From the NCBI RefSeq assembly GCF_009759685.1, contig NZ_CP046654.1, forward strand, positions 310,001 to 374,000: a stretch of DNA of 64,000 bases, in the 5' to 3' direction. This document shows, in pieces, positions 1 through 64,000 of the stretch. Both the position numbers and the translations under genes were made by a program. The stretch is from Acinetobacter baumannii. GTDB taxonomy: Bacteria > Pseudomonadota > Gammaproteobacteria > Pseudomonadales > Moraxellaceae. Under the pieces are notes generated by a model. The model did not search any database. It saw nothing but the letters and a program-made list of their open reading frames with translations, and was not told the DNA's origin. How positions within the stretch are numbered: position 1 is the first letter of the stretch; each line of letters opens with the position of its first letter.

Positions 1-63
1 TTTTCATTCAAAACAAACTCAAAGATAAAGACTCTTTCTATGTTTTGAAGTTAGGAAAAAACA

Positions 64-92
64 AAAACCGATGCACGAAACATCGGTTTTTT
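64..92. terminator. Bidirectional hairpin terminator downstream of the M61 peptidase
   Basis: A perfect 10-bp stem (64-73 pairs with 81-90) with a 7-nt loop is flanked by an A-rich and a T-rich side, so it could work in both directions. It lies just past the stop of the minus-strand peptidase gene and after whatever gene precedes the window. Confidence 0.8.
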
Positions 93-112
93 ATAAATTA
101 ATTAACGGTTAT

Positions 113-1816
113 TTAGGCTTTTAACCATTTGTCAGCTTTGCTTTGATCTTCAATAATAAGTTCAATTTCAGTTAAGTTTATGCTGTTACTTGTAACTTCA
201 AACGACAATAACTCATCACGGCGGAAAGCCAAGACTGAGTAATTACCCTTTTGTTTAGCATATTTCTCAATAAGTTTTGTTGTCGCTTTTAGTCCATCAA
301 TTGCAATAATGACATCATTAGCAGAAATACCCGCTTTAGCACCAGCTCCCTCACGGTGAGCATTTTGTACTAACACACCTTCAGGCTTATCAGCTAGCTT
401 TAAACCATAAGCTAAAGTCTTATCATTTTTAAGCGTATAACTTAAACCAAACTCAGGGAATAACTGATCAAGTGGTAACTCTTCAGTAGTATTAATCAAA
501 TGATTGATTTGCTCTACCCAACTATCGCCTGTTAGCTCTTCACATAAATCAAAAATTGTACGCTCATTAACCTGAACACCGTTTTGCGTATTTTCATACA
601 ATCGACGCATTAAGGCATCAAGGCTAGAACCACGTAAACGTAAGCCTAAGTCCAAACATAAGGCAACTAATGCACCTTTGTTATAATAGCTCGTGCCTGC
701 ATTATTCGAATTTTCATCTTGACGATAAAATTTAATCCAAGCATCAAAACTTGATTCTGCTACTGTTTGAACAAAACGTCCCGGGTTTTGCAAATAGCGA
801 TCAATTTGTGATTTCAACAAATCTAAATAAGACTTTTGGGAAATCACGCCACTGCGCAATAAAATTAAATCATCGTAATACGAAGTAAACCCTTCAAAAA
901 TCCACAGTAGTGAGGTATAGCCTTCTTGATGCAGGTTGTAGTTCGCAAAATTTTCTGGACGGATAAACTTTACTAACCAAGAATGGAAATATTCATGACT
1001 GCATAAACCTAAGAAACGTTGATAATCTTTTGAAGGTTCAGTAGGTTCATTCGATTTCGGTAAATCATCTCGTGGAGTAATCAGACTTGTGCTATTGCAA
1101 TGCTCTAGCCCACCATAACTATTCCCTGTTGCCATGGTCATGAAGGTATAGTTTTTAAACGGTGCCGAACCAAACAGATCAATTTCGGCTGCACAAATTT
1201 TTTCAATATCCGTTTTTAAACGATCAACATTCGTAGCGTGAGTACCTGAAATTACAAACTCATGTTCAATTCCATGCGTTTCGAAGCTAAAACGCGTTTG
1301 ATCAGCCAGTTCAAATGGACTATCAATGAGTTGATCATAATGATCAGCTTTTAAAGTAAAACGTCCTTTTACTAAACTTTTTGAAGCTAATCCTGTTGCT
1401 AACTGAAAGTGTTTTAATTCATCCGGCAAAAAGATTTCTAATTCACATGCAGATTGTTCTTGGCCTTCTAAGCCTAAACACACACAGGCAGGGTTAATAT
1501 ATAAACGCGTTTGATCTACATAAGCACCACGTACTGATAAATCATATGCATAAACATCATATTCAACAGTAATTAACTCGTGATCGGTGTTAAATAAACG
1601 CCAGCGATTTTTTTCAGTCTTTTTAATATTGAGCATGCGTCCAGCTTCATCATAGGCCTTTACTGCCTCGATGTGCTTAGAAAACTCTCGAATGAGATAA
1701 CTGCCCGGAATCCACGTTGGTAACCATAGTTCCTGATTTGGATTCGCTAAAAAGCGAATTGTCACGTGAACAAGGTGTTGTTTGTAATCATCGAACTCAA
1801 TTTGATAATGCAACAT
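113..1816 (-). CDS. M61 family metallopeptidase with C-terminal PDZ domain
   Basis: A 567-residue protein of the M61 (glycyl aminopeptidase-like) family. The zinc-binding HExxH motif is at residues 274-278 (HEYFHSW). An N-terminal beta-rich domain precedes it, and a PDZ domain lies near residues 465-550, with the typical run of 'GLKLADKPEGVLVQNA' followed by 'AGISANDVIIAIDG'. No signal peptide is visible, so it is probably cytoplasmic, acting on peptides or small proteins; the substrate is unknown. Length and domain order fit the family. It is a single gene, divergent from the carboxypeptidase downstream of its start and closed by the hairpin at 64-92. Confidence 0.93.
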   Translation of the reverse strand: MLHYQIEFDDYKQHLVHVTIRFLANPNQELWLPTWIPGSYLIREFSKHIEAVKAYDEAGRMLNIKKTEKNRWRLFNTDHELITVEYDVYAYDLSVRGAYVDQTRLYINPACVCLGLEGQEQSACELEIFLPDELKHFQLATGLASKSLVKGRFTLKADHYDQLIDSPFELADQTRFSFETHGIEHEFVISGTHATNVDRLKTDIEKICAAEIDLFGSAPFKNYTFMTMATGNSYGGLEHCNSTSLITPRDDLPKSNEPTEPSKDYQRFLGLCSHEYFHSWLVKFIRPENFANYNLHQEGYTSLLWIFEGFTSYYDDLILLRSGVISQKSYLDLLKSQIDRYLQNPGRFVQTVAESSFDAWIKFYRQDENSNNAGTSYYNKGALVALCLDLGLRLRGSSLDALMRRLYENTQNGVQVNERTIFDLCEELTGDSWVEQINHLINTTEELPLDQLFPEFGLSYTLKNDKTLAYGLKLADKPEGVLVQNAHREGAGAKAGISANDVIIAIDGLKATTKLIEKYAKQKGNYSVLAFRRDELLSFEVTSNSINLTEIELIIEDQSKADKWLKA

Positions 1817-1988
1817 AAATTCTTCAATTTAAAAATAAGAACGGTTTCACATTAGATTATCACTTTTTTGTATCGACTTGCGTAGATGTATTTTTTGGCA
1901 ACAATTCACACTAGCCTTCTACAAAAAAAAGGCATAGCATGCTGGGCATCTGTGTTCCGTATTTGCCAGTAAACGTCAAGGTCACCTA

Positions 1989-3308
1989 GTGAAATTCTTC
2001 CTATCTCTTTTTACGCTGTTTAGTATTTTCTGTACTACTCTTACCAATGCTGCTCTACTTAATATTGCTCCTGAAAGTGTTGAAGCCGCTGCATGGACAA
2101 TTGTAGATACCCAATCTGGTCAAATTATTGCTGAGCATAATAGTCATGTACAACGTGCGCCAGCATCTTTAACCAAAATGATGGTGGCCTATATTGCATT
2201 AAAAGAGATTAAGGCTGGAAAGTTAAAACTGAACGAAGTCATTACTGCAACACCAGTCGTAAGCGTGGTGCAGTGGGATGAATCACAAATGTACCTCAAA
2301 GCGGGCGAGCAAATTTCAGTTGATCAGCTCTTGGCTGGTTTAATTGTTATGTCTGCAAATGATGCAGCTGTGACTTTGGCTGAAAAAATTTCTGGTGATG
2401 TGCCTCATTTCGTAAAGCGTATGAATCAAGAAGCACAAGCGCTGGGTATGAAAGACACGCACTTTAGTAACCCTGCTGGCATTACAATGCCGGATCATTA
2501 CACGACAGCTCATGATTTAAGCTTATTAAGTCAGGCAGTGATTCACCAGACCCCTGAATATTTACATTATTCGAAAATGCCGAGCTTTAGCTACAATCAA
2601 CGTTTTCACCACGCGACGAACCTTGCTTTAAAATATGACCCATCTGTAGATGGCTTAAAAACTGGCTATACCAAAGCAGCAGGTTATAACTTGGCTCTAA
2701 CAGCTTCACGCCCTTCATTTTCACCGAACTTACCGCAAAGACGTTTACTGGTAATTGTCTTAGGTACACCAAGTGCTGTGAAACGTGCTGAAATTGCAGA
2801 TAAATTAATGAATCTTGCTTATGCTTATACACGTGATGAAGTGGTTATTCCTGAGCAAAAATTAATTGCTGAATTGCCTGTTATTAAATCAACTTTAAAA
2901 ATGTTTAAAGTAGAAACTAAGCAGCCAACCATTGTTACGACTTCTTTATATGCTGAGCCAACACCAATTGATTTAAATACGTTTGATTATGCTACACAGC
3001 GTATTCAGGTTCTTGATAGTAATCAACAACCTAAAGTTATTGCTCCACTTGAAACAACTCAAACACGTGTAAATATTCAGTTAAATGAGCAAAAGTTAAC
3101 AGCACCGTTAATGAAAGCGATGAATTTGGCAACAGTTTCAATTTATCAAAACAACCAGCTCATTCGCAGTCTTCAAATTGAAAATGATGTACACATTGAA
3201 GAAGCAAATATTTTTCAAAGAATTATGATGTGGTTCTCAAGCCTATTCTCAATCTTTTCATCAAGTGAGCACAGTGCAGCAAAACTCTACCCTATAGATT
3301 CGCACTAA
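1989..3308 (+). CDS. dacC: D-alanyl-D-alanine carboxypeptidase (PBP5/6 type)
   Basis: A low-molecular-weight penicillin-binding protein that removes the terminal D-Ala from peptidoglycan pentapeptides in the periplasm. The serine-peptidase S11 motifs are all present: SxxK at residues 60-63 (SLTK), SxN at 122-124 (SAN) and KTG at 224-226. A signal peptide covers residues 1-21 (ending TNA). A PBP5-type beta domain follows the catalytic domain, and the C-terminal stretch is amphipathic and aromatic, as in the family's membrane anchor. The start is a GTG with AAGGT just upstream. Symbol is by family (dacA/dacC); the paralogue is not certain. A hairpin at 3352-3380 ends the unit. Confidence 0.93.
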   Translation: MKFFLSLFTLFSIFCTTLTNAALLNIAPESVEAAAWTIVDTQSGQIIAEHNSHVQRAPASLTKMMVAYIALKEIKAGKLKLNEVITATPVVSVVQWDESQMYLKAGEQISVDQLLAGLIVMSANDAAVTLAEKISGDVPHFVKRMNQEAQALGMKDTHFSNPAGITMPDHYTTAHDLSLLSQAVIHQTPEYLHYSKMPSFSYNQRFHHATNLALKYDPSVDGLKTGYTKAAGYNLALTASRPSFSPNLPQRRLLVIVLGTPSAVKRAEIADKLMNLAYAYTRDEVVIPEQKLIAELPVIKSTLKMFKVETKQPTIVTTSLYAEPTPIDLNTFDYATQRIQVLDSNQQPKVIAPLETTQTRVNIQLNEQKLTAPLMKAMNLATVSIYQNNQLIRSLQIENDVHIEEANIFQRIMMWFSSLFSIFSSSEHSAAKLYPIDSH

Positions 3309-3317
3309 AAACATCAA

Positions 3318-3380
3318 ATTGTGCACAGATGCACAATAAATTTTATAAAGAAAAGATGGCATAATTCAGCCATCTTTTTT
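3318..3380 (+). terminator. Two consecutive hairpins, the second a rho-independent terminator
   Basis: First an inverted repeat at 3318-3337 (ATTGTGC and GCACAAT around a 6-nt loop). Then a 9-bp stem (3352-3360 with 3369-3377) followed by a T run. The second has terminator form and closes the carboxypeptidase gene. Confidence 0.8.
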
Positions 3381-3407
3381 TTATAGAAAAATAATTAGGT
3401 GATAAAA

Positions 3408-4694
3408 ATGACCCAAAACTTACATCATATTGTTATTGTCGGTGGTGGTGCTGGTGGTTTAGAACTCGCCACACAACTTGGTGAAACTTTTGGGAAAAAT
3501 GGTAAAGCCAAAATTACATTGGTTGACCAAAATCTAACTCATATCTGGAAACCATTACTTCATGAAATTGCGGCGGGTTCTTTAAATCCTCACGAAGAGC
3601 AAACCAATTATTTTGCCCATGCAGAAAAACACCACTATGAATTTGTGTTGGGAACATTCATAGCAGTAAATAAAGATAAGAAAATAATTGATTTAATTCC
3701 CCCTCAAGTCTCTAAAGAACAAAATACCCATATTCAACAACTCAGTTACGATACGCTGGTTTTAGCGCTTGGTTCAGTATCAAATGATTTCAATACACCC
3801 GGTGTTCGTGAAAACTGCCATTTCCTCGATAGCCGTAAACAGGCGGATATTTTCCAGCAAGATCTTTTACATTTATATATCGAAGCGCAAAATCAACCCG
3901 ATCAACGTACATTAAATATTGGAATTATTGGTGCGGGGGCAACAGGTGTCGAACTTGCGGCTGAACTGATTGAAACGACCAAAAACTTTTATCGCTATGG
4001 TTTAAAAAAGATCCATCCGAATCAAGTCAAAATTACACTCATTGAGGCCTCAGAACGCATCCTCCCTGCTCTAAGTGAAAAAACAGCTGAACATAGCGCA
4101 AAACAGCTTCAAAAAATGGGTGTTGAAATTTTAACTAAACACCGGGTTGAAAAAATTGATGAACACTGTATCTATTTTAGTAATGGTAACCAGCTCAACA
4201 GTGATATTACGGTATGGGCAGCTGGGGTAAAAGCACCAAAAGTACTTGAAAGTCTTAGCGATTTCGAACGTGACAATATTAACCGCTTAATGGTCTATGC
4301 AACGCTGCAGACCTATTCCGATCCTAATGTATTTGCATTTGGTGATTGTGCCCATTGCCAACTTGATGCAAGACACCCGCCTCTCGGACCACGCGCTCAA
4401 GTTGCTAGTCAACAAGCAAGCTTTTTAGTCGATGCTATGGCTGCTAGGCTAAATGGCCGATCACAACCGATGTTTACTTTTAATGACAAAGGTTCACTTG
4501 TGTCTTTAAGTCGTAATAAAGCGGTTGGAGAATTACTGGGGGATGTCAGTGTCCAAGGATATATTGCCAAAACGATGTATGTATCTTTATACCGTTTACA
4601 TCAAGCAACAATTCACGGTTACACTCAAGCTGGACTACTCACAATGAAAGATTTACTTACAAGACGAGTACGACCAAAAATTAAGCTGTATTGA
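3408..4694 (+). CDS. ndh: Type II NADH dehydrogenase (NAD(P)/FAD-dependent oxidoreductase)
   Basis: A single-subunit, non-proton-pumping NADH:quinone oxidoreductase at the inner face of the membrane. Two Rossmann motifs are visible: VGGGAGGLELA near the N-terminus for FAD and GAGATGVELA in mid-protein for NADH. The FAD-closing motif FAFGDCA lies in the last third. An upstream GTG at 3399 is in frame, but AGGTGA at 3397-3402 sits 5 nt before the ATG at 3408, so that ATG is taken as the start (428 residues). It is flanked by terminators and apparently monocistronic. Confidence 0.93.
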   Translation: MTQNLHHIVIVGGGAGGLELATQLGETFGKNGKAKITLVDQNLTHIWKPLLHEIAAGSLNPHEEQTNYFAHAEKHHYEFVLGTFIAVNKDKKIIDLIPPQVSKEQNTHIQQLSYDTLVLALGSVSNDFNTPGVRENCHFLDSRKQADIFQQDLLHLYIEAQNQPDQRTLNIGIIGAGATGVELAAELIETTKNFYRYGLKKIHPNQVKITLIEASERILPALSEKTAEHSAKQLQKMGVEILTKHRVEKIDEHCIYFSNGNQLNSDITVWAAGVKAPKVLESLSDFERDNINRLMVYATLQTYSDPNVFAFGDCAHCQLDARHPPLGPRAQVASQQASFLVDAMAARLNGRSQPMFTFNDKGSLVSLSRNKAVGELLGDVSVQGYIAKTMYVSLYRLHQATIHGYTQAGLLTMKDLLTRRVRPKIKLY

Positions 4695-4829
4695 GTTGAA
4701 TTTTTTAAGTTCATCCCTATTTAGATAAAAACGCATTAGAAAAAGTGTTAAAGATTGAGATTTTGTAGTCTACAAAATTTATTTTTCACTTTATGATGTA
4801 CGCTTTAATTGATTGAATGGATCAAAAAC

Positions 4830-5312
4830 ATGACTGCAATTGCAAATAACCACGTGGTTTCATTCCACTATAAATTAACAAACGCTGAGGGTGAAACACT
4901 TGATCAATCTCAAGGTGAACCACTTGCCTATTTGCATGGCGCAGGCAACATCATTCCTGGTTTAGAAAATGCATTAACTGGTAAGACTGTTGGTGATAAA
5001 TTCACTGTTAACGTACCAGCTGCTGAAGGTTATGGCGAATATAACCCAGACCTAGTACAAGAAGTTCCTGCTCAAATGTTCCAAGGCGTTGATAACATTC
5101 AACCAGGTATGCAATTCCAAGCTCAAACAGATGACGGCGTTCAAATCGTTACTGTTAAAGCAGTTGAAGGTGACAACGTTATCGTTGATGCAAACTTCCC
5201 ACTTGCTGGTCAAGATTTAACTTTTGAAGTTGAAATCGTAGAAATCCGTGAAGCTTCTCAAGAAGAATTAGATCACGGTCACGTACACGGTGCGGGTGGT
5301 CACCACCACTAA
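4830..5312 (+). CDS. slyD: FKBP-type peptidyl-prolyl cis-trans isomerase, SlyD-like
   Basis: A 160-residue cytoplasmic prolyl isomerase and chaperone. The N-terminal FKBP half (VSFHYKLTNAEGETLDQS, then IPGLENALTGKTVGDKF) is interrupted by the insert-in-flap chaperone domain. The C-terminus ends in a short His-rich tail (DHGHVHGAGGHHH) that could bind nickel, much shorter than the E. coli tail and without its cysteines. The ATG at 4830 matches the family N-terminus (MTAIANNHVV). An in-frame TTG at 4809 would add seven atypical residues and is rejected. Confidence 0.93.
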   Translation: MTAIANNHVVSFHYKLTNAEGETLDQSQGEPLAYLHGAGNIIPGLENALTGKTVGDKFTVNVPAAEGYGEYNPDLVQEVPAQMFQGVDNIQPGMQFQAQTDDGVQIVTVKAVEGDNVIVDANFPLAGQDLTFEVEIVEIREASQEELDHGHVHGAGGHHH

Positions 5313-5332
5313 GTCTTCTTTTAGAAGATAAT

Positions 5333-5362
5333 AAAAGGCAAAGCTTCGGCTTTGCTTTTTTT
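5333..5362 (+). terminator. Terminator after slyD
   Basis: A 7-bp GC-containing stem (GCAAAGC, TTCG tetraloop, GCTTTGC) is followed by seven Ts, directly after slyD. Confidence 0.88.
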
Positions 5363-5415
5363 ATGTCTTTAATTTATATAATATTCATAGAGTTAATTTA
5401 TTTTTAGGGACTTGC

Positions 5416-6858
5416 ATGTCAAATGCTTATCAGCTCATTTGGTTTCGCCAAGATTTGCGTATACATGATCATGCAGCTTTATGGCACGCCAGCCAGCAAG
5501 GACCTTCACTCGGTTTAGTCATCTTATCGCCAGAGCAATGGAAACAACACGCCGATGCTCCAATAAAAATAGGTTTTTATTTACGACAACTCAGAACGCT
5601 TCAGAAAGAGTTAGCAGCACTGCATATTCCACTAGTTATTCAAGTCATTCCCTATTGGAAAGAGATCGCAAACTTTATTTCTGATTTCAGCAAGAAATAT
5701 AATATTGAAAACGTGTATGCCAATATCGAAATAGGCGTAAATGAATTAAAAAGAGATAAAACGGTACAAGACTATTTAAATCGGCATGGCAAAGAACTAT
5801 TTTTATTCCATGACCGTACTATTTTTCCTTTACGTTCAATCCGTAACCAATCACAACAACCATATCAAGTATTTAGTGCATTCAAAAAAGCTTGTTATAC
5901 AAAGCTCGACACAAGCGGTTTACCTCAATGTTATCCGGTCCCTAATAAACAAAATGAAGTACCACTAGATTTTTTACAGGGGAAAAATATTGATTTAGAC
6001 GAAATTGAAAAACTATTTTGCCCATCTCTCTCAAAAGAACAGCAAGATTTATGGCCTGTTGGCGAACAATACGCATTAGAACAATTAGATCAATTTATTG
6101 AAGAATCGGTTTGTCACTATAAACTCGAGCGCGATTTTCCTCATATACAAGGTACAAGTAAGCTTTCGCCTTATTTAAATATTGGTATTTTATCTATTCG
6201 ACAGTGTTTACAAGCACTCTTTCGTAATCAACATGGCAACTTTCACTTAGTCAATGAGGGCCAACAAATATGGTTAGACGAACTTCTTTGGAGAGAGTTC
6301 TACCAACATATTTTATTTGATTTTCCGCATGTTTCTAAACACATCCCGTTTAAAAAAGATACTCAGAAGATTAAATGGAACCATAATCCAGAACATTTAA
6401 CCGCATGGCAAACGGGTCAAACCGGTATTCCTATTGTTGATGCTGGGATGCGACAACTTTTACAAACAGGCTGGATGCATAATCGAATACGTATGATTAC
6501 GGCCATGTTTTTATGTAAAAATCTTTTGATTGATTGGCGCATTGGTGAACAATGGTTTATGCAACATTTAATTGATGGTGACCTCGCCGCAAATAATGGC
6601 GGTTGGCAATGGTGTGCCTCAACAGGAACAGATGCCGTACCTTATTTTCGGATTTTCAACCCAATTGCTCAATCAAAGAAGTTTGATCCGGAGGGTGAGT
6701 ATATTCGCCAATGGGTGAAAGAATTGGCTCATTTGGACAATAAAACGATTCATGAACCCTACTCAAGCAAAACCGATCTTGGTTTAAATTATCCAAAACC
6801 CATAGTAGATTTAAAAGAAACACGCCTTAAAGCAATTGAAACTTTCAAGAATATTTAG
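5416..6858 (+). CDS. phrB: Deoxyribodipyrimidine photolyase
   Basis: A 480-residue class I CPD photolyase, which uses blue light to split cyclobutane pyrimidine dimers. The N-terminal alpha/beta antenna domain begins LIWFRQDLRIHDHAAL. The C-terminal FAD-binding helical domain holds the family signature: WMHNRIRM, then DGDLAANNGGWQW, then the ending PYFRIFNP. No membrane or signal sequence. It stands alone, with an AT-rich leader after the slyD terminator. Confidence 0.96.
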   Translation: MSNAYQLIWFRQDLRIHDHAALWHASQQGPSLGLVILSPEQWKQHADAPIKIGFYLRQLRTLQKELAALHIPLVIQVIPYWKEIANFISDFSKKYNIENVYANIEIGVNELKRDKTVQDYLNRHGKELFLFHDRTIFPLRSIRNQSQQPYQVFSAFKKACYTKLDTSGLPQCYPVPNKQNEVPLDFLQGKNIDLDEIEKLFCPSLSKEQQDLWPVGEQYALEQLDQFIEESVCHYKLERDFPHIQGTSKLSPYLNIGILSIRQCLQALFRNQHGNFHLVNEGQQIWLDELLWREFYQHILFDFPHVSKHIPFKKDTQKIKWNHNPEHLTAWQTGQTGIPIVDAGMRQLLQTGWMHNRIRMITAMFLCKNLLIDWRIGEQWFMQHLIDGDLAANNGGWQWCASTGTDAVPYFRIFNPIAQSKKFDPEGEYIRQWVKELAHLDNKTIHEPYSSKTDLGLNYPKPIVDLKETRLKAIETFKNI

Positions 6859-6910
6859 ATAACAATTGAGTCTGCTCTGTTTATTTTTGATGAAAAATTA
6901 ATAACAAGGT

Positions 6911-6939
6911 TTGACTATACAGTGGCTTTAATCTACAAA
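6911..6939 (+). promoter_or_regulatory. Candidate sigma-70 promoter for the exopolysaccharide operon
   Basis: TTGACT at 6911-6916 and TACAAA at 6934-6939 are separated by 17 bp. This is the best promoter-like pair in the 193-bp gap before the operon. It would leave a leader of about 105 nt, room for post-transcriptional control. The -10 match is weak, so the call is tentative. Confidence 0.4.
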
Positions 6940-7051
6940 TAAACATAATAGATACTAAAAAGGACAGAAACAACAACTACTTCGCAAATCAACACCTTTC
7001 ATTATAAAAGTATAAAAAAATTAACATTACAAAAAAGGTAGCATAGGCCAC

Positions 7052-7792
7052 ATGCAACAAAAACACCCCGGTAGAACACTCGTCTTATGGATTATCGCAG
7101 CTCATCTATTTATGGGAATGGTTGCATACGAGTGGCTGCCTGTGAGTTTTAGAGGAAGTTGGATTTTTATTCTTCTTCTTTTAATTTCAGGTGCTTTTTT
7201 AGAAGTCGGTTTGTCTTTAATTGTAGGTTTAGTCGCTTTTATTGGGGTTGCCGTATACTTTTTACTCGACTTAGGCGCACAAACACATATTGAACGTCAG
7301 TTACTTTTATTATTCATTATTCCCCTAATACCGCTCTTTCTAAGTGCTGTACGCCACAATATTGAAATTAATGTACAGAAATACCGTGATATTCAAAGCT
7401 ATGACCGAAATTATCGCCGCGATATTTTCCCGCTCAGTGCTTTAAAATACTTTCAGCGTAGTTTTTTTAAATTACTTGATCACCACAATGTACAAGATTA
7501 TGAAGTATTCGAAATTCGAATTCTTAATCGCAGTCTAATTAAAGAAATGTTAGGCGATGATGTCTGGAAAACAACTCAAAATGAAATGATTAAAATTTTA
7601 AGCCAGCATGAACCCAACGAGATTGTTTTCCAGTTTGCAGATGATGATCTGGAAAATATTTACAGTATTATGATTCGCCAGCAGAAAACAGAAGAAGACC
7701 CTATATTCTTAAAAAAATTAAAAGAAATTACGACTTTGCGTCTTGAGGTGGAATACAAAATTGTTCCTATTCCACCTGAGGAGATGAGCTAA
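7052..7792 (+). CDS. Four-TM membrane protein with a degenerate GGDEF-like cytoplasmic domain
   Basis: A 246-residue protein, first in the exopolysaccharide operon. Four hydrophobic segments lie near residues 9-26, 35-52, 53-72 and 83-102. The cytoplasmic part (about 110-240) follows the layout of a GGDEF domain: the segment RRDIFPLSALKYFQRSFFKL sits where 'LTGLxNRRxF' is expected, 'EIRILN' at the first core strand, and 'EMLGDDVWKTTQNEMIKIL' at the 'FKxINDxxGHxxGDxxL' helix. No GGDEF or RxxD motif is present, so it should not make c-di-GMP. By analogy to PelD it may be a receptor or scaffold. The GGDEF relationship is inference from pattern; the membrane part is clear. It overlaps the next gene by one base (TAATG). 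Confidence 0.8.
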   Translation: MQQKHPGRTLVLWIIAAHLFMGMVAYEWLPVSFRGSWIFILLLLISGAFLEVGLSLIVGLVAFIGVAVYFLLDLGAQTHIERQLLLLFIIPLIPLFLSAVRHNIEINVQKYRDIQSYDRNYRRDIFPLSALKYFQRSFFKLLDHHNVQDYEVFEIRILNRSLIKEMLGDDVWKTTQNEMIKILSQHEPNEIVFQFADDDLENIYSIMIRQQKTEEDPIFLKKLKEITTLRLEVEYKIVPIPPEEMS

Positions 7793-8688
7793 TGTCTAAT
7801 CTTCTTAATATTTGTGGAATTGTAATCGCCTCTAGCCAATATCCAGATGCCACATTACAACAGTTCTATCGACAATATTATCATTGCGAAATTAAAGCTG
7901 AGCAAATAAAAGCCGAGGTTCAAAGTCCTAGTGATCTTTCCATGTTTTTCCCTTACCAAGATACATGGTGGCCTGTCTTTACGATTGATCAGATTAGCTC
8001 TGAAAGTTTCCAAAAGTTTATCCATAACGGAATTAGACCCGGCATTATCTTGCCAGACGAAGTATTCGGTTTTCCTCACTATTTCTTGTTAAAAGAAGCA
8101 GTAAGCCAAGGTGCTATTCCTATTGTGCTTTTTAAAACTGAACAACCTCAATATTTTGCCGCAAAAGCAACTTTTTCGACCGCTATTGGTTTACGCCCAA
8201 TGGCTGCTTTTGTGAGTACAGGATGGGATGAAAATTTAATTTCTCAACCAGCGGGTAGTTATATTATCCAGCTAAATTCAGCAAATTTACCATTACCCTC
8301 AAGAGAAGTCAGACAAGGCCCACATTTATTTTACTCGGCCAAGAGTTTTAACGGCCATGTTTCAGGTTATGAAATTATCATTAATCCCCCTGCCGATTTA
8401 CCTCTATCTAATATTCGATATCCTCAACTCGGCATTTCTTGGAACTTTAATAATATTGATTATGAGAGTACTCCTGAACATGTAAGTACGAATCTTATAG
8501 GTTATATATTTATTATTTTAAGTATTGTTGTTGTTCCACTTGACCTGATTTTAACAACGACGTATCCGGATCTACTCGGTACATTTGGTAGCTATATTTC
8601 ATGGATCTCCTTAGTGGTCGGGGCAATTTTATTATTGCTGCTCATCTCTTCTATTATTAGGAGGGTCCGTAAAAATGGCTCCAATTGA
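7792..8688 (+). CDS. Uncharacterised protein with two C-terminal TM segments, exopolysaccharide operon
   Basis: A 298-residue protein I do not recognise. The first 230 or so residues are soluble, without signal peptide and with mixed alpha/beta character. Two TM segments follow, near residues 233-255 and 265-287, ending in a basic tail (RRVRKNGSN). The topology suggests a cytoplasmic domain tethered to the inner membrane. Its start overlaps the stop of the gene before it, and its end overlaps the synthase gene by 14 bp, so translation is probably coupled. A role as accessory subunit of the synthase is inferred from context only. Confidence 0.8.
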   Translation: MSNLLNICGIVIASSQYPDATLQQFYRQYYHCEIKAEQIKAEVQSPSDLSMFFPYQDTWWPVFTIDQISSESFQKFIHNGIRPGIILPDEVFGFPHYFLLKEAVSQGAIPIVLFKTEQPQYFAAKATFSTAIGLRPMAAFVSTGWDENLISQPAGSYIIQLNSANLPLPSREVRQGPHLFYSAKSFNGHVSGYEIIINPPADLPLSNIRYPQLGISWNFNNIDYESTPEHVSTNLIGYIFIILSIVVVPLDLILTTTYPDLLGTFGSYISWISLVVGAILLLLLISSIIRRVRKNGSN

Positions 8689-9925
8689 TATCCTGTTTTT
8701 ATTTGGCTTTTTAGGTATTTGGATTCCACAAGCATTTTGGGCATGGTTAAGCTATCAAGCGTGGAAGTATTCCAAAACGGCTGAAAAAGAGCTGCAAAAC
8801 TTACCAATACCAGAAAGATGGCCAGTCTTAAGTGTTTTGATCCCTGCTTATAATGAAGGCGTTGTGATTGAGGACACTTTGCATGCCATTGCTCAACAGG
8901 ATTATCCGGCAGAGTCTTATGAAGTCTTACTGATCAATGATGGCTCCAAAGACAACACCCTTGAAATCGCAGAAAACCTCGCAAAAATTTATCCTTGCAT
9001 AAAAATTGTCAATGTACCCAAAGGTATGGGTGGTAAAGGTAAATCAAGAACGCTTAATAATGGTCTTCCTCATGCCAAAGGTGAGCTAATTGTTGTTTAT
9101 GATGCCGATAGTACTCCTGAACCCGATTGCGTCCGATTACTTGCCCAAACCTTGTTAGCCGATAAAAAGTTAGTGGCGGTAAATGGCAAAGTCAGAACCC
9201 GTAACTGGCAAGATAGTATTTTGACTCGCTTTATTGCGATTGAATTCATCTTTTTCCAATGGATCTTTCAAGGTGGACGCTGGCAACGTTTTGAACTATC
9301 AACATTAATGGGAACAAATTATGTCATCTGGCGCGATGCTCTAGAGACTTTGGGCGGTTTTGATGAAAAATCGTTAGTGGATGATACAGAAATGAGTTTC
9401 CGAATTTTTATCGGACAAAAACGAATTAAATGGGTTCCCTATGCAATTGGTTGGCAACAGGACCCTCCTTCGTTAAGCGTATTCGTTAAACAGCGCTCAC
9501 GCTGGACTCAAGGTAATTTTTATGTAACACGCAAATATTTACCCGTAGCACTGAGAACTCCATTCCCAATCGGAATTGAAATTCTAAATAACATTATGTG
9601 CTATATCCTTTTTGTACCGGCTTTATTCTGGAGTCATATTACCTTAACGCTTGGCTTACTTGATATTGCAGGTATTTCAGTTCCTGGTCCATTTACACTA
9701 CTGTGGGGACTCTCATTTTGTCTCTATGTAGCACAAATGTGGTTTACGCTTTCTTTAGAAAAAGTTAAACCAGAACTTTACTTTTACTCGGTCTTATCTT
9801 ACGTAAGTTATTCACAAATCTTCTTATTTATTGTGTTTAAAGCCGCGTTCGACATGCTAAAAAATAAAATACAGGGCAACTCCCTTCAATGGTACAAAAC
9901 GGAACGTAGCAAGGAGAAAAAATAA
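8675..9925 (+). CDS. Processive family 2 glycosyltransferase (exopolysaccharide synthase, NfrB/PgaC/BcsA-like)
   Basis: A 416-residue inner-membrane GT2. After one N-terminal TM segment the cytoplasmic domain shows the processive synthase motifs: the nucleotide-binding NDGSKD, the metal-binding DAD, the catalytic-base region VDDTE and the acceptor motif QRSRW. Four or so TM segments follow from about residue 305. A strong AGGAGG lies 9 nt before the ATG. There is no PilZ domain (as in BcsA) and no C-terminal MshEN-type domain (as in NfrB), so any c-di-GMP control must come through a partner. With a UDP-GlcNAc 2-epimerase in the same locus, UDP-ManNAc or UDP-GlcNAc is the likely donor (inference). 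Confidence 0.93.
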   Translation: MAPIDILFLFGFLGIWIPQAFWAWLSYQAWKYSKTAEKELQNLPIPERWPVLSVLIPAYNEGVVIEDTLHAIAQQDYPAESYEVLLINDGSKDNTLEIAENLAKIYPCIKIVNVPKGMGGKGKSRTLNNGLPHAKGELIVVYDADSTPEPDCVRLLAQTLLADKKLVAVNGKVRTRNWQDSILTRFIAIEFIFFQWIFQGGRWQRFELSTLMGTNYVIWRDALETLGGFDEKSLVDDTEMSFRIFIGQKRIKWVPYAIGWQQDPPSLSVFVKQRSRWTQGNFYVTRKYLPVALRTPFPIGIEILNNIMCYILFVPALFWSHITLTLGLLDIAGISVPGPFTLLWGLSFCLYVAQMWFTLSLEKVKPELYFYSVLSYVSYSQIFLFIVFKAAFDMLKNKIQGNSLQWYKTERSKEKK

Positions 9926-11770
9926 ATGAAAAAGACTTTTGATCTTTACCAAACAGCTCAAGTGCTCCTTGCCAGCACCAGTTTTTTGCTTGGCATGTCT
10001 ACTCATGCTTATACATGGAAACTCGACGATATTAGTACCTCGACTAAATATACAGTCGAGCCTCACTTTTTCTATATTGGAAAAGGTGCTGAATGGCAAA
10101 ACATTCAGTTTTCGAGTGACTACTCAACTGAAAATGACACAACAGTACTCGTCAAATATGACGATAAGCTCATTTATAACACTACGCTTAATGGTGATGG
10201 CCAATTCAAATTTAATATTCCTGCCAGCCAGAGCGGTTTTCACCGTTTAGATTTTATTATTCAACAATATGCAAAACCAACGACGCTTAACCAAACAAAA
10301 GAAACATTCTGTACAGAAGATATTGATCACTTAACTTATTTGAGTAATTCCCAACTCGACTTTACGCCTGTTCGAAATGAGTACCGTTTAAAAGATCTAC
10401 CGGACGCTTTATTTAACCCTCAGGCTAGACGACCTACACCTTTTGTCGGGATCTTAAAATATAACCGTAAAGAAATTACCGAAGCCTCTATGTTGGGCCG
10501 ATTAGTAAGTTCGTGGAGCTCCGTAACGCCAATTGAATGGGTTGATTCAGGCCAAACCAATCTAAATCCTGAAACGAACTTTATTATTGAAGTGATTCGT
10601 TCGGCAAGCCCACTCAAAGGAGGAGCCTTAGTACAAATTGCTAAACCGGCTGAAGGTGTACCGACGCTATCTATTACTTATCACACTCCACAAGAGCTTA
10701 CCGCTGCCATTAACGGGCTAATTAATCCAACTTATGTGCAACAGCTTGATACGGGCAGCGCTATTTTTCCAACTACAATTTCAGCACCAACTTGGGCGCA
10801 ATTTAAAAAAATTGATACGCTTGCAGATCTAGGTATTCAGGATTTTCGACTAAATCATGCCGAAAAGAATTTATTTCTTGATTTTCCGGCAGTATGGCAA
10901 CCTACTGATATTCTGCAAGGGCAAATCGCACTTCGTATTCAAAGTGGACTATTACAAGGTTCAAACATTACAGCATGGATTGATGGAGGACTTGCAGGAA
11001 GTATGAAAACGGCGGATCTCGCATCCGACCCTGTAAACCGACAGTTCAACATCTTTGCCAAGGAAATTTCAAATACAACCAACTTTAGCTTAAAACTTGA
11101 AAACTCGGTTATTGCCAACTCTCAATGTTTACCCAATGCTCACGGCTCACTCTGGGTTGATACCGCCAAATCAACGGTAAAACTTCCCCATAAACTTAAA
11201 AATGGTGTTGCCGCTCTTTCAATGACCTTAGCCACCAAGCCAACAATCGCAATTGATGACCAATCCGGGGCATTAAATATTGCCATTATTTTAGGACAAG
11301 TCGCTAAAAATATGCTGCTGACACAAGCACCAATGCCAGTGAACCTAGTACGCTTTTCTCCGACCTCTCCACAAGCAGTGAATGTGAGAGTGAACAAAGA
11401 GATTTATCAGCAACAAGTCTTAATGCATCAAAATATTATTTATGCACCCGCAGCAGCGAATGGCTTTATCGTAAGTTATAACAATAACCGCTTCGATGTA
11501 ATTACAGACTCTGAAAACGGTGCACAAACCTTTATGCATTTATGGGGAAAAATACAGCATAAAATCCCAAATAATGTGACCAAAATGCTAGTGTCTGAAA
11601 ACGGCAATATTTATGTTCTTCAAAAATTAATTGTAGGTAATCAAAAAGCGCCATTAGTTCAGCAATCATCATTCTTTTTATTAGTTGTGATTATCTCTGC
11701 AATTATGATAATAGTGATCTTCTTGTGGTATTGGTTACGACGTAATAATGAAAAAACAGATACCAATTAA
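9926..11770 (+). CDS. BcsB-like periplasmic exopolysaccharide protein
   Basis: A 614-residue protein with an N-terminal signal sequence (ending near THAYT), a long beta-rich periplasmic region, and one C-terminal TM segment near residues 582-603 followed by a short basic tail. This is the layout of BcsB, the periplasmic cellulose synthase partner that guides the nascent chain out of the synthase. Carbohydrate-binding and flavodoxin-like modules alternate in BcsB; sequence here is compatible (for example FNIPASQSGFHRLDFII). The ATG directly follows the synthase stop codon, with AAGGAG inside the end of the synthase gene. The bcsB symbol is not given because no cellulose synthase is present. 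Confidence 0.85.
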   Translation: MKKTFDLYQTAQVLLASTSFLLGMSTHAYTWKLDDISTSTKYTVEPHFFYIGKGAEWQNIQFSSDYSTENDTTVLVKYDDKLIYNTTLNGDGQFKFNIPASQSGFHRLDFIIQQYAKPTTLNQTKETFCTEDIDHLTYLSNSQLDFTPVRNEYRLKDLPDALFNPQARRPTPFVGILKYNRKEITEASMLGRLVSSWSSVTPIEWVDSGQTNLNPETNFIIEVIRSASPLKGGALVQIAKPAEGVPTLSITYHTPQELTAAINGLINPTYVQQLDTGSAIFPTTISAPTWAQFKKIDTLADLGIQDFRLNHAEKNLFLDFPAVWQPTDILQGQIALRIQSGLLQGSNITAWIDGGLAGSMKTADLASDPVNRQFNIFAKEISNTTNFSLKLENSVIANSQCLPNAHGSLWVDTAKSTVKLPHKLKNGVAALSMTLATKPTIAIDDQSGALNIAIILGQVAKNMLLTQAPMPVNLVRFSPTSPQAVNVRVNKEIYQQQVLMHQNIIYAPAAANGFIVSYNNNRFDVITDSENGAQTFMHLWGKIQHKIPNNVTKMLVSENGNIYVLQKLIVGNQKAPLVQQSSFFLLVVIISAIMIIVIFLWYWLRRNNEKTDTN

Positions 11771-12653
11771 AATAACTGCTTTTATTATTTTAATTATATG
11801 TAGTGTAGTGGGTTATGCGGGGTTGTTCAAAAATCATGGGCAACCTCCCATTATTGAGGGTATTTTCTGGCAACCTGACAATGATACTACTCCTCCTAAA
11901 GGAAACTGGCATTACTTAGGAATAAATACTTTTGTTCCCCAATGGTCAGTCGTTGAATCTAAATCTTGGTGGAAAAACTCCAATCTTCCTCAATGGGAAA
12001 AAGCCATTGATTTACAAAAAATTAAACAGCAACCTTGGGCCAAAAATCTTATATTGGGGCTAGCAGGTGAATATAATGAACACGAAGCGCGTGCTAATGT
12101 CGTTGCTTTGGGTGAAAAATCTGCACAAATTATTCAAGAACAAAATGATACATCTTTAAAAGGCTATTATTTTCCAGTAGAAGCCGACCCAACATGGCTA
12201 AGAGTAAGTACCTTAGGACATGTTTTGGAAAAATTACCCTCACCTATTTGGGTTAGTGTTTATAGTGGTGAAAGTGAACCTGAAAACTACGATTTATGGG
12301 TTAAAAGCTGGCTTCCTCAACAAGCAGGCGTTTTTTTCCAAGATGGTGTAGGTGTCGGAGTACGAACTCCCGAACAAGCTAGACGTATTTTAGATCAACT
12401 TGAACAGACACTTGGAAAAGATAAAACGGTTATTGTTTTAGAAGCATTTCGAACCAAGAAAAATGGTCAATTTCGTGCAGCCTATCCTTGGGAAATTATC
12501 TCTCAAATTAAGGCGTATGAAGGGAAAAAAATTTATATTTTTGATGGCCCCCACTATATGGGCCGATGGTCCGTTTATATTGTCGGTCTATGGTATCGAC
12601 TCGTTTATGGCAGCACACCCGCCACCATAAACGAACCCAAAAACTCAAAATAA
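11748..12653 (+). CDS. DUF4434/YbcH-like periplasmic protein, putative glycoside-hydrolase-fold
   Basis: A 301-residue protein with an N-terminal signal anchor (residues 8-27) followed by a soluble periplasmic domain. The segment IIEGIFWQPDND, the Trp-rich WHYLGINTFVPQWS, and the strand-loop pattern (GLAGEYNEH, YYFPVEAD, WVSVYSGE, VIVLEAF) suggest a TIM-barrel as in the DUF4434 family and E. coli YbcH, whose gene neighbours nfrA and nfrB. That assignment is recalled, not searched. It overlaps the preceding gene by 23 bp. A role in trimming, binding or modifying the exported polymer is inferred from position. Confidence 0.8.
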   Translation: MKKQIPIKITAFIILIICSVVGYAGLFKNHGQPPIIEGIFWQPDNDTTPPKGNWHYLGINTFVPQWSVVESKSWWKNSNLPQWEKAIDLQKIKQQPWAKNLILGLAGEYNEHEARANVVALGEKSAQIIQEQNDTSLKGYYFPVEADPTWLRVSTLGHVLEKLPSPIWVSVYSGESEPENYDLWVKSWLPQQAGVFFQDGVGVGVRTPEQARRILDQLEQTLGKDKTVIVLEAFRTKKNGQFRAAYPWEIISQIKAYEGKKIYIFDGPHYMGRWSVYIVGLWYRLVYGSTPATINEPKNSK

Positions 12654-12660
12654 ATGATCT

Positions 12661-13797
12661 CTAGTTATAAGTTCTGGCAATTTCATCTAATATTCGCTGG
12701 GCAGCACGTCCATCACCAAACGGATTTTCAACATGAGCCATTTTTTGGTAATGCTGCGAATCCGTTAAAAGTTTCTCAGCCTCTTCAATAATTTTCTGCT
12801 GATTTGTTCCAACCAATACCCCTGCTCCCACCTCTACCACTTCCGGGCGTTCAGTCGTGTCTCTTAAAATTAAGACAGGCTTATTAAATGATGGGCTTTC
12901 TTCTTGTAAACCACCAGAGTCCGTTAAAATAAAGGTGGAGCGGTCGATAACGGCCAATAAACTTGGATAATCGAGTGGCTTCACAAGATGAATTTGAGCA
13001 TGACTTTTAAATTTATCGTGCACTACATTATGTACAGCAGGATTTAAATGTACAGGCCAAATAAAATGTAAATCAGGATGCTGTTTTGCTAAATACTCAA
13101 CAGCATTACAAATATTCTGAATTCCTTCGCCAAAATTCTCACGGCGGTGAGCAGTTATAAGTACAACTTTATCGTTTTGTTTTAATTCAATTCCGTAAGG
13201 CTCAAGTTGATTTTTCAAACCTGTCTTTTCAGCTATGAGTTTCCTTCCTAAATATACAGCATCAACTACCGTATTTCCTGTCACTGTAATCAATGAAGGT
13301 GGAATCTGCTCATTTAACAAGTTACGCTTTGATTGTTCTGTAGGGGCAAAATGCCATTTGGTAATACGAGAAACTAACTGACGGTTGCCTTCTTCAGGAA
13401 ACGGATGATCTAAATCATAAGAACGTAAGCCTGCTTCGACATGGGCAACAGGAATCTTCATTGAAAATGCAACTAGCCCAGCAGCTAACACGGTTGTAGT
13501 ATCACCTTGAATAACAATTGCATCTCTTTTTTGACCATCTGTATAGATATTTTCAAGTTGCGTTAAGCCATGAATTAAAAGCTGATTTAGGCTTTGTCCA
13601 GCATTCATAATTTTAAGGCGATGGTCAATTTCAACCCCAAAGAAATCTATCGCATCTCGAACTAATTCATCATGTTGTCCTGTAAAAATAACTTCTACCT
13701 GAAATCGTGAGTCTTGTTTTGCTAATAAAATTACCGGAGCCAACTTTATGAGCTCTGGACGAGTACCAAATACAATTGAAATAAAAATTTTCTTCAT
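12661..13797 (-). CDS. wecB: UDP-N-acetylglucosamine 2-epimerase (non-hydrolysing)
   Basis: A 378-residue cytoplasmic enzyme converting UDP-GlcNAc to UDP-ManNAc. Family motifs are complete: GTRPELIKLAPV at the N-terminus, QGDTTTVLAA, HVEAGLRS, FPEEGNRQLVS, TAHRRENFG and TDSGGLQEE. Also called mnaA. AAGGAT precedes the ATG and lies in the end of the upstream gene, so the two are transcribed together. In this locus its product is the obvious sugar donor for the GT2 synthase. Its 3' end faces the synthase operon with a gap of 7 bp and no clear terminator. Confidence 0.95.
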   Translation of the reverse strand: MKKIFISIVFGTRPELIKLAPVILLAKQDSRFQVEVIFTGQHDELVRDAIDFFGVEIDHRLKIMNAGQSLNQLLIHGLTQLENIYTDGQKRDAIVIQGDTTTVLAAGLVAFSMKIPVAHVEAGLRSYDLDHPFPEEGNRQLVSRITKWHFAPTEQSKRNLLNEQIPPSLITVTGNTVVDAVYLGRKLIAEKTGLKNQLEPYGIELKQNDKVVLITAHRRENFGEGIQNICNAVEYLAKQHPDLHFIWPVHLNPAVHNVVHDKFKSHAQIHLVKPLDYPSLLAVIDRSTFILTDSGGLQEESPSFNKPVLILRDTTERPEVVEVGAGVLVGTNQQKIIEEAEKLLTDSQHYQKMAHVENPFGDGRAAQRILDEIARTYN

Positions 13798-13799
13798 TA

Positions 13800-15020
13800 T
13801 TAGAAATCCTTATAAAAAACAAGTTCTACACGAGTATTGTTGTAATGATCTTTTGTATTAACCGGTACGTCTTTAAAATAATTGCCATATAGACGTTCAA
13901 CCCGTAGTTTTATCGGTTGATAATTAAAAGGCTGCCATGAAATGCCTGGACCATATTCAAATAAATTATTGTAATATTCATCTTCGCTATCCGCTAAGCC
14001 ATGCAATTTCACATAAGCCTGCACAGTCCCACTCTCACCCTTATAGAGATTTAAACCTGTGCGTAAGCGTAAGTCCCCAATAACGTTATAGTCCTCTCTC
14101 GAATAAGTCGCGACATTGCCATACAAGTCAGTAAAATAATTATCTAAACAAAGTGAATGATCGCAGTTTGATTGTGAATACCATTCTTGATAACCCGTTA
14201 CACCGCCTACAACACTCTCACGAAATCGCTTTCTATTTCTATCAATCAAGTCATAACTTCCACCAACTTCGACATAGGCTCGCACAGGAATGGAAGTCCA
14301 TGGTTGATAATTTGCCCCCACCCCTAAAGTGGCTGCATTTTCATCAATAATTTCAGGTCGGACCCCACCTTGTGATTGAGTATCGCGGTTTAAATTAAGA
14401 AAGCCATATACTTGGGCTCGCCCGTTATCGATGTTTTTGCCATACCTCATTTTTAAAGGAAAAATAACATCGTCATACCGTGACTCATAAGACGGTGCAA
14501 AATAAATATCTCTAAAATATGGTTTAACTTCTCCCCCACTTAAATTTTTAACTGCCTGAGTTGCTTTAGCAGCAATTTCAGGGTCTGAAGAGGAACTTAA
14601 CTCTTTAAATAAAACCAATGCTTCACGATCTTTTTTCTGCTGATTCAGCAAATAAGCTTCTTGTAATTTTAAGGTGTCATCTTGAGGAGCTAAATTTCTT
14701 GCTTGTCTTAAGCTTTGTAAAGCTTCTTCCCTTTTTTCAAGTCGAATCTGTAAATAAGTAAGACTTTTCCAGACTTTAATATCGGTTGGTGTCAGTTTAC
14801 TAAGCTCAACTAATATTTTTTCTGCTTCTTGCGGTTGAGACTGTTCAATTTTATAAAATCTATCCCATTTATCATAAATAGGGTTACCGGGCTTATATGC
14901 AGGGTCGACTTGCTCTTGTGCATAAACTGAACTTATACCGATCATTCCCAAAGAAGAGATCACTGCTCCCATCAGTAATATTGAATGTGTTATAGAGTTT
15001 ATTGTTTTGATATTTTTCAT
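13800..15020 (-). CDS. Outer-membrane TPR/beta-barrel exporter (NfrA/PgaA/BcsC-like)
   Basis: A secreted protein of 406 residues: signal peptide ending VYAQ, about three TPR repeats (residues 30-165, with helix pairs such as DIKVWKSLTYLQIRLEKREEALQSLRQAR), then a beta-rich C-terminal half of alternating amphipathic strands ending in Phe, as outer-membrane barrels do. The segment YGPGISWQPF and the closing strands recall the C-terminal region of NfrA, the phage N4 adsorption protein. The barrel is small beside PgaA or BcsC, and NfrA is much longer. The ATG at 15020 has GAGGTG upstream; the in-frame GTG at 15026 lies inside that SD and is rejected. Likely the export pore for the polymer. Confidence 0.83.
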   Translation of the reverse strand: MKNIKTINSITHSILLMGAVISSLGMIGISSVYAQEQVDPAYKPGNPIYDKWDRFYKIEQSQPQEAEKILVELSKLTPTDIKVWKSLTYLQIRLEKREEALQSLRQARNLAPQDDTLKLQEAYLLNQQKKDREALVLFKELSSSSDPEIAAKATQAVKNLSGGEVKPYFRDIYFAPSYESRYDDVIFPLKMRYGKNIDNGRAQVYGFLNLNRDTQSQGGVRPEIIDENAATLGVGANYQPWTSIPVRAYVEVGGSYDLIDRNRKRFRESVVGGVTGYQEWYSQSNCDHSLCLDNYFTDLYGNVATYSREDYNVIGDLRLRTGLNLYKGESGTVQAYVKLHGLADSEDEYYNNLFEYGPGISWQPFNYQPIKLRVERLYGNYFKDVPVNTKDHYNNTRVELVFYKDF

Positions 15021-15272
15021 TTTCACCTCTACAGTAAATTAGACTTATTAGGGAGGGCAAGTCTTTGGAATGATCAATAAATATTATAATTAAAAATAAT
15101 AAGTTACATCGTTAAGTTAGGTTAAGGATGTTTTAAAATAATTGTTTAATCTCCATTTTTATTATTGATCTATTCTGTCTTATCCCTAAATTTCCTATAA
15201 TAATGACATATTTTTTGACCAATAAATTGTAAAATTTCATAGCATTTATAAAACATTAATAAGGAAAAACAC

Positions 15273-15974
15273 ATGGCTTTTCCACATCATACAGAGCATC
15301 ATGCCATTCAGCGCTCAGGTTGGCTAAGAGCCTCAGTATTAGGCGCTAATGATGGCATTATTTCAGTGACTAGCTTAATTATGGGGATGGCTGCAAGTGG
15401 GGCAAGCTCACATACTCTATTTATCACTTGTGTTGCCGGGCTCATTTCAGGCGCAACCTCAATGGCTGCCGGAGAATATATTTCTGTTAAATCTCAAGAA
15501 GATATTGAAAAATCAGATTTAGCTATTGAGGCAAAAGAATTAAAAAAATACCCTCAAAAAGAATTGGATGAATTAACTCAAATCTATATTTCTAGGGGAC
15601 TTTCAAAAGAACTAGCAAAGGAGGTAGCTATTCAGCTTACAACTCATGATGCTTTGGGTGCACATGCCCGAGATGAAATCGGTATTCATGAAAATACGGC
15701 GGCAAACCCAATTCAAGCAGCACTCTCCTCAGCAGCTTCATTTTCATTTGGGGCATTTTTCCCCATGCTTGCCATTTTGTTTAGCCCAGAGCATTTAATT
15801 ATGCCAAGTGTCCTTATTACAGGTATCGCGGCATTAGCAATTTTAGGTGCCCTTTCGAGTTATTTTGCAGGCACTTCTAAAATCAAAGGTAGTTTACGTA
15901 TTACCTTATGGGGTATTTTAGCGATGGCTTTTTCAAGCTGGATTGGTTCCTTATTTAATGTCACTCCTTTATAA
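15273..15974 (+). CDS. VIT1/CCC1 family iron/manganese transporter
   Basis: A 233-residue membrane protein with the family signature at the N-terminus (GANDGIISVTSLIMGMA), followed by GATSMAAGEYISVKSQEDIE and a charged cytoplasmic segment rich in Glu/Lys, which in plant VIT1 binds metals. Three further TM segments fill the C-terminal half, giving five in all. Members export Fe2+ or Mn2+ from the cytoplasm or into compartments. AAGGAA precedes the ATG. It is divergent from the outer-membrane exporter gene and has no operon partner. Confidence 0.9.
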   Translation: MAFPHHTEHHAIQRSGWLRASVLGANDGIISVTSLIMGMAASGASSHTLFITCVAGLISGATSMAAGEYISVKSQEDIEKSDLAIEAKELKKYPQKELDELTQIYISRGLSKELAKEVAIQLTTHDALGAHARDEIGIHENTAANPIQAALSSAASFSFGAFFPMLAILFSPEHLIMPSVLITGIAALAILGALSSYFAGTSKIKGSLRITLWGILAMAFSSWIGSLFNVTPL

Positions 15975-16084
15975 GAGAGTTTTTTAAATAAGACTCTTAA
16001 TATTTAAAAATTAAATAGCCAATATTATTTGCTCTTCATTCTATTTTCACGTTATGGTGAAGAGAAAGAATTGAGGTGAATAAA

Positions 16085-17131
16085 ATGAGCCTATTACAAC
16101 AACTTGCAATCAAACATCCAATTTTTCTGGCTCCAATGGCGGGCGTCTCTACTCCTGAATTAGCAGCCGAGGTTTCAAATCAAGGAGGCCTTGGATCATT
16201 AGGCTTAGGAGCAAACACACCACAAAGTGCACGTGAACAAATTTTAAAAACTCAAGCGCTCACGGAAAACCCATTTCAAGTTAATTTTTTCTGTCATCAA
16301 TCGACTGAGCTTAATGTAGAAAAAGCAAAACTATGGCTTGATTACCTACGTCCTCATTTTGAAAAATTTGGTGCTCAACCGCCCCAAGAATTACACTGTA
16401 TCTATCCAAGTTTTTTAGACAATGATGATTTTTTAAATGTTGTTTTAGAAACTAAGCCAAAAGCAGTAAGTTTTCACTTTGGTATTCCGCATCCGCATCA
16501 AATTAAAGCTTTAAAAGAGGCTGGTATTTTGACTATGGTTTCGGCAACTAATTTGATCGAAGCTCAAGCTATTGAGGCAGCGGGTATCGATATTATTATT
16601 GCCCAAGGGATTGAGGCAGGCGGACATAGAGGGATTTTCAACCAAACTTTTGATGGGGCAATTAAAACTAGTGACTTGGTTCAACTGATTGTGCAGCACT
16701 GTACACTTCCGGTTGTCGCCGCAGGTGGCATAATGACTGGCTTACAAGCCAAACATATGTTGGGCTTAGGCGCAGCCGCAGTCCAATTAGGGACAGCATT
16801 TGTTCAATGCCAAACTTCAAATGCTTCTGCCGAATATCGCAAAGCCCTATTTAGTAAACCTGTAACACAGATTAGTGCTAGTCTTTCTGGACGCCCTGCT
16901 CGGGGGATACTCAACCATTGGCATACAAAAATTGATTCACCTACTCGCCCTGTACAACCCGAATATCCTTATACCTATGATTTAGCAAAGCAACTAAATG
17001 CTCTTGCAAGCAAACACCAAGATTACGGTTTTGGTGCTTTTTGGGCAGGAAGTAACGTTGCACAAATACGTGAACTTGAAGCACCTGATCTGGTTAATCA
17101 ACTGGTCGTTGAAATGCTAGACAATGAATAG
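16085..17131 (+). CDS. Nitronate monooxygenase (2-nitropropane dioxygenase family)
   Basis: An FMN-dependent TIM-barrel enzyme that oxidises alkyl nitronates such as propionate 3-nitronate. The N-terminus has the family start HPIFLAPMAGVSTPELAAEVSNQGGLGSLG (given in parts: LAPMAGVSTPELA, then GGLGSLG). Phosphate-binding and catalytic segments follow: AQGIEAGGHRG with its conserved His, VVAAGGIMTG and GAAAVQLGTAF. The ATG at 16085 is chosen because GAGGTGA lies 6 nt before it; an in-frame GTG at 16076 falls within that SD. The gene ends at a hairpin shared with dusB. Confidence 0.92.
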   Translation: MSLLQQLAIKHPIFLAPMAGVSTPELAAEVSNQGGLGSLGLGANTPQSAREQILKTQALTENPFQVNFFCHQSTELNVEKAKLWLDYLRPHFEKFGAQPPQELHCIYPSFLDNDDFLNVVLETKPKAVSFHFGIPHPHQIKALKEAGILTMVSATNLIEAQAIEAAGIDIIIAQGIEAGGHRGIFNQTFDGAIKTSDLVQLIVQHCTLPVVAAGGIMTGLQAKHMLGLGAAAVQLGTAFVQCQTSNASAEYRKALFSKPVTQISASLSGRPARGILNHWHTKIDSPTRPVQPEYPYTYDLAKQLNALASKHQDYGFGAFWAGSNVAQIRELEAPDLVNQLVVEMLDNE

Positions 17132-17142
17132 GTAAAAATTCC

Positions 17143-17174
17143 AAGCAACCAGTCTCTGTACTGGTTGCTTTATT
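17143..17174. terminator. Bidirectional terminator between nitronate monooxygenase and dusB
   Basis: A perfect 10-bp stem (17143-17152 with 17161-17170) between two convergent genes. T-rich sequence follows on the plus side; the minus side is less T-rich. Confidence 0.82.
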
Positions 17175-18200
17175 TTAGTGAGTATCTAATAAATTAACCT
17201 GTTCAACCTGAACATCGCTCATCAAATTACCTTCAGCAAGCAATTGATTAAAATAGCTCTCAACAACTAAAGCTTGTTCAGCAGTCGTTTCAACTTTATA
17301 CATATTTTGTCGAAACTCATTACTTGAGCGTAAACCTTTGGTGTACCAAGCAATATGCTTACGGGCAATACGACAACCAGAGTATTCACCATAAAACTGA
17401 TATAACTCAGACAAATGCCCTAAAAGCACTTCTTTAACTTCTTCAATATTCGGAGCAGCAAGGTGTTCACCAGTTTTTAAGTAATGGGCAATTTCACGAA
17501 AAATCCACGGTCGACCTTGTGCAGCCCGCCCAATCATAATTGCATCTGCCCCAGTATAGTCCAGTACATATTTTGCTTTCTCAGGACTATCAATATCACC
17601 ATTAGCAATCACAGGAATATGGATTAATTCTTTAACATGCTTAATCAATTCATAACGGGCGGTATTTAAATACATATCTTCACGTGTACGGCCGTGTAGT
17701 GCTAATGCAGCGATGCCAGCCTCTTCGGCACGCTTAGCCACCCGTAGAATATTCTCTTGGCCATTTAAAAATCCCAAACGGGTTTTTAAAGTTACCGGAA
17801 CATCAACTGCTGCAATGACTGCATCTAATATTCGAGCTACCAAATCTTCATCTTGTAATAATGCTGAACCCGCTAATTTATTACATACTTTCTTTGCAGG
17901 ACATCCCATATTGATATCAACAATTTGCGCGCCATTTGCGACTTGGTAACGAGCCGCTTCAGCCAACTGTTCCGGATCGGAACCAGCAATCTGTGCAGAA
18001 ATTGGAGCTAACTCTCCATCAAAATTAGCACGATAAAGACTTTTTTTAGTCATACGTAAAGTCTTGTCAGCAGTCATCATTTCACTGACTGCATGACCCG
18101 CACCGAAATACTTGCACAGCGTTCTAAATGGACGGTCAGTTACACCGGCCATAGGGGCAACAATTAAATTATTTGACAGTTGATAGGGACCAATATACAT
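17175..18200 (-). CDS. dusB: tRNA-dihydrouridine synthase B
   Basis: A 341-residue FMN enzyme that reduces uridine at position 17 of tRNAs (DusB specificity). The N-terminus holds VAPMAGVTDRPFR, followed by SAQIAGSDPE and the catalytic-cysteine loop DINMGCPAKKVCNK. HGRTREDMY and VIANGDI are also in place, and the C-terminal helical RNA-binding domain is full length. In enterobacteria dusB lies with fis; here no fis follows, because the downstream neighbour is convergent. Confidence 0.94.
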   Translation of the reverse strand: MYIGPYQLSNNLIVAPMAGVTDRPFRTLCKYFGAGHAVSEMMTADKTLRMTKKSLYRANFDGELAPISAQIAGSDPEQLAEAARYQVANGAQIVDINMGCPAKKVCNKLAGSALLQDEDLVARILDAVIAAVDVPVTLKTRLGFLNGQENILRVAKRAEEAGIAALALHGRTREDMYLNTARYELIKHVKELIHIPVIANGDIDSPEKAKYVLDYTGADAIMIGRAAQGRPWIFREIAHYLKTGEHLAAPNIEEVKEVLLGHLSELYQFYGEYSGCRIARKHIAWYTKGLRSSNEFRQNMYKVETTAEQALVVESYFNQLLAEGNLMSDVQVEQVNLLDTH

Positions 18201-18283
18201 ATATATTCATACAATTGATGATCGGCATAGTATACTTCATCCGCTTGATCAGCTCATCTTTTTATGTAGGTGTCCTCCTCTCC

Positions 18284-19492
18284 ATGAACAAACCGTTGTC
18301 TTCCCGTTTTTTATTTAAATCATTCGGTATGGTTGCCGTATGCATGAGTTTAGCTGCTTGTGGAGATAAAGCCTGGTGGTCAAATAATGATGAGCCTGAA
18401 TTAGAAAGCCAGCAAATCAAACGTCTCATTCCATCTCGTGTGCATGACCGAGAGTCATGGGCTAAAGATATTGATGACATTATGAAAGACTTAGACATTC
18501 CTAAAACCAAACAAAATGTCTGTAGTATTGTGGCGGTCGTTGATCAAGAATCCAATTTTGTCGCCAATCCTCAAGTGCCCGGATTAGGACAAAAAGCGGT
18601 TGAGGAAGTCAGTACACGTTTAAATGAAAAATTTGAAGATAAGCTTGGCAAAACCATTGGTGGAACAATTGCAGGTTACTTTGAAGAAGTACTAAGAACG
18701 CAACCTTCTCCTGACAATAACTATATGAGTCAGATGCGTAAAGTTAAAACCGAGAAAGACCTTGATTTACTTTACCGAGAAATTTTCGACTTTATGGCCA
18801 AACACTATCACGTGAGTGCTTTAACTGGCGCAGCTAAATTAGTTGGACAAGATATTGGCGAAAAAATGAATCCGATCACTACACTGGGTTCAATGCAAGT
18901 TCATATTAACTATGCTAAAGCAAACAAACGCTCAAGTATGAATACTGCTGCACTACGTGATGACTTATATACCGAGTATGGCGGCCTATATTATGGAATT
19001 CACCGTTTAATGGTTTATCCGGCAGATTATGATAAAGCCATTTATCGTTTTGCAGATTACAACTCTGGTATGTACTCTAGTCGTAATGCAGCTTTTCAAA
19101 AAATGCTAAAAGAACTCACCGACAAGGATATAAGTCTTGATGGCGATCTACTCCTTTACACAAAAGATGGTGATCCACGCGCAACTCAAAGCGAGTCAGA
19201 AAAAGAACTAATTACCGTATTTGCTAGTAATAATGTTTTAGTTACACCAAGACAGATTCGTGATGATCTAAAATTAGAAAAAGAGAAAAAGTTTGAGAGT
19301 ACTCAAACTTATATTGCGCTGACTAAACTTTATAAATCAAAAACTGGCAAAGATCCGCTCTATGCAATTATGCCGCAAGTGGTGATTTCTGGGCCTAAAC
19401 TAAGTCGTGACTATAATACTAACTGGTATGCAACCCGCGTAAACGGACGATATGAAACATGTATGCAACGAGCGAAACGAATAAAACTATAA
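18284..19492 (+). CDS. DUF1615 lipoprotein with lytic-transglycosylase-like motifs
   Basis: A 402-residue lipoprotein: the signal peptide ends in a lipobox with Cys26 (SLAAC). I recognise it as a DUF1615 member. It carries a set of motifs like those of family 1 lytic transglycosylases: Glu89 in QESNFVANP (compare ESxFNP), GSMQV at 202-206 (compare GLMQV) and DYNSG at 258-262 (compare AYNAG). This suggests a peptidoglycan-cleaving role at the outer membrane; activity is inference. The longest frame begins at 18173 inside dusB, but the ATG at 18284 gives a proper signal peptide directly. The HAD gene overlaps its last 34 bp. Confidence 0.87.
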   Translation: MNKPLSSRFLFKSFGMVAVCMSLAACGDKAWWSNNDEPELESQQIKRLIPSRVHDRESWAKDIDDIMKDLDIPKTKQNVCSIVAVVDQESNFVANPQVPGLGQKAVEEVSTRLNEKFEDKLGKTIGGTIAGYFEEVLRTQPSPDNNYMSQMRKVKTEKDLDLLYREIFDFMAKHYHVSALTGAAKLVGQDIGEKMNPITTLGSMQVHINYAKANKRSSMNTAALRDDLYTEYGGLYYGIHRLMVYPADYDKAIYRFADYNSGMYSSRNAAFQKMLKELTDKDISLDGDLLLYTKDGDPRATQSESEKELITVFASNNVLVTPRQIRDDLKLEKEKKFESTQTYIALTKLYKSKTGKDPLYAIMPQVVISGPKLSRDYNTNWYATRVNGRYETCMQRAKRIKL

Positions 19493-20115
19493 AAAATCTC
19501 GCCCTGTTCGATTTTGATGGAACCTTGTGCAGTAAAGACAGTTTTACAGGGTTCATCTTTTATGCGTTGTCTAAACGCCATATTGTGAAGCAAGGCTTGA
19601 AAATCCTGCCATGGATTCAAGCCTATTATCTTAACTTTTATCCAGCCCATGCGATGCGTGCCAAGCTATTTCGTAGCATGTTCAGAGATACTCCTGCAAT
19701 TGAATTGCAAAGACTAGGCGAAGAATACGCACAAGAACTCGTCTCTGCACTTTCACCTGAAATTTTTGCACAATTACAGCAACACCAGCTATTAGGTGAT
19801 CAAGTGGTATTAGTTTCTGCTTCCATTGATATCTATCTTGCTCCACTTTGCAAACTACTAGATATTGAATTAATTTGTACAGAGACTCAAATTAAAAATG
19901 GCATGATGACAGGTTACTACTCAACTCCGGATTGTAGTAGTGAGCAAAAGAAGATAAGAATACATGAGCAATATTCTCTAAAACATTATCAGCGAATCTA
20001 TGCGTATGGAAATAGCTCAGAAGATTTAGACATGCTTAGTCTTGCTACACATCCTTTTATGGTCGGTGAAGATCGAATCTTGCCCTCATTAACCCCACAA
20101 AAAAAGCTCGCATGA
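19459..20115 (+). CDS. HAD-superfamily IB phosphatase
   Basis: A 218-residue HAD hydrolase. Motif I is FDFDGTLC with the nucleophile Asp and acid/base Asp. Motif II is VLVSASIDIY. The later lysine and the final acidic motif appear as EQKKIR and GNSSEDLDML. The helical cap of the SerB-like IB class lies between motifs I and II. Substrate is unknown; the class includes phosphoserine and related small-molecule phosphatases. It starts inside the DUF1615 gene, so the two are probably translationally coupled. The terminator stem overlaps its stop codon. Confidence 0.88.
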   Translation: MYATSETNKTIKNLALFDFDGTLCSKDSFTGFIFYALSKRHIVKQGLKILPWIQAYYLNFYPAHAMRAKLFRSMFRDTPAIELQRLGEEYAQELVSALSPEIFAQLQQHQLLGDQVVLVSASIDIYLAPLCKLLDIELICTETQIKNGMMTGYYSTPDCSSEQKKIRIHEQYSLKHYQRIYAYGNSSEDLDMLSLATHPFMVGEDRILPSLTPQKKLA

Positions 20116-20128
20116 TGCGAGCTTTTTT
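20101..20128. terminator. Terminator at the end of the HAD phosphatase gene
   Basis: A 12-bp stem (20102-20113 with 20115-20126) around the stop codon with A and T tracts on both sides. It could also end the minus-strand proB unit. Confidence 0.8.
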
Positions 20129-20141
20129 AATTTAGAACAAC

Positions 20142-21275
20142 TTAGTAAATTGCCATATGATCGCGATGAATCATTTCTAATGAACGGGCTTCACCAAGTA
20201 CTTGGTAAACTTTGTCTGAAGAAAGACCTTTAATAATTTCAGCAGAACGAGAGCTAAAATTCACTCGCCCAACCGCAACACGTTTACCTTGTTTATCGAC
20301 ACATTCAACCACATCACCACGATCAAAATGTCCTTCAACAGTTTTTACCCCAACAGGCAATAAACTGCGATGTTTCAATTTAATCGCTTCAACTGCGCCA
20401 TCATCAATTACAAGACGACCCGCTGTTTGTAAATGTGCAGCAAGCCATTGCTGATGTGCTGTCATACGGTCTTTATCAGTCGTAAACAACGTACCCAGCA
20501 TCTCACCCGCCATCACTCGTGACAACACATTATCGCTTTCACCACTAGCAATCAATGTCGGGCAACCTGACTTGGCAGCTAAACGTGCAGCACGAACTTT
20601 AGTGACCATGCCACCTCGCCCAAGCACACCACCACCACCAGCCATTTCAAATAAAACATCATCCATGGCACGCACAGTTGATAATAACTTTGCGTCAGGG
20701 TTATGACGTGGGTCTGAATCAAACATACCTTGCTGATCTGTTAAAATAATTAATAAATCAGCATGTACTTGACCAGCAACCATAGCTGCGAGTGTATCGT
20801 TATCACCAAAACGAATCTCATCGGTAGATACAGTATCGTTTTCATTAATGACCGGAATAACACGCCAATCAATCAAGTTCTGCAATGCATCACATGAATT
20901 TAAGTAACGACGGCGGTCTGCCAAATCATCATGTGTTAACAACACCTGAGCAGTTCGGATACTATGATTTTCAAGCACACTAGACCAAGTATGAATTAGG
21001 CCCATCTGCCCAATTGCGGCACATGCTTGAAGACTGGGTAGATCGGTGGGTCGACTCGCAAGCTTCATACGAACCATACCTTCTGCCACAGCTCCTGAAG
21101 ACACTAAAATAATTTCATGTCCAGCATTGTGTAAATCTGCAATCTGTTTCGCCCAATGCGAAATAGCGTCCAGATCTAGACCCTGCCCATTTGCCGTGAG
21201 TAAAGATGATCCGATTTTAACAACGATTCGTTTACACTCACTGAGCTTACGTTGCCCATCGACCACTTCTATCAT
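20142..21275 (-). CDS. proB: Glutamate 5-kinase
   Basis: The first enzyme of proline synthesis: it phosphorylates the gamma-carboxyl of glutamate with ATP. The 377 residues comprise the amino-acid kinase domain ([55 protein letters not shown]) and a C-terminal PUA domain (about 280-360). The proline feedback site lies in the kinase domain. It follows obgE by 15 bp on the same strand, a common Gram-negative arrangement. Confidence 0.96.
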
Positions 21276-21290
21276 GTTTTCCTCGGTTTT

Positions 21291-22675
<1,385 letters not shown>

Positions 22676-23350
22676 CTAAGGATGAACATTACGTAAAGGT
22701 AAATCCATCTTCATGTCCAAATTAGCTTTAGTGTGCTGAACAGAGTTATACATAATGGCATTAAAGCTTGAAATATTCCCCATTTCCATTGCATCGTTAA
22801 CGTTCAAACTTGGGTTAAACTGATGTTTAATTGGCAAATTTATAGATTCGTCAAACTCAAAATAAACCGGACCATTAAAAGCAATTTTAACCGGAATGGT
22901 ATAACTACGTTTTAACTGAAATGGAATATCAAGTTTAATCGGGATATTTAATTTTAATGGAAACCTTGGTAATAACTTATTTTTGTAAATTAAATCAGTG
23001 GTTGTTTCTAAAGGCATTACCTGATCGACTTTTAATGTTGTCGCATAATCAACACTTACTGTAATTGGAGTCTCGACTTCAAACTCTAAATCAGCCAAGT
23101 ATCTTCCTTTTAATGGAACTGAAATCTGACGGTCAATATCAATAGATGTGTCTAATTTACCTATCGATTGGACCTGCAAATTATTACCAACATGTATTTT
23201 AGTTTCTAATGATTCTGGTAAACGAATATCCGACTCATGTGCTGAAACTACAACTGAAGCCTGTATGTTTAAATAGAACCAAAATAAGATTGCCGTGAGT
23301 ATCATAATCAGAAAGAAACTGATTAATATACTTTTTAATGAGCCAAACAT
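22676..23350 (-). CDS. Membrane-anchored beta-repeat protein, paralogue 2
   Basis: A 224-residue protein I do not recognise. One N-terminal TM segment (residues 8-30) precedes a periplasmic region of short alternating strands with recurrent Ile-Pro/Pro-Leu turns (VPLKGRY, FPLKLNIPIKLDIPFQLK, IPVKIAF, NLPIKHQF). The spacing and composition match the protein encoded 11 bp upstream, so the two are probably a tandem duplication. The alternating pattern suggests a beta-solenoid or groove-like structure along the membrane. No catalytic motif seen. Confidence 0.78.
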   Translation of the reverse strand: MFGSLKSILISFFLIMILTAILFWFYLNIQASVVVSAHESDIRLPESLETKIHVGNNLQVQSIGKLDTSIDIDRQISVPLKGRYLADLEFEVETPITVSVDYATTLKVDQVMPLETTTDLIYKNKLLPRFPLKLNIPIKLDIPFQLKRSYTIPVKIAFNGPVYFEFDESINLPIKHQFNPSLNVNDAMEMGNISSFNAIMYNSVQHTKANLDMKMDLPLRNVHP

Positions 23351-23361
23351 AAGCCATTCAC

Positions 23362-24102
23362 CTATTTTGTCTGGTTCTGAACAGGTGAAGAGTGATCTTC
23401 GCCAGATTTAACGCGATTCAGGCTCATGCTCGATAGTGGTATTTTTAACTCACCATGCTCGATTTTAACAGGCAAGGTATTTTTTACATCTACCGACGCA
23501 TTTAAAGCTGTTTTCACCGGGACATTCAAACTTCCCTGAATTGGAATATTTGTTTTTAATTGAGCATTTAATGGAATATGAAGATTTTCTTTTAAGACCG
23601 TTTTTACTGGCGCATCAAACTTCAAATGAACTTTCTGATCGAGTGGAACTTGAATATCAATAGGTACATCTAACTGTAAAGGAATATTACCTTTTAATGG
23701 CAAAGTAATATCTTTACCAAGCACTCTCACCTGAACTTTCGTGTCAATTGGCAAACTTTGCTCAACTTTTAAAGTTTCTTTAACTGGAATAACCGTACTA
23801 ATCGGCACCATATTATCGAAATAGACACGTGGTGTTAAAGTCTGCGTTAAAGGAATATTTAACTTCTCATTAATAGGAATATTAGCATTCACTCGACCTT
23901 TAACATCGACATTTAAAGCATCTTTTACTTTAACTTGTACCTGTAATGGCTCTTGTAAATCGATCGCTACTGCCTGGTTTTTCAACGGAATATAAATATT
24001 AAAATGTTTAAACACCCAAATGGCGATAAGTACACCACATATATTCGCGATGATAATAAAAAAGAAGACGATCAATAATCTTTTAAACTGCTGCAATTCC
24101 AA
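23362..24102 (-). CDS. Membrane-anchored beta-repeat protein, paralogue 1
   Basis: A 246-residue protein with one N-terminal TM segment (about residues 9-31) and a periplasmic domain built from roughly ten-residue repeats of the form (I/V)P(L/I)xxxLxVxV, for example NIPLQLDVPIDIQVPLDQK and HIPLNAQLKTNIPIQGSLN. Cysteine is nearly absent. It is first of two paralogous genes read in the same direction (11-bp gap). Function unknown; the repeat layout recalls extended beta proteins that carry lipids or polymers, but this is only a structural guess. Confidence 0.78.
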   Translation of the reverse strand: MELQQFKRLLIVFFFIIIANICGVLIAIWVFKHFNIYIPLKNQAVAIDLQEPLQVQVKVKDALNVDVKGRVNANIPINEKLNIPLTQTLTPRVYFDNMVPISTVIPVKETLKVEQSLPIDTKVQVRVLGKDITLPLKGNIPLQLDVPIDIQVPLDQKVHLKFDAPVKTVLKENLHIPLNAQLKTNIPIQGSLNVPVKTALNASVDVKNTLPVKIEHGELKIPLSSMSLNRVKSGEDHSSPVQNQTK

Positions 24103-24184
24103 TCCCTTACTATTTCTTTTTGTTCCTTAAACCGTATTCTCATTGATTTCTAAAAAATAATCAGCATATATTTTGTACGGTTGT

Positions 24185-24215
24185 AAAAAAACCCAGTCTA
24201 AACTGGGTCTTTTTG
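24185..24215 (-). terminator. Terminator after gap
   Basis: The stem ACCCAGT/ACTGGGT is flanked by A and T tracts, downstream of the minus-strand glyceraldehyde-3-phosphate dehydrogenase gene. Confidence 0.85.
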
Positions 24216-24245
24216 TCACATTCTTTTATCTAACGTTAAAACAGA

Positions 24246-25703
24246 TTAAGCGTTAGTTTCTGCAGGAATTTTTTTATAGCTTACGCCACACATTTGCTCA
24301 GCAATACGTAATACTTGGCAGCTATAACCTACTTCATTATCGTACCAAACATATGCAGTTAAGCGGTTACCAGAAGTAATCGTTGCTTGAGCATCATATA
24401 CACCAGCAGTACGAGAACCGATAAAGTCGCTTGATACCACTTCTGTAGAGTTGGTATAACCGATTTGACCTTGAAGGTTAGAGTTGATCGAAATTTGACG
24501 AATGTATTCGTTCACTTCTTCACGATCAACTTCTTTATCAAGCGTTAAGTTTAAAATCGCAAGAGATACGTTTGGTGTTGGAACACGTACAGAGTTACCA
24601 GTTAACTTACCTTTTAACGCAGGCAATGCTTTAGCAACAGCTTTAGCAGCACCAGTTTCAGTAATAACCATGTTCAATGTAGCAGCACGACCACGACGAT
24701 CAGCTTTGTGGTAGTTATCGATTAAGTTCTGGTCATTTGTAAATGAGTGAACTGTCTCAACGTGACCATTAAGAACTTTATATTTGTCATCCAATACTTT
24801 AAGAATTGGAGTGATCGCATTTGTTGTACAACTTGCAGCAGAGATGATTTTGTCTTCATCTAAAATGTCAGAGTTGTTTACACCAAATACAACGTTTTTC
24901 ATTTCGCCTTTACTTGGTGCAGTTAATACAACACGTGCAACACCTGGGCATTTCAAGTGTTGGCTTAGGCCTTCAGCATCACGCCATTTACCAGTGTTGT
25001 CGATTAAAAGCGCGTTTTCAATACCGTATTGAGTATAGTCTACTTCGCTTGGGCTAGACGCATAGATCACTTTGATGAAGTTACCGTTAGCGATAATTGC
25101 TTCGTTTTCTTCATCAACAGAGATTGTACCTGCAAAAGTACCGTGAATAGAGTCACGACGAAGTAAAGAAGCACGTTTAGCCAAGTCACCGTCAGAAGAC
25201 TTACGAACAACAATCGCTTTAAGGCTTAAACCACGACCTAAACCTGATTGGCTAATGATTAAACGAGCCAAGATACGGCCAATACGACCAAAACCGTAAA
25301 GAACTACATCTTTAGGTTGTTCAGAAGTTGCGCTACCTTTAATTGACTCAACAGCTTGAGCAACAAAAGCGTCAACATCACCGCCTTTTTCTTTATATTC
25401 AACTGCAAGTTTACCGATATCAACTTCTGCAGAACCGATATTTTCAACTTTTGCTAAAGCTTCTAAAATAGGGAAAGTATTTACTACAGAAAGCTCAACA
25501 TCTACAACACGTGTACGACGGTGAGTTTTCAAAATTTGGATAACAGAACGGTTAATTAAAGAGCGACCGTAAACAGATACGACAATATTTTTTTCACGGT
25601 ATAATTGACCGATTAATGCAATCATACGTTCCGCGATTTCTTCACGGTTTTTCCAACGGCCTTGGTGTTCAGCGTGCAGGGCGATGATAGTGTCTTTGCT
25701 CAC
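24246..25703 (-). CDS. gap: Glyceraldehyde-3-phosphate dehydrogenase, long form
   Basis: A 485-residue NAD(P)-dependent enzyme oxidising glyceraldehyde-3-phosphate to 1,3-bisphosphoglycerate. The Rossmann motif GFGRIGR is at residues 137-143 and the catalytic Cys292 lies in SCTTN; YDNEVGYS is near the C-terminus. About 130 residues precede the usual start of GAPDH, a helical extension with no recognised domain, so it belongs to the long GAPDH type rather than the 330-residue glycolytic form. The start is GTG with GAGGACG upstream. Acinetobacter lacks a standard Embden-Meyerhof route, so a gluconeogenic role is likely. Confidence 0.93.
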   Translation of the reverse strand: MSKDTIIALHAEHQGRWKNREEIAERMIALIGQLYREKNIVVSVYGRSLINRSVIQILKTHRRTRVVDVELSVVNTFPILEALAKVENIGSAEVDIGKLAVEYKEKGGDVDAFVAQAVESIKGSATSEQPKDVVLYGFGRIGRILARLIISQSGLGRGLSLKAIVVRKSSDGDLAKRASLLRRDSIHGTFAGTISVDEENEAIIANGNFIKVIYASSPSEVDYTQYGIENALLIDNTGKWRDAEGLSQHLKCPGVARVVLTAPSKGEMKNVVFGVNNSDILDEDKIISAASCTTNAITPILKVLDDKYKVLNGHVETVHSFTNDQNLIDNYHKADRRGRAATLNMVITETGAAKAVAKALPALKGKLTGNSVRVPTPNVSLAILNLTLDKEVDREEVNEYIRQISINSNLQGQIGYTNSTEVVSSDFIGSRTAGVYDAQATITSGNRLTAYVWYDNEVGYSCQVLRIAEQMCGVSYKKIPAETNA

Positions 25704-25919
25704 AGATACGTCCTCTAATTAATTATATCTAGGCGTGATTTTTAAAACCCCGTAATTGTAATGGAATTATTGGCAAGAATGAATCAAAAGCTGACGTTAG
25801 TGGCTAGATTTTCCCAAAATTCATCATAAATTCATAAAATACCTATAATTATTTTTTATTATCTTATTGTTTAAAGCCGCTAAATTTTTGCTTTTTCTTA
25901 CTTTTTAGATTTTGATGCT

Positions 25920-26864
25920 CTAATCGTGAGCATCATTTTTTAATCTTTTTTGATATTTTTCGATATTTAATTGCAAATTTTTGGCTTTTTGCTGCTGTTG
26001 GTAAAGATGAAAAGCCCCTTCTAAAACCAATACGAAAACGGCACACCAAATTGGAAGATAAGTAAACCATTCTTCTTTACCAATGCTTTCCCCTAGCACT
26101 AAAGATGCTAAAGCAAGTAATACCGGTTCAAGATATCCAAGCAGACCAAACACAACCAAAGGTAAATAACGGCTTGCCAATATATAACATCCCAAGCCTA
26201 TAGCACTAAGCACACCTAAGCCCGCAATAACCAACCCGAGTGTCGGTTGATCGAGGAACTTACTATATGGCAATAACCCTGTATGTGTCAGATAGATTGC
26301 AACTGGCATAATAATCAGAAGGTCCCACCAAAAGCCCCCTAAATTATCCGTTTTAATTTTCTTACGTAACAAGAAATAAGCGGAATAACCTATAGCCACT
26401 AAAGCAGTTTCCCAAGCAATACTTCCTAGTCGAAAAATCTCATGCCCTACACCAATAATTGCAAGAACAATAGCGATCCACTGAAATTTCGATATTTTCT
26501 CTCCATATAAGACACTACCCGCTAAAACCAAAACAAGCGGTAACAGGAAATATCCCAAAGAAACTTGCAAACCACGTCCATGCATAGGCCCCCATAAAAA
26601 CAGCCATAACTGCACCGAAGTCAAAACGGATGTTGTAATGAGTAATAGAAGTAAAGAAGGTTTCGCTAAAATACGTTGATATATATTTTTAATATGGCTT
26701 AAATCACCACTCCACCACATAAATAAAGTTAAAAATGGCAAAGTCGCAATAATACGCCATCCGAAAGTCTGTTCACTATCAAGCTGGCCGAGTAATTGAG
26801 TATAAAAATAAAGAACACCAAAAGTTAATGATGCCATGACAGACAAAATCACGCCCTTTAACAT
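25920..26864 (-). CDS. rarD: EamA-family transporter, RarD type
   Basis: A membrane protein of 314 residues with ten TM segments in two EamA halves, ending in a basic Lys/Gln-rich cytoplasmic tail. Family features are FGVLYFYTQLL in the first helix, WGPMHGRGLQVSLGYFLLPL in the middle and the PVLLALASLVLGE segment near the end. RarD is linked to chloramphenicol sensitivity in E. coli; the physiological substrate is unknown. The ATG at 26864 follows GAGG by 6 nt; a GTG one codon upstream is less well placed. Confidence 0.9.
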   Translation of the reverse strand: MLKGVILSVMASLTFGVLYFYTQLLGQLDSEQTFGWRIIATLPFLTLFMWWSGDLSHIKNIYQRILAKPSLLLLLITTSVLTSVQLWLFLWGPMHGRGLQVSLGYFLLPLVLVLAGSVLYGEKISKFQWIAIVLAIIGVGHEIFRLGSIAWETALVAIGYSAYFLLRKKIKTDNLGGFWWDLLIIMPVAIYLTHTGLLPYSKFLDQPTLGLVIAGLGVLSAIGLGCYILASRYLPLVVFGLLGYLEPVLLALASLVLGESIGKEEWFTYLPIWCAVFVLVLEGAFHLYQQQQKAKNLQLNIEKYQKRLKNDAHD

Positions 26865-26931
26865 CACTAACCTCTTTATACTTTAAGAAAAATAAAGGGA
26901 TACAATACTTGATTTATCCACTATAAAAAAG

Positions 26932-26960
26932 AAAAAACCATGCGAAAACATGGTTTTTTC
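26932..26960 (-). terminator. Terminator after the lipocalin gene
   Basis: The stem AACCATG/CATGGTT is flanked by A6 and T6 tracts, just past the stop of the minus-strand lipocalin gene. Confidence 0.85.
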
Positions 26961-26975
26961 TTAAGCAGCATATAT

Positions 26976-27575
26976 TTATTCTTTATGCTCGGTATGAATA
27001 ATATCTCGAATATCAAATCCTAATGTTTTTGCATAATTTAGATATTCATCAACCACTTCTTTGTGTGGATGCGGCGTTCTAGATAAAACCCAAAGATATT
27101 TTCGGGAAGGTTCGCCTACCAAAACTGTTTGGTAATCTTCATCGAGCTTTAAAATCCAGTAGTCTCCACGAATTATCGGAATCCATCTTACAGCTTCGGG
27201 TAAAAAGCTTACCTTTAATTTCGTGTTATACGGCGGATTAACTACAAAGGCCTCACCGATAGATTGCTGTAATTGCTTTTGATTATCGTAGCAGCGGTTA
27301 TCTACAACTATGTTTCCATTTTCATTTAAGGTATAGGTTGCAGATACATTGTAAGCACATTTTTTTTGGAAAAAAGCAGGTTTACGCGCGACTTCATACC
27401 ACACACCTAAATAACGGTCTAATTCAACCTTATCGACTGTAGGTAGAGGCTTCTGCTGGGCATAGGCATATGTTCCGACAGCTAAGCCAGTCAGAACAAT
27501 ACCGCCCAATGCAATTTTTGCCAAGCGCCAACTGGCTTGCGGAACATTATTTCGAAATGCCATTGTTGCCCTCAA
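26976..27575 (-). CDS. blc: Lipocalin family protein (Blc/apolipoprotein D-like)
   Basis: A 199-residue bacterial lipocalin. The family motif GVWYEVARKP lies after the N-terminus, followed by the YNVSATYTL strand, the conserved DNRCY, and the closing YLWVLSRTP and the C-terminal helix. The N-terminus has a hydrophobic segment (residues 22-40, ending TYAYAQQ) that acts as a signal sequence or anchor; there is no lipobox Cys, unlike E. coli Blc. Expected to bind fatty acids or lysophospholipids in the periplasm. Confidence 0.9.
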   Translation of the reverse strand: MRATMAFRNNVPQASWRLAKIALGGIVLTGLAVGTYAYAQQKPLPTVDKVELDRYLGVWYEVARKPAFFQKKCAYNVSATYTLNENGNIVVDNRCYDNQKQLQQSIGEAFVVNPPYNTKLKVSFLPEAVRWIPIIRGDYWILKLDEDYQTVLVGEPSRKYLWVLSRTPHPHKEVVDEYLNYAKTLGFDIRDIIHTEHKE

Positions 27576-27656
27576 CTCTTTGTTGTGAATACAAAATAAC
27601 TTAAATATCTACAGTAGCTTGTTTTTTAAACAAATCATGTAGTGTTATGTATTCAT

Positions 27657-29678
27657 TTATTGCAACATTTGCGCTTTTAAACGAACAATTTCATCACGAA
27701 TACGCGCCGCTTGCTCGAATTGTAAATCCTTCGACGCCTTTAACATTTCTTTCTCTAGCTTAGTAATGTGCTTACTAAACAATTTAGGGTCAGAAAGAAT
27801 ATGTCGTTCATCTGCGCTAAGTGCTTGTGCCTGCTCTAGTACTTTCTCATCAATCTGATCATCAGAAAGTACTTCACCCGTATCAATTTCTTTCACAGCC
27901 TGACGAACTGCACTACGTGGTGTAATACCATGCTGCTCATTAAACTCGATTTGTTTTGTACGTCGGCGCTCTGTCTCATCAATTGCCTTTCGCATAGAAT
28001 CAGTGATTGTATCAGCATATAAAATTGCTTTACCTTTCACATTTCGCGCAGCACGACCAATCGTCTGAATAAGCGAACGCTCAGAACGTAAGAAACCTTC
28101 TTTATCTGCATCTAAAATAGCAACTAAAGAAACTTCCGGCATATCTAAGCCTTCTCGCAGCAAGTTAATACCCACTAGTACATCAAATACGCCTGTACGT
28201 AATTCATGAATAATTTTGACACGTTCAACTGTATCAATATCCGAGTGCAGATAAGCAACCTTAACGCCATATTCTTTTAAATAAGATGTTAAATCTTCCG
28301 CCATACGCTTGGTTAAAGTCGTTACCAATACACGCTCATTTAAGTTCTTACGAATATTAATCTCAGACAAAACATCATCGACTTGGGTAAGCACCGGACG
28401 AACTTCAATTTCAGGATCAATCAAGCCTGTTGGTCGAACAACCTGCTCAACCACTTGTTCTGATTTTTCCAGTTCATATCTAGCTGGTGTGGCACTCACA
28501 AAAATAGTGGTCGGAACAATACGCTCCCACTCTTCAAATTTCATTGGGCGGTTATCAAGCGCACTTGGTAAACGGAAACCGTAATTCACCAAGTTTTCTT
28601 TACGCGAACGGTCACCTTTATACATTGCGCCAATTTGAGGAACCGTTACATGCGACTCATCGATAATAAGTAAGGCATCTTCTGGTACATAGTCAAATAA
28701 AGTCGGTGGTGCTTCCCCTGCTGGTCGTCCCGATAAATGACGTGAGTAGTTTTCGATACCATTGGTGTATCCTAACTGCTGCATCATTTCCAAATCATAA
28801 CGCGTACGTTGCTCGATACGCTGCGCTTCGAGTAACTTGTCATGTTCACGGAAGAACTTAAGCTGGTCTTGCAATTCATCCTTAATAGTATCGATAGCGC
28901 GTGTTAGGTTGTCTTTTGGCGTCACATAATGGCTTTTCGGGTAAATCGTGACACGTGGTACTTTGCGGACCATTTTACCGGTCAGCGGATCAAACCAGCG
29001 AATTGAGTCTACTTCGTCATCAAAGAGTTCAATACGAATCGCATGTTGGTCGGATTCTGCCGGGAAAATATCAATAATTTCACCACGGATACGATACGTA
29101 CCACGTAAGAATTCAAGCTCATTACGCGTATATTGCATTTCAACCAAACGGCGAATAATTTCGTCTCGACTTACTCGGTCACCTTGGACCACATGCAATA
29201 ACATTTGCATATAAGCATTTGGGTCACCCAAACCATAAATGGCCGAAACAGAAGCAACAATAATCGCATCACGACGTTCTAACAAAGCACGCGTTGCCGA
29301 TAATCGCATCTGGTCAATATGGTCATTAATTGCCGCGTCTTTTTCAATAAATGTATCTGACGACGGAACATAAGCCTCGGGTTGATAGTAGTCGTAATAA
29401 CTTACGAAATACTCAACTGCATTGTTTGGGAAGAAGGCTTTAAACTCACCATAGAGCTGGGCTGCCAAGGTCTTATTATGCGCCATCACAATCGTCGGAC
29501 GCTGAGTTTGGGCAATCACATTTGCCATGGTATAGGTCTTACCTGAACCGGTCACGCCTAGCAGTAACTGATTACGAAAACCCTTTTCGATACCATTCAC
29601 CAGCTTTTCAATTGCCTGTGGCTGATCACCCGCTGGCTGGTAATGAGTGACCAAATCGAAAGGTTGATTTTCGTTCAC
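27657..29678 (-). CDS. uvrB: Excinuclease ABC subunit B
   Basis: The 673-residue damage-verification helicase of nucleotide excision repair. Walker A is [10 protein letters not shown]. The beta-hairpin [12 protein letters not shown], helicase motif DESHVT, ATPARYE and QTIGRAARN are present, and the C-terminal UVR domain that binds UvrC is at residues 630-670. The start is GTG with AGAGAGA upstream. No clear SOS-type operator is visible in the gap before the gene. Confidence 0.97.
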
Positions 29679-29857
29679 AGTTCTCTCTCTTTATAAAAAA
29701 TTTGAATTTATCGTCTAGCAAATTAATGGGGATTTTTTCCCTAATTTAAAGTCTATAGTGAGATTAATCTATATCGAAAATATTAAGCATCTTGATACTT
29801 GACCAATGCTGTAAACGGTTGCAACATGGACTTATCCATTAGATAAAAAGCATAACC

Positions 29858-30649
29858 ATGACCTATCAATATCATGATGAAAGTATTGTAACCGAACTCC
29901 CTGAAGATACCGTGTTTGTCTTCGGTAGTAATATGGCTGGACAACATGGTAGTGGAGCCGCACGTGTTGCCAGTCAGCATTTTGGGGCTGTAGAGGGTGT
30001 AGGACGTGGCTGGGCTGGTCAGAGCTTTGCAATTCCAACATTAAATGAACATATCCAACAAATGCCACTCTCCCAAATCGAGCATTATGTTGAAGACTTT
30101 AAAGTTTATGCAAAAAATCATCCTAAAATGAAATACTTTGTGACAGCTTTAGGATGTGGAATCGCAGGTTATAAGGTTTCCGAAATCGCTCCTCTTTTTA
30201 AAGGCATACATCACAATGTGATTTTTCCTGAATCGTTTAAACCGTATGTGGAAGAAGATGCTGTTTCACAGTTCCCAACACTCACTCAAAAAATGGTTCA
30301 AAGTTTCATTAATGATGAAGTTATTTTCTACTTTAATCACGGTAGTGAATCTTTTGAAGATGCTTTAGATAAAACGGATTTATCACGTGCTGAAAAAGCG
30401 ATAGCGCTTATTGTGCTTAATGAGGAATTGTATCCTCGTGACCGCTATGGCAGAGGCCGTGACCACGAATTGAGAGATATTTTAGGTAAGCTCAATGGTA
30501 AGATTTTTAATATTCATGGTAACTCAGAAGGTGCAATGATTTTCGTAAGTGTAATTGTTGCGCTTATGGAACTTTATGATTTTGATGAGCAAGATTTTAT
30601 AAAATTATGGCGCGGTGAGAAAAATATCGACCACCCTATTAACCGTTAA
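29858..30649 (+). CDS. Macro-domain-like conserved protein
   Basis: A 263-residue soluble protein. The N-terminal half has the pattern VFVFGSNMAGQHGSGAARVA, then GVGRGWAGQSFAIPT and YFVTALGCGIAGYKVSEIAPLF, which resembles a family of macro-domain-like (ADP-ribose-binding fold) proteins seen in phages and many bacteria. The C-terminal half is helical (LSRAEKAIALIVLNEEL, then FDEQDFIKLWRGE) and unknown. It lies alone between uvrB (divergent) and the diguanylate cyclase. Function uncertain: ADP-ribose binding or hydrolysis is a family-based guess. Confidence 0.82.
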   Translation: MTYQYHDESIVTELPEDTVFVFGSNMAGQHGSGAARVASQHFGAVEGVGRGWAGQSFAIPTLNEHIQQMPLSQIEHYVEDFKVYAKNHPKMKYFVTALGCGIAGYKVSEIAPLFKGIHHNVIFPESFKPYVEEDAVSQFPTLTQKMVQSFINDEVIFYFNHGSESFEDALDKTDLSRAEKAIALIVLNEELYPRDRYGRGRDHELRDILGKLNGKIFNIHGNSEGAMIFVSVIVALMELYDFDEQDFIKLWRGEKNIDHPINR

Positions 30650-30818
30650 TTTACTTTAATATTTTATGAGTGAAGCAGATAAATTCTGCTTTCTCATTAT
30701 TTTACTTATATTTAATATTTTTATTTTAATTATTCTAATAGATTTAAATCGATTATTTTCCCAAATCTTAGTTTTTCTCATTATACTTTAAGACAAACTG
30801 AATACTTAAAAGAAACGC

Positions 30819-32255
30819 ATGGAAACTTTAGATTCTTCAATTTTTGACCTCACCCCAATTCCAATGTGGATTGAAGACTTTAGTGAAGTTAAGCAGTTAT
30901 TTGACTTATGGAGAAATCAAGGGGTTGAAAACTTATATGAATTTCTAAGCCAAAATGAAAATCTAGTGGTTGAATGTGCTCATAAAATTAAAATTATTAA
31001 GGTCAACCAAAAAGTATTAGACCTTTTTGAAGCAAAAAACCAAGAAGAGTTATGTGCCAACTTAAATCTTATTTTTAAAAAAGAAATGTTTGAAGCTCAT
31101 ATTCATGAACTCGAAGCGTTATGGAATAGCAAAACTCATTTCTCGAGTACCACTATAAATTACACGCTCTCTGGTAAACGTATTGATGTACAACTACGTG
31201 GAGCAATTTTACCGGGTTCTGAAACTACGTTTGACCGTATTTTAATTACCACCGAAGACATTACTCCGTATCAAAATGCACTTCGTCAGGAAGAGAAAAA
31301 TCGACGCCTAGCAGAGTCAATGTTTATCTACTCCCCGACTTCGCTTTGGGTTGAAGATTTTAGCCGTATTAAAAATAGAATTGATCAGCTTAGGCTATTA
31401 GGAATTGAAGACTTTAGGACTTTTTTAGATGTACATCCTGAATTTGTTCGCCAATGCATAGAAGACATTTTAATTTTAGACGTCAATCAGTCGACTCTCG
31501 ATTTATTTAAAGCACCAGATAAAACCACTCTGTTAAAAAATACCCATAAAATTTTTGCCGAAGAGATGGTGGAAACTTTTAGAGAACAGCTGATTGAACT
31601 CTGGCAAGGAAATATTCACCACAAGCGTGAAGCCGTTAACTATGCGTTAGATGGCCAAATTAGAAATGTCTTATTGCAATTTACCGTATTCCCCGGTTAT
31701 GAAGAGACTTGGGGATTGGTACAGGTTGCGCTTACAGATATTACTGCACGAAAGAAAGCCGAAAATTATCTAGAATACTTAGGCCAGCATGATGTACTGA
31801 CCAAACTTTATAACCGAGCTTTTTTTACAGAAGAGCTTAATCGTTTAAATCGCAGTATTATTCGCCCTGTTTCTTCAATTTTTTTAGACATGAACGGCTT
31901 AAAGGAAACCAATGATCAACTTGGCCATGATATTGGTGATGGTTTATTACGTCGAGTAGGTAATATTTTAAATCAGGCAATTATGAATACTGCTTATACA
32001 GCTTCTCGAATCGGTGGCGACGAATTTGTAATTTTAATGCCTGGTGCAGATGAAGCGAATGTTTTGATGATGCTGCAAACCATTCAGGAGCTTTTTAATA
32101 TAGATAATCAATATTATTCAAGTCATCCTATTAGTATTGCGATTGGGCACGCCACAACAAAAGAAAATGAACAAGTTGAAGATATGCTAAAACGCGCAGA
32201 TCATCATATGTATCAAAAGAAAAAAAGTTATTATCAAGAAATTCTTCTACCATAA
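30819..32255 (+). CDS. Diguanylate cyclase with two duplicated PAS-like sensor modules
   Basis: A 478-residue soluble protein. Residues 8-149 and 169-309 are two copies of one PAS-like module with matching landmarks (PMWIEDF and SLWVEDF; VLDLFEA and TLDLFKA; VNYAL and INYTL; LITTEDIT and VALTDIT). A GGDEF domain follows, with the intact GGDEF at 399-403 and the metal-binding FLDMNGLKETND. It should make c-di-GMP from two GTP. The RxxD inhibitory site is absent before GGDEF (sequence MNTAYTASR), so product feedback is unlikely. No TM segment; no EAL domain. It is near, but not in, the exopolysaccharide locus. Confidence 0.93.
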   Translation: METLDSSIFDLTPIPMWIEDFSEVKQLFDLWRNQGVENLYEFLSQNENLVVECAHKIKIIKVNQKVLDLFEAKNQEELCANLNLIFKKEMFEAHIHELEALWNSKTHFSSTTINYTLSGKRIDVQLRGAILPGSETTFDRILITTEDITPYQNALRQEEKNRRLAESMFIYSPTSLWVEDFSRIKNRIDQLRLLGIEDFRTFLDVHPEFVRQCIEDILILDVNQSTLDLFKAPDKTTLLKNTHKIFAEEMVETFREQLIELWQGNIHHKREAVNYALDGQIRNVLLQFTVFPGYEETWGLVQVALTDITARKKAENYLEYLGQHDVLTKLYNRAFFTEELNRLNRSIIRPVSSIFLDMNGLKETNDQLGHDIGDGLLRRVGNILNQAIMNTAYTASRIGGDEFVILMPGADEANVLMMLQTIQELFNIDNQYYSSHPISIAIGHATTKENEQVEDMLKRADHHMYQKKKSYYQEILLP

Positions 32256-32283
32256 AAAAACAGGCATATTGCCTGTTTTTTTA
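32254..32283. terminator. Bidirectional terminator between the diguanylate cyclase and a small ORF
   Basis: An 11-bp stem (32256-32266 with 32270-32280) with A and T tracts on its two sides, between convergent genes. Confidence 0.87.
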
Positions 32284-32289
32284 TTTAAA

Positions 32290-32469
32290 TTAGCGCTTAC
32301 CCATAGAACGACGAGTACCACGCGGTGGCATCCAAGTTCTATCTGCATATTGTTCAGGTTTCGGACGTACTTGGTTGTGTACAGCATCGCCTGCTTGGTT
32401 ACTTTCATTCGGCATTGGAAATGGCAATTTCACCAAAGCCTTTTTCTGTTTTGGCTGTTGCTCAGTCAT
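32290..32469 (-). CDS. Small basic protein of 59 residues
   Basis: A short ORF with ATG at 32469 and TAA at 32290. It starts MTEQQPKQKKALVKLPFP, has a Gln/Asn/Pro-rich middle (VRPKPEQYADRTWMPPRG) and ends TRRSMGKR, so it is highly basic with no membrane segment. The terminator at 32254-32283 faces its stop. The SD (GAGAAT) is weak. The lysine-rich start and arginine tail suggest nucleic-acid or ribosome contact; this is only composition-based. Not recognised. Confidence 0.62.
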   Translation of the reverse strand: MTEQQPKQKKALVKLPFPMPNESNQAGDAVHNQVRPKPEQYADRTWMPPRGTRRSMGKR

Positions 32470-32676
32470 GATTCATTCTCGATATTTCGATTGCGGCTTA
32501 TTATAAAGGATTTTTCTTGTTTCTTTCGAAAAAAGCTTCAATTGAATAAAATCGCAACAAGATCTTTCCTAAATTAAACTTTTTTACATCTAAAAATCCC
32601 CACATCCGCAAATTGCTTAATTTTTGCGATAAGATAGTGTGCTTTTTATTTTTAATCCCATAAGAGGAATATTGCC

Positions 32677-33906
32677 GTGGACGTACGTCTTTCTGATCGT
32701 GTCAATGCTATCAAACCGTCCCCTACACTTGCTGTAACTAATAAAGCTGCTGAGCTTAAAGCTGCTGGCAAGAACGTGATTGGTTTGGGTGCTGGCGAGC
32801 CAGATTTTGATACCCCTCAACACATCAAAGATGCTGCAATTGAAGCGATTAATAATGGTTTCACCAAATATACGGCTGTAGATGGTACTCCTGGGTTAAA
32901 AAAAGCAATTATTGCTAAATTAAAGCGTGATAATAATCTTGATTACCAACCTAACCAGATTTTGGTTTCTTGTGGCGGTAAGCAAAGCTTCTTTAACTTG
33001 GCACTAGCATTATTAAACAAGGGTGATGAAGTGATCATCCCTGCGCCATTCTGGGTAAGCTATCCAGATATGGTCATTATTGCTGAAGGTACGCCTGTTA
33101 TCGTGAAATGTGGCGAAGAGCAACGTTTCAAAATTACACCTGAACAATTAGAAGCAGCAATTACTCCTAACACTCGTTTAGTGGTATTAAACAGCCCATC
33201 TAACCCGACAGGTATGATTTACAGCAAAGCTGAATTAGAAGCTTTAGCTGAGGTTTTACGTCGTCATCCGCAAGTATTTGTTGCATCTGACGACATGTAT
33301 GAACCAATTCGTTGGGAAGATGAGTTCTACAACATTGCAACTGTTGCACCTGATTTATATGACCGCACGATTGTTTTAAATGGTGTTTCTAAAGCATATG
33401 CAATGACAGGTTGGCGTATTGGCTATGCAGCCGGCCCAGCAAAAATCATTGGTGCAATGAAAAAAATCCAGTCTCAATCAACTTCTAACCCGACTTCAAT
33501 TTCGCAAGTTGCTGCTGAAGCTGCGTTGAATGGTCCACAAGATGTTTTAAAACCAATGATTGAAGCGTTTAAACGTCGTCATGACTTAGTGGTTAATGGC
33601 TTAAACGACATCAAAGGTATCTCTTGCTTACCTGCTGATGGTGCGTTCTACGCGTATGCAAACATTCGCCCTCTTATTCGTGCAAAAGGCTTAAAATCTT
33701 GCACAGAATTCTCTGAGTGGCTACTTGAAGAAACTGGCGTAGCGGTCGTTCCTGGTGATGCATTTGGTTTAGGTGGTTTCATGCGTATTTCATATGCAAC
33801 AGCTGACGAAGTACTTGTTGATGCGTTAGCACGTATCAAAAAAGCTGCTGAATCAATCGAAGGCGTTGATGCTGCAATTGCATCTATCGAAGCTGAGAAA
33901 GCATAA
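32677..33906 (+). CDS. aspC: Aspartate aminotransferase (class I, PLP-dependent)
   Basis: A 409-residue fold-type I aminotransferase moving the amino group between aspartate and 2-oxoglutarate. It has the I-gamma type layout: GLGAGEPDFDTP at the start, SPSNPTG, the PLP-lysine motif NGVSKAYAMTGWRIGY and the substrate-binding Arg in GGFMRISYA. A GTG start at 32677 follows AGAGGA. Monocistronic, with a terminator directly after. The last 20 residues are Ala/Glu/Ile-rich beyond the usual end. Confidence 0.93.
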   Translation: MDVRLSDRVNAIKPSPTLAVTNKAAELKAAGKNVIGLGAGEPDFDTPQHIKDAAIEAINNGFTKYTAVDGTPGLKKAIIAKLKRDNNLDYQPNQILVSCGGKQSFFNLALALLNKGDEVIIPAPFWVSYPDMVIIAEGTPVIVKCGEEQRFKITPEQLEAAITPNTRLVVLNSPSNPTGMIYSKAELEALAEVLRRHPQVFVASDDMYEPIRWEDEFYNIATVAPDLYDRTIVLNGVSKAYAMTGWRIGYAAGPAKIIGAMKKIQSQSTSNPTSISQVAAEAALNGPQDVLKPMIEAFKRRHDLVVNGLNDIKGISCLPADGAFYAYANIRPLIRAKGLKSCTEFSEWLLEETGVAVVPGDAFGLGGFMRISYATADEVLVDALARIKKAAESIEGVDAAIASIEAEKA

Positions 33907-33923
33907 TTATTAGTTATAAATCT

Positions 33924-33957
33924 AAAAAGGAAGTTTTTATTTAAAACTTCCTTTTTT
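33924..33957 (+). terminator. Terminator after aspC
   Basis: A 14-bp stem (33924-33937 with 33943-33956) containing GGAAG/CTTCC, with a T-run tail. Confidence 0.88.
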
Positions 33958-34128
33958 ATTACTTTGATTTTTATAATTTTTCATAATTATTATAAAGTGA
34001 AATACAATATATTTGGTCAGCCCATTAATTTCAACCTTTCTCTTTTTATAGTAAAATAATAAATTAAGATAAAATGTATCATTCATTTAAATAAATCTTC
34101 CGTTATTAAAACACTTTGAGTAAAAGAA

Positions 34129-36090
34129 ATGACAGCTTGGCAAAGATTAGGAATAGAACCAACAGATAACCAGAGAGAAATAAAAAAGGCGTATGCCAAA
34201 CAACTAAAGTTAATCGATCAAGATACCCAGCCAGAAGAATTTATTCTTCTTAGAGAAGCATTAGAAACTGCTCAATTCGAAGCAGAACATTTAATATATG
34301 AAAATGAGGATTTGGATAACTCATCCTCTATATTTGAAGAAAATAATTCTTTTAATGACCAAAATTTAAATTCAGATGACTTAAATGATCAAACACTTGA
34401 AAATAAACTTAAGAGACTAAAACATCATATTGCTATTCAAGACATTAACTTTAATATACGTGATGAATTAATACATTTTAATAATGAAATTGAAGCATAT
34501 AAAGATAAAAGTATTAGCAACCATTTCAGAGATCAAATTTTAGATCTATTAAGAAAAAATGATCTTGATGATTTTTGTTATATCTTTACAGAAAAAAATG
34601 CTGAAAATATTGTCACAAACCATCAGAAAATAATTGAAAAAGAGAAAACCGAATATTCTGTTTCCAGTAACGAATGTATTCAATCAGATGCACTTAGTAT
34701 TCCAGTAATTCTTGAGGAAGTTAGCAATGCACTATGGAATAAAGATATTAGCGATATAACATTCGATAAATTCAATTATTTACTTAGTCAACAATATGAT
34801 ATTCCTCTTAGTCAACAAATAGAAATAAAAGATCAACTCCAAGCCCCTTTAGCAGAAATTGAAATTGATGATCTACAACCCGAATATTTTCGGTTTCTAG
34901 AATTGTGGCATGAAACTTATCCTGATGATATTCATCAATATAATCCATCTTATTACTCAAGCTTATTACAGGAAAAGTTAAATAGTTTTTTATCTCGATA
35001 CAAACTCTTAAAAAAGTTACCTAATGAACATTTTGAATTATTAAATGAACTTTCTGGTGAAAAAAAATTTCATCCATTAAAAATGCTCAAATTAAGAAAA
35101 AGTTTAAATAAAATTTCAAAAAACTATAGTACAGTTGAAGTTATTGATAAGTTACAGCTTTCTATCACCCAAACTAACCCTAATTACTTATTTCTAAAAA
35201 GTTTAAGCAATTTTTGGAAATTTACTATAATAAATATTCTATTTATAACTATAACCTTTCTCTTTTTTAATTCCCTTATAGCTCCAGATAATCAAATTAT
35301 AGTAAATTTATTAATTACAGTCTGCATTAGTCTGTTATATATATTTATACTACAACCTATATTAAATACCAGAATTTTAGGTCACCCTGGTTATGAAAGA
35401 ACATTGGGCTATTATCTTAAATATTGGTGTTTAAGTGGATTTATTCTCTGCAGTTTGACCCCTTGGCTTCCAGATTTACCCCATCAACTTCTAAGTTATG
35501 GATGGTTTATATCTACAACTATACTACTGAGTGCTTTGCTGCTAGATGCAACACCATATATGAATAGATTAGAGCAAAGTGCATTTATTAATATCGATAA
35601 ATGGATAATTAATATCGGTTTAATCTCTCTTAGTATTTTTCTTATTTCTATCTTTTTTATTATTGGTGAACCTAATCATATCTGGTTCATAATTTATAGT
35701 CTGATCCCGATCTGTTTCTTATTTTACCCAGAATCTTTCCGCCCTCTCTTCTATATTTTTGGATACAATAAAGAAGATACCAACTTAACAGATAAACAAA
35801 TAATGTATAGAAGTATTGGTATTATCTTCTTTAGGCTATTCTGGGTTTTTGGCTTTAGCTATTTATTTATAAAATCTTCCTCACAACCTTTTATGTATGC
35901 TGCAGGCTTGATTCTAGGAAGTATATTAATAACCGGATTTAGTGCCAAGAATCTCTCTTCTACACTTAAATATTTAACCTACATCGCCTTATGTATAGCA
36001 ACGTTATACACCATACTTTTCCCTTTGATATTAATTTATTATTTATATCAAAGCTATCAAGCAAAAAAAATCATTTTATCTAGCTGCTAA
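34129..36090 (+). CDS. Membrane J-domain-like protein, putative HscC co-chaperone
   Basis: A 653-residue protein. Residues 1-65 resemble a J domain: a short helix I start (AWQRLGIEPTDNQREIKKAYAKQLKLI) and a final helix (LREALETAQ), but the HPD loop reads DQDTQPEEF, so His-Pro-Asp is not conserved. A low-complexity acidic/Asn-rich linker follows (about 65-130), then helical segments, then about eight TM segments from residue 365 to the end. It converges with an HscC-type Hsp70 gene, as the J proteins DjlB/DjlC associate with HscC in E. coli. The pairing is inference. The gene is notably AT-rich compared with its neighbours. Confidence 0.84.
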   Translation: MTAWQRLGIEPTDNQREIKKAYAKQLKLIDQDTQPEEFILLREALETAQFEAEHLIYENEDLDNSSSIFEENNSFNDQNLNSDDLNDQTLENKLKRLKHHIAIQDINFNIRDELIHFNNEIEAYKDKSISNHFRDQILDLLRKNDLDDFCYIFTEKNAENIVTNHQKIIEKEKTEYSVSSNECIQSDALSIPVILEEVSNALWNKDISDITFDKFNYLLSQQYDIPLSQQIEIKDQLQAPLAEIEIDDLQPEYFRFLELWHETYPDDIHQYNPSYYSSLLQEKLNSFLSRYKLLKKLPNEHFELLNELSGEKKFHPLKMLKLRKSLNKISKNYSTVEVIDKLQLSITQTNPNYLFLKSLSNFWKFTIINILFITITFLFFNSLIAPDNQIIVNLLITVCISLLYIFILQPILNTRILGHPGYERTLGYYLKYWCLSGFILCSLTPWLPDLPHQLLSYGWFISTTILLSALLLDATPYMNRLEQSAFINIDKWIINIGLISLSIFLISIFFIIGEPNHIWFIIYSLIPICFLFYPESFRPLFYIFGYNKEDTNLTDKQIMYRSIGIIFFRLFWVFGFSYLFIKSSSQPFMYAAGLILGSILITGFSAKNLSSTLKYLTYIALCIATLYTILFPLILIYYLYQSYQAKKIILSSC

Positions 36091-36093
36091 AAA

Positions 36094-36138
36094 TATCCCC
36101 TTGTATGTATCTAACAAAGAATTCATACAAGGAGATAT
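36094..36138. terminator. Convergent-gene hairpin
   Basis: A long inverted repeat (CCTTGTATG with CATACAAGG, extended by TATC and GATA) between the two convergent chaperone genes. There is no clean T run, so it may act as a weak bidirectional terminator. Confidence 0.5.
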
Positions 36139-36141
36139 AAA

Positions 36142-37842
36142 TTAATACTCTTCAAACAAACTTAAATCTTCAATTTCATTAAGAAAAGCTTCGAAATGTT
36201 GTTGTGCCTCACGTATTTGTCTTGGATCTTGCAGATTTAGAATATAATTAAATTGTTGTGTTCGCTCTCCAATCTGTAAACGTAGATCTCCTGTATATTC
36301 ACTAAATAAACGCTCTGCTCGTAATAATAAGCTCTTATTCATTAAAGTATCACGAGGATGTATTTTCAATTCCTGCAACTGTTGACGGGCCTGCTCTATT
36401 TGTTCCGTACTCATTACATTTTGATGATTAACAATCACTTTTTGGAGCTTTTCTCCTGTGCTTGGAACTTCTATATCAACTTCTAAAATACCATTTGGAT
36501 TATAAGAGAATCGCACCTCAATAGATAAATAGTCATTATTTGGAGGTAAAGGCACATTGAGCTCACCTAAAAAAATGTTTTCTTTACACAGTCGATGTTC
36601 GCCCTGATAAATCTTAACAATAATTTCTCTCTGCCCTTTATTCATCGCAGTATACGTATTTACCTTACTGGCAGGAATTACAATATTGCGCTCTAAGATA
36701 GGTGAAAACTGCTCATCATTTTCCACTGCAATCCCTAAACTAAATGGGCAAACATCTGTTAAAACAATTTCTTTTAAAGATACATCTTTTGCTTTTAAAC
36801 CTGCTTGTACACAGGTACCACGTACAATTGCTTCATCAGGTTGGACACTTGTCGACGGAAAACGACCAAATAATTTTGTTACTAATTTGCGAACAACTGG
36901 AATACGTGTCGCACCACCTACCATAATAATCTGGTCAACCTGTTGAGGCAGGACTCTAGCATCTCTCAAGGCACGCTCTAGTGGGCGGCGTAATCTAAGC
37001 AATAATGGTTCGGCCCATACTGCGAATTCTTCTTGAGTAATTTCTAGGGTGGCCTCTTTATCTTCCCATTTAAATATTAAATCTGTTTTCGCTTCTTTAC
37101 TTAAAACATGAAGACTATGTTGTGCTCTAGCTCTTAATGCTGTTTCAATATCAAATGGAATAGTATTTTCAGTATAGCCAAAAATAGTTGCATGCTGTTT
37201 CCAGTATTGTTTCATTAACAACTGAACAAAGTCATCTCCACCTAAATAATTATCTCCTGCACTAGCTCGCACCTCAGTGATGCCATCAAACAACTCAACA
37301 ATTGAGACATCAAAGGTTCCCCCTCCTAAATCAAAAATCAGGAAACAACTATCCTGCGTTTGCCCTAAACCATATGCTAGAGCAGCTGCAGTAGGTTCAT
37401 TAATGAGTCGACTAACTTTTAAACCCGCAAGTTCTGCAGCAGATATAGTGGCTTGACGTTGGATATCGTTAAAGTAAGCAGGCACCGTAATCACGGCTTC
37501 CTCTACTTCACATTGCAAAGCCTGCTCCACATCCTGTTTAAGAGATTTTAATATCAATGAAGACAATTCAACTGCTGAAAAGCTCTGCTGACCTAATTTT
37601 AATCTTTTTGAGGTACCCATTAACCGCTTAAAACTAGTTAATACCTCTTTACCACGACTTCTTAACTCTAATGCAGCTTGTCCAATTAAGATTTGCCCTT
37701 GCTCATCCAATGCAATAGCTGAGGGCGTAGTTTTCATACCATAAGGATTATTAATAAGTTTGGACTGACCATTTTCAAAAATACCAACTAGTGAGTTACT
37801 GGTTCCAAGATCAATTGCTATAAGAGGTTTAGTATCTATCAT
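36142..37842 (-). CDS. hscC: Hsp70 family chaperone, HscC type
   Basis: A 566-residue Hsp70. The nucleotide-binding domain has [54 protein letters not shown] and [13 protein letters not shown]. The substrate-binding domain is short and the C-terminal lid is reduced, as in HscC rather than DnaK (about 640 residues), and the EEVD-like end of DnaK is missing. ATP-dependent chaperone with specialised clients. Its neighbour on the other strand is the membrane J-like protein, the likely partner. Confidence 0.93.
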
Positions 37843-38167
37843 TTTCTATCAATAATTTAAAAGTATTAATTTTAAAATTATTTTATTCGATTTAATAAAT
37901 ATTGGCGAGATTTAGTTACTCTTAAGACTAACTGATTTAATTTTATTTTATTAAGAATGTTTAAAAGTAATTATTTTAATTACATAATTTTCCTGAAATA
38001 TTATTTACCTTTTAAATTATAAAACTAAGACTTTTTCCTACAATCGGAAGTCTTCTCAATAATTTTTACTCCAACTATTTCTTTTTTCCTGAAAACACTA
38101 ATTTTAGTAATTAGTTCTATACCCAATTCTAATTTCATATTTCTTTGAAAATTAACTTAGAAATTTT
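37843..38167. other. AT-rich intergenic stretch
   Basis: About 325 bases without a supported gene. All six frames are interrupted often, and base composition is strongly A+T. It must hold the hscC promoter on its left side, but no convincing -35/-10 pair stands out. Confidence 0.6.
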
Positions 38168-38195
38168 AAAAAGGCCTCAAAATTGAGGCCTTTTT
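38168..38195 (-). terminator. Terminator after the GFA-family gene
   Basis: A 13-bp stem (38168-38180 with 38183-38195) holding AGGCCTCAA, with flanking A and T tracts. It lies 10 bp past the stop of the original (frameshift-corrected) reading frame of the GFA gene. Confidence 0.88.
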
Positions 38196-38205
38196 ATAAT
38201 TAAAA

Positions 38206-38617
38206 TTATTCTAAATTAAATAAAGCTGCCACCTCAGCCTCAGTCAGTTTTTTTGTATCATTCTGAAAATTATAAAAATCAGGTTTTGAATCAATAAAAA
38301 ATTTCCATATCTAATTTCAAATCTTTTACTGGTTCATTTAAAGAAAACACATTGATATTGCAGTAACTTTGATCTTTTGTTCTCCAAAAAATTGTTGTTC
38401 CACAAGCGTTACAAAAGCCTCTTTCACCCCATTCAGAAGAGTTAAATACACTAAGATGCTTTTGCTGAATAAACTTTAAACTACCTTTAACTACATCAAC
38501 TGTCATAATGACACCACTGGTTTGTCTACGACACATCGAGCAATGGCAAACATGTACATCATGATTTTTTAACTCAACTTCGAAAGCTGTTTCACCACAT
38601 AAACACTGTCCGTTCAT
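38206..38617 (-). pseudogene. GFA-family (Mss4-fold) protein, frameshifted near its 3' end
   Basis: A glutathione-dependent formaldehyde-activating-like zinc protein. Zinc ligands are present: CLCGE at the start, CHCSMCRR, and CNACG. The open frame runs from the ATG at 38617 (SD GTGGAAAA) and stops at 38291 after LKLDMEIFY. If one base is removed from the A6 run at 38296-38301, the frame continues as FIDSKPDFYNFQNDTKK and TEAEVAALFNLE to a TAA at 38206, as the family C-terminus should. So the last 30 residues are lost. Broken gene, sequencing error or slippage site cannot be told apart here. Function of the family is poorly known. Confidence 0.82.
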
Positions 38618-38802
38618 TATTATTTTCCACAAAAAGTTTATATTTTTAGGGTTATAAAATATTCTGCTCAACCAAATTTTACAAGTTTATAAACTATAAG
38701 TGACCTATCTTTCTATTCACTTCAACTTGACAATAATTAATTTAACGCCTAATTTAACATCAAGTTCCATTTTAGAACTTTAATAACTGAAGGACTCAAA
38801 AA

Positions 38803-39240
38803 ATGAAAAATCCTATGGAAATGACAGGCCTCGAATTTTTACAAGCCATGATTGAAGGTCATATTCCACCTGCCAGTATTAGCAAAACTATTCCGATGCA
38901 ACCTACTGAGATTTCAGAAGGATCTGTAACTTTCAAAGCACAAGCAGATCATAATCACCTAAATCCTTTAGGTGGTGTACATGGTGGTTTTGCTGCAACT
39001 GTTCTAGATTCAGTGACTGGCTGTGCTGTACATACAATGCTACCTGCTGGTGTGGGTTATGGAACCATAGATCTTAATGTGAAAATGTGCCGCCCTCTTC
39101 CACAGAATCAGGTTTTAATTGCCACAGGTAAAGTGATCAATTTAAGTAAAAATTTAGGTATTTCCGAAGGAAAAATTACTGATGAAGAAGGCAAACTTTA
39201 TGCTTATGCAACAGCAACCTGCATGATTATTCGACCATAA
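38803..39240 (+). CDS. PaaI-family hotdog thioesterase
   Basis: A 145-residue acyl-CoA thioesterase. The hotdog signature lies at residues 56-75: HLNPLGGVHGGFAATVLDS with the helix Asp, and the next core strands GTIDLNVKMCRPLP and the end ATATCMII match the family. No signal. Substrate unknown; PaaI members cleave aryl- or medium-chain acyl-CoA. The converging neighbour shares a hairpin at 39246-39273. Confidence 0.9.
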   Translation: MKNPMEMTGLEFLQAMIEGHIPPASISKTIPMQPTEISEGSVTFKAQADHNHLNPLGGVHGGFAATVLDSVTGCAVHTMLPAGVGYGTIDLNVKMCRPLPQNQVLIATGKVINLSKNLGISEGKITDEEGKLYAYATATCMIIRP

Positions 39241-39245
39241 AAACC

Positions 39246-39273
39246 AAGGCAGCTTTAAACGGCTGCCTTTTTC
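39246..39273 (+). terminator. Terminator after the thioesterase gene
   Basis: The stem AAGGCAGC / GCTGCCTT with a 7-nt loop and T-run follows the thioesterase stop by 5 bp, and overlaps the 3' end of the opposing gene. Confidence 0.75.
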
Positions 39274-39683
39274 ATTAAGTAAGGAATATCTGGGCGGTCA
39301 CAAGTTTTCGCAACCACATAAGGTGCCCAAATATTCTTAAGTTGAAGCTCTATCACTTCATGATGCTGAGTAGACCAAGCTAAAACTTTATTTTTACCTA
39401 GGAATAATTCTCCTTCGAGCTGGAAAATATAGAGAGGTTTAGATTGATCTAATACCTTGGAACACTTTAAAACTTTCAATGAAGTATGCACATCCCATTT
39501 TGAACTAAACCAGAGTTGTAGTAAGTCACCTAAGTACAAATCTTGTTTTTTAAATGGAAAAGCATCGATCCATGCATCTTCTACAGGTGTGTAATAAGAT
39601 TCTGGTTGATTTAAAATATTGAGATAATTGCGTTGATAAAAATCAAAATTAGAAAAAATAGAAGCAACAGTAAGTGTTTTCAT
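39255..39683 (-). CDS. Hypothetical protein of 142 residues
   Basis: I do not recognise this protein. It is soluble, with aromatic-rich segments (FSNFDFYQRNYLNIL, WIDAFPFKKQDLYLGDLLQLWF, NIWAPYVVAKT) and no TM helix or signal peptide. The longest frame starts at 39734, but GGAG lies 6 nt before the ATG at 39683 (MKTLTVASIF), which is taken as the start. The hairpin of the opposing gene overlaps its last codons. Confidence 0.72.
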   Translation of the reverse strand: MKTLTVASIFSNFDFYQRNYLNILNQPESYYTPVEDAWIDAFPFKKQDLYLGDLLQLWFSSKWDVHTSLKVLKCSKVLDQSKPLYIFQLEGELFLGKNKVLAWSTQHHEVIELQLKNIWAPYVVAKTCDRPDIPYLMKKAAV

Positions 39684-39878
39684 ACTTATCTCCGATTTAG
39701 CCATTTTAGTGCTGGCAAGTTGGTTTAAATCCACACTGTTTGGATTACTCCAAACGCTTGTTCTTTTCTGAATCTAGCAATTGAATTTTCAAAGTGCAAG
39801 TAATTTATGGTCTCACCTTTCAACTGATCAAATAAAAAGCATACAACACAAAAATGAATGAAACATGACGATTTTTAC

Positions 39879-39906
39879 TTGACCCTTGTCAAAATCTCCT
39901 TATAAT
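39879..39906 (+). promoter_or_regulatory. Sigma-70 promoter of tRNA-Asn
   Basis: TTGACC (39879-39884) and a perfect TATAAT (39901-39906) are separated by 16 bp, ending 11 bp before the tRNA. A strong stable-RNA promoter. Confidence 0.85.
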
Positions 39907-39917
39907 CGCATGCAGAT

Positions 39918-39993
39918 TCTCCCATAGCTCAGTCGGTAGAGCGACGGACTGTTAATCCGCAGGTCCCTGGTTCGAGCCCAGGTGGGAGAGCCA
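39918..39993 (+). tRNA. tRNA-Asn (anticodon GTT)
   Basis: A 76-nt cloverleaf: acceptor stem TCTCCCA/TGGGAGA, D arm GCTC-AGTCGGTA-GAGC, anticodon loop CTGTTAA with GTT at 39951-39953, T arm CCTGG-TTCGAGC-CCAGG, and an encoded CCA end. It is single, with its own promoter and terminator. Confidence 0.98.
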
Positions 39994-39999
39994 AATACT

Positions 40000-40031
40000 A
40001 AAAAGCCCGCAGCATTAAAGCGGGCTTTTTT
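40000..40031 (+). terminator. Terminator after tRNA-Asn
   Basis: An 11-bp stem (40000-40010 with 40020-40030) containing GCCCGC/GCGGGC, followed by Ts. Confidence 0.9.
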
Positions 40032-40057
40032 ATTACTCTCTATTAAAGTATACCTAT

Positions 40058-40087
40058 AAAAAATCCCCTACTGCGTGTAGAGGATTT
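40058..40087 (-). terminator. Terminator after the SDR dehydrogenase gene
   Basis: On the minus strand AAATCCTCTAC and GTAGGGGATTT form a stem followed by a T run, about 90 bp past the gene's stop. Confidence 0.75.
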
Positions 40088-40174
40088 GCTTTTCATAATT
40101 CGAATATTTACCAGATTGAATCATCATTTCTAAACTTAGGTGACCTTCTACGCTTAGATCTTTTTAAAATTACA

Positions 40175-40933
40175 TTATTCCACTTCTACAACTTTTAAAG
40201 GGTTAAAAGTCTGAGTCGTTGGCATCATTTCTATACGGTTAATATTAATATGCGGTGGTTGTGATGCGATCCATGCTACTGTATTTGCAATATCTTCCGG
40301 CAAAATTGGATTTTTCTTATCGTATAGACTGTTAGCTTTCTCCTGATCTCCCTTAAAACGTACAAGAGAAAATTCGGTACCACCACACAACCCTGGTTCA
40401 ATATTCGTTACTCGCACGCCAGTACCAGCCAAATCTGCACGTAGATTTAAACTAAACTGCTCTACAAAAGCTTTTGTTGCTCCATATACATTACCACCTG
40501 GATATGGGTATGTACCTGCAATTGAACCCATATTAATGATTAAGCCTGATTTCTTCTTTACCATACTTGGTAAAATTAATCGGGTAACCGTAACAAGGCC
40601 TTTAACATTGGTATCAATCATGGTGTACCAATCATCTAAATCCGCTTTATCTGCTGGCTCTAGACCCAATGCCAAGCCTGCATTATTCACTAATAAATCA
40701 ATTTGATCGATTTGAAATTCATTTGGTAATTCTTTAAATAACTTATTTATATTTTCTGCCGTATCAGTCATATCAAATACGAGTGGGTAGAAATTTTCGC
40801 CAAGCTGTTTTTGTAGTTCTTCTAATTTTTCTGCGCGTCTTCCACATCCAATAACTTTATAGCCTGACTCAATCAGTTTTTTTGAAATACTATAACCAAA
40901 ACCTGCTGATGCGCCTGTAACTAATGCTAACAT
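40175..40933 (-). CDS. SDR-family dehydrogenase, YdfG-like (3-hydroxy acid dehydrogenase)
   Basis: A 252-residue short-chain dehydrogenase. The N-terminus MLALVTGASAGFG holds the TGxxxGxG nucleotide motif; NNAGLALG and the catalytic Ser and YGATK (Tyr-x3-Lys) follow. It resembles E. coli YdfG, an NADP-dependent 3-hydroxy acid/malonic semialdehyde dehydrogenase. The start at 40933 has AAGGAT 6 nt upstream and matches YdfG; the frame opens eight residues earlier without SD. It is a single gene. Confidence 0.9.
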   Translation of the reverse strand: MLALVTGASAGFGYSISKKLIESGYKVIGCGRRAEKLEELQKQLGENFYPLVFDMTDTAENINKLFKELPNEFQIDQIDLLVNNAGLALGLEPADKADLDDWYTMIDTNVKGLVTVTRLILPSMVKKKSGLIINMGSIAGTYPYPGGNVYGATKAFVEQFSLNLRADLAGTGVRVTNIEPGLCGGTEFSLVRFKGDQEKANSLYDKKNPILPEDIANTVAWIASQPPHININRIEMMPTTQTFNPLKVVEVE

Positions 40934-41178
40934 TCTTATATCCTTAGAAATAATCAACTGTTTCAGTTGAACTCATGATGAACATATCAGCCTTTATATT
41001 TACACAATATTTATTATTAGCCTAAAAAAATAAAAGTTTTTTTAAAAATTTTAAGAGAAATTTAAATCTGTAAAAAATATATTTATTAAATAATGATATG
41101 CATTAAAAAACTAAAAAATGGTCCTTACTTAACCTTAAATATCGGCTCAAACTATTTAGAAGTTAGAGCTACTTAATA

Positions 41179-41208
41179 AAAAAGTTTACCGTGAAAGGTA
41201 AACTTTTT
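41179..41208 (-). terminator. Terminator after miaE
   Basis: A 12-bp stem AAAAAGTTTACC/GGTAAACTTTTT with a 6-nt loop, downstream of the last gene of the minus-strand lepA-to-miaE run. Confidence 0.85.
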
Positions 41209-41226
41209 AACTTGAGGTATCCAAGC

Positions 41227-41871
41227 TTATGCAGGGATACCACTATGAAAACGGAAAGTATCATCTGGAGTCAAAATCAGATTCTTTTCAACTTCACGGA
41301 TATGTTCAATACGCTGTTGAATATCTTCTTCAGGATCTTTCATTTTGGCAGTTTTTGCGACGTCAAGCGCTAATGCTAAATAGTCTTCAAAATGACGAGA
41401 TTCTGACTTAAGCAAGTAACGGTAATAGCGTCCTAACTCATCATCAACACGCGGAGCAAGCGCATAAAAGCGTTCACATGAACGTGCTTCTACAAAAGCC
41501 CCAATCACGAGTACATCAATTAGAGCTTCTGGTTCATATGTGCGGATTTCTTTTCGTAAGCCACCTGCATAGCGTCCAGCACTTAAACCTTTCCACTCTT
41601 GCCCACGTTTTGTCATAAATTCTAGAACTTGTTCATAGTGAAGCATTTCTTCACGTACAAGCTGGGCAAGCTTAACTTGTAGGTCCGTGAAAAAACTATA
41701 GCGGAACATCAAGTTCATGGCTGTACCCGCTGCCTTTTTCTCACAGTTAGCATGATCTTGCATCAAGATGTCTAAATTATTAACGGCCTCATCCAACCAT
41801 TCTTTTGGGGTTTGGCACCCTAAAAATGCTAATACAGGCTGCATTAATTCATCGTAATTGATACTCGACAT
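41227..41871 (-). CDS. miaE: tRNA-(ms2io6A37) hydroxylase
   Basis: A 214-residue non-haem di-iron enzyme that hydroxylates the isopentenyl chain of ms2i6A at tRNA position 37. The carboxylate/His iron ligands lie in a four-helix bundle: CEKKAAGTAM (helix with Glu), EEMLHYEQVLE (ExxH), EARSCERF and ESRHFEDYLAL (ExxH). It is the last gene of the lepA run. Seven bp separate its stop-side neighbour pdxJ from its start. Confidence 0.93.
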   Translation of the reverse strand: MSSINYDELMQPVLAFLGCQTPKEWLDEAVNNLDILMQDHANCEKKAAGTAMNLMFRYSFFTDLQVKLAQLVREEMLHYEQVLEFMTKRGQEWKGLSAGRYAGGLRKEIRTYEPEALIDVLVIGAFVEARSCERFYALAPRVDDELGRYYRYLLKSESRHFEDYLALALDVAKTAKMKDPEEDIQQRIEHIREVEKNLILTPDDTFRFHSGIPA

Positions 41872-41877
41872 TACTAC

Positions 41878-42603
41878 TTATCCTGCTGCCTGAATCGCTG
41901 TTTTCATGTCTTTCACCGCCTGTACTAGTCCAACAAAAACACTTTCCGCAATAATTGAGTGACCAATATTTAACTCATGAATTTGTGGAATTGCCGCAAT
42001 TGGAGCAATATTTTTCAGATTCAAACCGTGACCAGCATTTACAACCAAACCTTTTGAAGCTGCGTATTCCACACCTTTTACGATGAGAGCAAGTTCTTCT
42101 TGTTGTTCTTGCTCTGTTGTTGCATCTGCATAAGCCCCAGTATGTAATTCAATAGTAGGCGCTCCACAAGCAATTGCTGCATCAATTTGAGCAAAATCAG
42201 CATCAATAAAGAGTGAAACATCACAACCAATGGCAGCTAAAGCTTGAGTTGCAGCTTTAACTTTTTCAAAGTTACCCACTACATCTAAACCGCCTTCTGT
42301 TGTAACTTCTTGGCGTCGTTCTGGTACAAAACACACATGTTGCGGTTGAATTTCTTTCGCAAACTCAACCATTTCATCAGTTACGGCCATTTCAAGATTC
42401 ATACGTGTTTTCAATAATGGACGCATACGGCGCACGTCATCATCTTGAATATGTCTGCGATCTTCACGCAAATGCAAAGTAATCCCCTCTGCACCCGCTT
42501 GTTCACAAATAAGAGCAGCTTCTACAGGGTCTGGGTAAGCAGTACCGCGCGCCTGTCTTAAAGTAGCAACATGGTCTATGTTTACACCAAGCAATGCAGC
42601 CAT
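41878..42603 (-). CDS. pdxJ: Pyridoxine 5'-phosphate synthase
   Basis: A 241-residue TIM-barrel enzyme that condenses 3-amino-2-oxopropyl phosphate with 1-deoxyxylulose 5-phosphate to give pyridoxine phosphate. The N-terminus [15 protein letters not shown] has the active-site His; [27 protein letters not shown] and the NAGHGLN phosphate loop follow, with the end [12 protein letters not shown]. In the usual recO-pdxJ order. Confidence 0.96.
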
Positions 42604-42616
42604 AAAAAAATCCTAA

Positions 42617-43330
42617 TTACGATTGAGTTTGAGTATTTTGAATCCACAATTGTCGACTTTTTAGGGGACGGTCACCTAAAAGCGATGTAATCATTTGACG
42701 GTATAGTTTACCTAATAATTGCAATTGTTCGTGAGAAAAATCCTGTCCCTGCTCATAATCCAGCATGGATAAAATTGCTTTTCCTGACAACGATGAGCGT
42801 CTTGCCTGAACAACGGGGGCAAATCCTTCAGTCACTTGAAACTGATAAAACTGTTGAGGCAAAATTTCTTTTTGTGAGCTATCAATTGAAAAATCAATCG
42901 CATAGCCTAGCTCTGCAAGCAAGATATGCTCAAATTGCCTCAAGATCTGTCTAAGAAATAAATCCGGATTTTCATGAGAAGATAGCTGCTGGAGTTGAAG
43001 CAGCGTTAACTGGTATTGTTCAAAAGTTTGTGGCATTGCCTCTTCTAGTGGGCAAAGTCTAAGAACAATTTCGTTTAAATAGAACCCTGCAAAAAAAGCA
43101 TCGCCAAAAAAGAAAACCGGCTGATTTAGTATTTCCAGCTTTGTAAAATTTTTGAGCTCACTTTTGCCTGTGGCTTGCAAACGGATTGGCTGATATTGAG
43201 GAGGCGGAGTCTGTCTTAAAATACCATCAACCCGCCCATATTCTTGAGTGAAGAGATGCACAATATGGCTTTTTTCACGGTATTTACGATGGTGAATCAT
43301 ATATCCATGTAGGACTTCATTGCGCATCAT
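42617..43330 (-). CDS. recO: DNA repair protein RecO
   Basis: A 237-residue recombination mediator that helps load RecA onto SSB-coated gaps with RecR. The N-terminal OB fold starts LHGYMIHHRKYREKSHIVHLFTQEYG, and the helical C-terminal half follows. The zinc-binding cysteines present in some RecO proteins are absent. Two adjacent ATGs (43330 and 43327) are equally possible starts; no strong SD is visible. It lies between a small lipoprotein and pdxJ. Confidence 0.92.
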   Translation of the reverse strand: MMRNEVLHGYMIHHRKYREKSHIVHLFTQEYGRVDGILRQTPPPQYQPIRLQATGKSELKNFTKLEILNQPVFFFGDAFFAGFYLNEIVLRLCPLEEAMPQTFEQYQLTLLQLQQLSSHENPDLFLRQILRQFEHILLAELGYAIDFSIDSSQKEILPQQFYQFQVTEGFAPVVQARRSSLSGKAILSMLDYEQGQDFSHEQLQLLGKLYRQMITSLLGDRPLKSRQLWIQNTQTQS

Positions 43331-43339
43331 AAAAAGAAA

Positions 43340-43534
43340 CTATTCCTCAGATTCTTTTTCTTTTTTATCGTCATCATCAGGAATTACAGCCCCTACAACA
43401 GCAGCTGTACCCTTCACTACACCTTTAGTCGTTTTATAAGCAATACCTACTGGTACGGTTACAAGCTTATATACACAACCTTGCAACATCAATGTACATC
43501 CAACGATAATCAATATTGATGTAATTGCTTTCAT
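43340..43534 (-). CDS. Small lipoprotein
   Basis: A 64-residue lipoprotein: signal peptide with lipobox LQGC (Cys20), then YKLVTVPVGIAYKTTKGVVKGTAAVVG and an acidic/basic tail (DDDDKKEKESEE). It lies between era and recO in the operon. I recall small lipoproteins of this pattern in Acinetobacter; function unknown. Confidence 0.85.
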   Translation of the reverse strand: MKAITSILIIVGCTLMLQGCVYKLVTVPVGIAYKTTKGVVKGTAAVVGAVIPDDDDKKEKESEE

Positions 43535-43552
43535 ACCAGTATTCCCTACTTT

Positions 43553-44581
43553 TTAGATATCACTATATCCTAAACTTTTTAAAGCACGTTCATCATCAGA
43601 CCAACCACCTTTGACCTTAACCCATAAGGTAAGCATGATCTTTTGTTCGAACATTTTTTCCATGTCTTTACGTGCATCCATGCCAATTGTTTTAAGCTTG
43701 GCACCTTTTTCACCAATCACAATTGCTTTTTGACCAGGACGATCCACAAAAATAGTTGCATCAATATAGGTACATGCTGGTTTTAAACGACCAGTTTTTT
43801 CATTAACAGTTGCCTCTTCCGTTTTGAAAGATTCAATTTGTACTGTTAAATCATAAGGTAGCTCTTCACCCAACTGACGCATGATTTTTTCACGGATGAT
43901 TTCACTTGCCAAGAAGCGCTCTGAACGGTCCGTAATTTGATCGAATGAATATAAAGGTGGCTGATAAGGAAGATATTTTTCAATCGTTTCACTTAAGTGC
44001 TCTAAGTTTGCTCCACGGAGTGCAGAAACAGGAACAATCTCAGCAAAATTCATAAGTTTGGCACGTTCTTGAATTAAAGGGAGAATCTCTCTCTTATCTC
44101 CAAAAGTATCAGCTTTATTAATCACCAAAATAACTGGCATATCAGCATTCTTAAGTTTATCAAGAACTAAATCGTCATTTTGAGTCCACTTGTGGGCATC
44201 AATAACAAATAAGACTAAATTCACGTCACGTAACGCAGAATGCGCAGCACGGTTCATCATTTTATTGATTGCACGTACTTCTTTCTTATGCATACCTGGG
44301 GTATCGACATAAACCGCTTGCATTTTTTCACGCGAATCAATACCAATAATTTTATGGCGTGTCGTTTGAGGTTTACGTGAAGTAATAGAGAGTTTTTGGC
44401 CCAATAAATGGTTCATGAGGGTAGATTTACCCACATTTGGACGTCCTACAATCGCCACAAATCCGCTCTTAAAATCCGAAGGAATTGTAACGCCTTTGGA
44501 ACTAAAAAATTGATCAATCAGATTGTTTGGATCTTGGTTTTCGTTTGAATCTGGATTGATTTGATCAGAATGCATCGACAT
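43553..44581 (-). CDS. era: GTPase Era
   Basis: A 342-residue GTPase binding the 3' end of 16S rRNA during small-subunit assembly. G1 is [13 protein letters not shown]3 is DTPGMH, G4 is NKAD. The C-terminal KH domain holds [13 protein letters not shown]. An N-terminal extension of about 35 residues ([17 protein letters not shown]) is longer than in E. coli Era (301 residues). Directly downstream of rnc, as usual. Confidence 0.96.
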
Positions 44582-44586
44582 GCAGG

Positions 44587-45279
44587 TTATTGCTCCAATA
44601 ACTTTAAAATTTCCGCCGCTGCTGCCTGCTCGGCAAAACGACGACTTGACCCCTCACCATGAATTTTTGATAAACCATCTACCAAACATTCGACTTTAAA
44701 GTGCTGATGAGGCGCATCACCCTGAATATCTACAACCTCGTAAACAGGGAGAGGTTTTTTACGTGCTTGTAGATACTCTTGTAAACGTGATTTTGGATCC
44801 TTGAGTTGATCTGTTGGCTCAATATGATCTAAATAAGGCGTATACCATTTTAACACAATATCTTTAAGTAGGTTCAGATCACTACTATCAAGATAAATTG
44901 CACCAATAATGGCCTCCACTGTGTCAGCCAATATTGACTCACGATGATGACCACCAGATTTCAACTCGCCTGTGCTTAATATTAAACATCGACTAAGTTG
45001 CAAATCGGTTGCAATTTTACCTAATGCTTCCTGACGTACTAAAGTCGCGCGCATACGCGTTAGTCGCCCCTCATTTTCATGAGGGTACGCATGGTATAAA
45101 TAATTGGCGATAATCATCCCCAACAGTGAATCGCCCAAAAATTCCAGACGTTCGTAGTTATACTTATGACTCACTGAACGATGAGTCAAAGCCAACTGTA
45201 GCAATTCAGGCTGCTTAAATTGATAACCGATTCGACTGAGTAAGCGAGGATCACTTAGCTTGAACTGATGTTTTGTCAA
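44587..45279 (-). CDS. rnc: Ribonuclease III
   Basis: A 230-residue double-strand RNA endonuclease, which processes rRNA. The signature [12 protein letters not shown] lies after the N-terminal helix, the catalytic acidic motif is [16 protein letters not shown], and the C-terminal dsRBD ends with [16 protein letters not shown]. The start is taken as the TTG at 45279 ([13 protein letters not shown]) with GAGAAGAG upstream; a TTG at 45291 would add four residues. The gene begins inside the DUF4845 gene, so translation is coupled. Confidence 0.94.
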
Positions 45280-45625
45280 AACTCTTCTCAAATGTTAAAA
45301 CTAAATCAATATTCAGTAAGAAAGGCTTTCTTACCTCATATTTCTTTTTGACTGTTAGACTTGGCTGGTTAAACACTTCAGCAATCTCTTTAAAATGCAG
45401 ATCACGAATGTTGTTCATTTCCAGTCGTTGGTCCATCTGTGTCATAAACTTTTGGGGTGTGATATCAGCCGAGCTTTGTTGCATAAGCTCTGTAATCTGA
45501 TTATTAATCACACGATCATCCCAATATGCTGGCCAAACTGCAAGTACGGCTTTCACCGCAATTGCAAATATGACCACCCCAAATAAAATTGCTAAATACG
45601 AAGTACCCTGTTGTGCCTTACGCAT
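45251..45625 (-). CDS. DUF4845 protein
   Basis: A 124-residue protein with one N-terminal TM segment (residues 9-30) and a periplasmic domain of small alpha/beta type (FMTQMDQRLEMNNIRDLHFKEI). DUF4845 proteins sit between lepB and rnc in many gammaproteobacteria, so its context is conserved. Function unknown. It overlaps rnc by 29 bp. Confidence 0.88.
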   Translation of the reverse strand: MRKAQQGTSYLAILFGVVIFAIAVKAVLAVWPAYWDDRVINNQITELMQQSSADITPQKFMTQMDQRLEMNNIRDLHFKEIAEVFNQPSLTVKKKYEVRKPFLLNIDLVLTFEKSFDKTSVQAK

Positions 45626-45648
45626 TTTTGTTTTCCTAATGGTTGTTT

Positions 45649-46476
45649 TTAATCTATTTTCCCATTTCGGTTAAAGCTTGGCAGGTGGAAACCAGGTTCT
45701 TTATGCATCCAGACATAGAAAGCTCGGCCTGTTAAATTTTCTTCAGGTACGAAGCCCCAGAAACGACTGTCAGCACTTTGATCACGGTTATCCCCCATTG
45801 CAAAGTAATGTCCTTTCGGAACTGTTACTTCCCAATATAAACCGTCTTGGTTTGCATATTTACCATTATCAACATAGTTGATAAATGGCGCCTGACGCGC
45901 AACATTTACGCCTTCAAGCTCACGCATCGTAAAAGTATGATCACCAATTGTTTCTTTATGATAAATAGAAGTTGGTGTATCTAAAGCATCTTTTTCGCGA
46001 CTAAACTGTGTTGGTACTTTAGGAATTTTTTGACCATTAATAATCAATTGTCCATGATCATAAACAATATGGTCACCAGGTAAGCCAATTACACGTTTAA
46101 TATAACTAATAGTAGGTTGTGGTGGATAACGGAATACAATGACATCACCACGTTTCGGTTCACCGACATCAATCACTTTTTTATTGACGATAGGTAAACG
46201 GACACCATAGTCAAATTTATTAACTAAAATAAAATCGCCAGTCTCTAAGGTCGGAACCATAGAGTCTGATGGAATATTAAATGGTTCATAAAGAAATGAG
46301 CGAAGTACAAGCACAACAGCTAAAACCGGCCAAAAGTCATAGGCCCATGTAATAACAAAATTTTCGTTCTCTCGCCCTTTATTTGCACGCTGTTTAAAAA
46401 CAAGCTTATCTAGCAACCACACTGCAAATAAAATCAGCGTAACAGGAACAAGAATTAAATTAAAATCAAAATCCAC
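45649..46476 (-). CDS. lepB: Signal peptidase I
   Basis: A 275-residue inner-membrane serine/lysine peptidase that removes signal peptides. Two TM segments (residues 6-22 and 43-62) precede the periplasmic domain with the catalytic Ser in NIPSDSMVPTL and Lys in ISYIKRVIGLPGD. The box GDNRDQSADSRFWGFVP is complete. GTG start with GAGG upstream. Confidence 0.96.
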   Translation of the reverse strand: MDFDFNLILVPVTLILFAVWLLDKLVFKQRANKGRENENFVITWAYDFWPVLAVVLVLRSFLYEPFNIPSDSMVPTLETGDFILVNKFDYGVRLPIVNKKVIDVGEPKRGDVIVFRYPPQPTISYIKRVIGLPGDHIVYDHGQLIINGQKIPKVPTQFSREKDALDTPTSIYHKETIGDHTFTMRELEGVNVARQAPFINYVDNGKYANQDGLYWEVTVPKGHYFAMGDNRDQSADSRFWGFVPEENLTGRAFYVWMHKEPGFHLPSFNRNGKID

Positions 46477-46510
46477 AGGACCTCACTCGCAGCTTAGCTG
46501 CTTGCCTTGC

Positions 46511-46539
46511 GGCTGGGAGAATATAAGTTCATCCCAGCC
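46511..46539. promoter_or_regulatory. Hairpin in the lepA-lepB spacer
   Basis: An 8-bp GC-rich stem GGCTGGGA/TCCCAGCC with a 13-nt loop, between lepA and lepB. A T-rich tail exists on the plus strand only, where no gene ends, so on the minus-strand transcript it may be an mRNA stabiliser or processing site rather than a terminator. Confidence 0.5.
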
Positions 46540-46546
46540 TTTTCTC

Positions 46547-48364
46547 TTATCTTTCTACTTTCAAAACAGCTAAGAACGCTTCTTGTGGGATTTCTACACT
46601 ACCCACTTGTTTCATACGTTTCTTACCTTCTTTTTGTTTCGCAAGTAGTTTCTTCTTACGAGACACGTCACCGCCATAACATTTTGCTAAAACGTTTTTA
46701 CGCATCGCCTTCACGGTCGAACGAGCAATAATTTGTGCACCAATAGCAGCCTGAATTGCGACATCGAACATTTGACGTGGAATCAAATCTTTCATTTTCT
46801 CAACTAAAGCAATACCACGATGACGAGCATCATTACGGTGACAAATCATTGCAAGCGCATCGACCTTCTCACCATTAATTAACACGTCAACCTTAACTAA
46901 AGATGAACTCTCAAAACGAATAAAGTTATAGTCAAGTGAAGCAAAACCACGTGAACATGATTTAAGCTTATCAAAGAAGTCCATAACCACTTCAGCCATA
47001 GGAATTTCAAAAGTAATTGAAACTTGATTACCTAAGAATTTCATGTCTTTTTGTACACCACGGCGCTCAATACATAGGGTCATGACGTTACCTAAGTACT
47101 CTTGCGGTACAAGAATATGACACTCTGCAATTGGCTCACGCAAATCTTCAACAACAGAACCATCCGGCATTTTAGATGGACTATCAATATAGATCGTATC
47201 GCCTTTTTTAGTAACAGCTTCATACACTACCGTTGGCGCTGAGCTGATCAAATCAAGGTCATACTCGCGCTCTAAACGCTCTTGTACGATTTCCATGTGC
47301 AACATGCCCAAGAAACCACAACGGAAACCAAAACCAAGCGCATCTGAACTTTCAGGTTCAAAGAATAAAGCCGAGTCATTGATCTGTAGTTTTTGTAAGG
47401 CTTCGCGGAATGGTTCAAAATCGCTTGCATCAATTGGGAAAAGGCCTGCGTAAACCTGAGGTTTAACCTTTTTAAAACCAGGAAGTGAAGCTACTTCAGG
47501 GGTTGTTGAAAGCGTGATGGTATCACCTACCGGCGCACCAAAAATATCTTTAATACCCGCGATAACAAAGCCTACTTCACCAGCTTCAAGCACGCCAGTT
47601 TCAGTATGTTTAGGGTTGAATACACCTACCGATGTAACAATGTGAGTCTGACCAGTAGATTTAACCAACATTTTGTCGCCCTTGCGGATACGACCATCTT
47701 TAATACGAACTAAAGAGACAACACCTAAATAGTTATCAAACCATGAGTCAATGATTAATGCCTGTAAAGGAGCCTCGCGGTCACCTGTAGGAGCAGGAAT
47801 AACATCAACTAATGTTTCTAAAACACCTTCAACGCCTAAGCCTGTTTTTGCAGAACATGTAGGTGCATTGGTTGCTTCAATACCGATAATTTCTTCAATT
47901 TCGTGAATAACGCGCTCAGGCTCTGCTTGCGGTAAATCAATTTTATTTAAAATTGGAAGAACTTCGAGACCTTGCTCAATAGCGGTATAACAGTTTGCAA
48001 CTGATTGTGCTTCTACACCTTGTGCAGCATCAACAACCAATAACGCACCTTCACAAGCAGCTAATGAACGAGATACTTCATAAGAGAAATCAACGTGTCC
48101 CGGAGTATCAATAAAGTTAAGCTGATATTCCTGCCCGTTTGGATGAGTATAGTACAACGTCACCGAAGCAGCTTTAATGGTAATCCCACGTTCACGCTCG
48201 AGCTCCATTGAGTCCAAGACCTGAGCTTGCATCTCACGATCTTGCAGGCCACCACACATCTGAATAAAACGGTCAGCCAAAGTAGACTTACCATGATCAA
48301 TATGAGCGATAATCGAGAAATTTCGGATATTTTTGATATCAACGGATTTTTTAGCTTGCGCCAT
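46547..48364 (-). CDS. lepA: Elongation factor 4 (LepA)
   Basis: A 605-residue translational GTPase that acts on stalled or back-translocating ribosomes. The G domain starts [19 protein letters not shown] with G3 DTPGHVDF and NKIDLP. The C-terminal domain is LepA-specific ([28 protein letters not shown], quoted in parts: [13 protein letters not shown] and GKKRMKQVG). It is first in the lepA-to-miaE run. Confidence 0.97.
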
Positions 48365-48538
48365 GGGCTACCTTGAGAAAATATAAAGTGCTATGTAGCT
48401 TGTTTTAATACATAGCCAAAGCGGTTTAACAAATTGCGAGAGATTATAGCAGATGGATATTTTAAAGTATCCAAAATTCATGAGCTTTGTACTTATGTTT
48501 TAAAAAATGATAATTCAAAGTACAAGTAATGCTTCTGA

Positions 48539-48991
48539 TTATCGGGCATATGAAACAGTAAAATCTAAAGGATTTATACTTGAATCAAGAGGTTTATAAG
48601 CCTGTGTAAAAGTCGGCGACATACGTTTAGGTCGACCTGAAGCGATTTCAATACATGCCCATTTGGTATTTCCGACGAACAAAATTGCCTGATCAGAAGG
48701 ACGGAAAAAGGCATACTGACGAAATGAATATAGAGCATTAATATCATCTAGCCATGTCCGCAGTACAATTTCTTCACCTTCAAACGCAGCTTTACGGTAT
48801 TGCACATGGTGTTCAACCGCAACCATTGCATGTTTTAGCTCTAGATATTTGGTTACTCCTACCCCTAATGTTTCCACATGAGCAGCAGCGACGTCTTGCA
48901 TCCACTGGACATACATTACATTGTTAACATGCCCTAAAGCATCAATATGCTGTGGCTGAACCTGAATATGTAAATCGAAAATACTGCTCAC
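48539..48991 (-). CDS. Acyl-CoA thioesterase of the YbgC/4-hydroxybenzoyl-CoA type
   Basis: A 150-residue hotdog protein. The catalytic motif HIDALGHVNNVMYVQWMQD holds the Asp and the helix start of the 4HBT family, with further strands HHVQYRKAAFEGEEIVLRTW. Likely cleaves short acyl- or aromatic-CoA. It is monocistronic between lepA and the protease gene. Confidence 0.9.
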   Translation of the reverse strand: MSSIFDLHIQVQPQHIDALGHVNNVMYVQWMQDVAAAHVETLGVGVTKYLELKHAMVAVEHHVQYRKAAFEGEEIVLRTWLDDINALYSFRQYAFFRPSDQAILFVGNTKWACIEIASGRPKRMSPTFTQAYKPLDSSINPLDFTVSYAR

Positions 48992-49073
48992 AAAACACCC
49001 ACTTTAATCATTAAATTCAAAGCTAAAATTTAATTAGCTAGATCGAACATTATGCCGAATACAAATAATAAAA

Positions 49074-49100
49074 AACCACCCATTTTCAGGGTGGTTCATT
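49074..49100 (-). terminator. Terminator after the DegP-type protease gene
   Basis: The 8-bp stem AACCACCC/GGGTGGTT is downstream of the minus-strand protease gene, with Ts on the minus strand. Confidence 0.8.
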
Positions 49101-49111
49101 TTTATAATATT

Positions 49112-50488
49112 TTACTGAATACGTAAACCAAGCATTGCTCGTTGTCCTTGACGAATAATCCCAACTCGCGCAACTGTATTTTTCGGCAAATTCGAAACAA
49201 CTTTTGCAAAATCCTGACTATTCAAAATCTGAGTATTATTAACCTGAATAATCACATCGCCAGGAATGATATTTGACAATGATGCTAATCCACCACGGCG
49301 AACATCTTGTACATAAATACCGCCTTTTATACCTAAAGCATTTTTCTCTGGCACAGCGAGATCACGAATACTCATTCCCAATACTGGACCTTTAGAAGCA
49401 GAGGCTTGATTACCGGTAGCTGGTGTTTCATCAGGTGCAGTTGCTAGTGTTGCCGAGATATTTCGGGTTTTATCATCACGTAAAACTTCAAACTGAACAG
49501 TTTGGTTTGGTTGTACTTTATTTAATGCATAAAGCAAATCACTAGTACGCAGTACAGAAGCACCATTTAATTTTAGAATAACATCGCCAGCTCTAAGCCC
49601 TGCTTTTTGAGCAGGTGAATTTGGAGAAACCTGAGTAATCAGAGCACCTTCCGGTTTAGGCAATTTATAGGCATCTGCAAGGTTACGGTCAATATCTTGC
49701 ATCATAACGCCTAGGTATGAACGAGTCACTTTCCCTTTCGTTTTAAGCTGTTCAGCTACATCCATCGCAACATCAATTGGAATAGAGAAAGATAAGCCCA
49801 TATACCCCCCCGTACCACTAAAGATACGTGAGTTCACCCCGACAACTTCACCATTTTGGTTAAACAATGGCCCCCCTGAGTTACCAGGGTTCAACGCCAC
49901 ATCGGTTTGAATAAATGGTACAGAGGTTTCACCGCTCATGTTACGTGATTTAGCGCTAACAATACCTGCCGAAGCTGAATAATCAAAACCAAATGGTGAA
50001 CCAATTGCTAAAACCGGCTCTCCTACACGTAAACGGTCAACATTTCCTACTCGTAAAGCAGGATAGTTAGTTCCGTTTACCTTTAATAATGCAACGTCTG
50101 TCCGCTCATCACTACCGACCACTGTTGCATCTATTTCACGACGGTCATTTAAAGTAATACTGATGCGGGAAGCATTTTCAATTACATGGTGGTTCGTAAG
50201 TAAATAACCGTCTTTACTAATAAAGAACGCGCTACCATATGCGGTTTTCTCTTGAGGACCTTGTTGCTGTGGAATGATAACCTGATTACCAAAGAAACGT
50301 TTTAAAATTTCAGGAACTTGCTGTTGTAACAGTTCATCCTGAGTCATTTTTTTTACAACGTTTACACTCACCACAGCCGGACTAACTTGTTCAACGAGGT
50401 TTGAAAAATCAACAGCAGCATTTGCTTGAACAGCAGCAACTGTAAATACCGCTGCATACATTCCTTGTTGTAAATAGCGAGATTTCAT
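49112..50488 (-). CDS. DegP/MucD-type periplasmic serine protease
   Basis: A 458-residue HtrA protease. The signal peptide ends VQANA. The trypsin-like domain has His in TNHHVIENA, Asp in ERTDVALLKV and Ser in NPGNSGGPLFN. Two PDZ domains follow (about 260-350 and 370-455; EGALITQVSPNSPAQKAGLRAGD and GIYVQDVRRGG). It degrades or refolds misfolded envelope proteins. The ATG at 50488 follows GGGTGAG; the longest frame would add 18 residues before the signal peptide. Confidence 0.94.
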   Translation of the reverse strand: MKSRYLQQGMYAAVFTVAAVQANAAVDFSNLVEQVSPAVVSVNVVKKMTQDELLQQQVPEILKRFFGNQVIIPQQQGPQEKTAYGSAFFISKDGYLLTNHHVIENASRISITLNDRREIDATVVGSDERTDVALLKVNGTNYPALRVGNVDRLRVGEPVLAIGSPFGFDYSASAGIVSAKSRNMSGETSVPFIQTDVALNPGNSGGPLFNQNGEVVGVNSRIFSGTGGYMGLSFSIPIDVAMDVAEQLKTKGKVTRSYLGVMMQDIDRNLADAYKLPKPEGALITQVSPNSPAQKAGLRAGDVILKLNGASVLRTSDLLYALNKVQPNQTVQFEVLRDDKTRNISATLATAPDETPATGNQASASKGPVLGMSIRDLAVPEKNALGIKGGIYVQDVRRGGLASLSNIIPGDVIIQVNNTQILNSQDFAKVVSNLPKNTVARVGIIRQGQRAMLGLRIQ

Positions 50489-50712
50489 TCGGTGCTCACC
50501 CACAATTGGTCTACGAGAATAAGAATAAAACTTTTGTATCACAATGCTTTGGAATTGTGCGTAACAATATGTTTATTTGTAAGGCATCCTCATCACGTTT
50601 ATTTTACACATTGCAATTTTTTAAGCTAATTGCAATTTTTCTGTGACTTAGAGCGCTTAAGCTCTTGCCTTTTTAGGTAAAAAGGGGTGTCATTAGCGGA
50701 CGTTTTAAATTG

Positions 50713-52362
50713 ATGCGAATGGACATGCCTAATCAACAGACAATTCACCACTTTGACGTGATTATTGTGGGCAGTGGCGGTGCTGGTTTAAGTCTGGCTT
50801 TATCGTTACCAAGTCATTTTAATATTGCAGTTTTAGCTAAGGCTGCTTTAACTGAAGCAAGTACCTTCTATGCACAAGGTGGTGTTGCTGCAGTACTTGA
50901 TGAAACTGACTCTATTCAACAACACATTAATGACACTATGATTGCAGGTGCTCATTTATGTGAAATGGATGCAGTCCAACATACTGTAGAAGGCGGTCGC
51001 CCTTCTGTTGATTTCCTTTTAAAGCAAGGCGTTCAGTTCACCTTAGATGAAGATGAACAGCTTCATTTGACTCGTGAGGGTGGCCATTCGCAGCGCCGTA
51101 TTATTCATTCTGCTGATGCAACTGGCAAAGCTATTTCAACCACTTTGGTTGAACGCGCCAAAGAACGTAAAAATATCACTATTTTTGAAAACTATATTGC
51201 GATTGATTTAATCACGTCGCATAAATTGGGTCATACAGATCAAGCGAATCGCGCTATTGGTTTGTATGCACTAGATGAAAGTACTGAAAAAGTTCATACC
51301 TTCCTTGCCCCATTTACCGCACTTGCTTGCGGTGGCGCAATGAAAGCTTACCTTTATACGTCTAATCCGGATATTGCTACTGGTGACGGTATTGCGATGG
51401 CATACCGTGCAGGTTGCCGTGTTGCCAATATGGAATTTAACCAGTTCCATCCAACCTGTCTTTACCATCCGCAAGCACGTTCTTTCTTAATTACTGAAGC
51501 CATGCGTGGTGAAGGTGCTTACTTACGTTTGCCAGATGGCGAACGTTTTATGCTACGTTTTGACGATCGTGCAGAGTTGGCTCCTCGCGATATTGTGGCA
51601 CGTACCATTGACCATGAAATCAAGCGTCTCGGTATTCGCCATGTGTGGTTAGACATTACACACAAATCACCGGATTTTATTAAAGAGCACTTCCCTACAC
51701 TTTATGCACGATTGCTTGAGCTAGGTATCGACATCACTAAAGACATGATTCCGGTGGTGCCGGCTGCACACTATACCTGTGGTGGTGTTGTGGTTGACTC
51801 AAATAGCCAGACTGATATTGAAGGTCTATATGCAATTGGTGAAACCTCTTATACAGGTTTACATGGTGCAAACCGTATGGCGAGTAACTCATTACTTGAA
51901 TGCTTCGTTTATGGCATGAGTGCAGCAAAAGATATCGAAAGTAAGTTTGATAAAAACTTCAAATTACCGGAAGTACCCACTTGGGACGATTCTCAAGTAA
52001 CCAATCCAGATGAAGATGTCGTGATTTTACAAAACTGGGATGAGTTACGTTCGACCATGTGGAACTACGTTGGTATTGTAAGAACCACAAAACGTTTAGA
52101 ACGTGCTTTACACCGTATTGAAATGCTAAAGCGCGAAATTACTGAATATTATCAAGATTATCGTGTCAGCAAAAACCTGATTGAACTGCGTAATCTTGTA
52201 CTTGTTTCTGAAATGATTGTTCGTTGTGCTATGCACCGTAAAGAATCACGTGGCTTACATTACACACTTGATTATCCGGAAACTTCGAGTGAGATTCGTA
52301 AAACGGTTCTGACGCCTCCAAACTTTGCAGTAGAGCAACCTTTGGTGAATACTAGTGTATAA
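50713..52362 (+). CDS. nadB: L-aspartate oxidase
   Basis: The first enzyme of NAD synthesis from aspartate, an FAD flavoprotein producing iminoaspartate. FAD motif: [15 protein letters not shown]; then [42 protein letters not shown] and [21 protein letters not shown]. The C-terminal helical domain is complete. Several near-adjacent ATGs exist; the ATG at 50713 is used but the exact start is uncertain. Confidence 0.95.
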
Positions 52363-52373
52363 ATAGTCTCTTT

Positions 52374-52405
52374 ATAAAAAGCACGGTTCATGCCGTGCTT
52401 TTTTA
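52374..52405 (+). terminator. Terminator after nadB
   Basis: The stem AAAAAGCACGG / CCGTGCTTTTT plus T run, directly after nadB. Confidence 0.88.
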
Positions 52406-52416
52406 TTACTTAAGAT

Positions 52417-52833
52417 TTATGGTCTAGGAGGAATTGAGTAAGTCGCGGTCACATGTGCCACGGGTTCCTCTTGCCCTACTGAATAAATCCAGACCTCACC
52501 TACGACTAAGCTCTTTCCTACTTTCATGAGCTTACATTCACTGCGCAAGTCTTGATCACCTGCGGGTTTTCTCAGGAAATTAATATTAAAATTGGTGGTT
52601 ACAGCTAAACCAATAATTCCAATTTCACCGAGTATTGCAATATATAAAGCAAAGTCTGCCAAAGTCATCATAGTCGGGCCAGATATAGTACCACCCGGAC
52701 GTTGATGTCTTTGGTCAACGTGATAATAAACAACGGCAGCTTTAGAAGTCACTGATTCAATCGTGCAATGTTCCAAACTTTGTGGGAATTCCTTTTCAAG
52801 AAATGCCACAATTTCTTCTTTTGAGCTTTTCAT
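52417..52833 (-). CDS. PaaI-family hotdog thioesterase
   Basis: A 138-residue acyl-CoA thioesterase-like protein. The hotdog motif reads RPGGTISGPTMMTLADFALY, where the PaaI-type Gly-His is replaced by Gly-Pro, with the following Asp of the helix present. The later strands FNINFLRKPAGDQDLR match. Single gene, convergent with nadB. Distinct from the other two thioesterases in this window. Confidence 0.86.
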   Translation of the reverse strand: MKSSKEEIVAFLEKEFPQSLEHCTIESVTSKAAVVYYHVDQRHQRPGGTISGPTMMTLADFALYIAILGEIGIIGLAVTTNFNINFLRKPAGDQDLRSECKLMKVGKSLVVGEVWIYSVGQEEPVAHVTATYSIPPRP

Positions 52834-52969
52834 CCTTGTTATTCTTCAATTTTAGACAGTAATTAAAATAGCATAAGATACTGCCCAATATTTTCTATGA
52901 CGTTTAAAACCAGATTTCTTGTCATTTTTCACCACTCCCCAAAAATATGAGAGTGGCTAATCCCATAGC

Positions 52970-53569
52970 TTATGCTAAATATTGCAAAGCTTGCTCGAAT
53001 ACCTGATCAGGACTTTGTGTAGCATCTAAACGTTTAATACGCTCAGGCTCAGCTTTCCATAAGGTTTCATATCCTTCACGAACCTTGGTAAAGAAGCTTA
53101 ACTTTTCCTGTTCAAAACGGTCTAAAGCTCCGCGTTCACGTGCACGGTTCATACCAAGTTCAATTGGTGCATCTAACCAAAAAGTCACTTCTGGCATGCG
53201 TGAAACGAAGTTCTGGTTTAAAAGCTGTAATTTGTCTTGGCTTAAACCACGACCGGAACATTGATAAGCAAAACTCGCATCGGTAAAACGATCACTTAAT
53301 ACAATTTTATTAGACTCTAATGCCGGTAAAATAACTTGTTGTAAGTGTTGAGCTCGTGCCGCATAAATTAAGAGCAGTTCAGTATCATGACTCATATTTT
53401 CATCATGATTCACTGCTAAAAGCATCGAACGGATTTGTTCTGCGAGCGGTGTTCCACCCGGCTCTCGAGTTAAAACAACTTGTTTACCTTGTTCTTCAAA
53501 ATGCTGATGAATTTTTCGAATGAGTGTAGTTTTGCCTACCCCTTCCGTGCCTTCAAAGCTAATAAACAT
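52970..53569 (-). CDS. tmk: Thymidylate kinase
   Basis: A 199-residue enzyme phosphorylating dTMP to dTDP. P-loop is FEGTEGVGKTTLI, the DRX motif is DRFTDASFAYQ, REPGGTPLAEQIR binds substrate, and the lid is ARERGALDRFE. Last in the pabC-mltG-tmk run; 9-bp gap to mltG. Confidence 0.96.
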   Translation of the reverse strand: MFISFEGTEGVGKTTLIRKIHQHFEEQGKQVVLTREPGGTPLAEQIRSMLLAVNHDENMSHDTELLLIYAARAQHLQQVILPALESNKIVLSDRFTDASFAYQCSGRGLSQDKLQLLNQNFVSRMPEVTFWLDAPIELGMNRARERGALDRFEQEKLSFFTKVREGYETLWKAEPERIKRLDATQSPDQVFEQALQYLA

Positions 53570-53578
53570 CTCTTTTCC

Positions 53579-54649
53579 TTATTTCTTCGATCTCAACACG
53601 GATAAATACTCTTGCACTGCTTGGTTATGTGCTTGCAAGTCTGCCGTAAATTTATGTCCACCATTACCAGTCGCTACAAAATAGATGTTATTTGAATCAT
53701 CTGGATGTAACGCAGCCTCAATGGCTTTTTGGCTTGGCAGCGCAATTGGAGTTGGCGGTAACCCGTTAATTGTATAGGTATTATATGGTGTTGGTGTACG
53801 TAAGTCTTCGCGAGTAATGTTCCCCTTATAGTTTGCACCCATACCATAAATTACGGTTGGATCAGTCTGTAAACGCATACCGAGTTTTAAACGGCGCACG
53901 AAAACCCCTGAAACTTGTGTAAGTTCGCTATCGAGGCTCGTTTCTTTTTCAACAATAGAAGCCATGATTAAAGCTTCATACTTATCTTTATAAGGTAAAT
54001 TCGGTGCCCGCTTTGCCCAAGCCGCATCTAAGGCTTTCATTTGACGATGGTATAAATCAGTCAGGATTTTCTTATCGGTCTCACCTTTAGCAAAGAAATA
54101 AGTGTTGGGTGCAAACAGACCTTCAGGATGATGATAAGGAATACCTAAAGCCTTCATAAGCTGGTCATCTGGTAAATCCAATATCGTATTTTTTACATTT
54201 TTATCATTTTTGAGTGCTGTAATCAGCTGCTTAAAAGTTGTTCCTTCAATCACTAGAACACGGTTCATCTGGGCATTATCAGCATCAGATAACATCTCTA
54301 ATACTTGTCTTACGCTCATTCCCTGCTCTATCTCATATACACCAGCTTTCATACTGTCATGAATCATAAACTTTTGATAAAGCTTAAGTACAATTGGGAA
54401 ATGGATTTTATTTTCTTTGGCTAAGCGATCAATAAAACCAGAATAGGTCTCACCTGATGTGATCGATAGCATCTGCTTTTTCCCTTCAATAGGATAAGCT
54501 TTAAATAAACTTGACCATAAAATAGCAAAAATAGAAATTAAAACGATAAAACAGCCAATCAGCACTAACTTTTTTGGAAAATTAGATGCTGTTTTCTTGC
54601 CCTTTTTTTTAGCATTTTTTGCTTTCGCATTCACAGGTGGCTTCGGCAT
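53579..54649 (-). CDS. mltG: Endolytic peptidoglycan transglycosylase MltG
   Basis: A 356-residue inner-membrane lytic transglycosylase that ends nascent glycan strands. A Lys-rich N-terminus precedes one TM segment (about 27-48), a LysM-like subdomain and the YceG domain. The catalytic Glu lies in MASIVEKETSLDSEL, with LQTDPTVIYG and RTPTPYNTY following. Starts one base after pabC ends. Confidence 0.95.
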   Translation of the reverse strand: MPKPPVNAKAKNAKKKGKKTASNFPKKLVLIGCFIVLISIFAILWSSLFKAYPIEGKKQMLSITSGETYSGFIDRLAKENKIHFPIVLKLYQKFMIHDSMKAGVYEIEQGMSVRQVLEMLSDADNAQMNRVLVIEGTTFKQLITALKNDKNVKNTILDLPDDQLMKALGIPYHHPEGLFAPNTYFFAKGETDKKILTDLYHRQMKALDAAWAKRAPNLPYKDKYEALIMASIVEKETSLDSELTQVSGVFVRRLKLGMRLQTDPTVIYGMGANYKGNITREDLRTPTPYNTYTINGLPPTPIALPSQKAIEAALHPDDSNNIYFVATGNGGHKFTADLQAHNQAVQEYLSVLRSKK

Positions 54650-54650
54650 A

Positions 54651-55463
54651 TTAATGAATCTGATTCAAGTTAAGAGTATGAAATAAATTTAGGCACGCCT
54701 GTGACTCTAGAATTTGTTCACTGATTTGAGTAACTACTCGCATTGGATGTAAAGCATTACAAAAGAATAGACTCTGTATTTGTGGTACTTCATCTAGCTC
54801 AATTATTCTGACTTCACAGGCAATTCCGTAGTGCTGCATACGCGCCAAAATTTCTGCACGCATCACACCGTGGACGCCATTATAGCGAAGTTCCGGAGTA
54901 ATCCATCTATCATTTAAACGAATAAAACAATTACTGCTTACCCCTTCAACAATATAACCTTGTACATCAGTTACTAAAGCTTCAACCCAGCCTTGTTGAT
55001 CTGCTTCTTTTTTTAGCAATACCTGCTCAAGACGGTTTAAGGATTTAAGCCCAACTAAACTCGGCATGGTTAAACCTAAAGCCTGATTTAAAACACCACA
55101 CTGTATAAAATCTGGCTGGAACTGCTCCAATGCTTTTGGATAAAACCAGATATAAATATCTGCCGCATGCTTTGGCAAACTATAGCCACGATCACCTTCA
55201 CCACGGCTAATCACAATTTTTAAAGTCCCGTTGAGCACGAGATTCTGATTTTGGAGATGCTGCAAACTTTGTTCGATTAACTCAAAATCTGCAACCAAAG
55301 ATAATTTTTGGCAAGCAAGTTTTAGACGTTCCCAGTGCCGTGCTTTAAGCTCAATCTTATTTTGAAAAACACGAATTGTGGTAAAGCAGCCATCCCCATA
55401 ATGAAATGCCCGGTCCAATAAAGGAATGGTCTCTACAGGTTGTCCATTTTTAAAACACCACAT
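54651..55463 (-). CDS. pabC: Aminodeoxychorismate lyase
   Basis: A 270-residue fold-type IV PLP enzyme releasing p-aminobenzoate from aminodeoxychorismate for folate. Family motifs are FHYGDGCFTTIR near the N-terminus, SLNRLEQVLLKKEA with the PLP lysine, and EGVSSNCFIRL. It starts the three-gene unit that ends with tmk. Confidence 0.92.
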   Translation of the reverse strand: MWCFKNGQPVETIPLLDRAFHYGDGCFTTIRVFQNKIELKARHWERLKLACQKLSLVADFELIEQSLQHLQNQNLVLNGTLKIVISRGEGDRGYSLPKHAADIYIWFYPKALEQFQPDFIQCGVLNQALGLTMPSLVGLKSLNRLEQVLLKKEADQQGWVEALVTDVQGYIVEGVSSNCFIRLNDRWITPELRYNGVHGVMRAEILARMQHYGIACEVRIIELDEVPQIQSLFFCNALHPMRVVTQISEQILESQACLNLFHTLNLNQIH

Positions 55464-55726
55464 GCTTAATCCGTCCTTTATTTAAAACCACCCAACAATA
55501 CAACACCTTTCATTTAATTAATAAATGACTGATTTTAAAAAATTATACCGATTTAAGAGAAACTTTTGAAACTTGTTATATATCAAGATTTAAGAATAAC
55601 TTATCCATTTTTATTATTTCTATATTTTTCATATTAAATTCGTTTTTTATTATTTTTTTAGAATAAAGACTAGCGCTATTCTGCGTTCATGTTTTGAACA
55701 TTTCGTATTTTTTGAGGGGTTATCTC
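55464..55726 (+). promoter_or_regulatory. AT-rich regulatory gap before the sulfate uptake operon
   Basis: 263 bp of very A+T-rich sequence between divergent pabC and the binding-protein gene. CysB-family activators bind such regions ahead of sulfur genes, but I cannot define an operator. A TGAGGGG SD sits 7 nt before the ATG at 55727. Confidence 0.4.
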
Positions 55727-56734
55727 ATGCGTTTTTCTCAGTTAAAAGTCGGGGTTATTGCTGCATTACTTTCTGTTTCATCGTTTGCAGCTCAAGAATT
55801 CTTAAACGTTTCTTACGATCCAACTCGCGAGTTATATACAGATTTCAATAAACAGTTTGGTACTTACTGGAAACAGCGTACCGGTCAAGATATTGAGTTT
55901 AAACAATCACACGGTGGTTCTGGTAAACAGGCCCGCGCTGTAATCGACGGCTTAAATGCAGATGTTGTGACATTAGCACTTGCTGCTGATATTGATGAAA
56001 TTGCTGAAAAAGCAAAATTGCTTCCAACAGACTGGCAGAAAAAGTTACCGCAAAACTCTACTCCGTACACATCAACTATCGTGTTTTTAGTTCGTAAGGG
56101 TAACCCTAAACAAATTAAAGATTGGGGTGACTTAATCAAGCCAGGCGTGGAAATTATTACGCCAAACCCGAAAACTTCTGGTGGTGCACGTTGGAACTAT
56201 CTTGCAGCTTGGGCTTGGGCAAAACATCAAGCAGGTGGTAACGATGCAAAAGCGCAAGAGTTTGTTCGCCAAATTTATAAACACACCAAAGTTTTAGATT
56301 CAGGTGCCCGTGGTGCAACCACTACATTTGCTGAACGCGGAATTGGTGACGTATTACTGGCTTGGGAAAATGAAGCACATTTAGCTATCCGTGAACAACC
56401 TGGCAAGTTTGAGATTGTGACGCCATCTTTATCTATTTTGGCTGAGCCACCAGTTGCAATTGTTGAAAAAAATGCAGCGAAAAAAGGCAACTTAACTATT
56501 GCAAAAGGTTACCTCAACTATTTGTACTCACCTGCTGGTCAAGAAATTGCAGCACGTAATTTCTACCGTCCTCGCAATGCAGCTGTACTCAAAAAATATA
56601 GCAATGTATTTAAGCCATTGAAACTTGTCACCATTGATAAAGAGTTTGGCGGTTGGACAAAAGTACAAAAGCAACACTTTGATAATGGTGGTGTTTTCGA
56701 TCAAATCGTGAAAATCAATAGTGCAGAGAAGTAA
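55727..56734 (+). CDS. sbp: Sulfate/thiosulfate ABC transporter substrate-binding protein
   Basis: A 335-residue periplasmic binding protein that captures sulfate. The signal peptide ends SSFAAQ. The mature protein begins [13 protein letters not shown] and has [13 protein letters not shown] and [16 protein letters not shown], both anion-binding loops of this family. An earlier in-frame start at 55694 would precede the signal peptide. First gene of the operon continuing with a hydrolase, cysT, cysW and cysA. Confidence 0.95.
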
Positions 56735-56764
56735 TTCTTTGTTCTAACGATAAGGAGAACAGAC

Positions 56765-57373
56765 ATGACACACACTGTAATTGTTCCGGGTGTAGGTGGA
56801 AGTGAACATCAACATTGGCAATCTTGGTTGCAGCGTCAACTCGTGTCTAGTTCTCGCGTTGAGCAAAAGAACTGGGATAGACCCGTATTAAGCGAATGGA
56901 TTGAGCAATTCGTTAACACAGTTCAAGCAGTACAAGCACCAGTCCAAATTGTTGCGCATAGTTTCGGCTGCCTAACTAGTGTTGCTGCCTTAGCAGAGCA
57001 TCCAGAGTTACAACTTCAAGTTAAAAAACTGATTTTGGTTGCTCCTGCAAATCCGGCACGTTTTGGTGAAGCGGGATTTGCCCGTCATAGTTTGACTGAC
57101 TACAAAGATTATTTTCATCAGCTAAAAATTAATGTGCCTGCAACGCTACTCATTAGTGAAAATGATCCATGGTTAGACTTTTTTGATGCTTTACAGCTTG
57201 CGAAATCTTGGCAATTAACCCCGATTAACCTTGGACAAGTCGGTCATATTAATGTTGCTTCAGGCTTCGGTCCGTTTCCTGACTTACTGAATCATCTACT
57301 TCCTGAAGACTCGATGTGTAGCCACTCATCTATTGATCCGGTAAAGACACATTTCTCTTTGAAATTTGCTTAA
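56765..57373 (+). CDS. Alpha/beta hydrolase, RBBP9/YdeN family
   Basis: A 202-residue small hydrolase. The nucleophile Ser lies in AHSFGCLTS (with His in place of Gly before it, as in this family), the acid is near SENDPWLDF and the His in VGHIN. VPGVGGSEHQHWQSW starts the protein. It sits inside the sulfate operon, between the binding protein and the permease genes, with AAGGAG before the ATG. Substrate unknown; a link to sulfur compounds is inferred from position only. Confidence 0.87.
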   Translation: MTHTVIVPGVGGSEHQHWQSWLQRQLVSSSRVEQKNWDRPVLSEWIEQFVNTVQAVQAPVQIVAHSFGCLTSVAALAEHPELQLQVKKLILVAPANPARFGEAGFARHSLTDYKDYFHQLKINVPATLLISENDPWLDFFDALQLAKSWQLTPINLGQVGHINVASGFGPFPDLLNHLLPEDSMCSHSSIDPVKTHFSLKFA

Positions 57374-57453
57374 TACCTAGCTTTATACCGCGCCGTTTAT
57401 CTTTATTTATTCGCTTACTGATTTCAGCAGGCTTTTCTCTTTGAGGAAATATC

Positions 57454-58287
57454 ATGTCGCAGCGATCCCGAGTGCTGCCTGGGTTTGGTCTATCATTGGG
57501 CTTCACCCTCGCTTACGTTTCTTTTATTGTGCTTATTCCATTAGCCGCAGTCTTTATCAAATCATTTGGAATCGGATGGGACGGACTATGGGAAATTTTA
57601 ACCTCTGAGCGTATTTTAAAATCGCTTCAACTCAGCTTTAGTTCAGCCTTAATTGCGGCGTTTATTAATGTTGTTTTTGGGCTACTTTTAGCTTGGTGCC
57701 TTGTCCGTTATAACTTTCCCGGAAAGCGTCTGGTTGATGCCTTAGTGGACTTACCTTTTGCACTTCCAACAGCGGTTGCAGGCATTGCGTTGACCTCACT
57801 CTATGCGCCTACAGGCTGGATCGGTCAATATTTAGAACCACTTGGTATTCAGGTTGCATATACCCCTATCGGGATTACGCTAGCTTTAGTGTTTATCGGT
57901 ATTCCTTTTATTGTTCGAACCGTTCAACCGGTATTAAGTGATATTGAAACTGAACTTGAAGAGGCAGCTTCCGCACTCGGTGCAAATCGTTGGCAGACCA
58001 TTACTAAAATTATTTTACCAATATTACTCCCCGCCCTATTTACAGGCTTTGCTTTAGCGTTTGCTCGCGGTGTAGGTGAATATGGTTCTGTAATTTTCAT
58101 TGCAGGTAACCAGCCGTTTAAAACTGAAATTGCTCCGCTTATGATCATTTCTCGCCTAGAAGAATATGACTATGCAGGTGCCACGACTATTGCAGCAGTG
58201 ATGTTGGTTCTCTCTTTCATTATTTTATTTGTCATTAACTTACTTCAAGCATGGGCAAACCGTCGTACAGGGAGAAATGTCACATGA
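57454..58287 (+). CDS. cysT: Sulfate ABC transporter permease CysT
   Basis: A 277-residue inner-membrane permease of the CysA/CysT/CysW importer. Six or so TM segments; the EAA loop is [25 protein letters not shown], the contact site for the ATPase. [15 protein letters not shown] and [12 protein letters not shown] are family features. Its stop overlaps the cysW start (ATGA). Also called cysU. Confidence 0.96.
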
Positions 58288-59168
58288 ACCTACATACCGA
58301 CAGCAATGCACTTGCCTTGAAATTGCAATCTCGTGACGCGACACGTGAACCAACCTGGGTACGTTATACGCTCATTACAATTGCACTGATTTTTTTCCTT
58401 AGCTGCCTCATGCTGCCACTTATTCTGGTTTTTGTTGAAGCATTTAAACAAGGCCTTGAAGTCTATGTTCAAGCTTTAATTGATCCAGATACATTATCAG
58501 CAGTGAAATTAACACTATTGACCGCAGCAATTGCCGTTCCGATTAATGTGATATTTGGTGTTGCCGCTGCATGGGCTGTTTCCAAATTTCAGTTTAAAGG
58601 TAAAGCAATTTTAACCACCATTATTGATATGCCTTTTTCGGTTTCACCTGTTATTGCAGGTTTAATGATTGTACTGATTTTCGGTGCTCAAGGCTGGTTA
58701 GGCGGTTGGCTCATGGAACATGACATCAAGATTCTATATGCCGTACCTGCCATTGTTTTAGCGACCATCTTTATTACAGTTCCATTTGTGGCGCGTGAGT
58801 TAATTCCACTTATGGAAGCGCAAGGAACTGAAGAAGAGGAAGCAGCGATTGTACTCGGTGCCTCAGGTTGGCAAACCTTTTGGAAAGTCACACTCCCTAA
58901 CATTAAATGGGGTCTGATTTACGGCGTGATTTTGTGTAATGCCCGTGCAATGGGTGAGTTTGGGGCAGTATCAGTAGTTTCCGGCCACATCCGTGGTGAG
59001 ACCAATACCCTGCCTCTACATGTCGAAATTTTATATAACGAGTACACCTTTAGTGCAGCTTTTGCGGTGTCCTCACTACTTGCTTTCTTGGCACTATTAA
59101 CACTGATTTTAAAAACCTGGTTAGAACTACATCAAGACAAACCAGAACCGCATTCAACTGATTCGTAA
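58284..59168 (+). CDS. cysW: Sulfate ABC transporter permease CysW
   Basis: A permease of 294 residues, partner of CysT. The EAA loop reads [39 protein letters not shown] and [21 protein letters not shown] are typical CysW segments. The start at 58284 forms an ATGA overlap with the cysT stop; the longer frame from 58251 is not needed. Confidence 0.95.
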
Positions 59169-59179
59169 GGAATGAAATC

Positions 59180-60241
59180 ATGAGTATTCAAGTTAAAAAT
59201 ATTGAAAAACACTTTGGTGCATTCCATGCGCTTAAAAATATTTCACTCGATTTCCCAGAGGGTGAACTGGTTGCCTTACTCGGCCCATCTGGCTGCGGTA
59301 AAACGACGCTACTTCGTATTATTGCGGGTTTAGAATCAGCAGATGGTGGTCAAGTCTTACTAGAAGGCGAAGATGCAACCAATGTACATGTCCGTGAACG
59401 TCAGGTCGGTTTTGTTTTTCAGCACTATGCTTTATTCCGTCATATGACCGTATTTGACAATATTGCTTTTGGTTTACGTGTCCGTCCTCGTGCCACACGC
59501 CCATCGGAAGCCGAAATTAAAAAACGTGTGACTCGTCTGCTTGATTTGGTTCAATTGGGCTTTTTAGCAGACCGTTACCCAGCCCAGCTTTCTGGTGGTC
59601 AACGCCAACGTATTGCCTTAGCTCGTGCACTTGCCGTGGAACCTCGTGTGTTATTGCTTGATGAACCATTTGGTGCACTAGATGCTAAGGTTCGTAAAGA
59701 ATTACGCCGCTGGTTACGTAACTTGCATGATGAGCTGCATATCACTTCAATTTTCGTAACCCATGACCAAGAAGAGGCACTTGAAGTAGCCGACCAAATT
59801 ATTGTGATGAATAAAGGTAACGTCGAACAAATTGGTTCTCCGCGCGAAGTTTACGAAAAACCTGCAACGCCATTTGTATTTGATTTCTTGGGTCAAGCAA
59901 ATCGTTTTGAAGGTGAACATGCAAGCGGTATTATCCGTATTGGCAATGATCGTATCGAATTACCGACCACAGTTCAGGCACCGCAAGGAAAAGTAATTGC
60001 TTTTGCCCGTCCGGATGAGTTACATATTCATGCGCAACCACAGGCAAATACAATTGAAGCAACTTTTGTACGTGAAGTCTGGATTGCTGGAAAAGTAGTG
60101 GCGGAATTACAAGATCGTAATGGACGTTTAATTGAGATTGCTCTGAGCAGTGAAGCTGCAAAACAACATGCATTTAAACCAAATCAAACTGTTTGGGTAA
60201 GTGCATCTCAACTTCACCTATTTGCAGATCAAGTTGCTTAA
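59180..60241 (+). CDS. cysA: Sulfate ABC transporter ATPase
   Basis: A 353-residue ATP-binding subunit. Walker [14 protein letters not shown]-loop FVFQHYALF, signature [14 protein letters not shown], Walker [12 protein letters not shown] and switch His in FVTHDQEEA are present. A C-terminal regulatory domain of the CysA type (TOBE-like) covers residues 240-353. Last of the transporter genes; an attenuator-like hairpin follows. Confidence 0.96.
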
Positions 60242-60251
60242 GGAATTATTT

Positions 60252-60298
60252 GGTGAGGAGCCATCTCGCGGTATTTAAAGCCGTTCCTCACCTCTTTT
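60252..60298 (+). terminator. Hairpin between cysA and the CysB-type regulator
   Basis: The stem GGTGAGGA / TCCTCACC with a 25-nt loop, followed by TCTTTT. It is a weak terminator that could reduce read-through from cysA into the regulator. Confidence 0.55.
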
Positions 60299-60312
60299 GA
60301 GGAAAAGTGTAA

Positions 60313-61236
60313 ATGAACTTTCAACAATTAAGAATTATCCGAGAAACAGTACGCCAAAACTTTAATTTAACGGAAGCATCTGCCGCGTTATACACCTCTC
60401 AATCAGGTGTAAGTAAACATATTAAAGATTTAGAAGATGAATTAGGCGTACAACTTTTCGTCCGTAAAGGTAAACGTCTGCTGGGTTTAACTGAACCCGG
60501 TCAATCACTCCTTAGCATTGTAGAACGCATGCTTGTAGATGCTGAAAATATTAAACGTCTTGCCGATGACTTTAATAAAGTGGACGAAGGTACTTTAACG
60601 ATTGCAACAACACATACTCAAGCACGTTATGTATTACCACCAATCGTCAATCAATTTAAGAAACTATTTCCAAAAGTTCATTTGATTTTGCAACAAGCAA
60701 GCCCTGTCGAAATTGCAGAAATGCTTTTACAAGGTGAAGCTGATATTGGCATCGCGACAGAGTCTTTAACAACTGAAGAAAATTTAGCAAGCATTCCATA
60801 TTATCAATGGCAGCACAGCATTATTACTCCTCAAGATCACCCACTTACACAGCTCGATAAAATTGATCTTGATGCTTTATCTGAATACCCACTGATTACT
60901 TATCACGGCGGTTTTACAGGTCGTTCAAAGATCGATAAAGCATTTGAAGATGCACAAATTGATGCCGATATTGTAATGTCTGCTCTTGATGCCGATGTTA
61001 TCAAAACTTACGTTGAACTCGGCATGGGCGTTGGAATTGTCAATGATGTCGCTTACGATGCAGAACGTGACTATCGTTTAAAACAAATTAAAACTGATAT
61101 CTTTGGTGTCAACACCACATGGATTGCTGTTCGCAAAGGCCATTTATTACGTGGTTATGGTTATGAGTTTATTTCTTTATGCTCACCTGATGCTGACATT
61201 AAAGCATTGAAAAAAATTGCCTATCCAGATGAATAA
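60313..61236 (+). CDS. cysB: LysR-type regulator, CysB family
   Basis: A 307-residue transcription regulator. The winged helix-turn-helix is N-terminal (NFNLTEASAALYTSQSGVSKHIKDLE), then the CysB-type co-inducer domain (TTHTQARYVLPPIVNQF, QASPVEIAEMLLQGEADIGI, ITYHGGFTGRSKID). CysB activates sulfur uptake genes with N-acetylserine; its place directly after the sulfate operon fits that role. AGGAAA precedes the ATG. Confidence 0.94.
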   Translation: MNFQQLRIIRETVRQNFNLTEASAALYTSQSGVSKHIKDLEDELGVQLFVRKGKRLLGLTEPGQSLLSIVERMLVDAENIKRLADDFNKVDEGTLTIATTHTQARYVLPPIVNQFKKLFPKVHLILQQASPVEIAEMLLQGEADIGIATESLTTEENLASIPYYQWQHSIITPQDHPLTQLDKIDLDALSEYPLITYHGGFTGRSKIDKAFEDAQIDADIVMSALDADVIKTYVELGMGVGIVNDVAYDAERDYRLKQIKTDIFGVNTTWIAVRKGHLLRGYGYEFISLCSPDADIKALKKIAYPDE

Positions 61237-61251
61237 AGTTTAAGAACAAAA

Positions 61252-61279
61252 TAAAAGAGCTACTTATGTAGCTCTTTTA
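61252..61279 (+). terminator. Terminator after cysB
   Basis: AAAAGAGCTAC and GTAGCTCTTTT form a stem with a 4-nt loop, followed by T-rich sequence. Confidence 0.88.
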
Positions 61280-61290
61280 TTTTTAGATAT

Positions 61291-61318
61291 AAAAAAACGA
61301 GCCGAAGCTCGTTTTTTT
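61291..61318 (-). terminator. Terminator after carO
   Basis: AAAAAAACGAGC and GCTCGTTTTTTT pair around a CGAA loop. On the minus strand it follows the carO stop with a T run, back to back with the cysB terminator. Confidence 0.88.
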
Positions 61319-61326
61319 ACTATTTA

Positions 61327-62076
61327 TTACCAGTAGAAGTTTACACCAACTTTACCAACTGGCATCCATTCGTATTTATTATCGTTACGAATTTCATTTG
61401 CTTCTTTATCAACCGCATCCTGAGCAGATGTTGGGTTACCAGTTACAGGAGCAAGATTATACTGAGTTAACTCAACTTTTGGATTACCAGTATAGTAAGC
61501 ACCTACTTCACCAAATACACCCCAGTTTTTGCTAATCTTTGGAGCAAAACCAAAACCTAAATATGGAGCGATGTCATTTTTGTAAGACATTTTACCTCTT
61601 ACACCGCCCTCTTGACCAGGAACTGCTTGTTGATAGTTTTTACCATCAATTGATAAGGTATCACCATTACCAATACGTTTAGCAAGGTCATAATCATTAT
61701 CTAAGTAAGCCGCACCTGCAGCTATATATAGGCCTTGAGCCCATGGATTTGTGCTGGCACCCCAAGGACGAATTTCAGCATTTAGATAGACATTGTTATT
61801 ATCCATGTCTAAATCATACTTAGTGCCATTTACTGAAACATCATCTGTCCAAGAAATGTCACCGCCGTTATAACCCAATGCTAAACCTACATATGGGTTT
61901 GCTTGCCATAACAAAGCACCACCGTAACCTGTAGTACCTACTTCAGCACGAGCGCCTACTGGAATTAATTGGTTTTTATCGAATGCATAGCTGTCATGAA
62001 CAACAGCTTCATCCGCCATTGCAGCACCAGCAGCAAGTAAAGCTGTAGTTGTCACTAAAACACGTAATACTTTCAT
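61327..62076 (-). CDS. carO: CarO outer-membrane channel
   Basis: A 249-residue outer-membrane beta-barrel. The signal peptide ends AAMA-DEAVV, the strands alternate through the protein (ARAEVGTTGYGGALLWQANPYVGLALGYNGGDISW, quoted here as GYGGALLWQ and GLALGYNGG), and it ends NFYW with a C-terminal aromatic. I recognise it as CarO, an Acinetobacter channel linked to ornithine/basic amino-acid uptake and, when lost, to carbapenem resistance. The central loop (RIGNGDTLSIDGKNYQQ) is one of the known variable regions. The coding frame is intact, with no insertion. Confidence 0.92.
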   Translation of the reverse strand: MKVLRVLVTTTALLAAGAAMADEAVVHDSYAFDKNQLIPVGARAEVGTTGYGGALLWQANPYVGLALGYNGGDISWTDDVSVNGTKYDLDMDNNNVYLNAEIRPWGASTNPWAQGLYIAAGAAYLDNDYDLAKRIGNGDTLSIDGKNYQQAVPGQEGGVRGKMSYKNDIAPYLGFGFAPKISKNWGVFGEVGAYYTGNPKVELTQYNLAPVTGNPTSAQDAVDKEANEIRNDNKYEWMPVGKVGVNFYW

Positions 62077-62370
62077 CGTTTTCTCCTTAAGAAAAGGCTC
62101 TGTTTTTAATTTATTCAGCTTGTGACAAAAATTATATTCAAGAGCATAGATTCTTTTTTATACAAAAACTGCTAGATTTCTGTTATTTTTTGATACAAAT
62201 TGAGTTAAATTTTTATTTTCAAATCATTTTTGTGTAAAAAACACTTGATTATCTAATAAGCTTATTTTGGTTTAACTCATTTATACCTCAATTAAACGTA
62301 ACACGTTTTTTCAAAGATTCTTGTCACAAATTAGTGTAAAATCTTTAAAATTTTTTATGGAAGGAAGATC
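62077..62370. promoter_or_regulatory. Divergent AT-rich promoter region of carO and dapD
   Basis: 294 bp between divergent genes, strongly A+T with several T-tracts. The SD GGAAGGAAG precedes dapD; AAGGAGAAAACG precedes carO. No regulator site can be defined by eye. Confidence 0.45.
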
Positions 62371-63192
62371 ATGTCTCAGCTTTCTACGATCATTGAGCAA
62401 GCATTTGAAGACCGCGCAAATTTCACTGCAGCAGATTGCCCAAGCGAAATTCGCCAAGCTGTTGAAGAAGCAATTGCTGGTTTAGATAACGGTACACTTC
62501 GAGTTGCAGAAAAAATCAATGGTGAATGGGTTGTTCATCAATGGTTAAAAAAAGCTGTTTTATTATCATTTAAACTTAATGACAATAAACCAATCGAGTC
62601 ATGTGATCTTCGTTTCTACGACAAAGTTGAAACTAAATTCTCTGGTTGGACTGAAGAGCAATTTAAAGCTGCGGGTGTTCGTGTTGTTCCTCCTGCTGTT
62701 GCTCGTCGTGGTAGTTTCCAAGCTAAAAATGTGGTGTTAATGCCATCTTATGTCAACATTGGTGCTTACGTAGATGAAGGCACAATGGTTGATACATGGG
62801 CAACTGTAGGTTCATGTGCTCAAATCGGTAAAAACGTTCACTTATCAGGTGGTGTTGGTATCGGTGGTGTTTTAGAACCATTACAAGCTAACCCAACCAT
62901 TATTGAAGACAACTGTTTTATCGGCGCACGTTCTGAAATCGTTGAAGGTGTTATTGTCGAAGAAGGCTCTGTTATTTCTATGGGTGTTTATATCGGTCAA
63001 TCTACACGTATTTATGATCGTGAGACTGGTGAAATCCATTATGGCCGTGTTCCTGCTGGCTCAGTTGTTGTACCAGGTAACTTACCGTCAGCTGATGGTA
63101 AATACAGCTTATACGCTGCAATTATCGTGAAAAAAGTTGATGCACAAACACGTGCAAAAACAAGTTTGAACGATTTGTTACGCGCTGACTAA
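62371..63192 (+). CDS. dapD: 2,3,4,5-tetrahydropyridine-2,6-dicarboxylate N-succinyltransferase
   Basis: A 273-residue acetyltransferase-like enzyme of lysine and diaminopimelate synthesis, using succinyl-CoA. The C-terminal left-handed beta-helix has hexapeptide repeats ([21 protein letters not shown], quoted in parts: [10 protein letters not shown] and [10 protein letters not shown]; then [15 protein letters not shown]). [20 protein letters not shown] is typical. The gene ends at a strong terminator. Confidence 0.96.
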
Positions 63193-63209
63193 TTTCAGTT
63201 TGATCAAAC

Positions 63210-63249
63210 ATCTCTACGATCAACACTGATCGTAGAGATTTTATTTTTT
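63210..63249 (+). terminator. Terminator after dapD
   Basis: A perfect 13-bp stem (63210-63222 with 63227-63239) with a 4-nt loop, followed by T-rich sequence. Confidence 0.9.
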
Positions 63250-63270
63250 ATATAGTGTGGTATTTCTAGA

Positions 63271-63981
63271 ATGGCTTCCTTACGTTCCTCTGCAATTCCT
63301 GTCTCTGACCCTGCGTCCGGTCTACGCATTACCGAGATTTTTTACTCCTTGCAGGGTGAAGCAAATGCCTCTGGCCTACCGACTGTATTTATTCGTCTCA
63401 CAGGTTGCCCTTTACGTTGTAGTTATTGCGACACCACTTATTCTTTTGAAGGTGGCGAACGCTTATCACTTGAGCACATTATTGAAACGGCTGAAAAATA
63501 TCAAACGCCTTATATTTGTGTAACAGGCGGTGAACCCCTAGCACAACCCAATTGCTTAATTTTATTACAAGGTTTATGTGACGCTGGTTTTGACGTTTCC
63601 CTAGAAACCAGTGGCGCTCTTGATGTATCAAGAGTGGATCCGCGTGTTTCAAAAGTCCTCGACTTAAAGACTCCAACTTCTGGTGAAGAACACCGTAATC
63701 TCATCAGTAATCTTGACCATTTAACACCGCGTGACCAAATCAAATTTGTGATTTGTAATCGTGAAGACTATGAATGGTCAAAACAACAAGTTGAACAATA
63801 TCAACTGCAAACCAAAGTCAGTACTGTCTGGTTCTCCCCTGCTTTTGCAGTTGAAAAAGGTGCTGTTGGCCTGCCACGTTTAGCACGTGATCTGGCACAG
63901 TGGATACTGGACGACAAACTGCCTGTACGTTTCCAGCTTCAGTTACATAAACTGCTCTGGAACGATGAATCAGGTCGCTAA
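63271..63981 (+). CDS. queE: 7-carboxy-7-deazaguanine synthase
   Basis: A 236-residue radical SAM enzyme converting 6-carboxytetrahydropterin to 7-carboxy-7-deazaguanine for queuosine. Substrate motif EIFYSLQGEANASG, the cluster motif CPLRCSYCDTTYSF (Cx3Cx2C with the usual QueE spacing), and CVTGGEPLAQP follow. An SD is not obvious. queC or other queuosine genes may follow beyond the window. Confidence 0.94.
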   Translation: MASLRSSAIPVSDPASGLRITEIFYSLQGEANASGLPTVFIRLTGCPLRCSYCDTTYSFEGGERLSLEHIIETAEKYQTPYICVTGGEPLAQPNCLILLQGLCDAGFDVSLETSGALDVSRVDPRVSKVLDLKTPTSGEEHRNLISNLDHLTPRDQIKFVICNREDYEWSKQQVEQYQLQTKVSTVWFSPAFAVEKGAVGLPRLARDLAQWILDDKLPVRFQLQLHKLLWNDESGR

Positions 63982-64000
63982 TCGTTCAATAAAATAAATC

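Follow-up and report, generated by a model that had tools for sequence, protein, structure and literature searches.

What does a compact seven-gene locus of Acinetobacter baumannii make, and which sugar nucleotide feeds it? The locus lies in a stretch of 64,000 nucleotides (assembly GCF_009759685.1, contig NZ_CP046654.1, positions 310,001 to 374,000), here called the window, and all coordinates are counted from its first letter. A preliminary description had taken it for a complete exopolysaccharide locus resembling the E. coli Nfr system and probably producing a ManNAc-containing polymer. Judged by gene content, gene order and genus, it is the "phage glycan receptor" (PGR, pgrA-G) locus of A. 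baumannii published by McCalla et al. in 2025 (PMC12507263), so that the main finding is already known. All seven PGR gene types are present in the window: the cyclase-like PgrA, PgrB, the GT2 PgrC, the BcsB-like PgrD, the PgaB/YbcH-like PgrE, the WecB PgrF and the presumed porin PgrG. Likened by description, the two loci come from the same genus and no difference was seen between them.

In the parts of the 2025 report available to us (PMC12507263), PgrC is presented as a homologue of NfrB, BcsA and PgaC, PgrD as a BcsB homologue, PgrE as structurally resembling the PgaB C-terminus, PgrF as WecB, PgrG as a porin and PgrA as a cyclase-like protein without the GGDEF motif; the name pgrB has no occurrence in the main text as available. 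Deletion of pgrD abolished adsorption of phage StAb3 and complementation restored infection, while a pgrF (wecB) point mutant resisted the same phage. Infection was seen in 31 of 39 additional clinical isolates; in the other eight the locus was missing or disrupted. The link between phage and PGR as published is not perfect, because the locus is complete in 4 of 15 isolates resistant to Mystique and in 2 of 14 resistant to EAb13. The same source reports that at least part of PGR occurs in 958 of 994 A. baumannii genomes and that the locus is enriched in the A. calcoaceticus-baumannii complex, and proposes a ManNAc-containing polymer; we found no chemistry of this polymer in the literature searched. 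What is new here, relative to that report, is the co-occurrence of the locus with the epimerase, the constraint on the synthase and a tentative fold for PgrB.

Organization of the pgr locus

Seven tightly packed ORFs between 7052 and 15026 form two convergent operons, five genes on the plus and two on the minus strand (Table 1), in agreement with the preliminary description. The latter placed all seven genes correctly, its end at 15020 being an alternative in-frame ATG six bases inside the listed GTG start of pgrG. Neighbouring genes overlap by 1, 14 and 23 bases in the first operon and are elsewhere separated by gaps of 0, 7 and 2 bases. The locus is flanked by genes for a photolyase (5416-6858) and a VIT-family protein (15273-15974).

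Table 1. Genes of the pgr locus in the window.
Gene	Coordinates	Strand	Predicted product and features
pgrA	7052-7792	+	N-terminal helices, about 3-4 probably in the membrane; degenerate GGDEF domain at about residues 109-244
pgrB	7792-8688	+	modelled NodB/ArnD-like barrel at about residues 55-213 (weak match); C-terminal helices 235-257 and 271-295 probably in the membrane
pgrC	8675-9925	+	processive-type GT2 synthase; nearest PgaC, then BcsA
pgrD	9926-11770	+	BcsB family via distant relatives; apparent signal sequence, C-terminal membrane anchor
pgrE	11748-12653	+	DUF4434/YbcH-like; apparent N-terminal membrane anchor
pgrF	12661-13797	-	non-hydrolysing UDP-GlcNAc 2-epimerase (WecB)
pgrG	13800-15026	-	apparent signal sequence, TPR stretch, presumed outer-membrane barrel exporter

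Genome comparison showed that the gene order is kept across the genus Acinetobacter, and the seven-gene arrangement is thus not due to chance. In a tree of the PgrA-D proteins the window lies closest to genomes G008 and G189; compared with the nearest named loci, those of A. nosocomialis (L036 and L045), its synthase is 100% and its PgrD 95% identical. A promoter and terminator scan of the locus returned fewer promoter-like sites than expected (18 vs 28.1 in shuffled sequences) and more terminator-like sites (12 vs 6.2). Two of the latter lie on the plus strand within the last part of pgrE (12558-12600); the 7-base gap separating the operons contains none.

Periplasmic and outer-membrane components

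The BcsB-like protein of the preliminary description could be recovered only indirectly. PgrD itself matched neither the Pfam BcsB family nor any PDB entry, and hhalign gave no signal with E. coli BcsB (the profiles used for hhalign comprised 49-53 rows each, rows with a stop or with less than 75% coverage being left out). The connection is made by more distant relatives: P0303, which is 36% identical to the window PgrD over 590 aa, scores 26.2 bits against PF03170 (cut-off 21), and P0306 also lies above the Pfam cut-off. Two of the four distant PgrD relatives examined pass this cut-off, a third narrowly misses it and the fourth gives no BcsB match. Membership of PgrD in the BcsB family is thus supported through intermediate sequences.

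The proposed DUF4434/YbcH-like nature of PgrE was borne out. Its Pfam DUF4434 score is weak (25.4 bits, under the cut-off of 30), yet with a 49-row PgrE profile hhalign finds E. coli YbcH at an E-value of 2.1e-8 over 258 columns (BLASTP 5.6e-6). As for PgrG, described earlier as an outer-membrane TPR/barrel protein, a TPR stretch is present but its Pfam and NCBIfam matches are weak and generic, and the barrel is a presumption. Profile comparison of PgrG with NfrA, PgaA and BcsC revealed no similarity, and BLASTP likewise gave none to NfrA.

A near-frozen synthase

PgrC (416 aa) carries all the GT2 motifs listed in the preliminary description: NDGS at residue 88, DAD at 143, DDTEM at 236-240 (the TED region) and QRSRW at 273. 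The succession of DxD, DDTE and QxxRW is present in PgrC of all 52 loci. Its closest known relative is PgaC, both by BLASTP (108 bits, compared with 83 for BcsA and 29 for NfrB) and by profile comparison with hhalign (E-values of 1e-30, 1e-15 and 3e-7, respectively), and since PgaC is a GlcNAc polymerase, a GlcNAc or mixed chain is possible. Against the PgaC equivalog TIGR03937 it reaches 143.9 bits, far under the cut-off of 422. Pfam gave no match to a PilZ or MshEN domain in PgrC. In a synthase tree, PgrC falls into a supported clade with four of the included relatives, named Acinetobacter, Moraxellaceae and Lampropedia sequences among them, and this clade stands apart from PgaC and NfrB; because the branches of NfrB and BcsA are very long, we use only the separation of PgrC from these two and not the branching order. 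Distant relatives occur in Lampropedia, Polycladidibacter, Deinobacterium and metagenomic sequences. When pgrC was searched against 369 genomes from the same class (E ≤ 1e-40) and 398 from the same phylum (E ≤ 1e-50), the window's own genome was the only one recovered.

Within the A. calcoaceticus-baumannii complex the protein hardly changes. PgrC is 97-100% identical in ten named loci of this group, although at the codon level, in nine of the ten, the four-fold degenerate sites of pgrC show 41-61% identity, a range similar to that of the other pgr genes. For the two A. nosocomialis loci these sites are closer in pgrE and pgrF (68-79%) and more distant in the VIT gene (36-40%). In 9 of 19 more distant loci PgrC is still 89-91% identical, as against 52-58% for PgrA and 54-57% for PgrB, and in the most distant loci of the genus identity falls to 75-76% in PgrC and roughly 27-30% in PgrA. 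Divergence at silent sites speaks against recent transfer and suggests strong constraint on the PgrC product.

PgrA, PgrB and the comparison with Nfr

PgrA has a GGDEF fold with a degenerate catalytic motif. In an alignment, ADDDL or INEEL-like letters replace GG[D/E]EF, and the RxxD I-site is absent, with E187 and E190 at the corresponding positions; both sites were placed by eye, using the usual spacing of the motifs. A D-H-H metal triad is a feature of the CE4/NodB deacetylases. PgrB is without this triad: no histidine is invariant or near-invariant in an alignment of 27 rows, and H31 is near-invariant in a narrower one of 20 rows. The PgrB model aligns to NodB/ArnD with a VIA-align Z just above 8, a value that may reflect a common arrangement, and Foldseek returned no significant structural match for PgrB. 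We tentatively describe it as a NodB/ArnD-like barrel carried on two membrane helices. Its named relatives are almost all from Acinetobacter, and a PHROGs search was uninformative for pgrA, pgrB and pgrE. Most likely, PgrA and PgrB would act as inner-membrane partners or regulators of PgrC.

These observations bear on the resemblance to Nfr, the E. coli NfrB-NfrA-YbcH plus WecB system (N4 glycan receptor, NGR) described in two papers of 2021 (PMC8669472 and PMC8669469, both available in part). PGR might be a true orthologue of it, i.e. a c-di-GMP-controlled system of the E. coli type to which BcsB and two membrane proteins were added. The two do have in common a need for WecB, a YbcH-family protein, a TPR outer-membrane protein and use as a phage receptor. 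Orthology is nevertheless improbable in our estimation, because the PGR synthase belongs to another branch, nearer to PgaC and BcsA than to NfrB, and has no MshEN match, because no similarity to NfrA was detected, and because the only cyclase-like protein of the locus is without the GGDEF and I-site residues. The earlier claim of an Nfr-like locus thus holds for WecB and the YbcH-like protein and fails for the synthase; the comparison with Nfr fits precursor and function, not synthase lineage.

Co-occurrence and replacement of the epimerase

The UDP-GlcNAc 2-epimerase of the preliminary description is clear-cut: PgrF reaches 434.9 bits with the NCBIfam wecB model TIGR00236 (cut-off 210) and is the sole WecB match in the window's genome. 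An assignment to the hydrolysing NeuC type was considered and rejected (87 bits vs 435 for WecB). WecB was counted in 175 Acinetobacter genomes at a threshold of E ≤ 1e-60 to PgrF, which excludes weaker epimerases of 28-33% identity. It is present in 80 of them, comprising all 54 genomes with pgrB and 26 of the 121 without (p 1.3e-25).

Gene-by-gene inspection covered 52 of the 54 loci, the other two being the window and G108, where wecB adjoins pgrB by coordinates. All seven genes are apparently intact in 32 loci. An intact wecB is absent from 16, with no match in 15 and a 10% remnant in G109; the other six genes are intact in 14 of these, the exceptions being G109, where pgrD is split as well, and G974, where pgrC is cut short and pgrD, E and G were not found in the adjoining stretch. 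The remaining four loci have a split pgrD (G099), a stop in pgrC (G054), a stop in pgrF (G044) and a divergent pgrA with a partial match only (G194). Among the 52 loci, wecB is the only gene ever missing alone.

Counting G109 as wecB-less and G044 as keeping wecB, we found another wecB elsewhere in 16/16 genomes whose locus lacks it and in 7/38 keepers, G044 being one of the seven (Fisher p 1.2e-8). The association persists when G109 and G974 are dropped (14/14, p 6.6e-8). On a tree of the PgrA-D proteins (53 rows, G108 left out, built by a quick method and with some long branches) loss of the locus wecB amounts to nine changes; nine independent pairs gave a mean of 8.2 in the same direction and none in the opposite one (sign test, median p 0.008). 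The association is also seen in the 17 pgrB-bearing genomes added after a first sample of 119 genomes, where another wecB accompanies 4/4 wecB-less loci and 2/13 keepers (p 0.006). G974 says little here since its locus is broken beyond pgrC, and without it the added set gives 3/3 (10/560 = 0.018, calculated by hand). The other copies proved to be TIGR00236 equivalogs in all ten tested from the 16 genomes (511-528 bits). In the four cases inspected their neighbours are surface polysaccharide genes: L131 and L132 have Wza/Wzc-type genes there, L125 has one of the Wzx type, and a UDP-sugar dehydrogenase is encoded in L131, L132 and L135.

Co-occurrence and replacement together support UDP-ManNAc as the precursor, and WecB is likely to supply it, as the preliminary description had supposed. 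The simplest reading is that the PGR locus requires UDP-ManNAc whatever its source. As no polymer chemistry was found, the requirement for WecB shows epimerase activity and not ManNAc in the chain. UDP-ManNAc has other users in the genus, namely the capsule and probably the LOS core (PMC10936431, from the part available), so that the co-occurrence figure could be inflated. The presence of wecB beside nfrB wherever the genome has no other copy was used earlier as evidence for UDP-ManNAc (PMC8669469, likewise in part); the present epimerase test is the same reasoning applied to PGR.

Could the tie between wecB loss and replacement simply reflect lineage decay, wecB-less loci being on their way out and the other wecB incidental? 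Two of the 16 such loci, G109 and G974, do carry further lesions. We give this reading very little credence, considering that the other six genes are intact in the remaining 14, that no other gene is missing alone in the 52 loci and that the wecB background in pgrB-negative genomes is just 26/121.

It is rather unlikely, too, that the locus is PNAG-like, with PgrC polymerising UDP-GlcNAc while PgrF serves the LOS core or capsule or modifies a minor sugar. The best known relative of PgrC is indeed the poly-GlcNAc synthase PgaC, but the equivalog cut-off is far from reached. A side role for PgrF also fits poorly with a WecB in every pgrB-bearing genome, with the second copy wherever the locus copy is lost, with the lack of a separate WecB in the window's genome and with the phage resistance of the pgrF mutant (PMC12507263, in the part available).

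A model for the PGR locus

The findings support the proposal that the locus serves synthase-dependent exopolysaccharide production and combines a BcsB-type subunit with a YbcH-type protein and WecB. A locus making a ManNAc-containing chain by way of PgrF, PgrC, PgrD/E and PgrG is the best explanation of the data, and one that we consider probable. PgrF would convert UDP-GlcNAc to UDP-ManNAc, the likely donor, and PgrC would polymerise the ManNAc-containing chain and pass it through the inner membrane. In the periplasm the chain would be handled by PgrD (BcsB family) and PgrE (YbcH family), before leaving through the outer membrane via PgrG. PgrA, with its dead GGDEF domain, and PgrB, with its NodB-like barrel, both on membrane helices, are most probably partners or regulators of PgrC. 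The polymer would be displayed beyond the capsule, where StAb3-like phages adsorb. The order of these steps is one that we infer.

With no PilZ or MshEN match in the synthase and no I-site in PgrA, any response of PGR to c-di-GMP might go through a binding site of the PgaC/PgaD type. A more specific possibility, which we put forward with some doubt, is that PGR was assembled separately from Nfr around a near-frozen, PgaC/BcsA-related synthase that uses UDP-ManNAc and is controlled by a membrane pair, PgrA lacking substrate and I-site residues and a catalytically dead PgrB of deacetylase fold, instead of the usual c-di-GMP receptor. If this were true, ManNAc glycans serving broad-host phages as receptors would be a point of convergence between two synthase systems that are only distantly related.

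PGR is like Pga, which makes poly-GlcNAc, in its nearest synthase and in having a TPR porin, but lies far under the PgaC cut-off, has WecB and a BcsB-type subunit, and shows no similarity to PgaD or PgaB by profile. With cellulose synthesis (Bcs) it shares the BcsB-family subunit, and BcsA is second nearest to PgrC; in contrast to Bcs, its synthase has no PilZ match, no similarity to BcsC was detected and a 2-epimerase is present. A cluster of Achromobacter xylosoxidans with nfrA, nfrB, wecB and a bcsB-like gene, whose BcsB homologue was noted in 2021 (PMC8669472, in the part available), shows by its description the same mix of Nfr, WecB and BcsB-like parts.

The PGR glycan is a receptor for Acinetobacter phages with a broad host range, and such phages attract interest for use against drug-resistant infections. 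The co-occurrence of the epimerase with the locus, together with its natural replacement, makes the question of UDP-ManNAc directly testable. The near-frozen PgrC points to one and the same chain in different species, and this would help to explain the broad host range of the phages.

A candidate diguanylate cyclase and a low-GC stretch in the window

About 16 kb from the PGR locus lies a gene for a PAS-GGDEF protein which, judged from its sequence, is probably a diguanylate cyclase. The 653-aa ORF falls within a stretch of 28% GC that represents the lowest 2-kb block of the window, and a Pfam search with this ORF gave no matches at E <= 1e-5.

Positions of three coding features in the window
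Feature	Window position	Length (aa)	Setting
PAS-GGDEF protein	30819-32255		
ORF	34129-36090	653	28% GC stretch
HSP70-family protein	36142-37842	566	

Relatives and interrupted copies of the PGR locus

Two relatives carry labels from outside Acinetobacter, namely a pgrB relative at 44% labelled Serratia sp. S1B (P0074) and a partial PgrC relative from Lampropedia hyalina, with 77% across 72% of the query (P0101). Together they suggest either transfer or mislabelling. Within the Moraxellaceae, one sister-genus genome (G146) has two copies of the PGR locus (L090 and L091) spaced by ~16 kb; in one of these a pgrE match was not found, and pgrD of the other contains an internal stop.

Interruptions are also seen in single loci. 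The pgr locus of genome G054 (L062) has an in-frame stop at residue 178 of the synthase gene pgrC. The BcsB-family gene pgrD from the record of A. seifertii NIPH 973 (L042) is interrupted by ~2.3 kb of extra sequence, and it is interrupted in the same way in the locus of genome G099 (L057). The split of pgrD in these two loci resembles in kind the IS insertions published for phage-resistant isolates.
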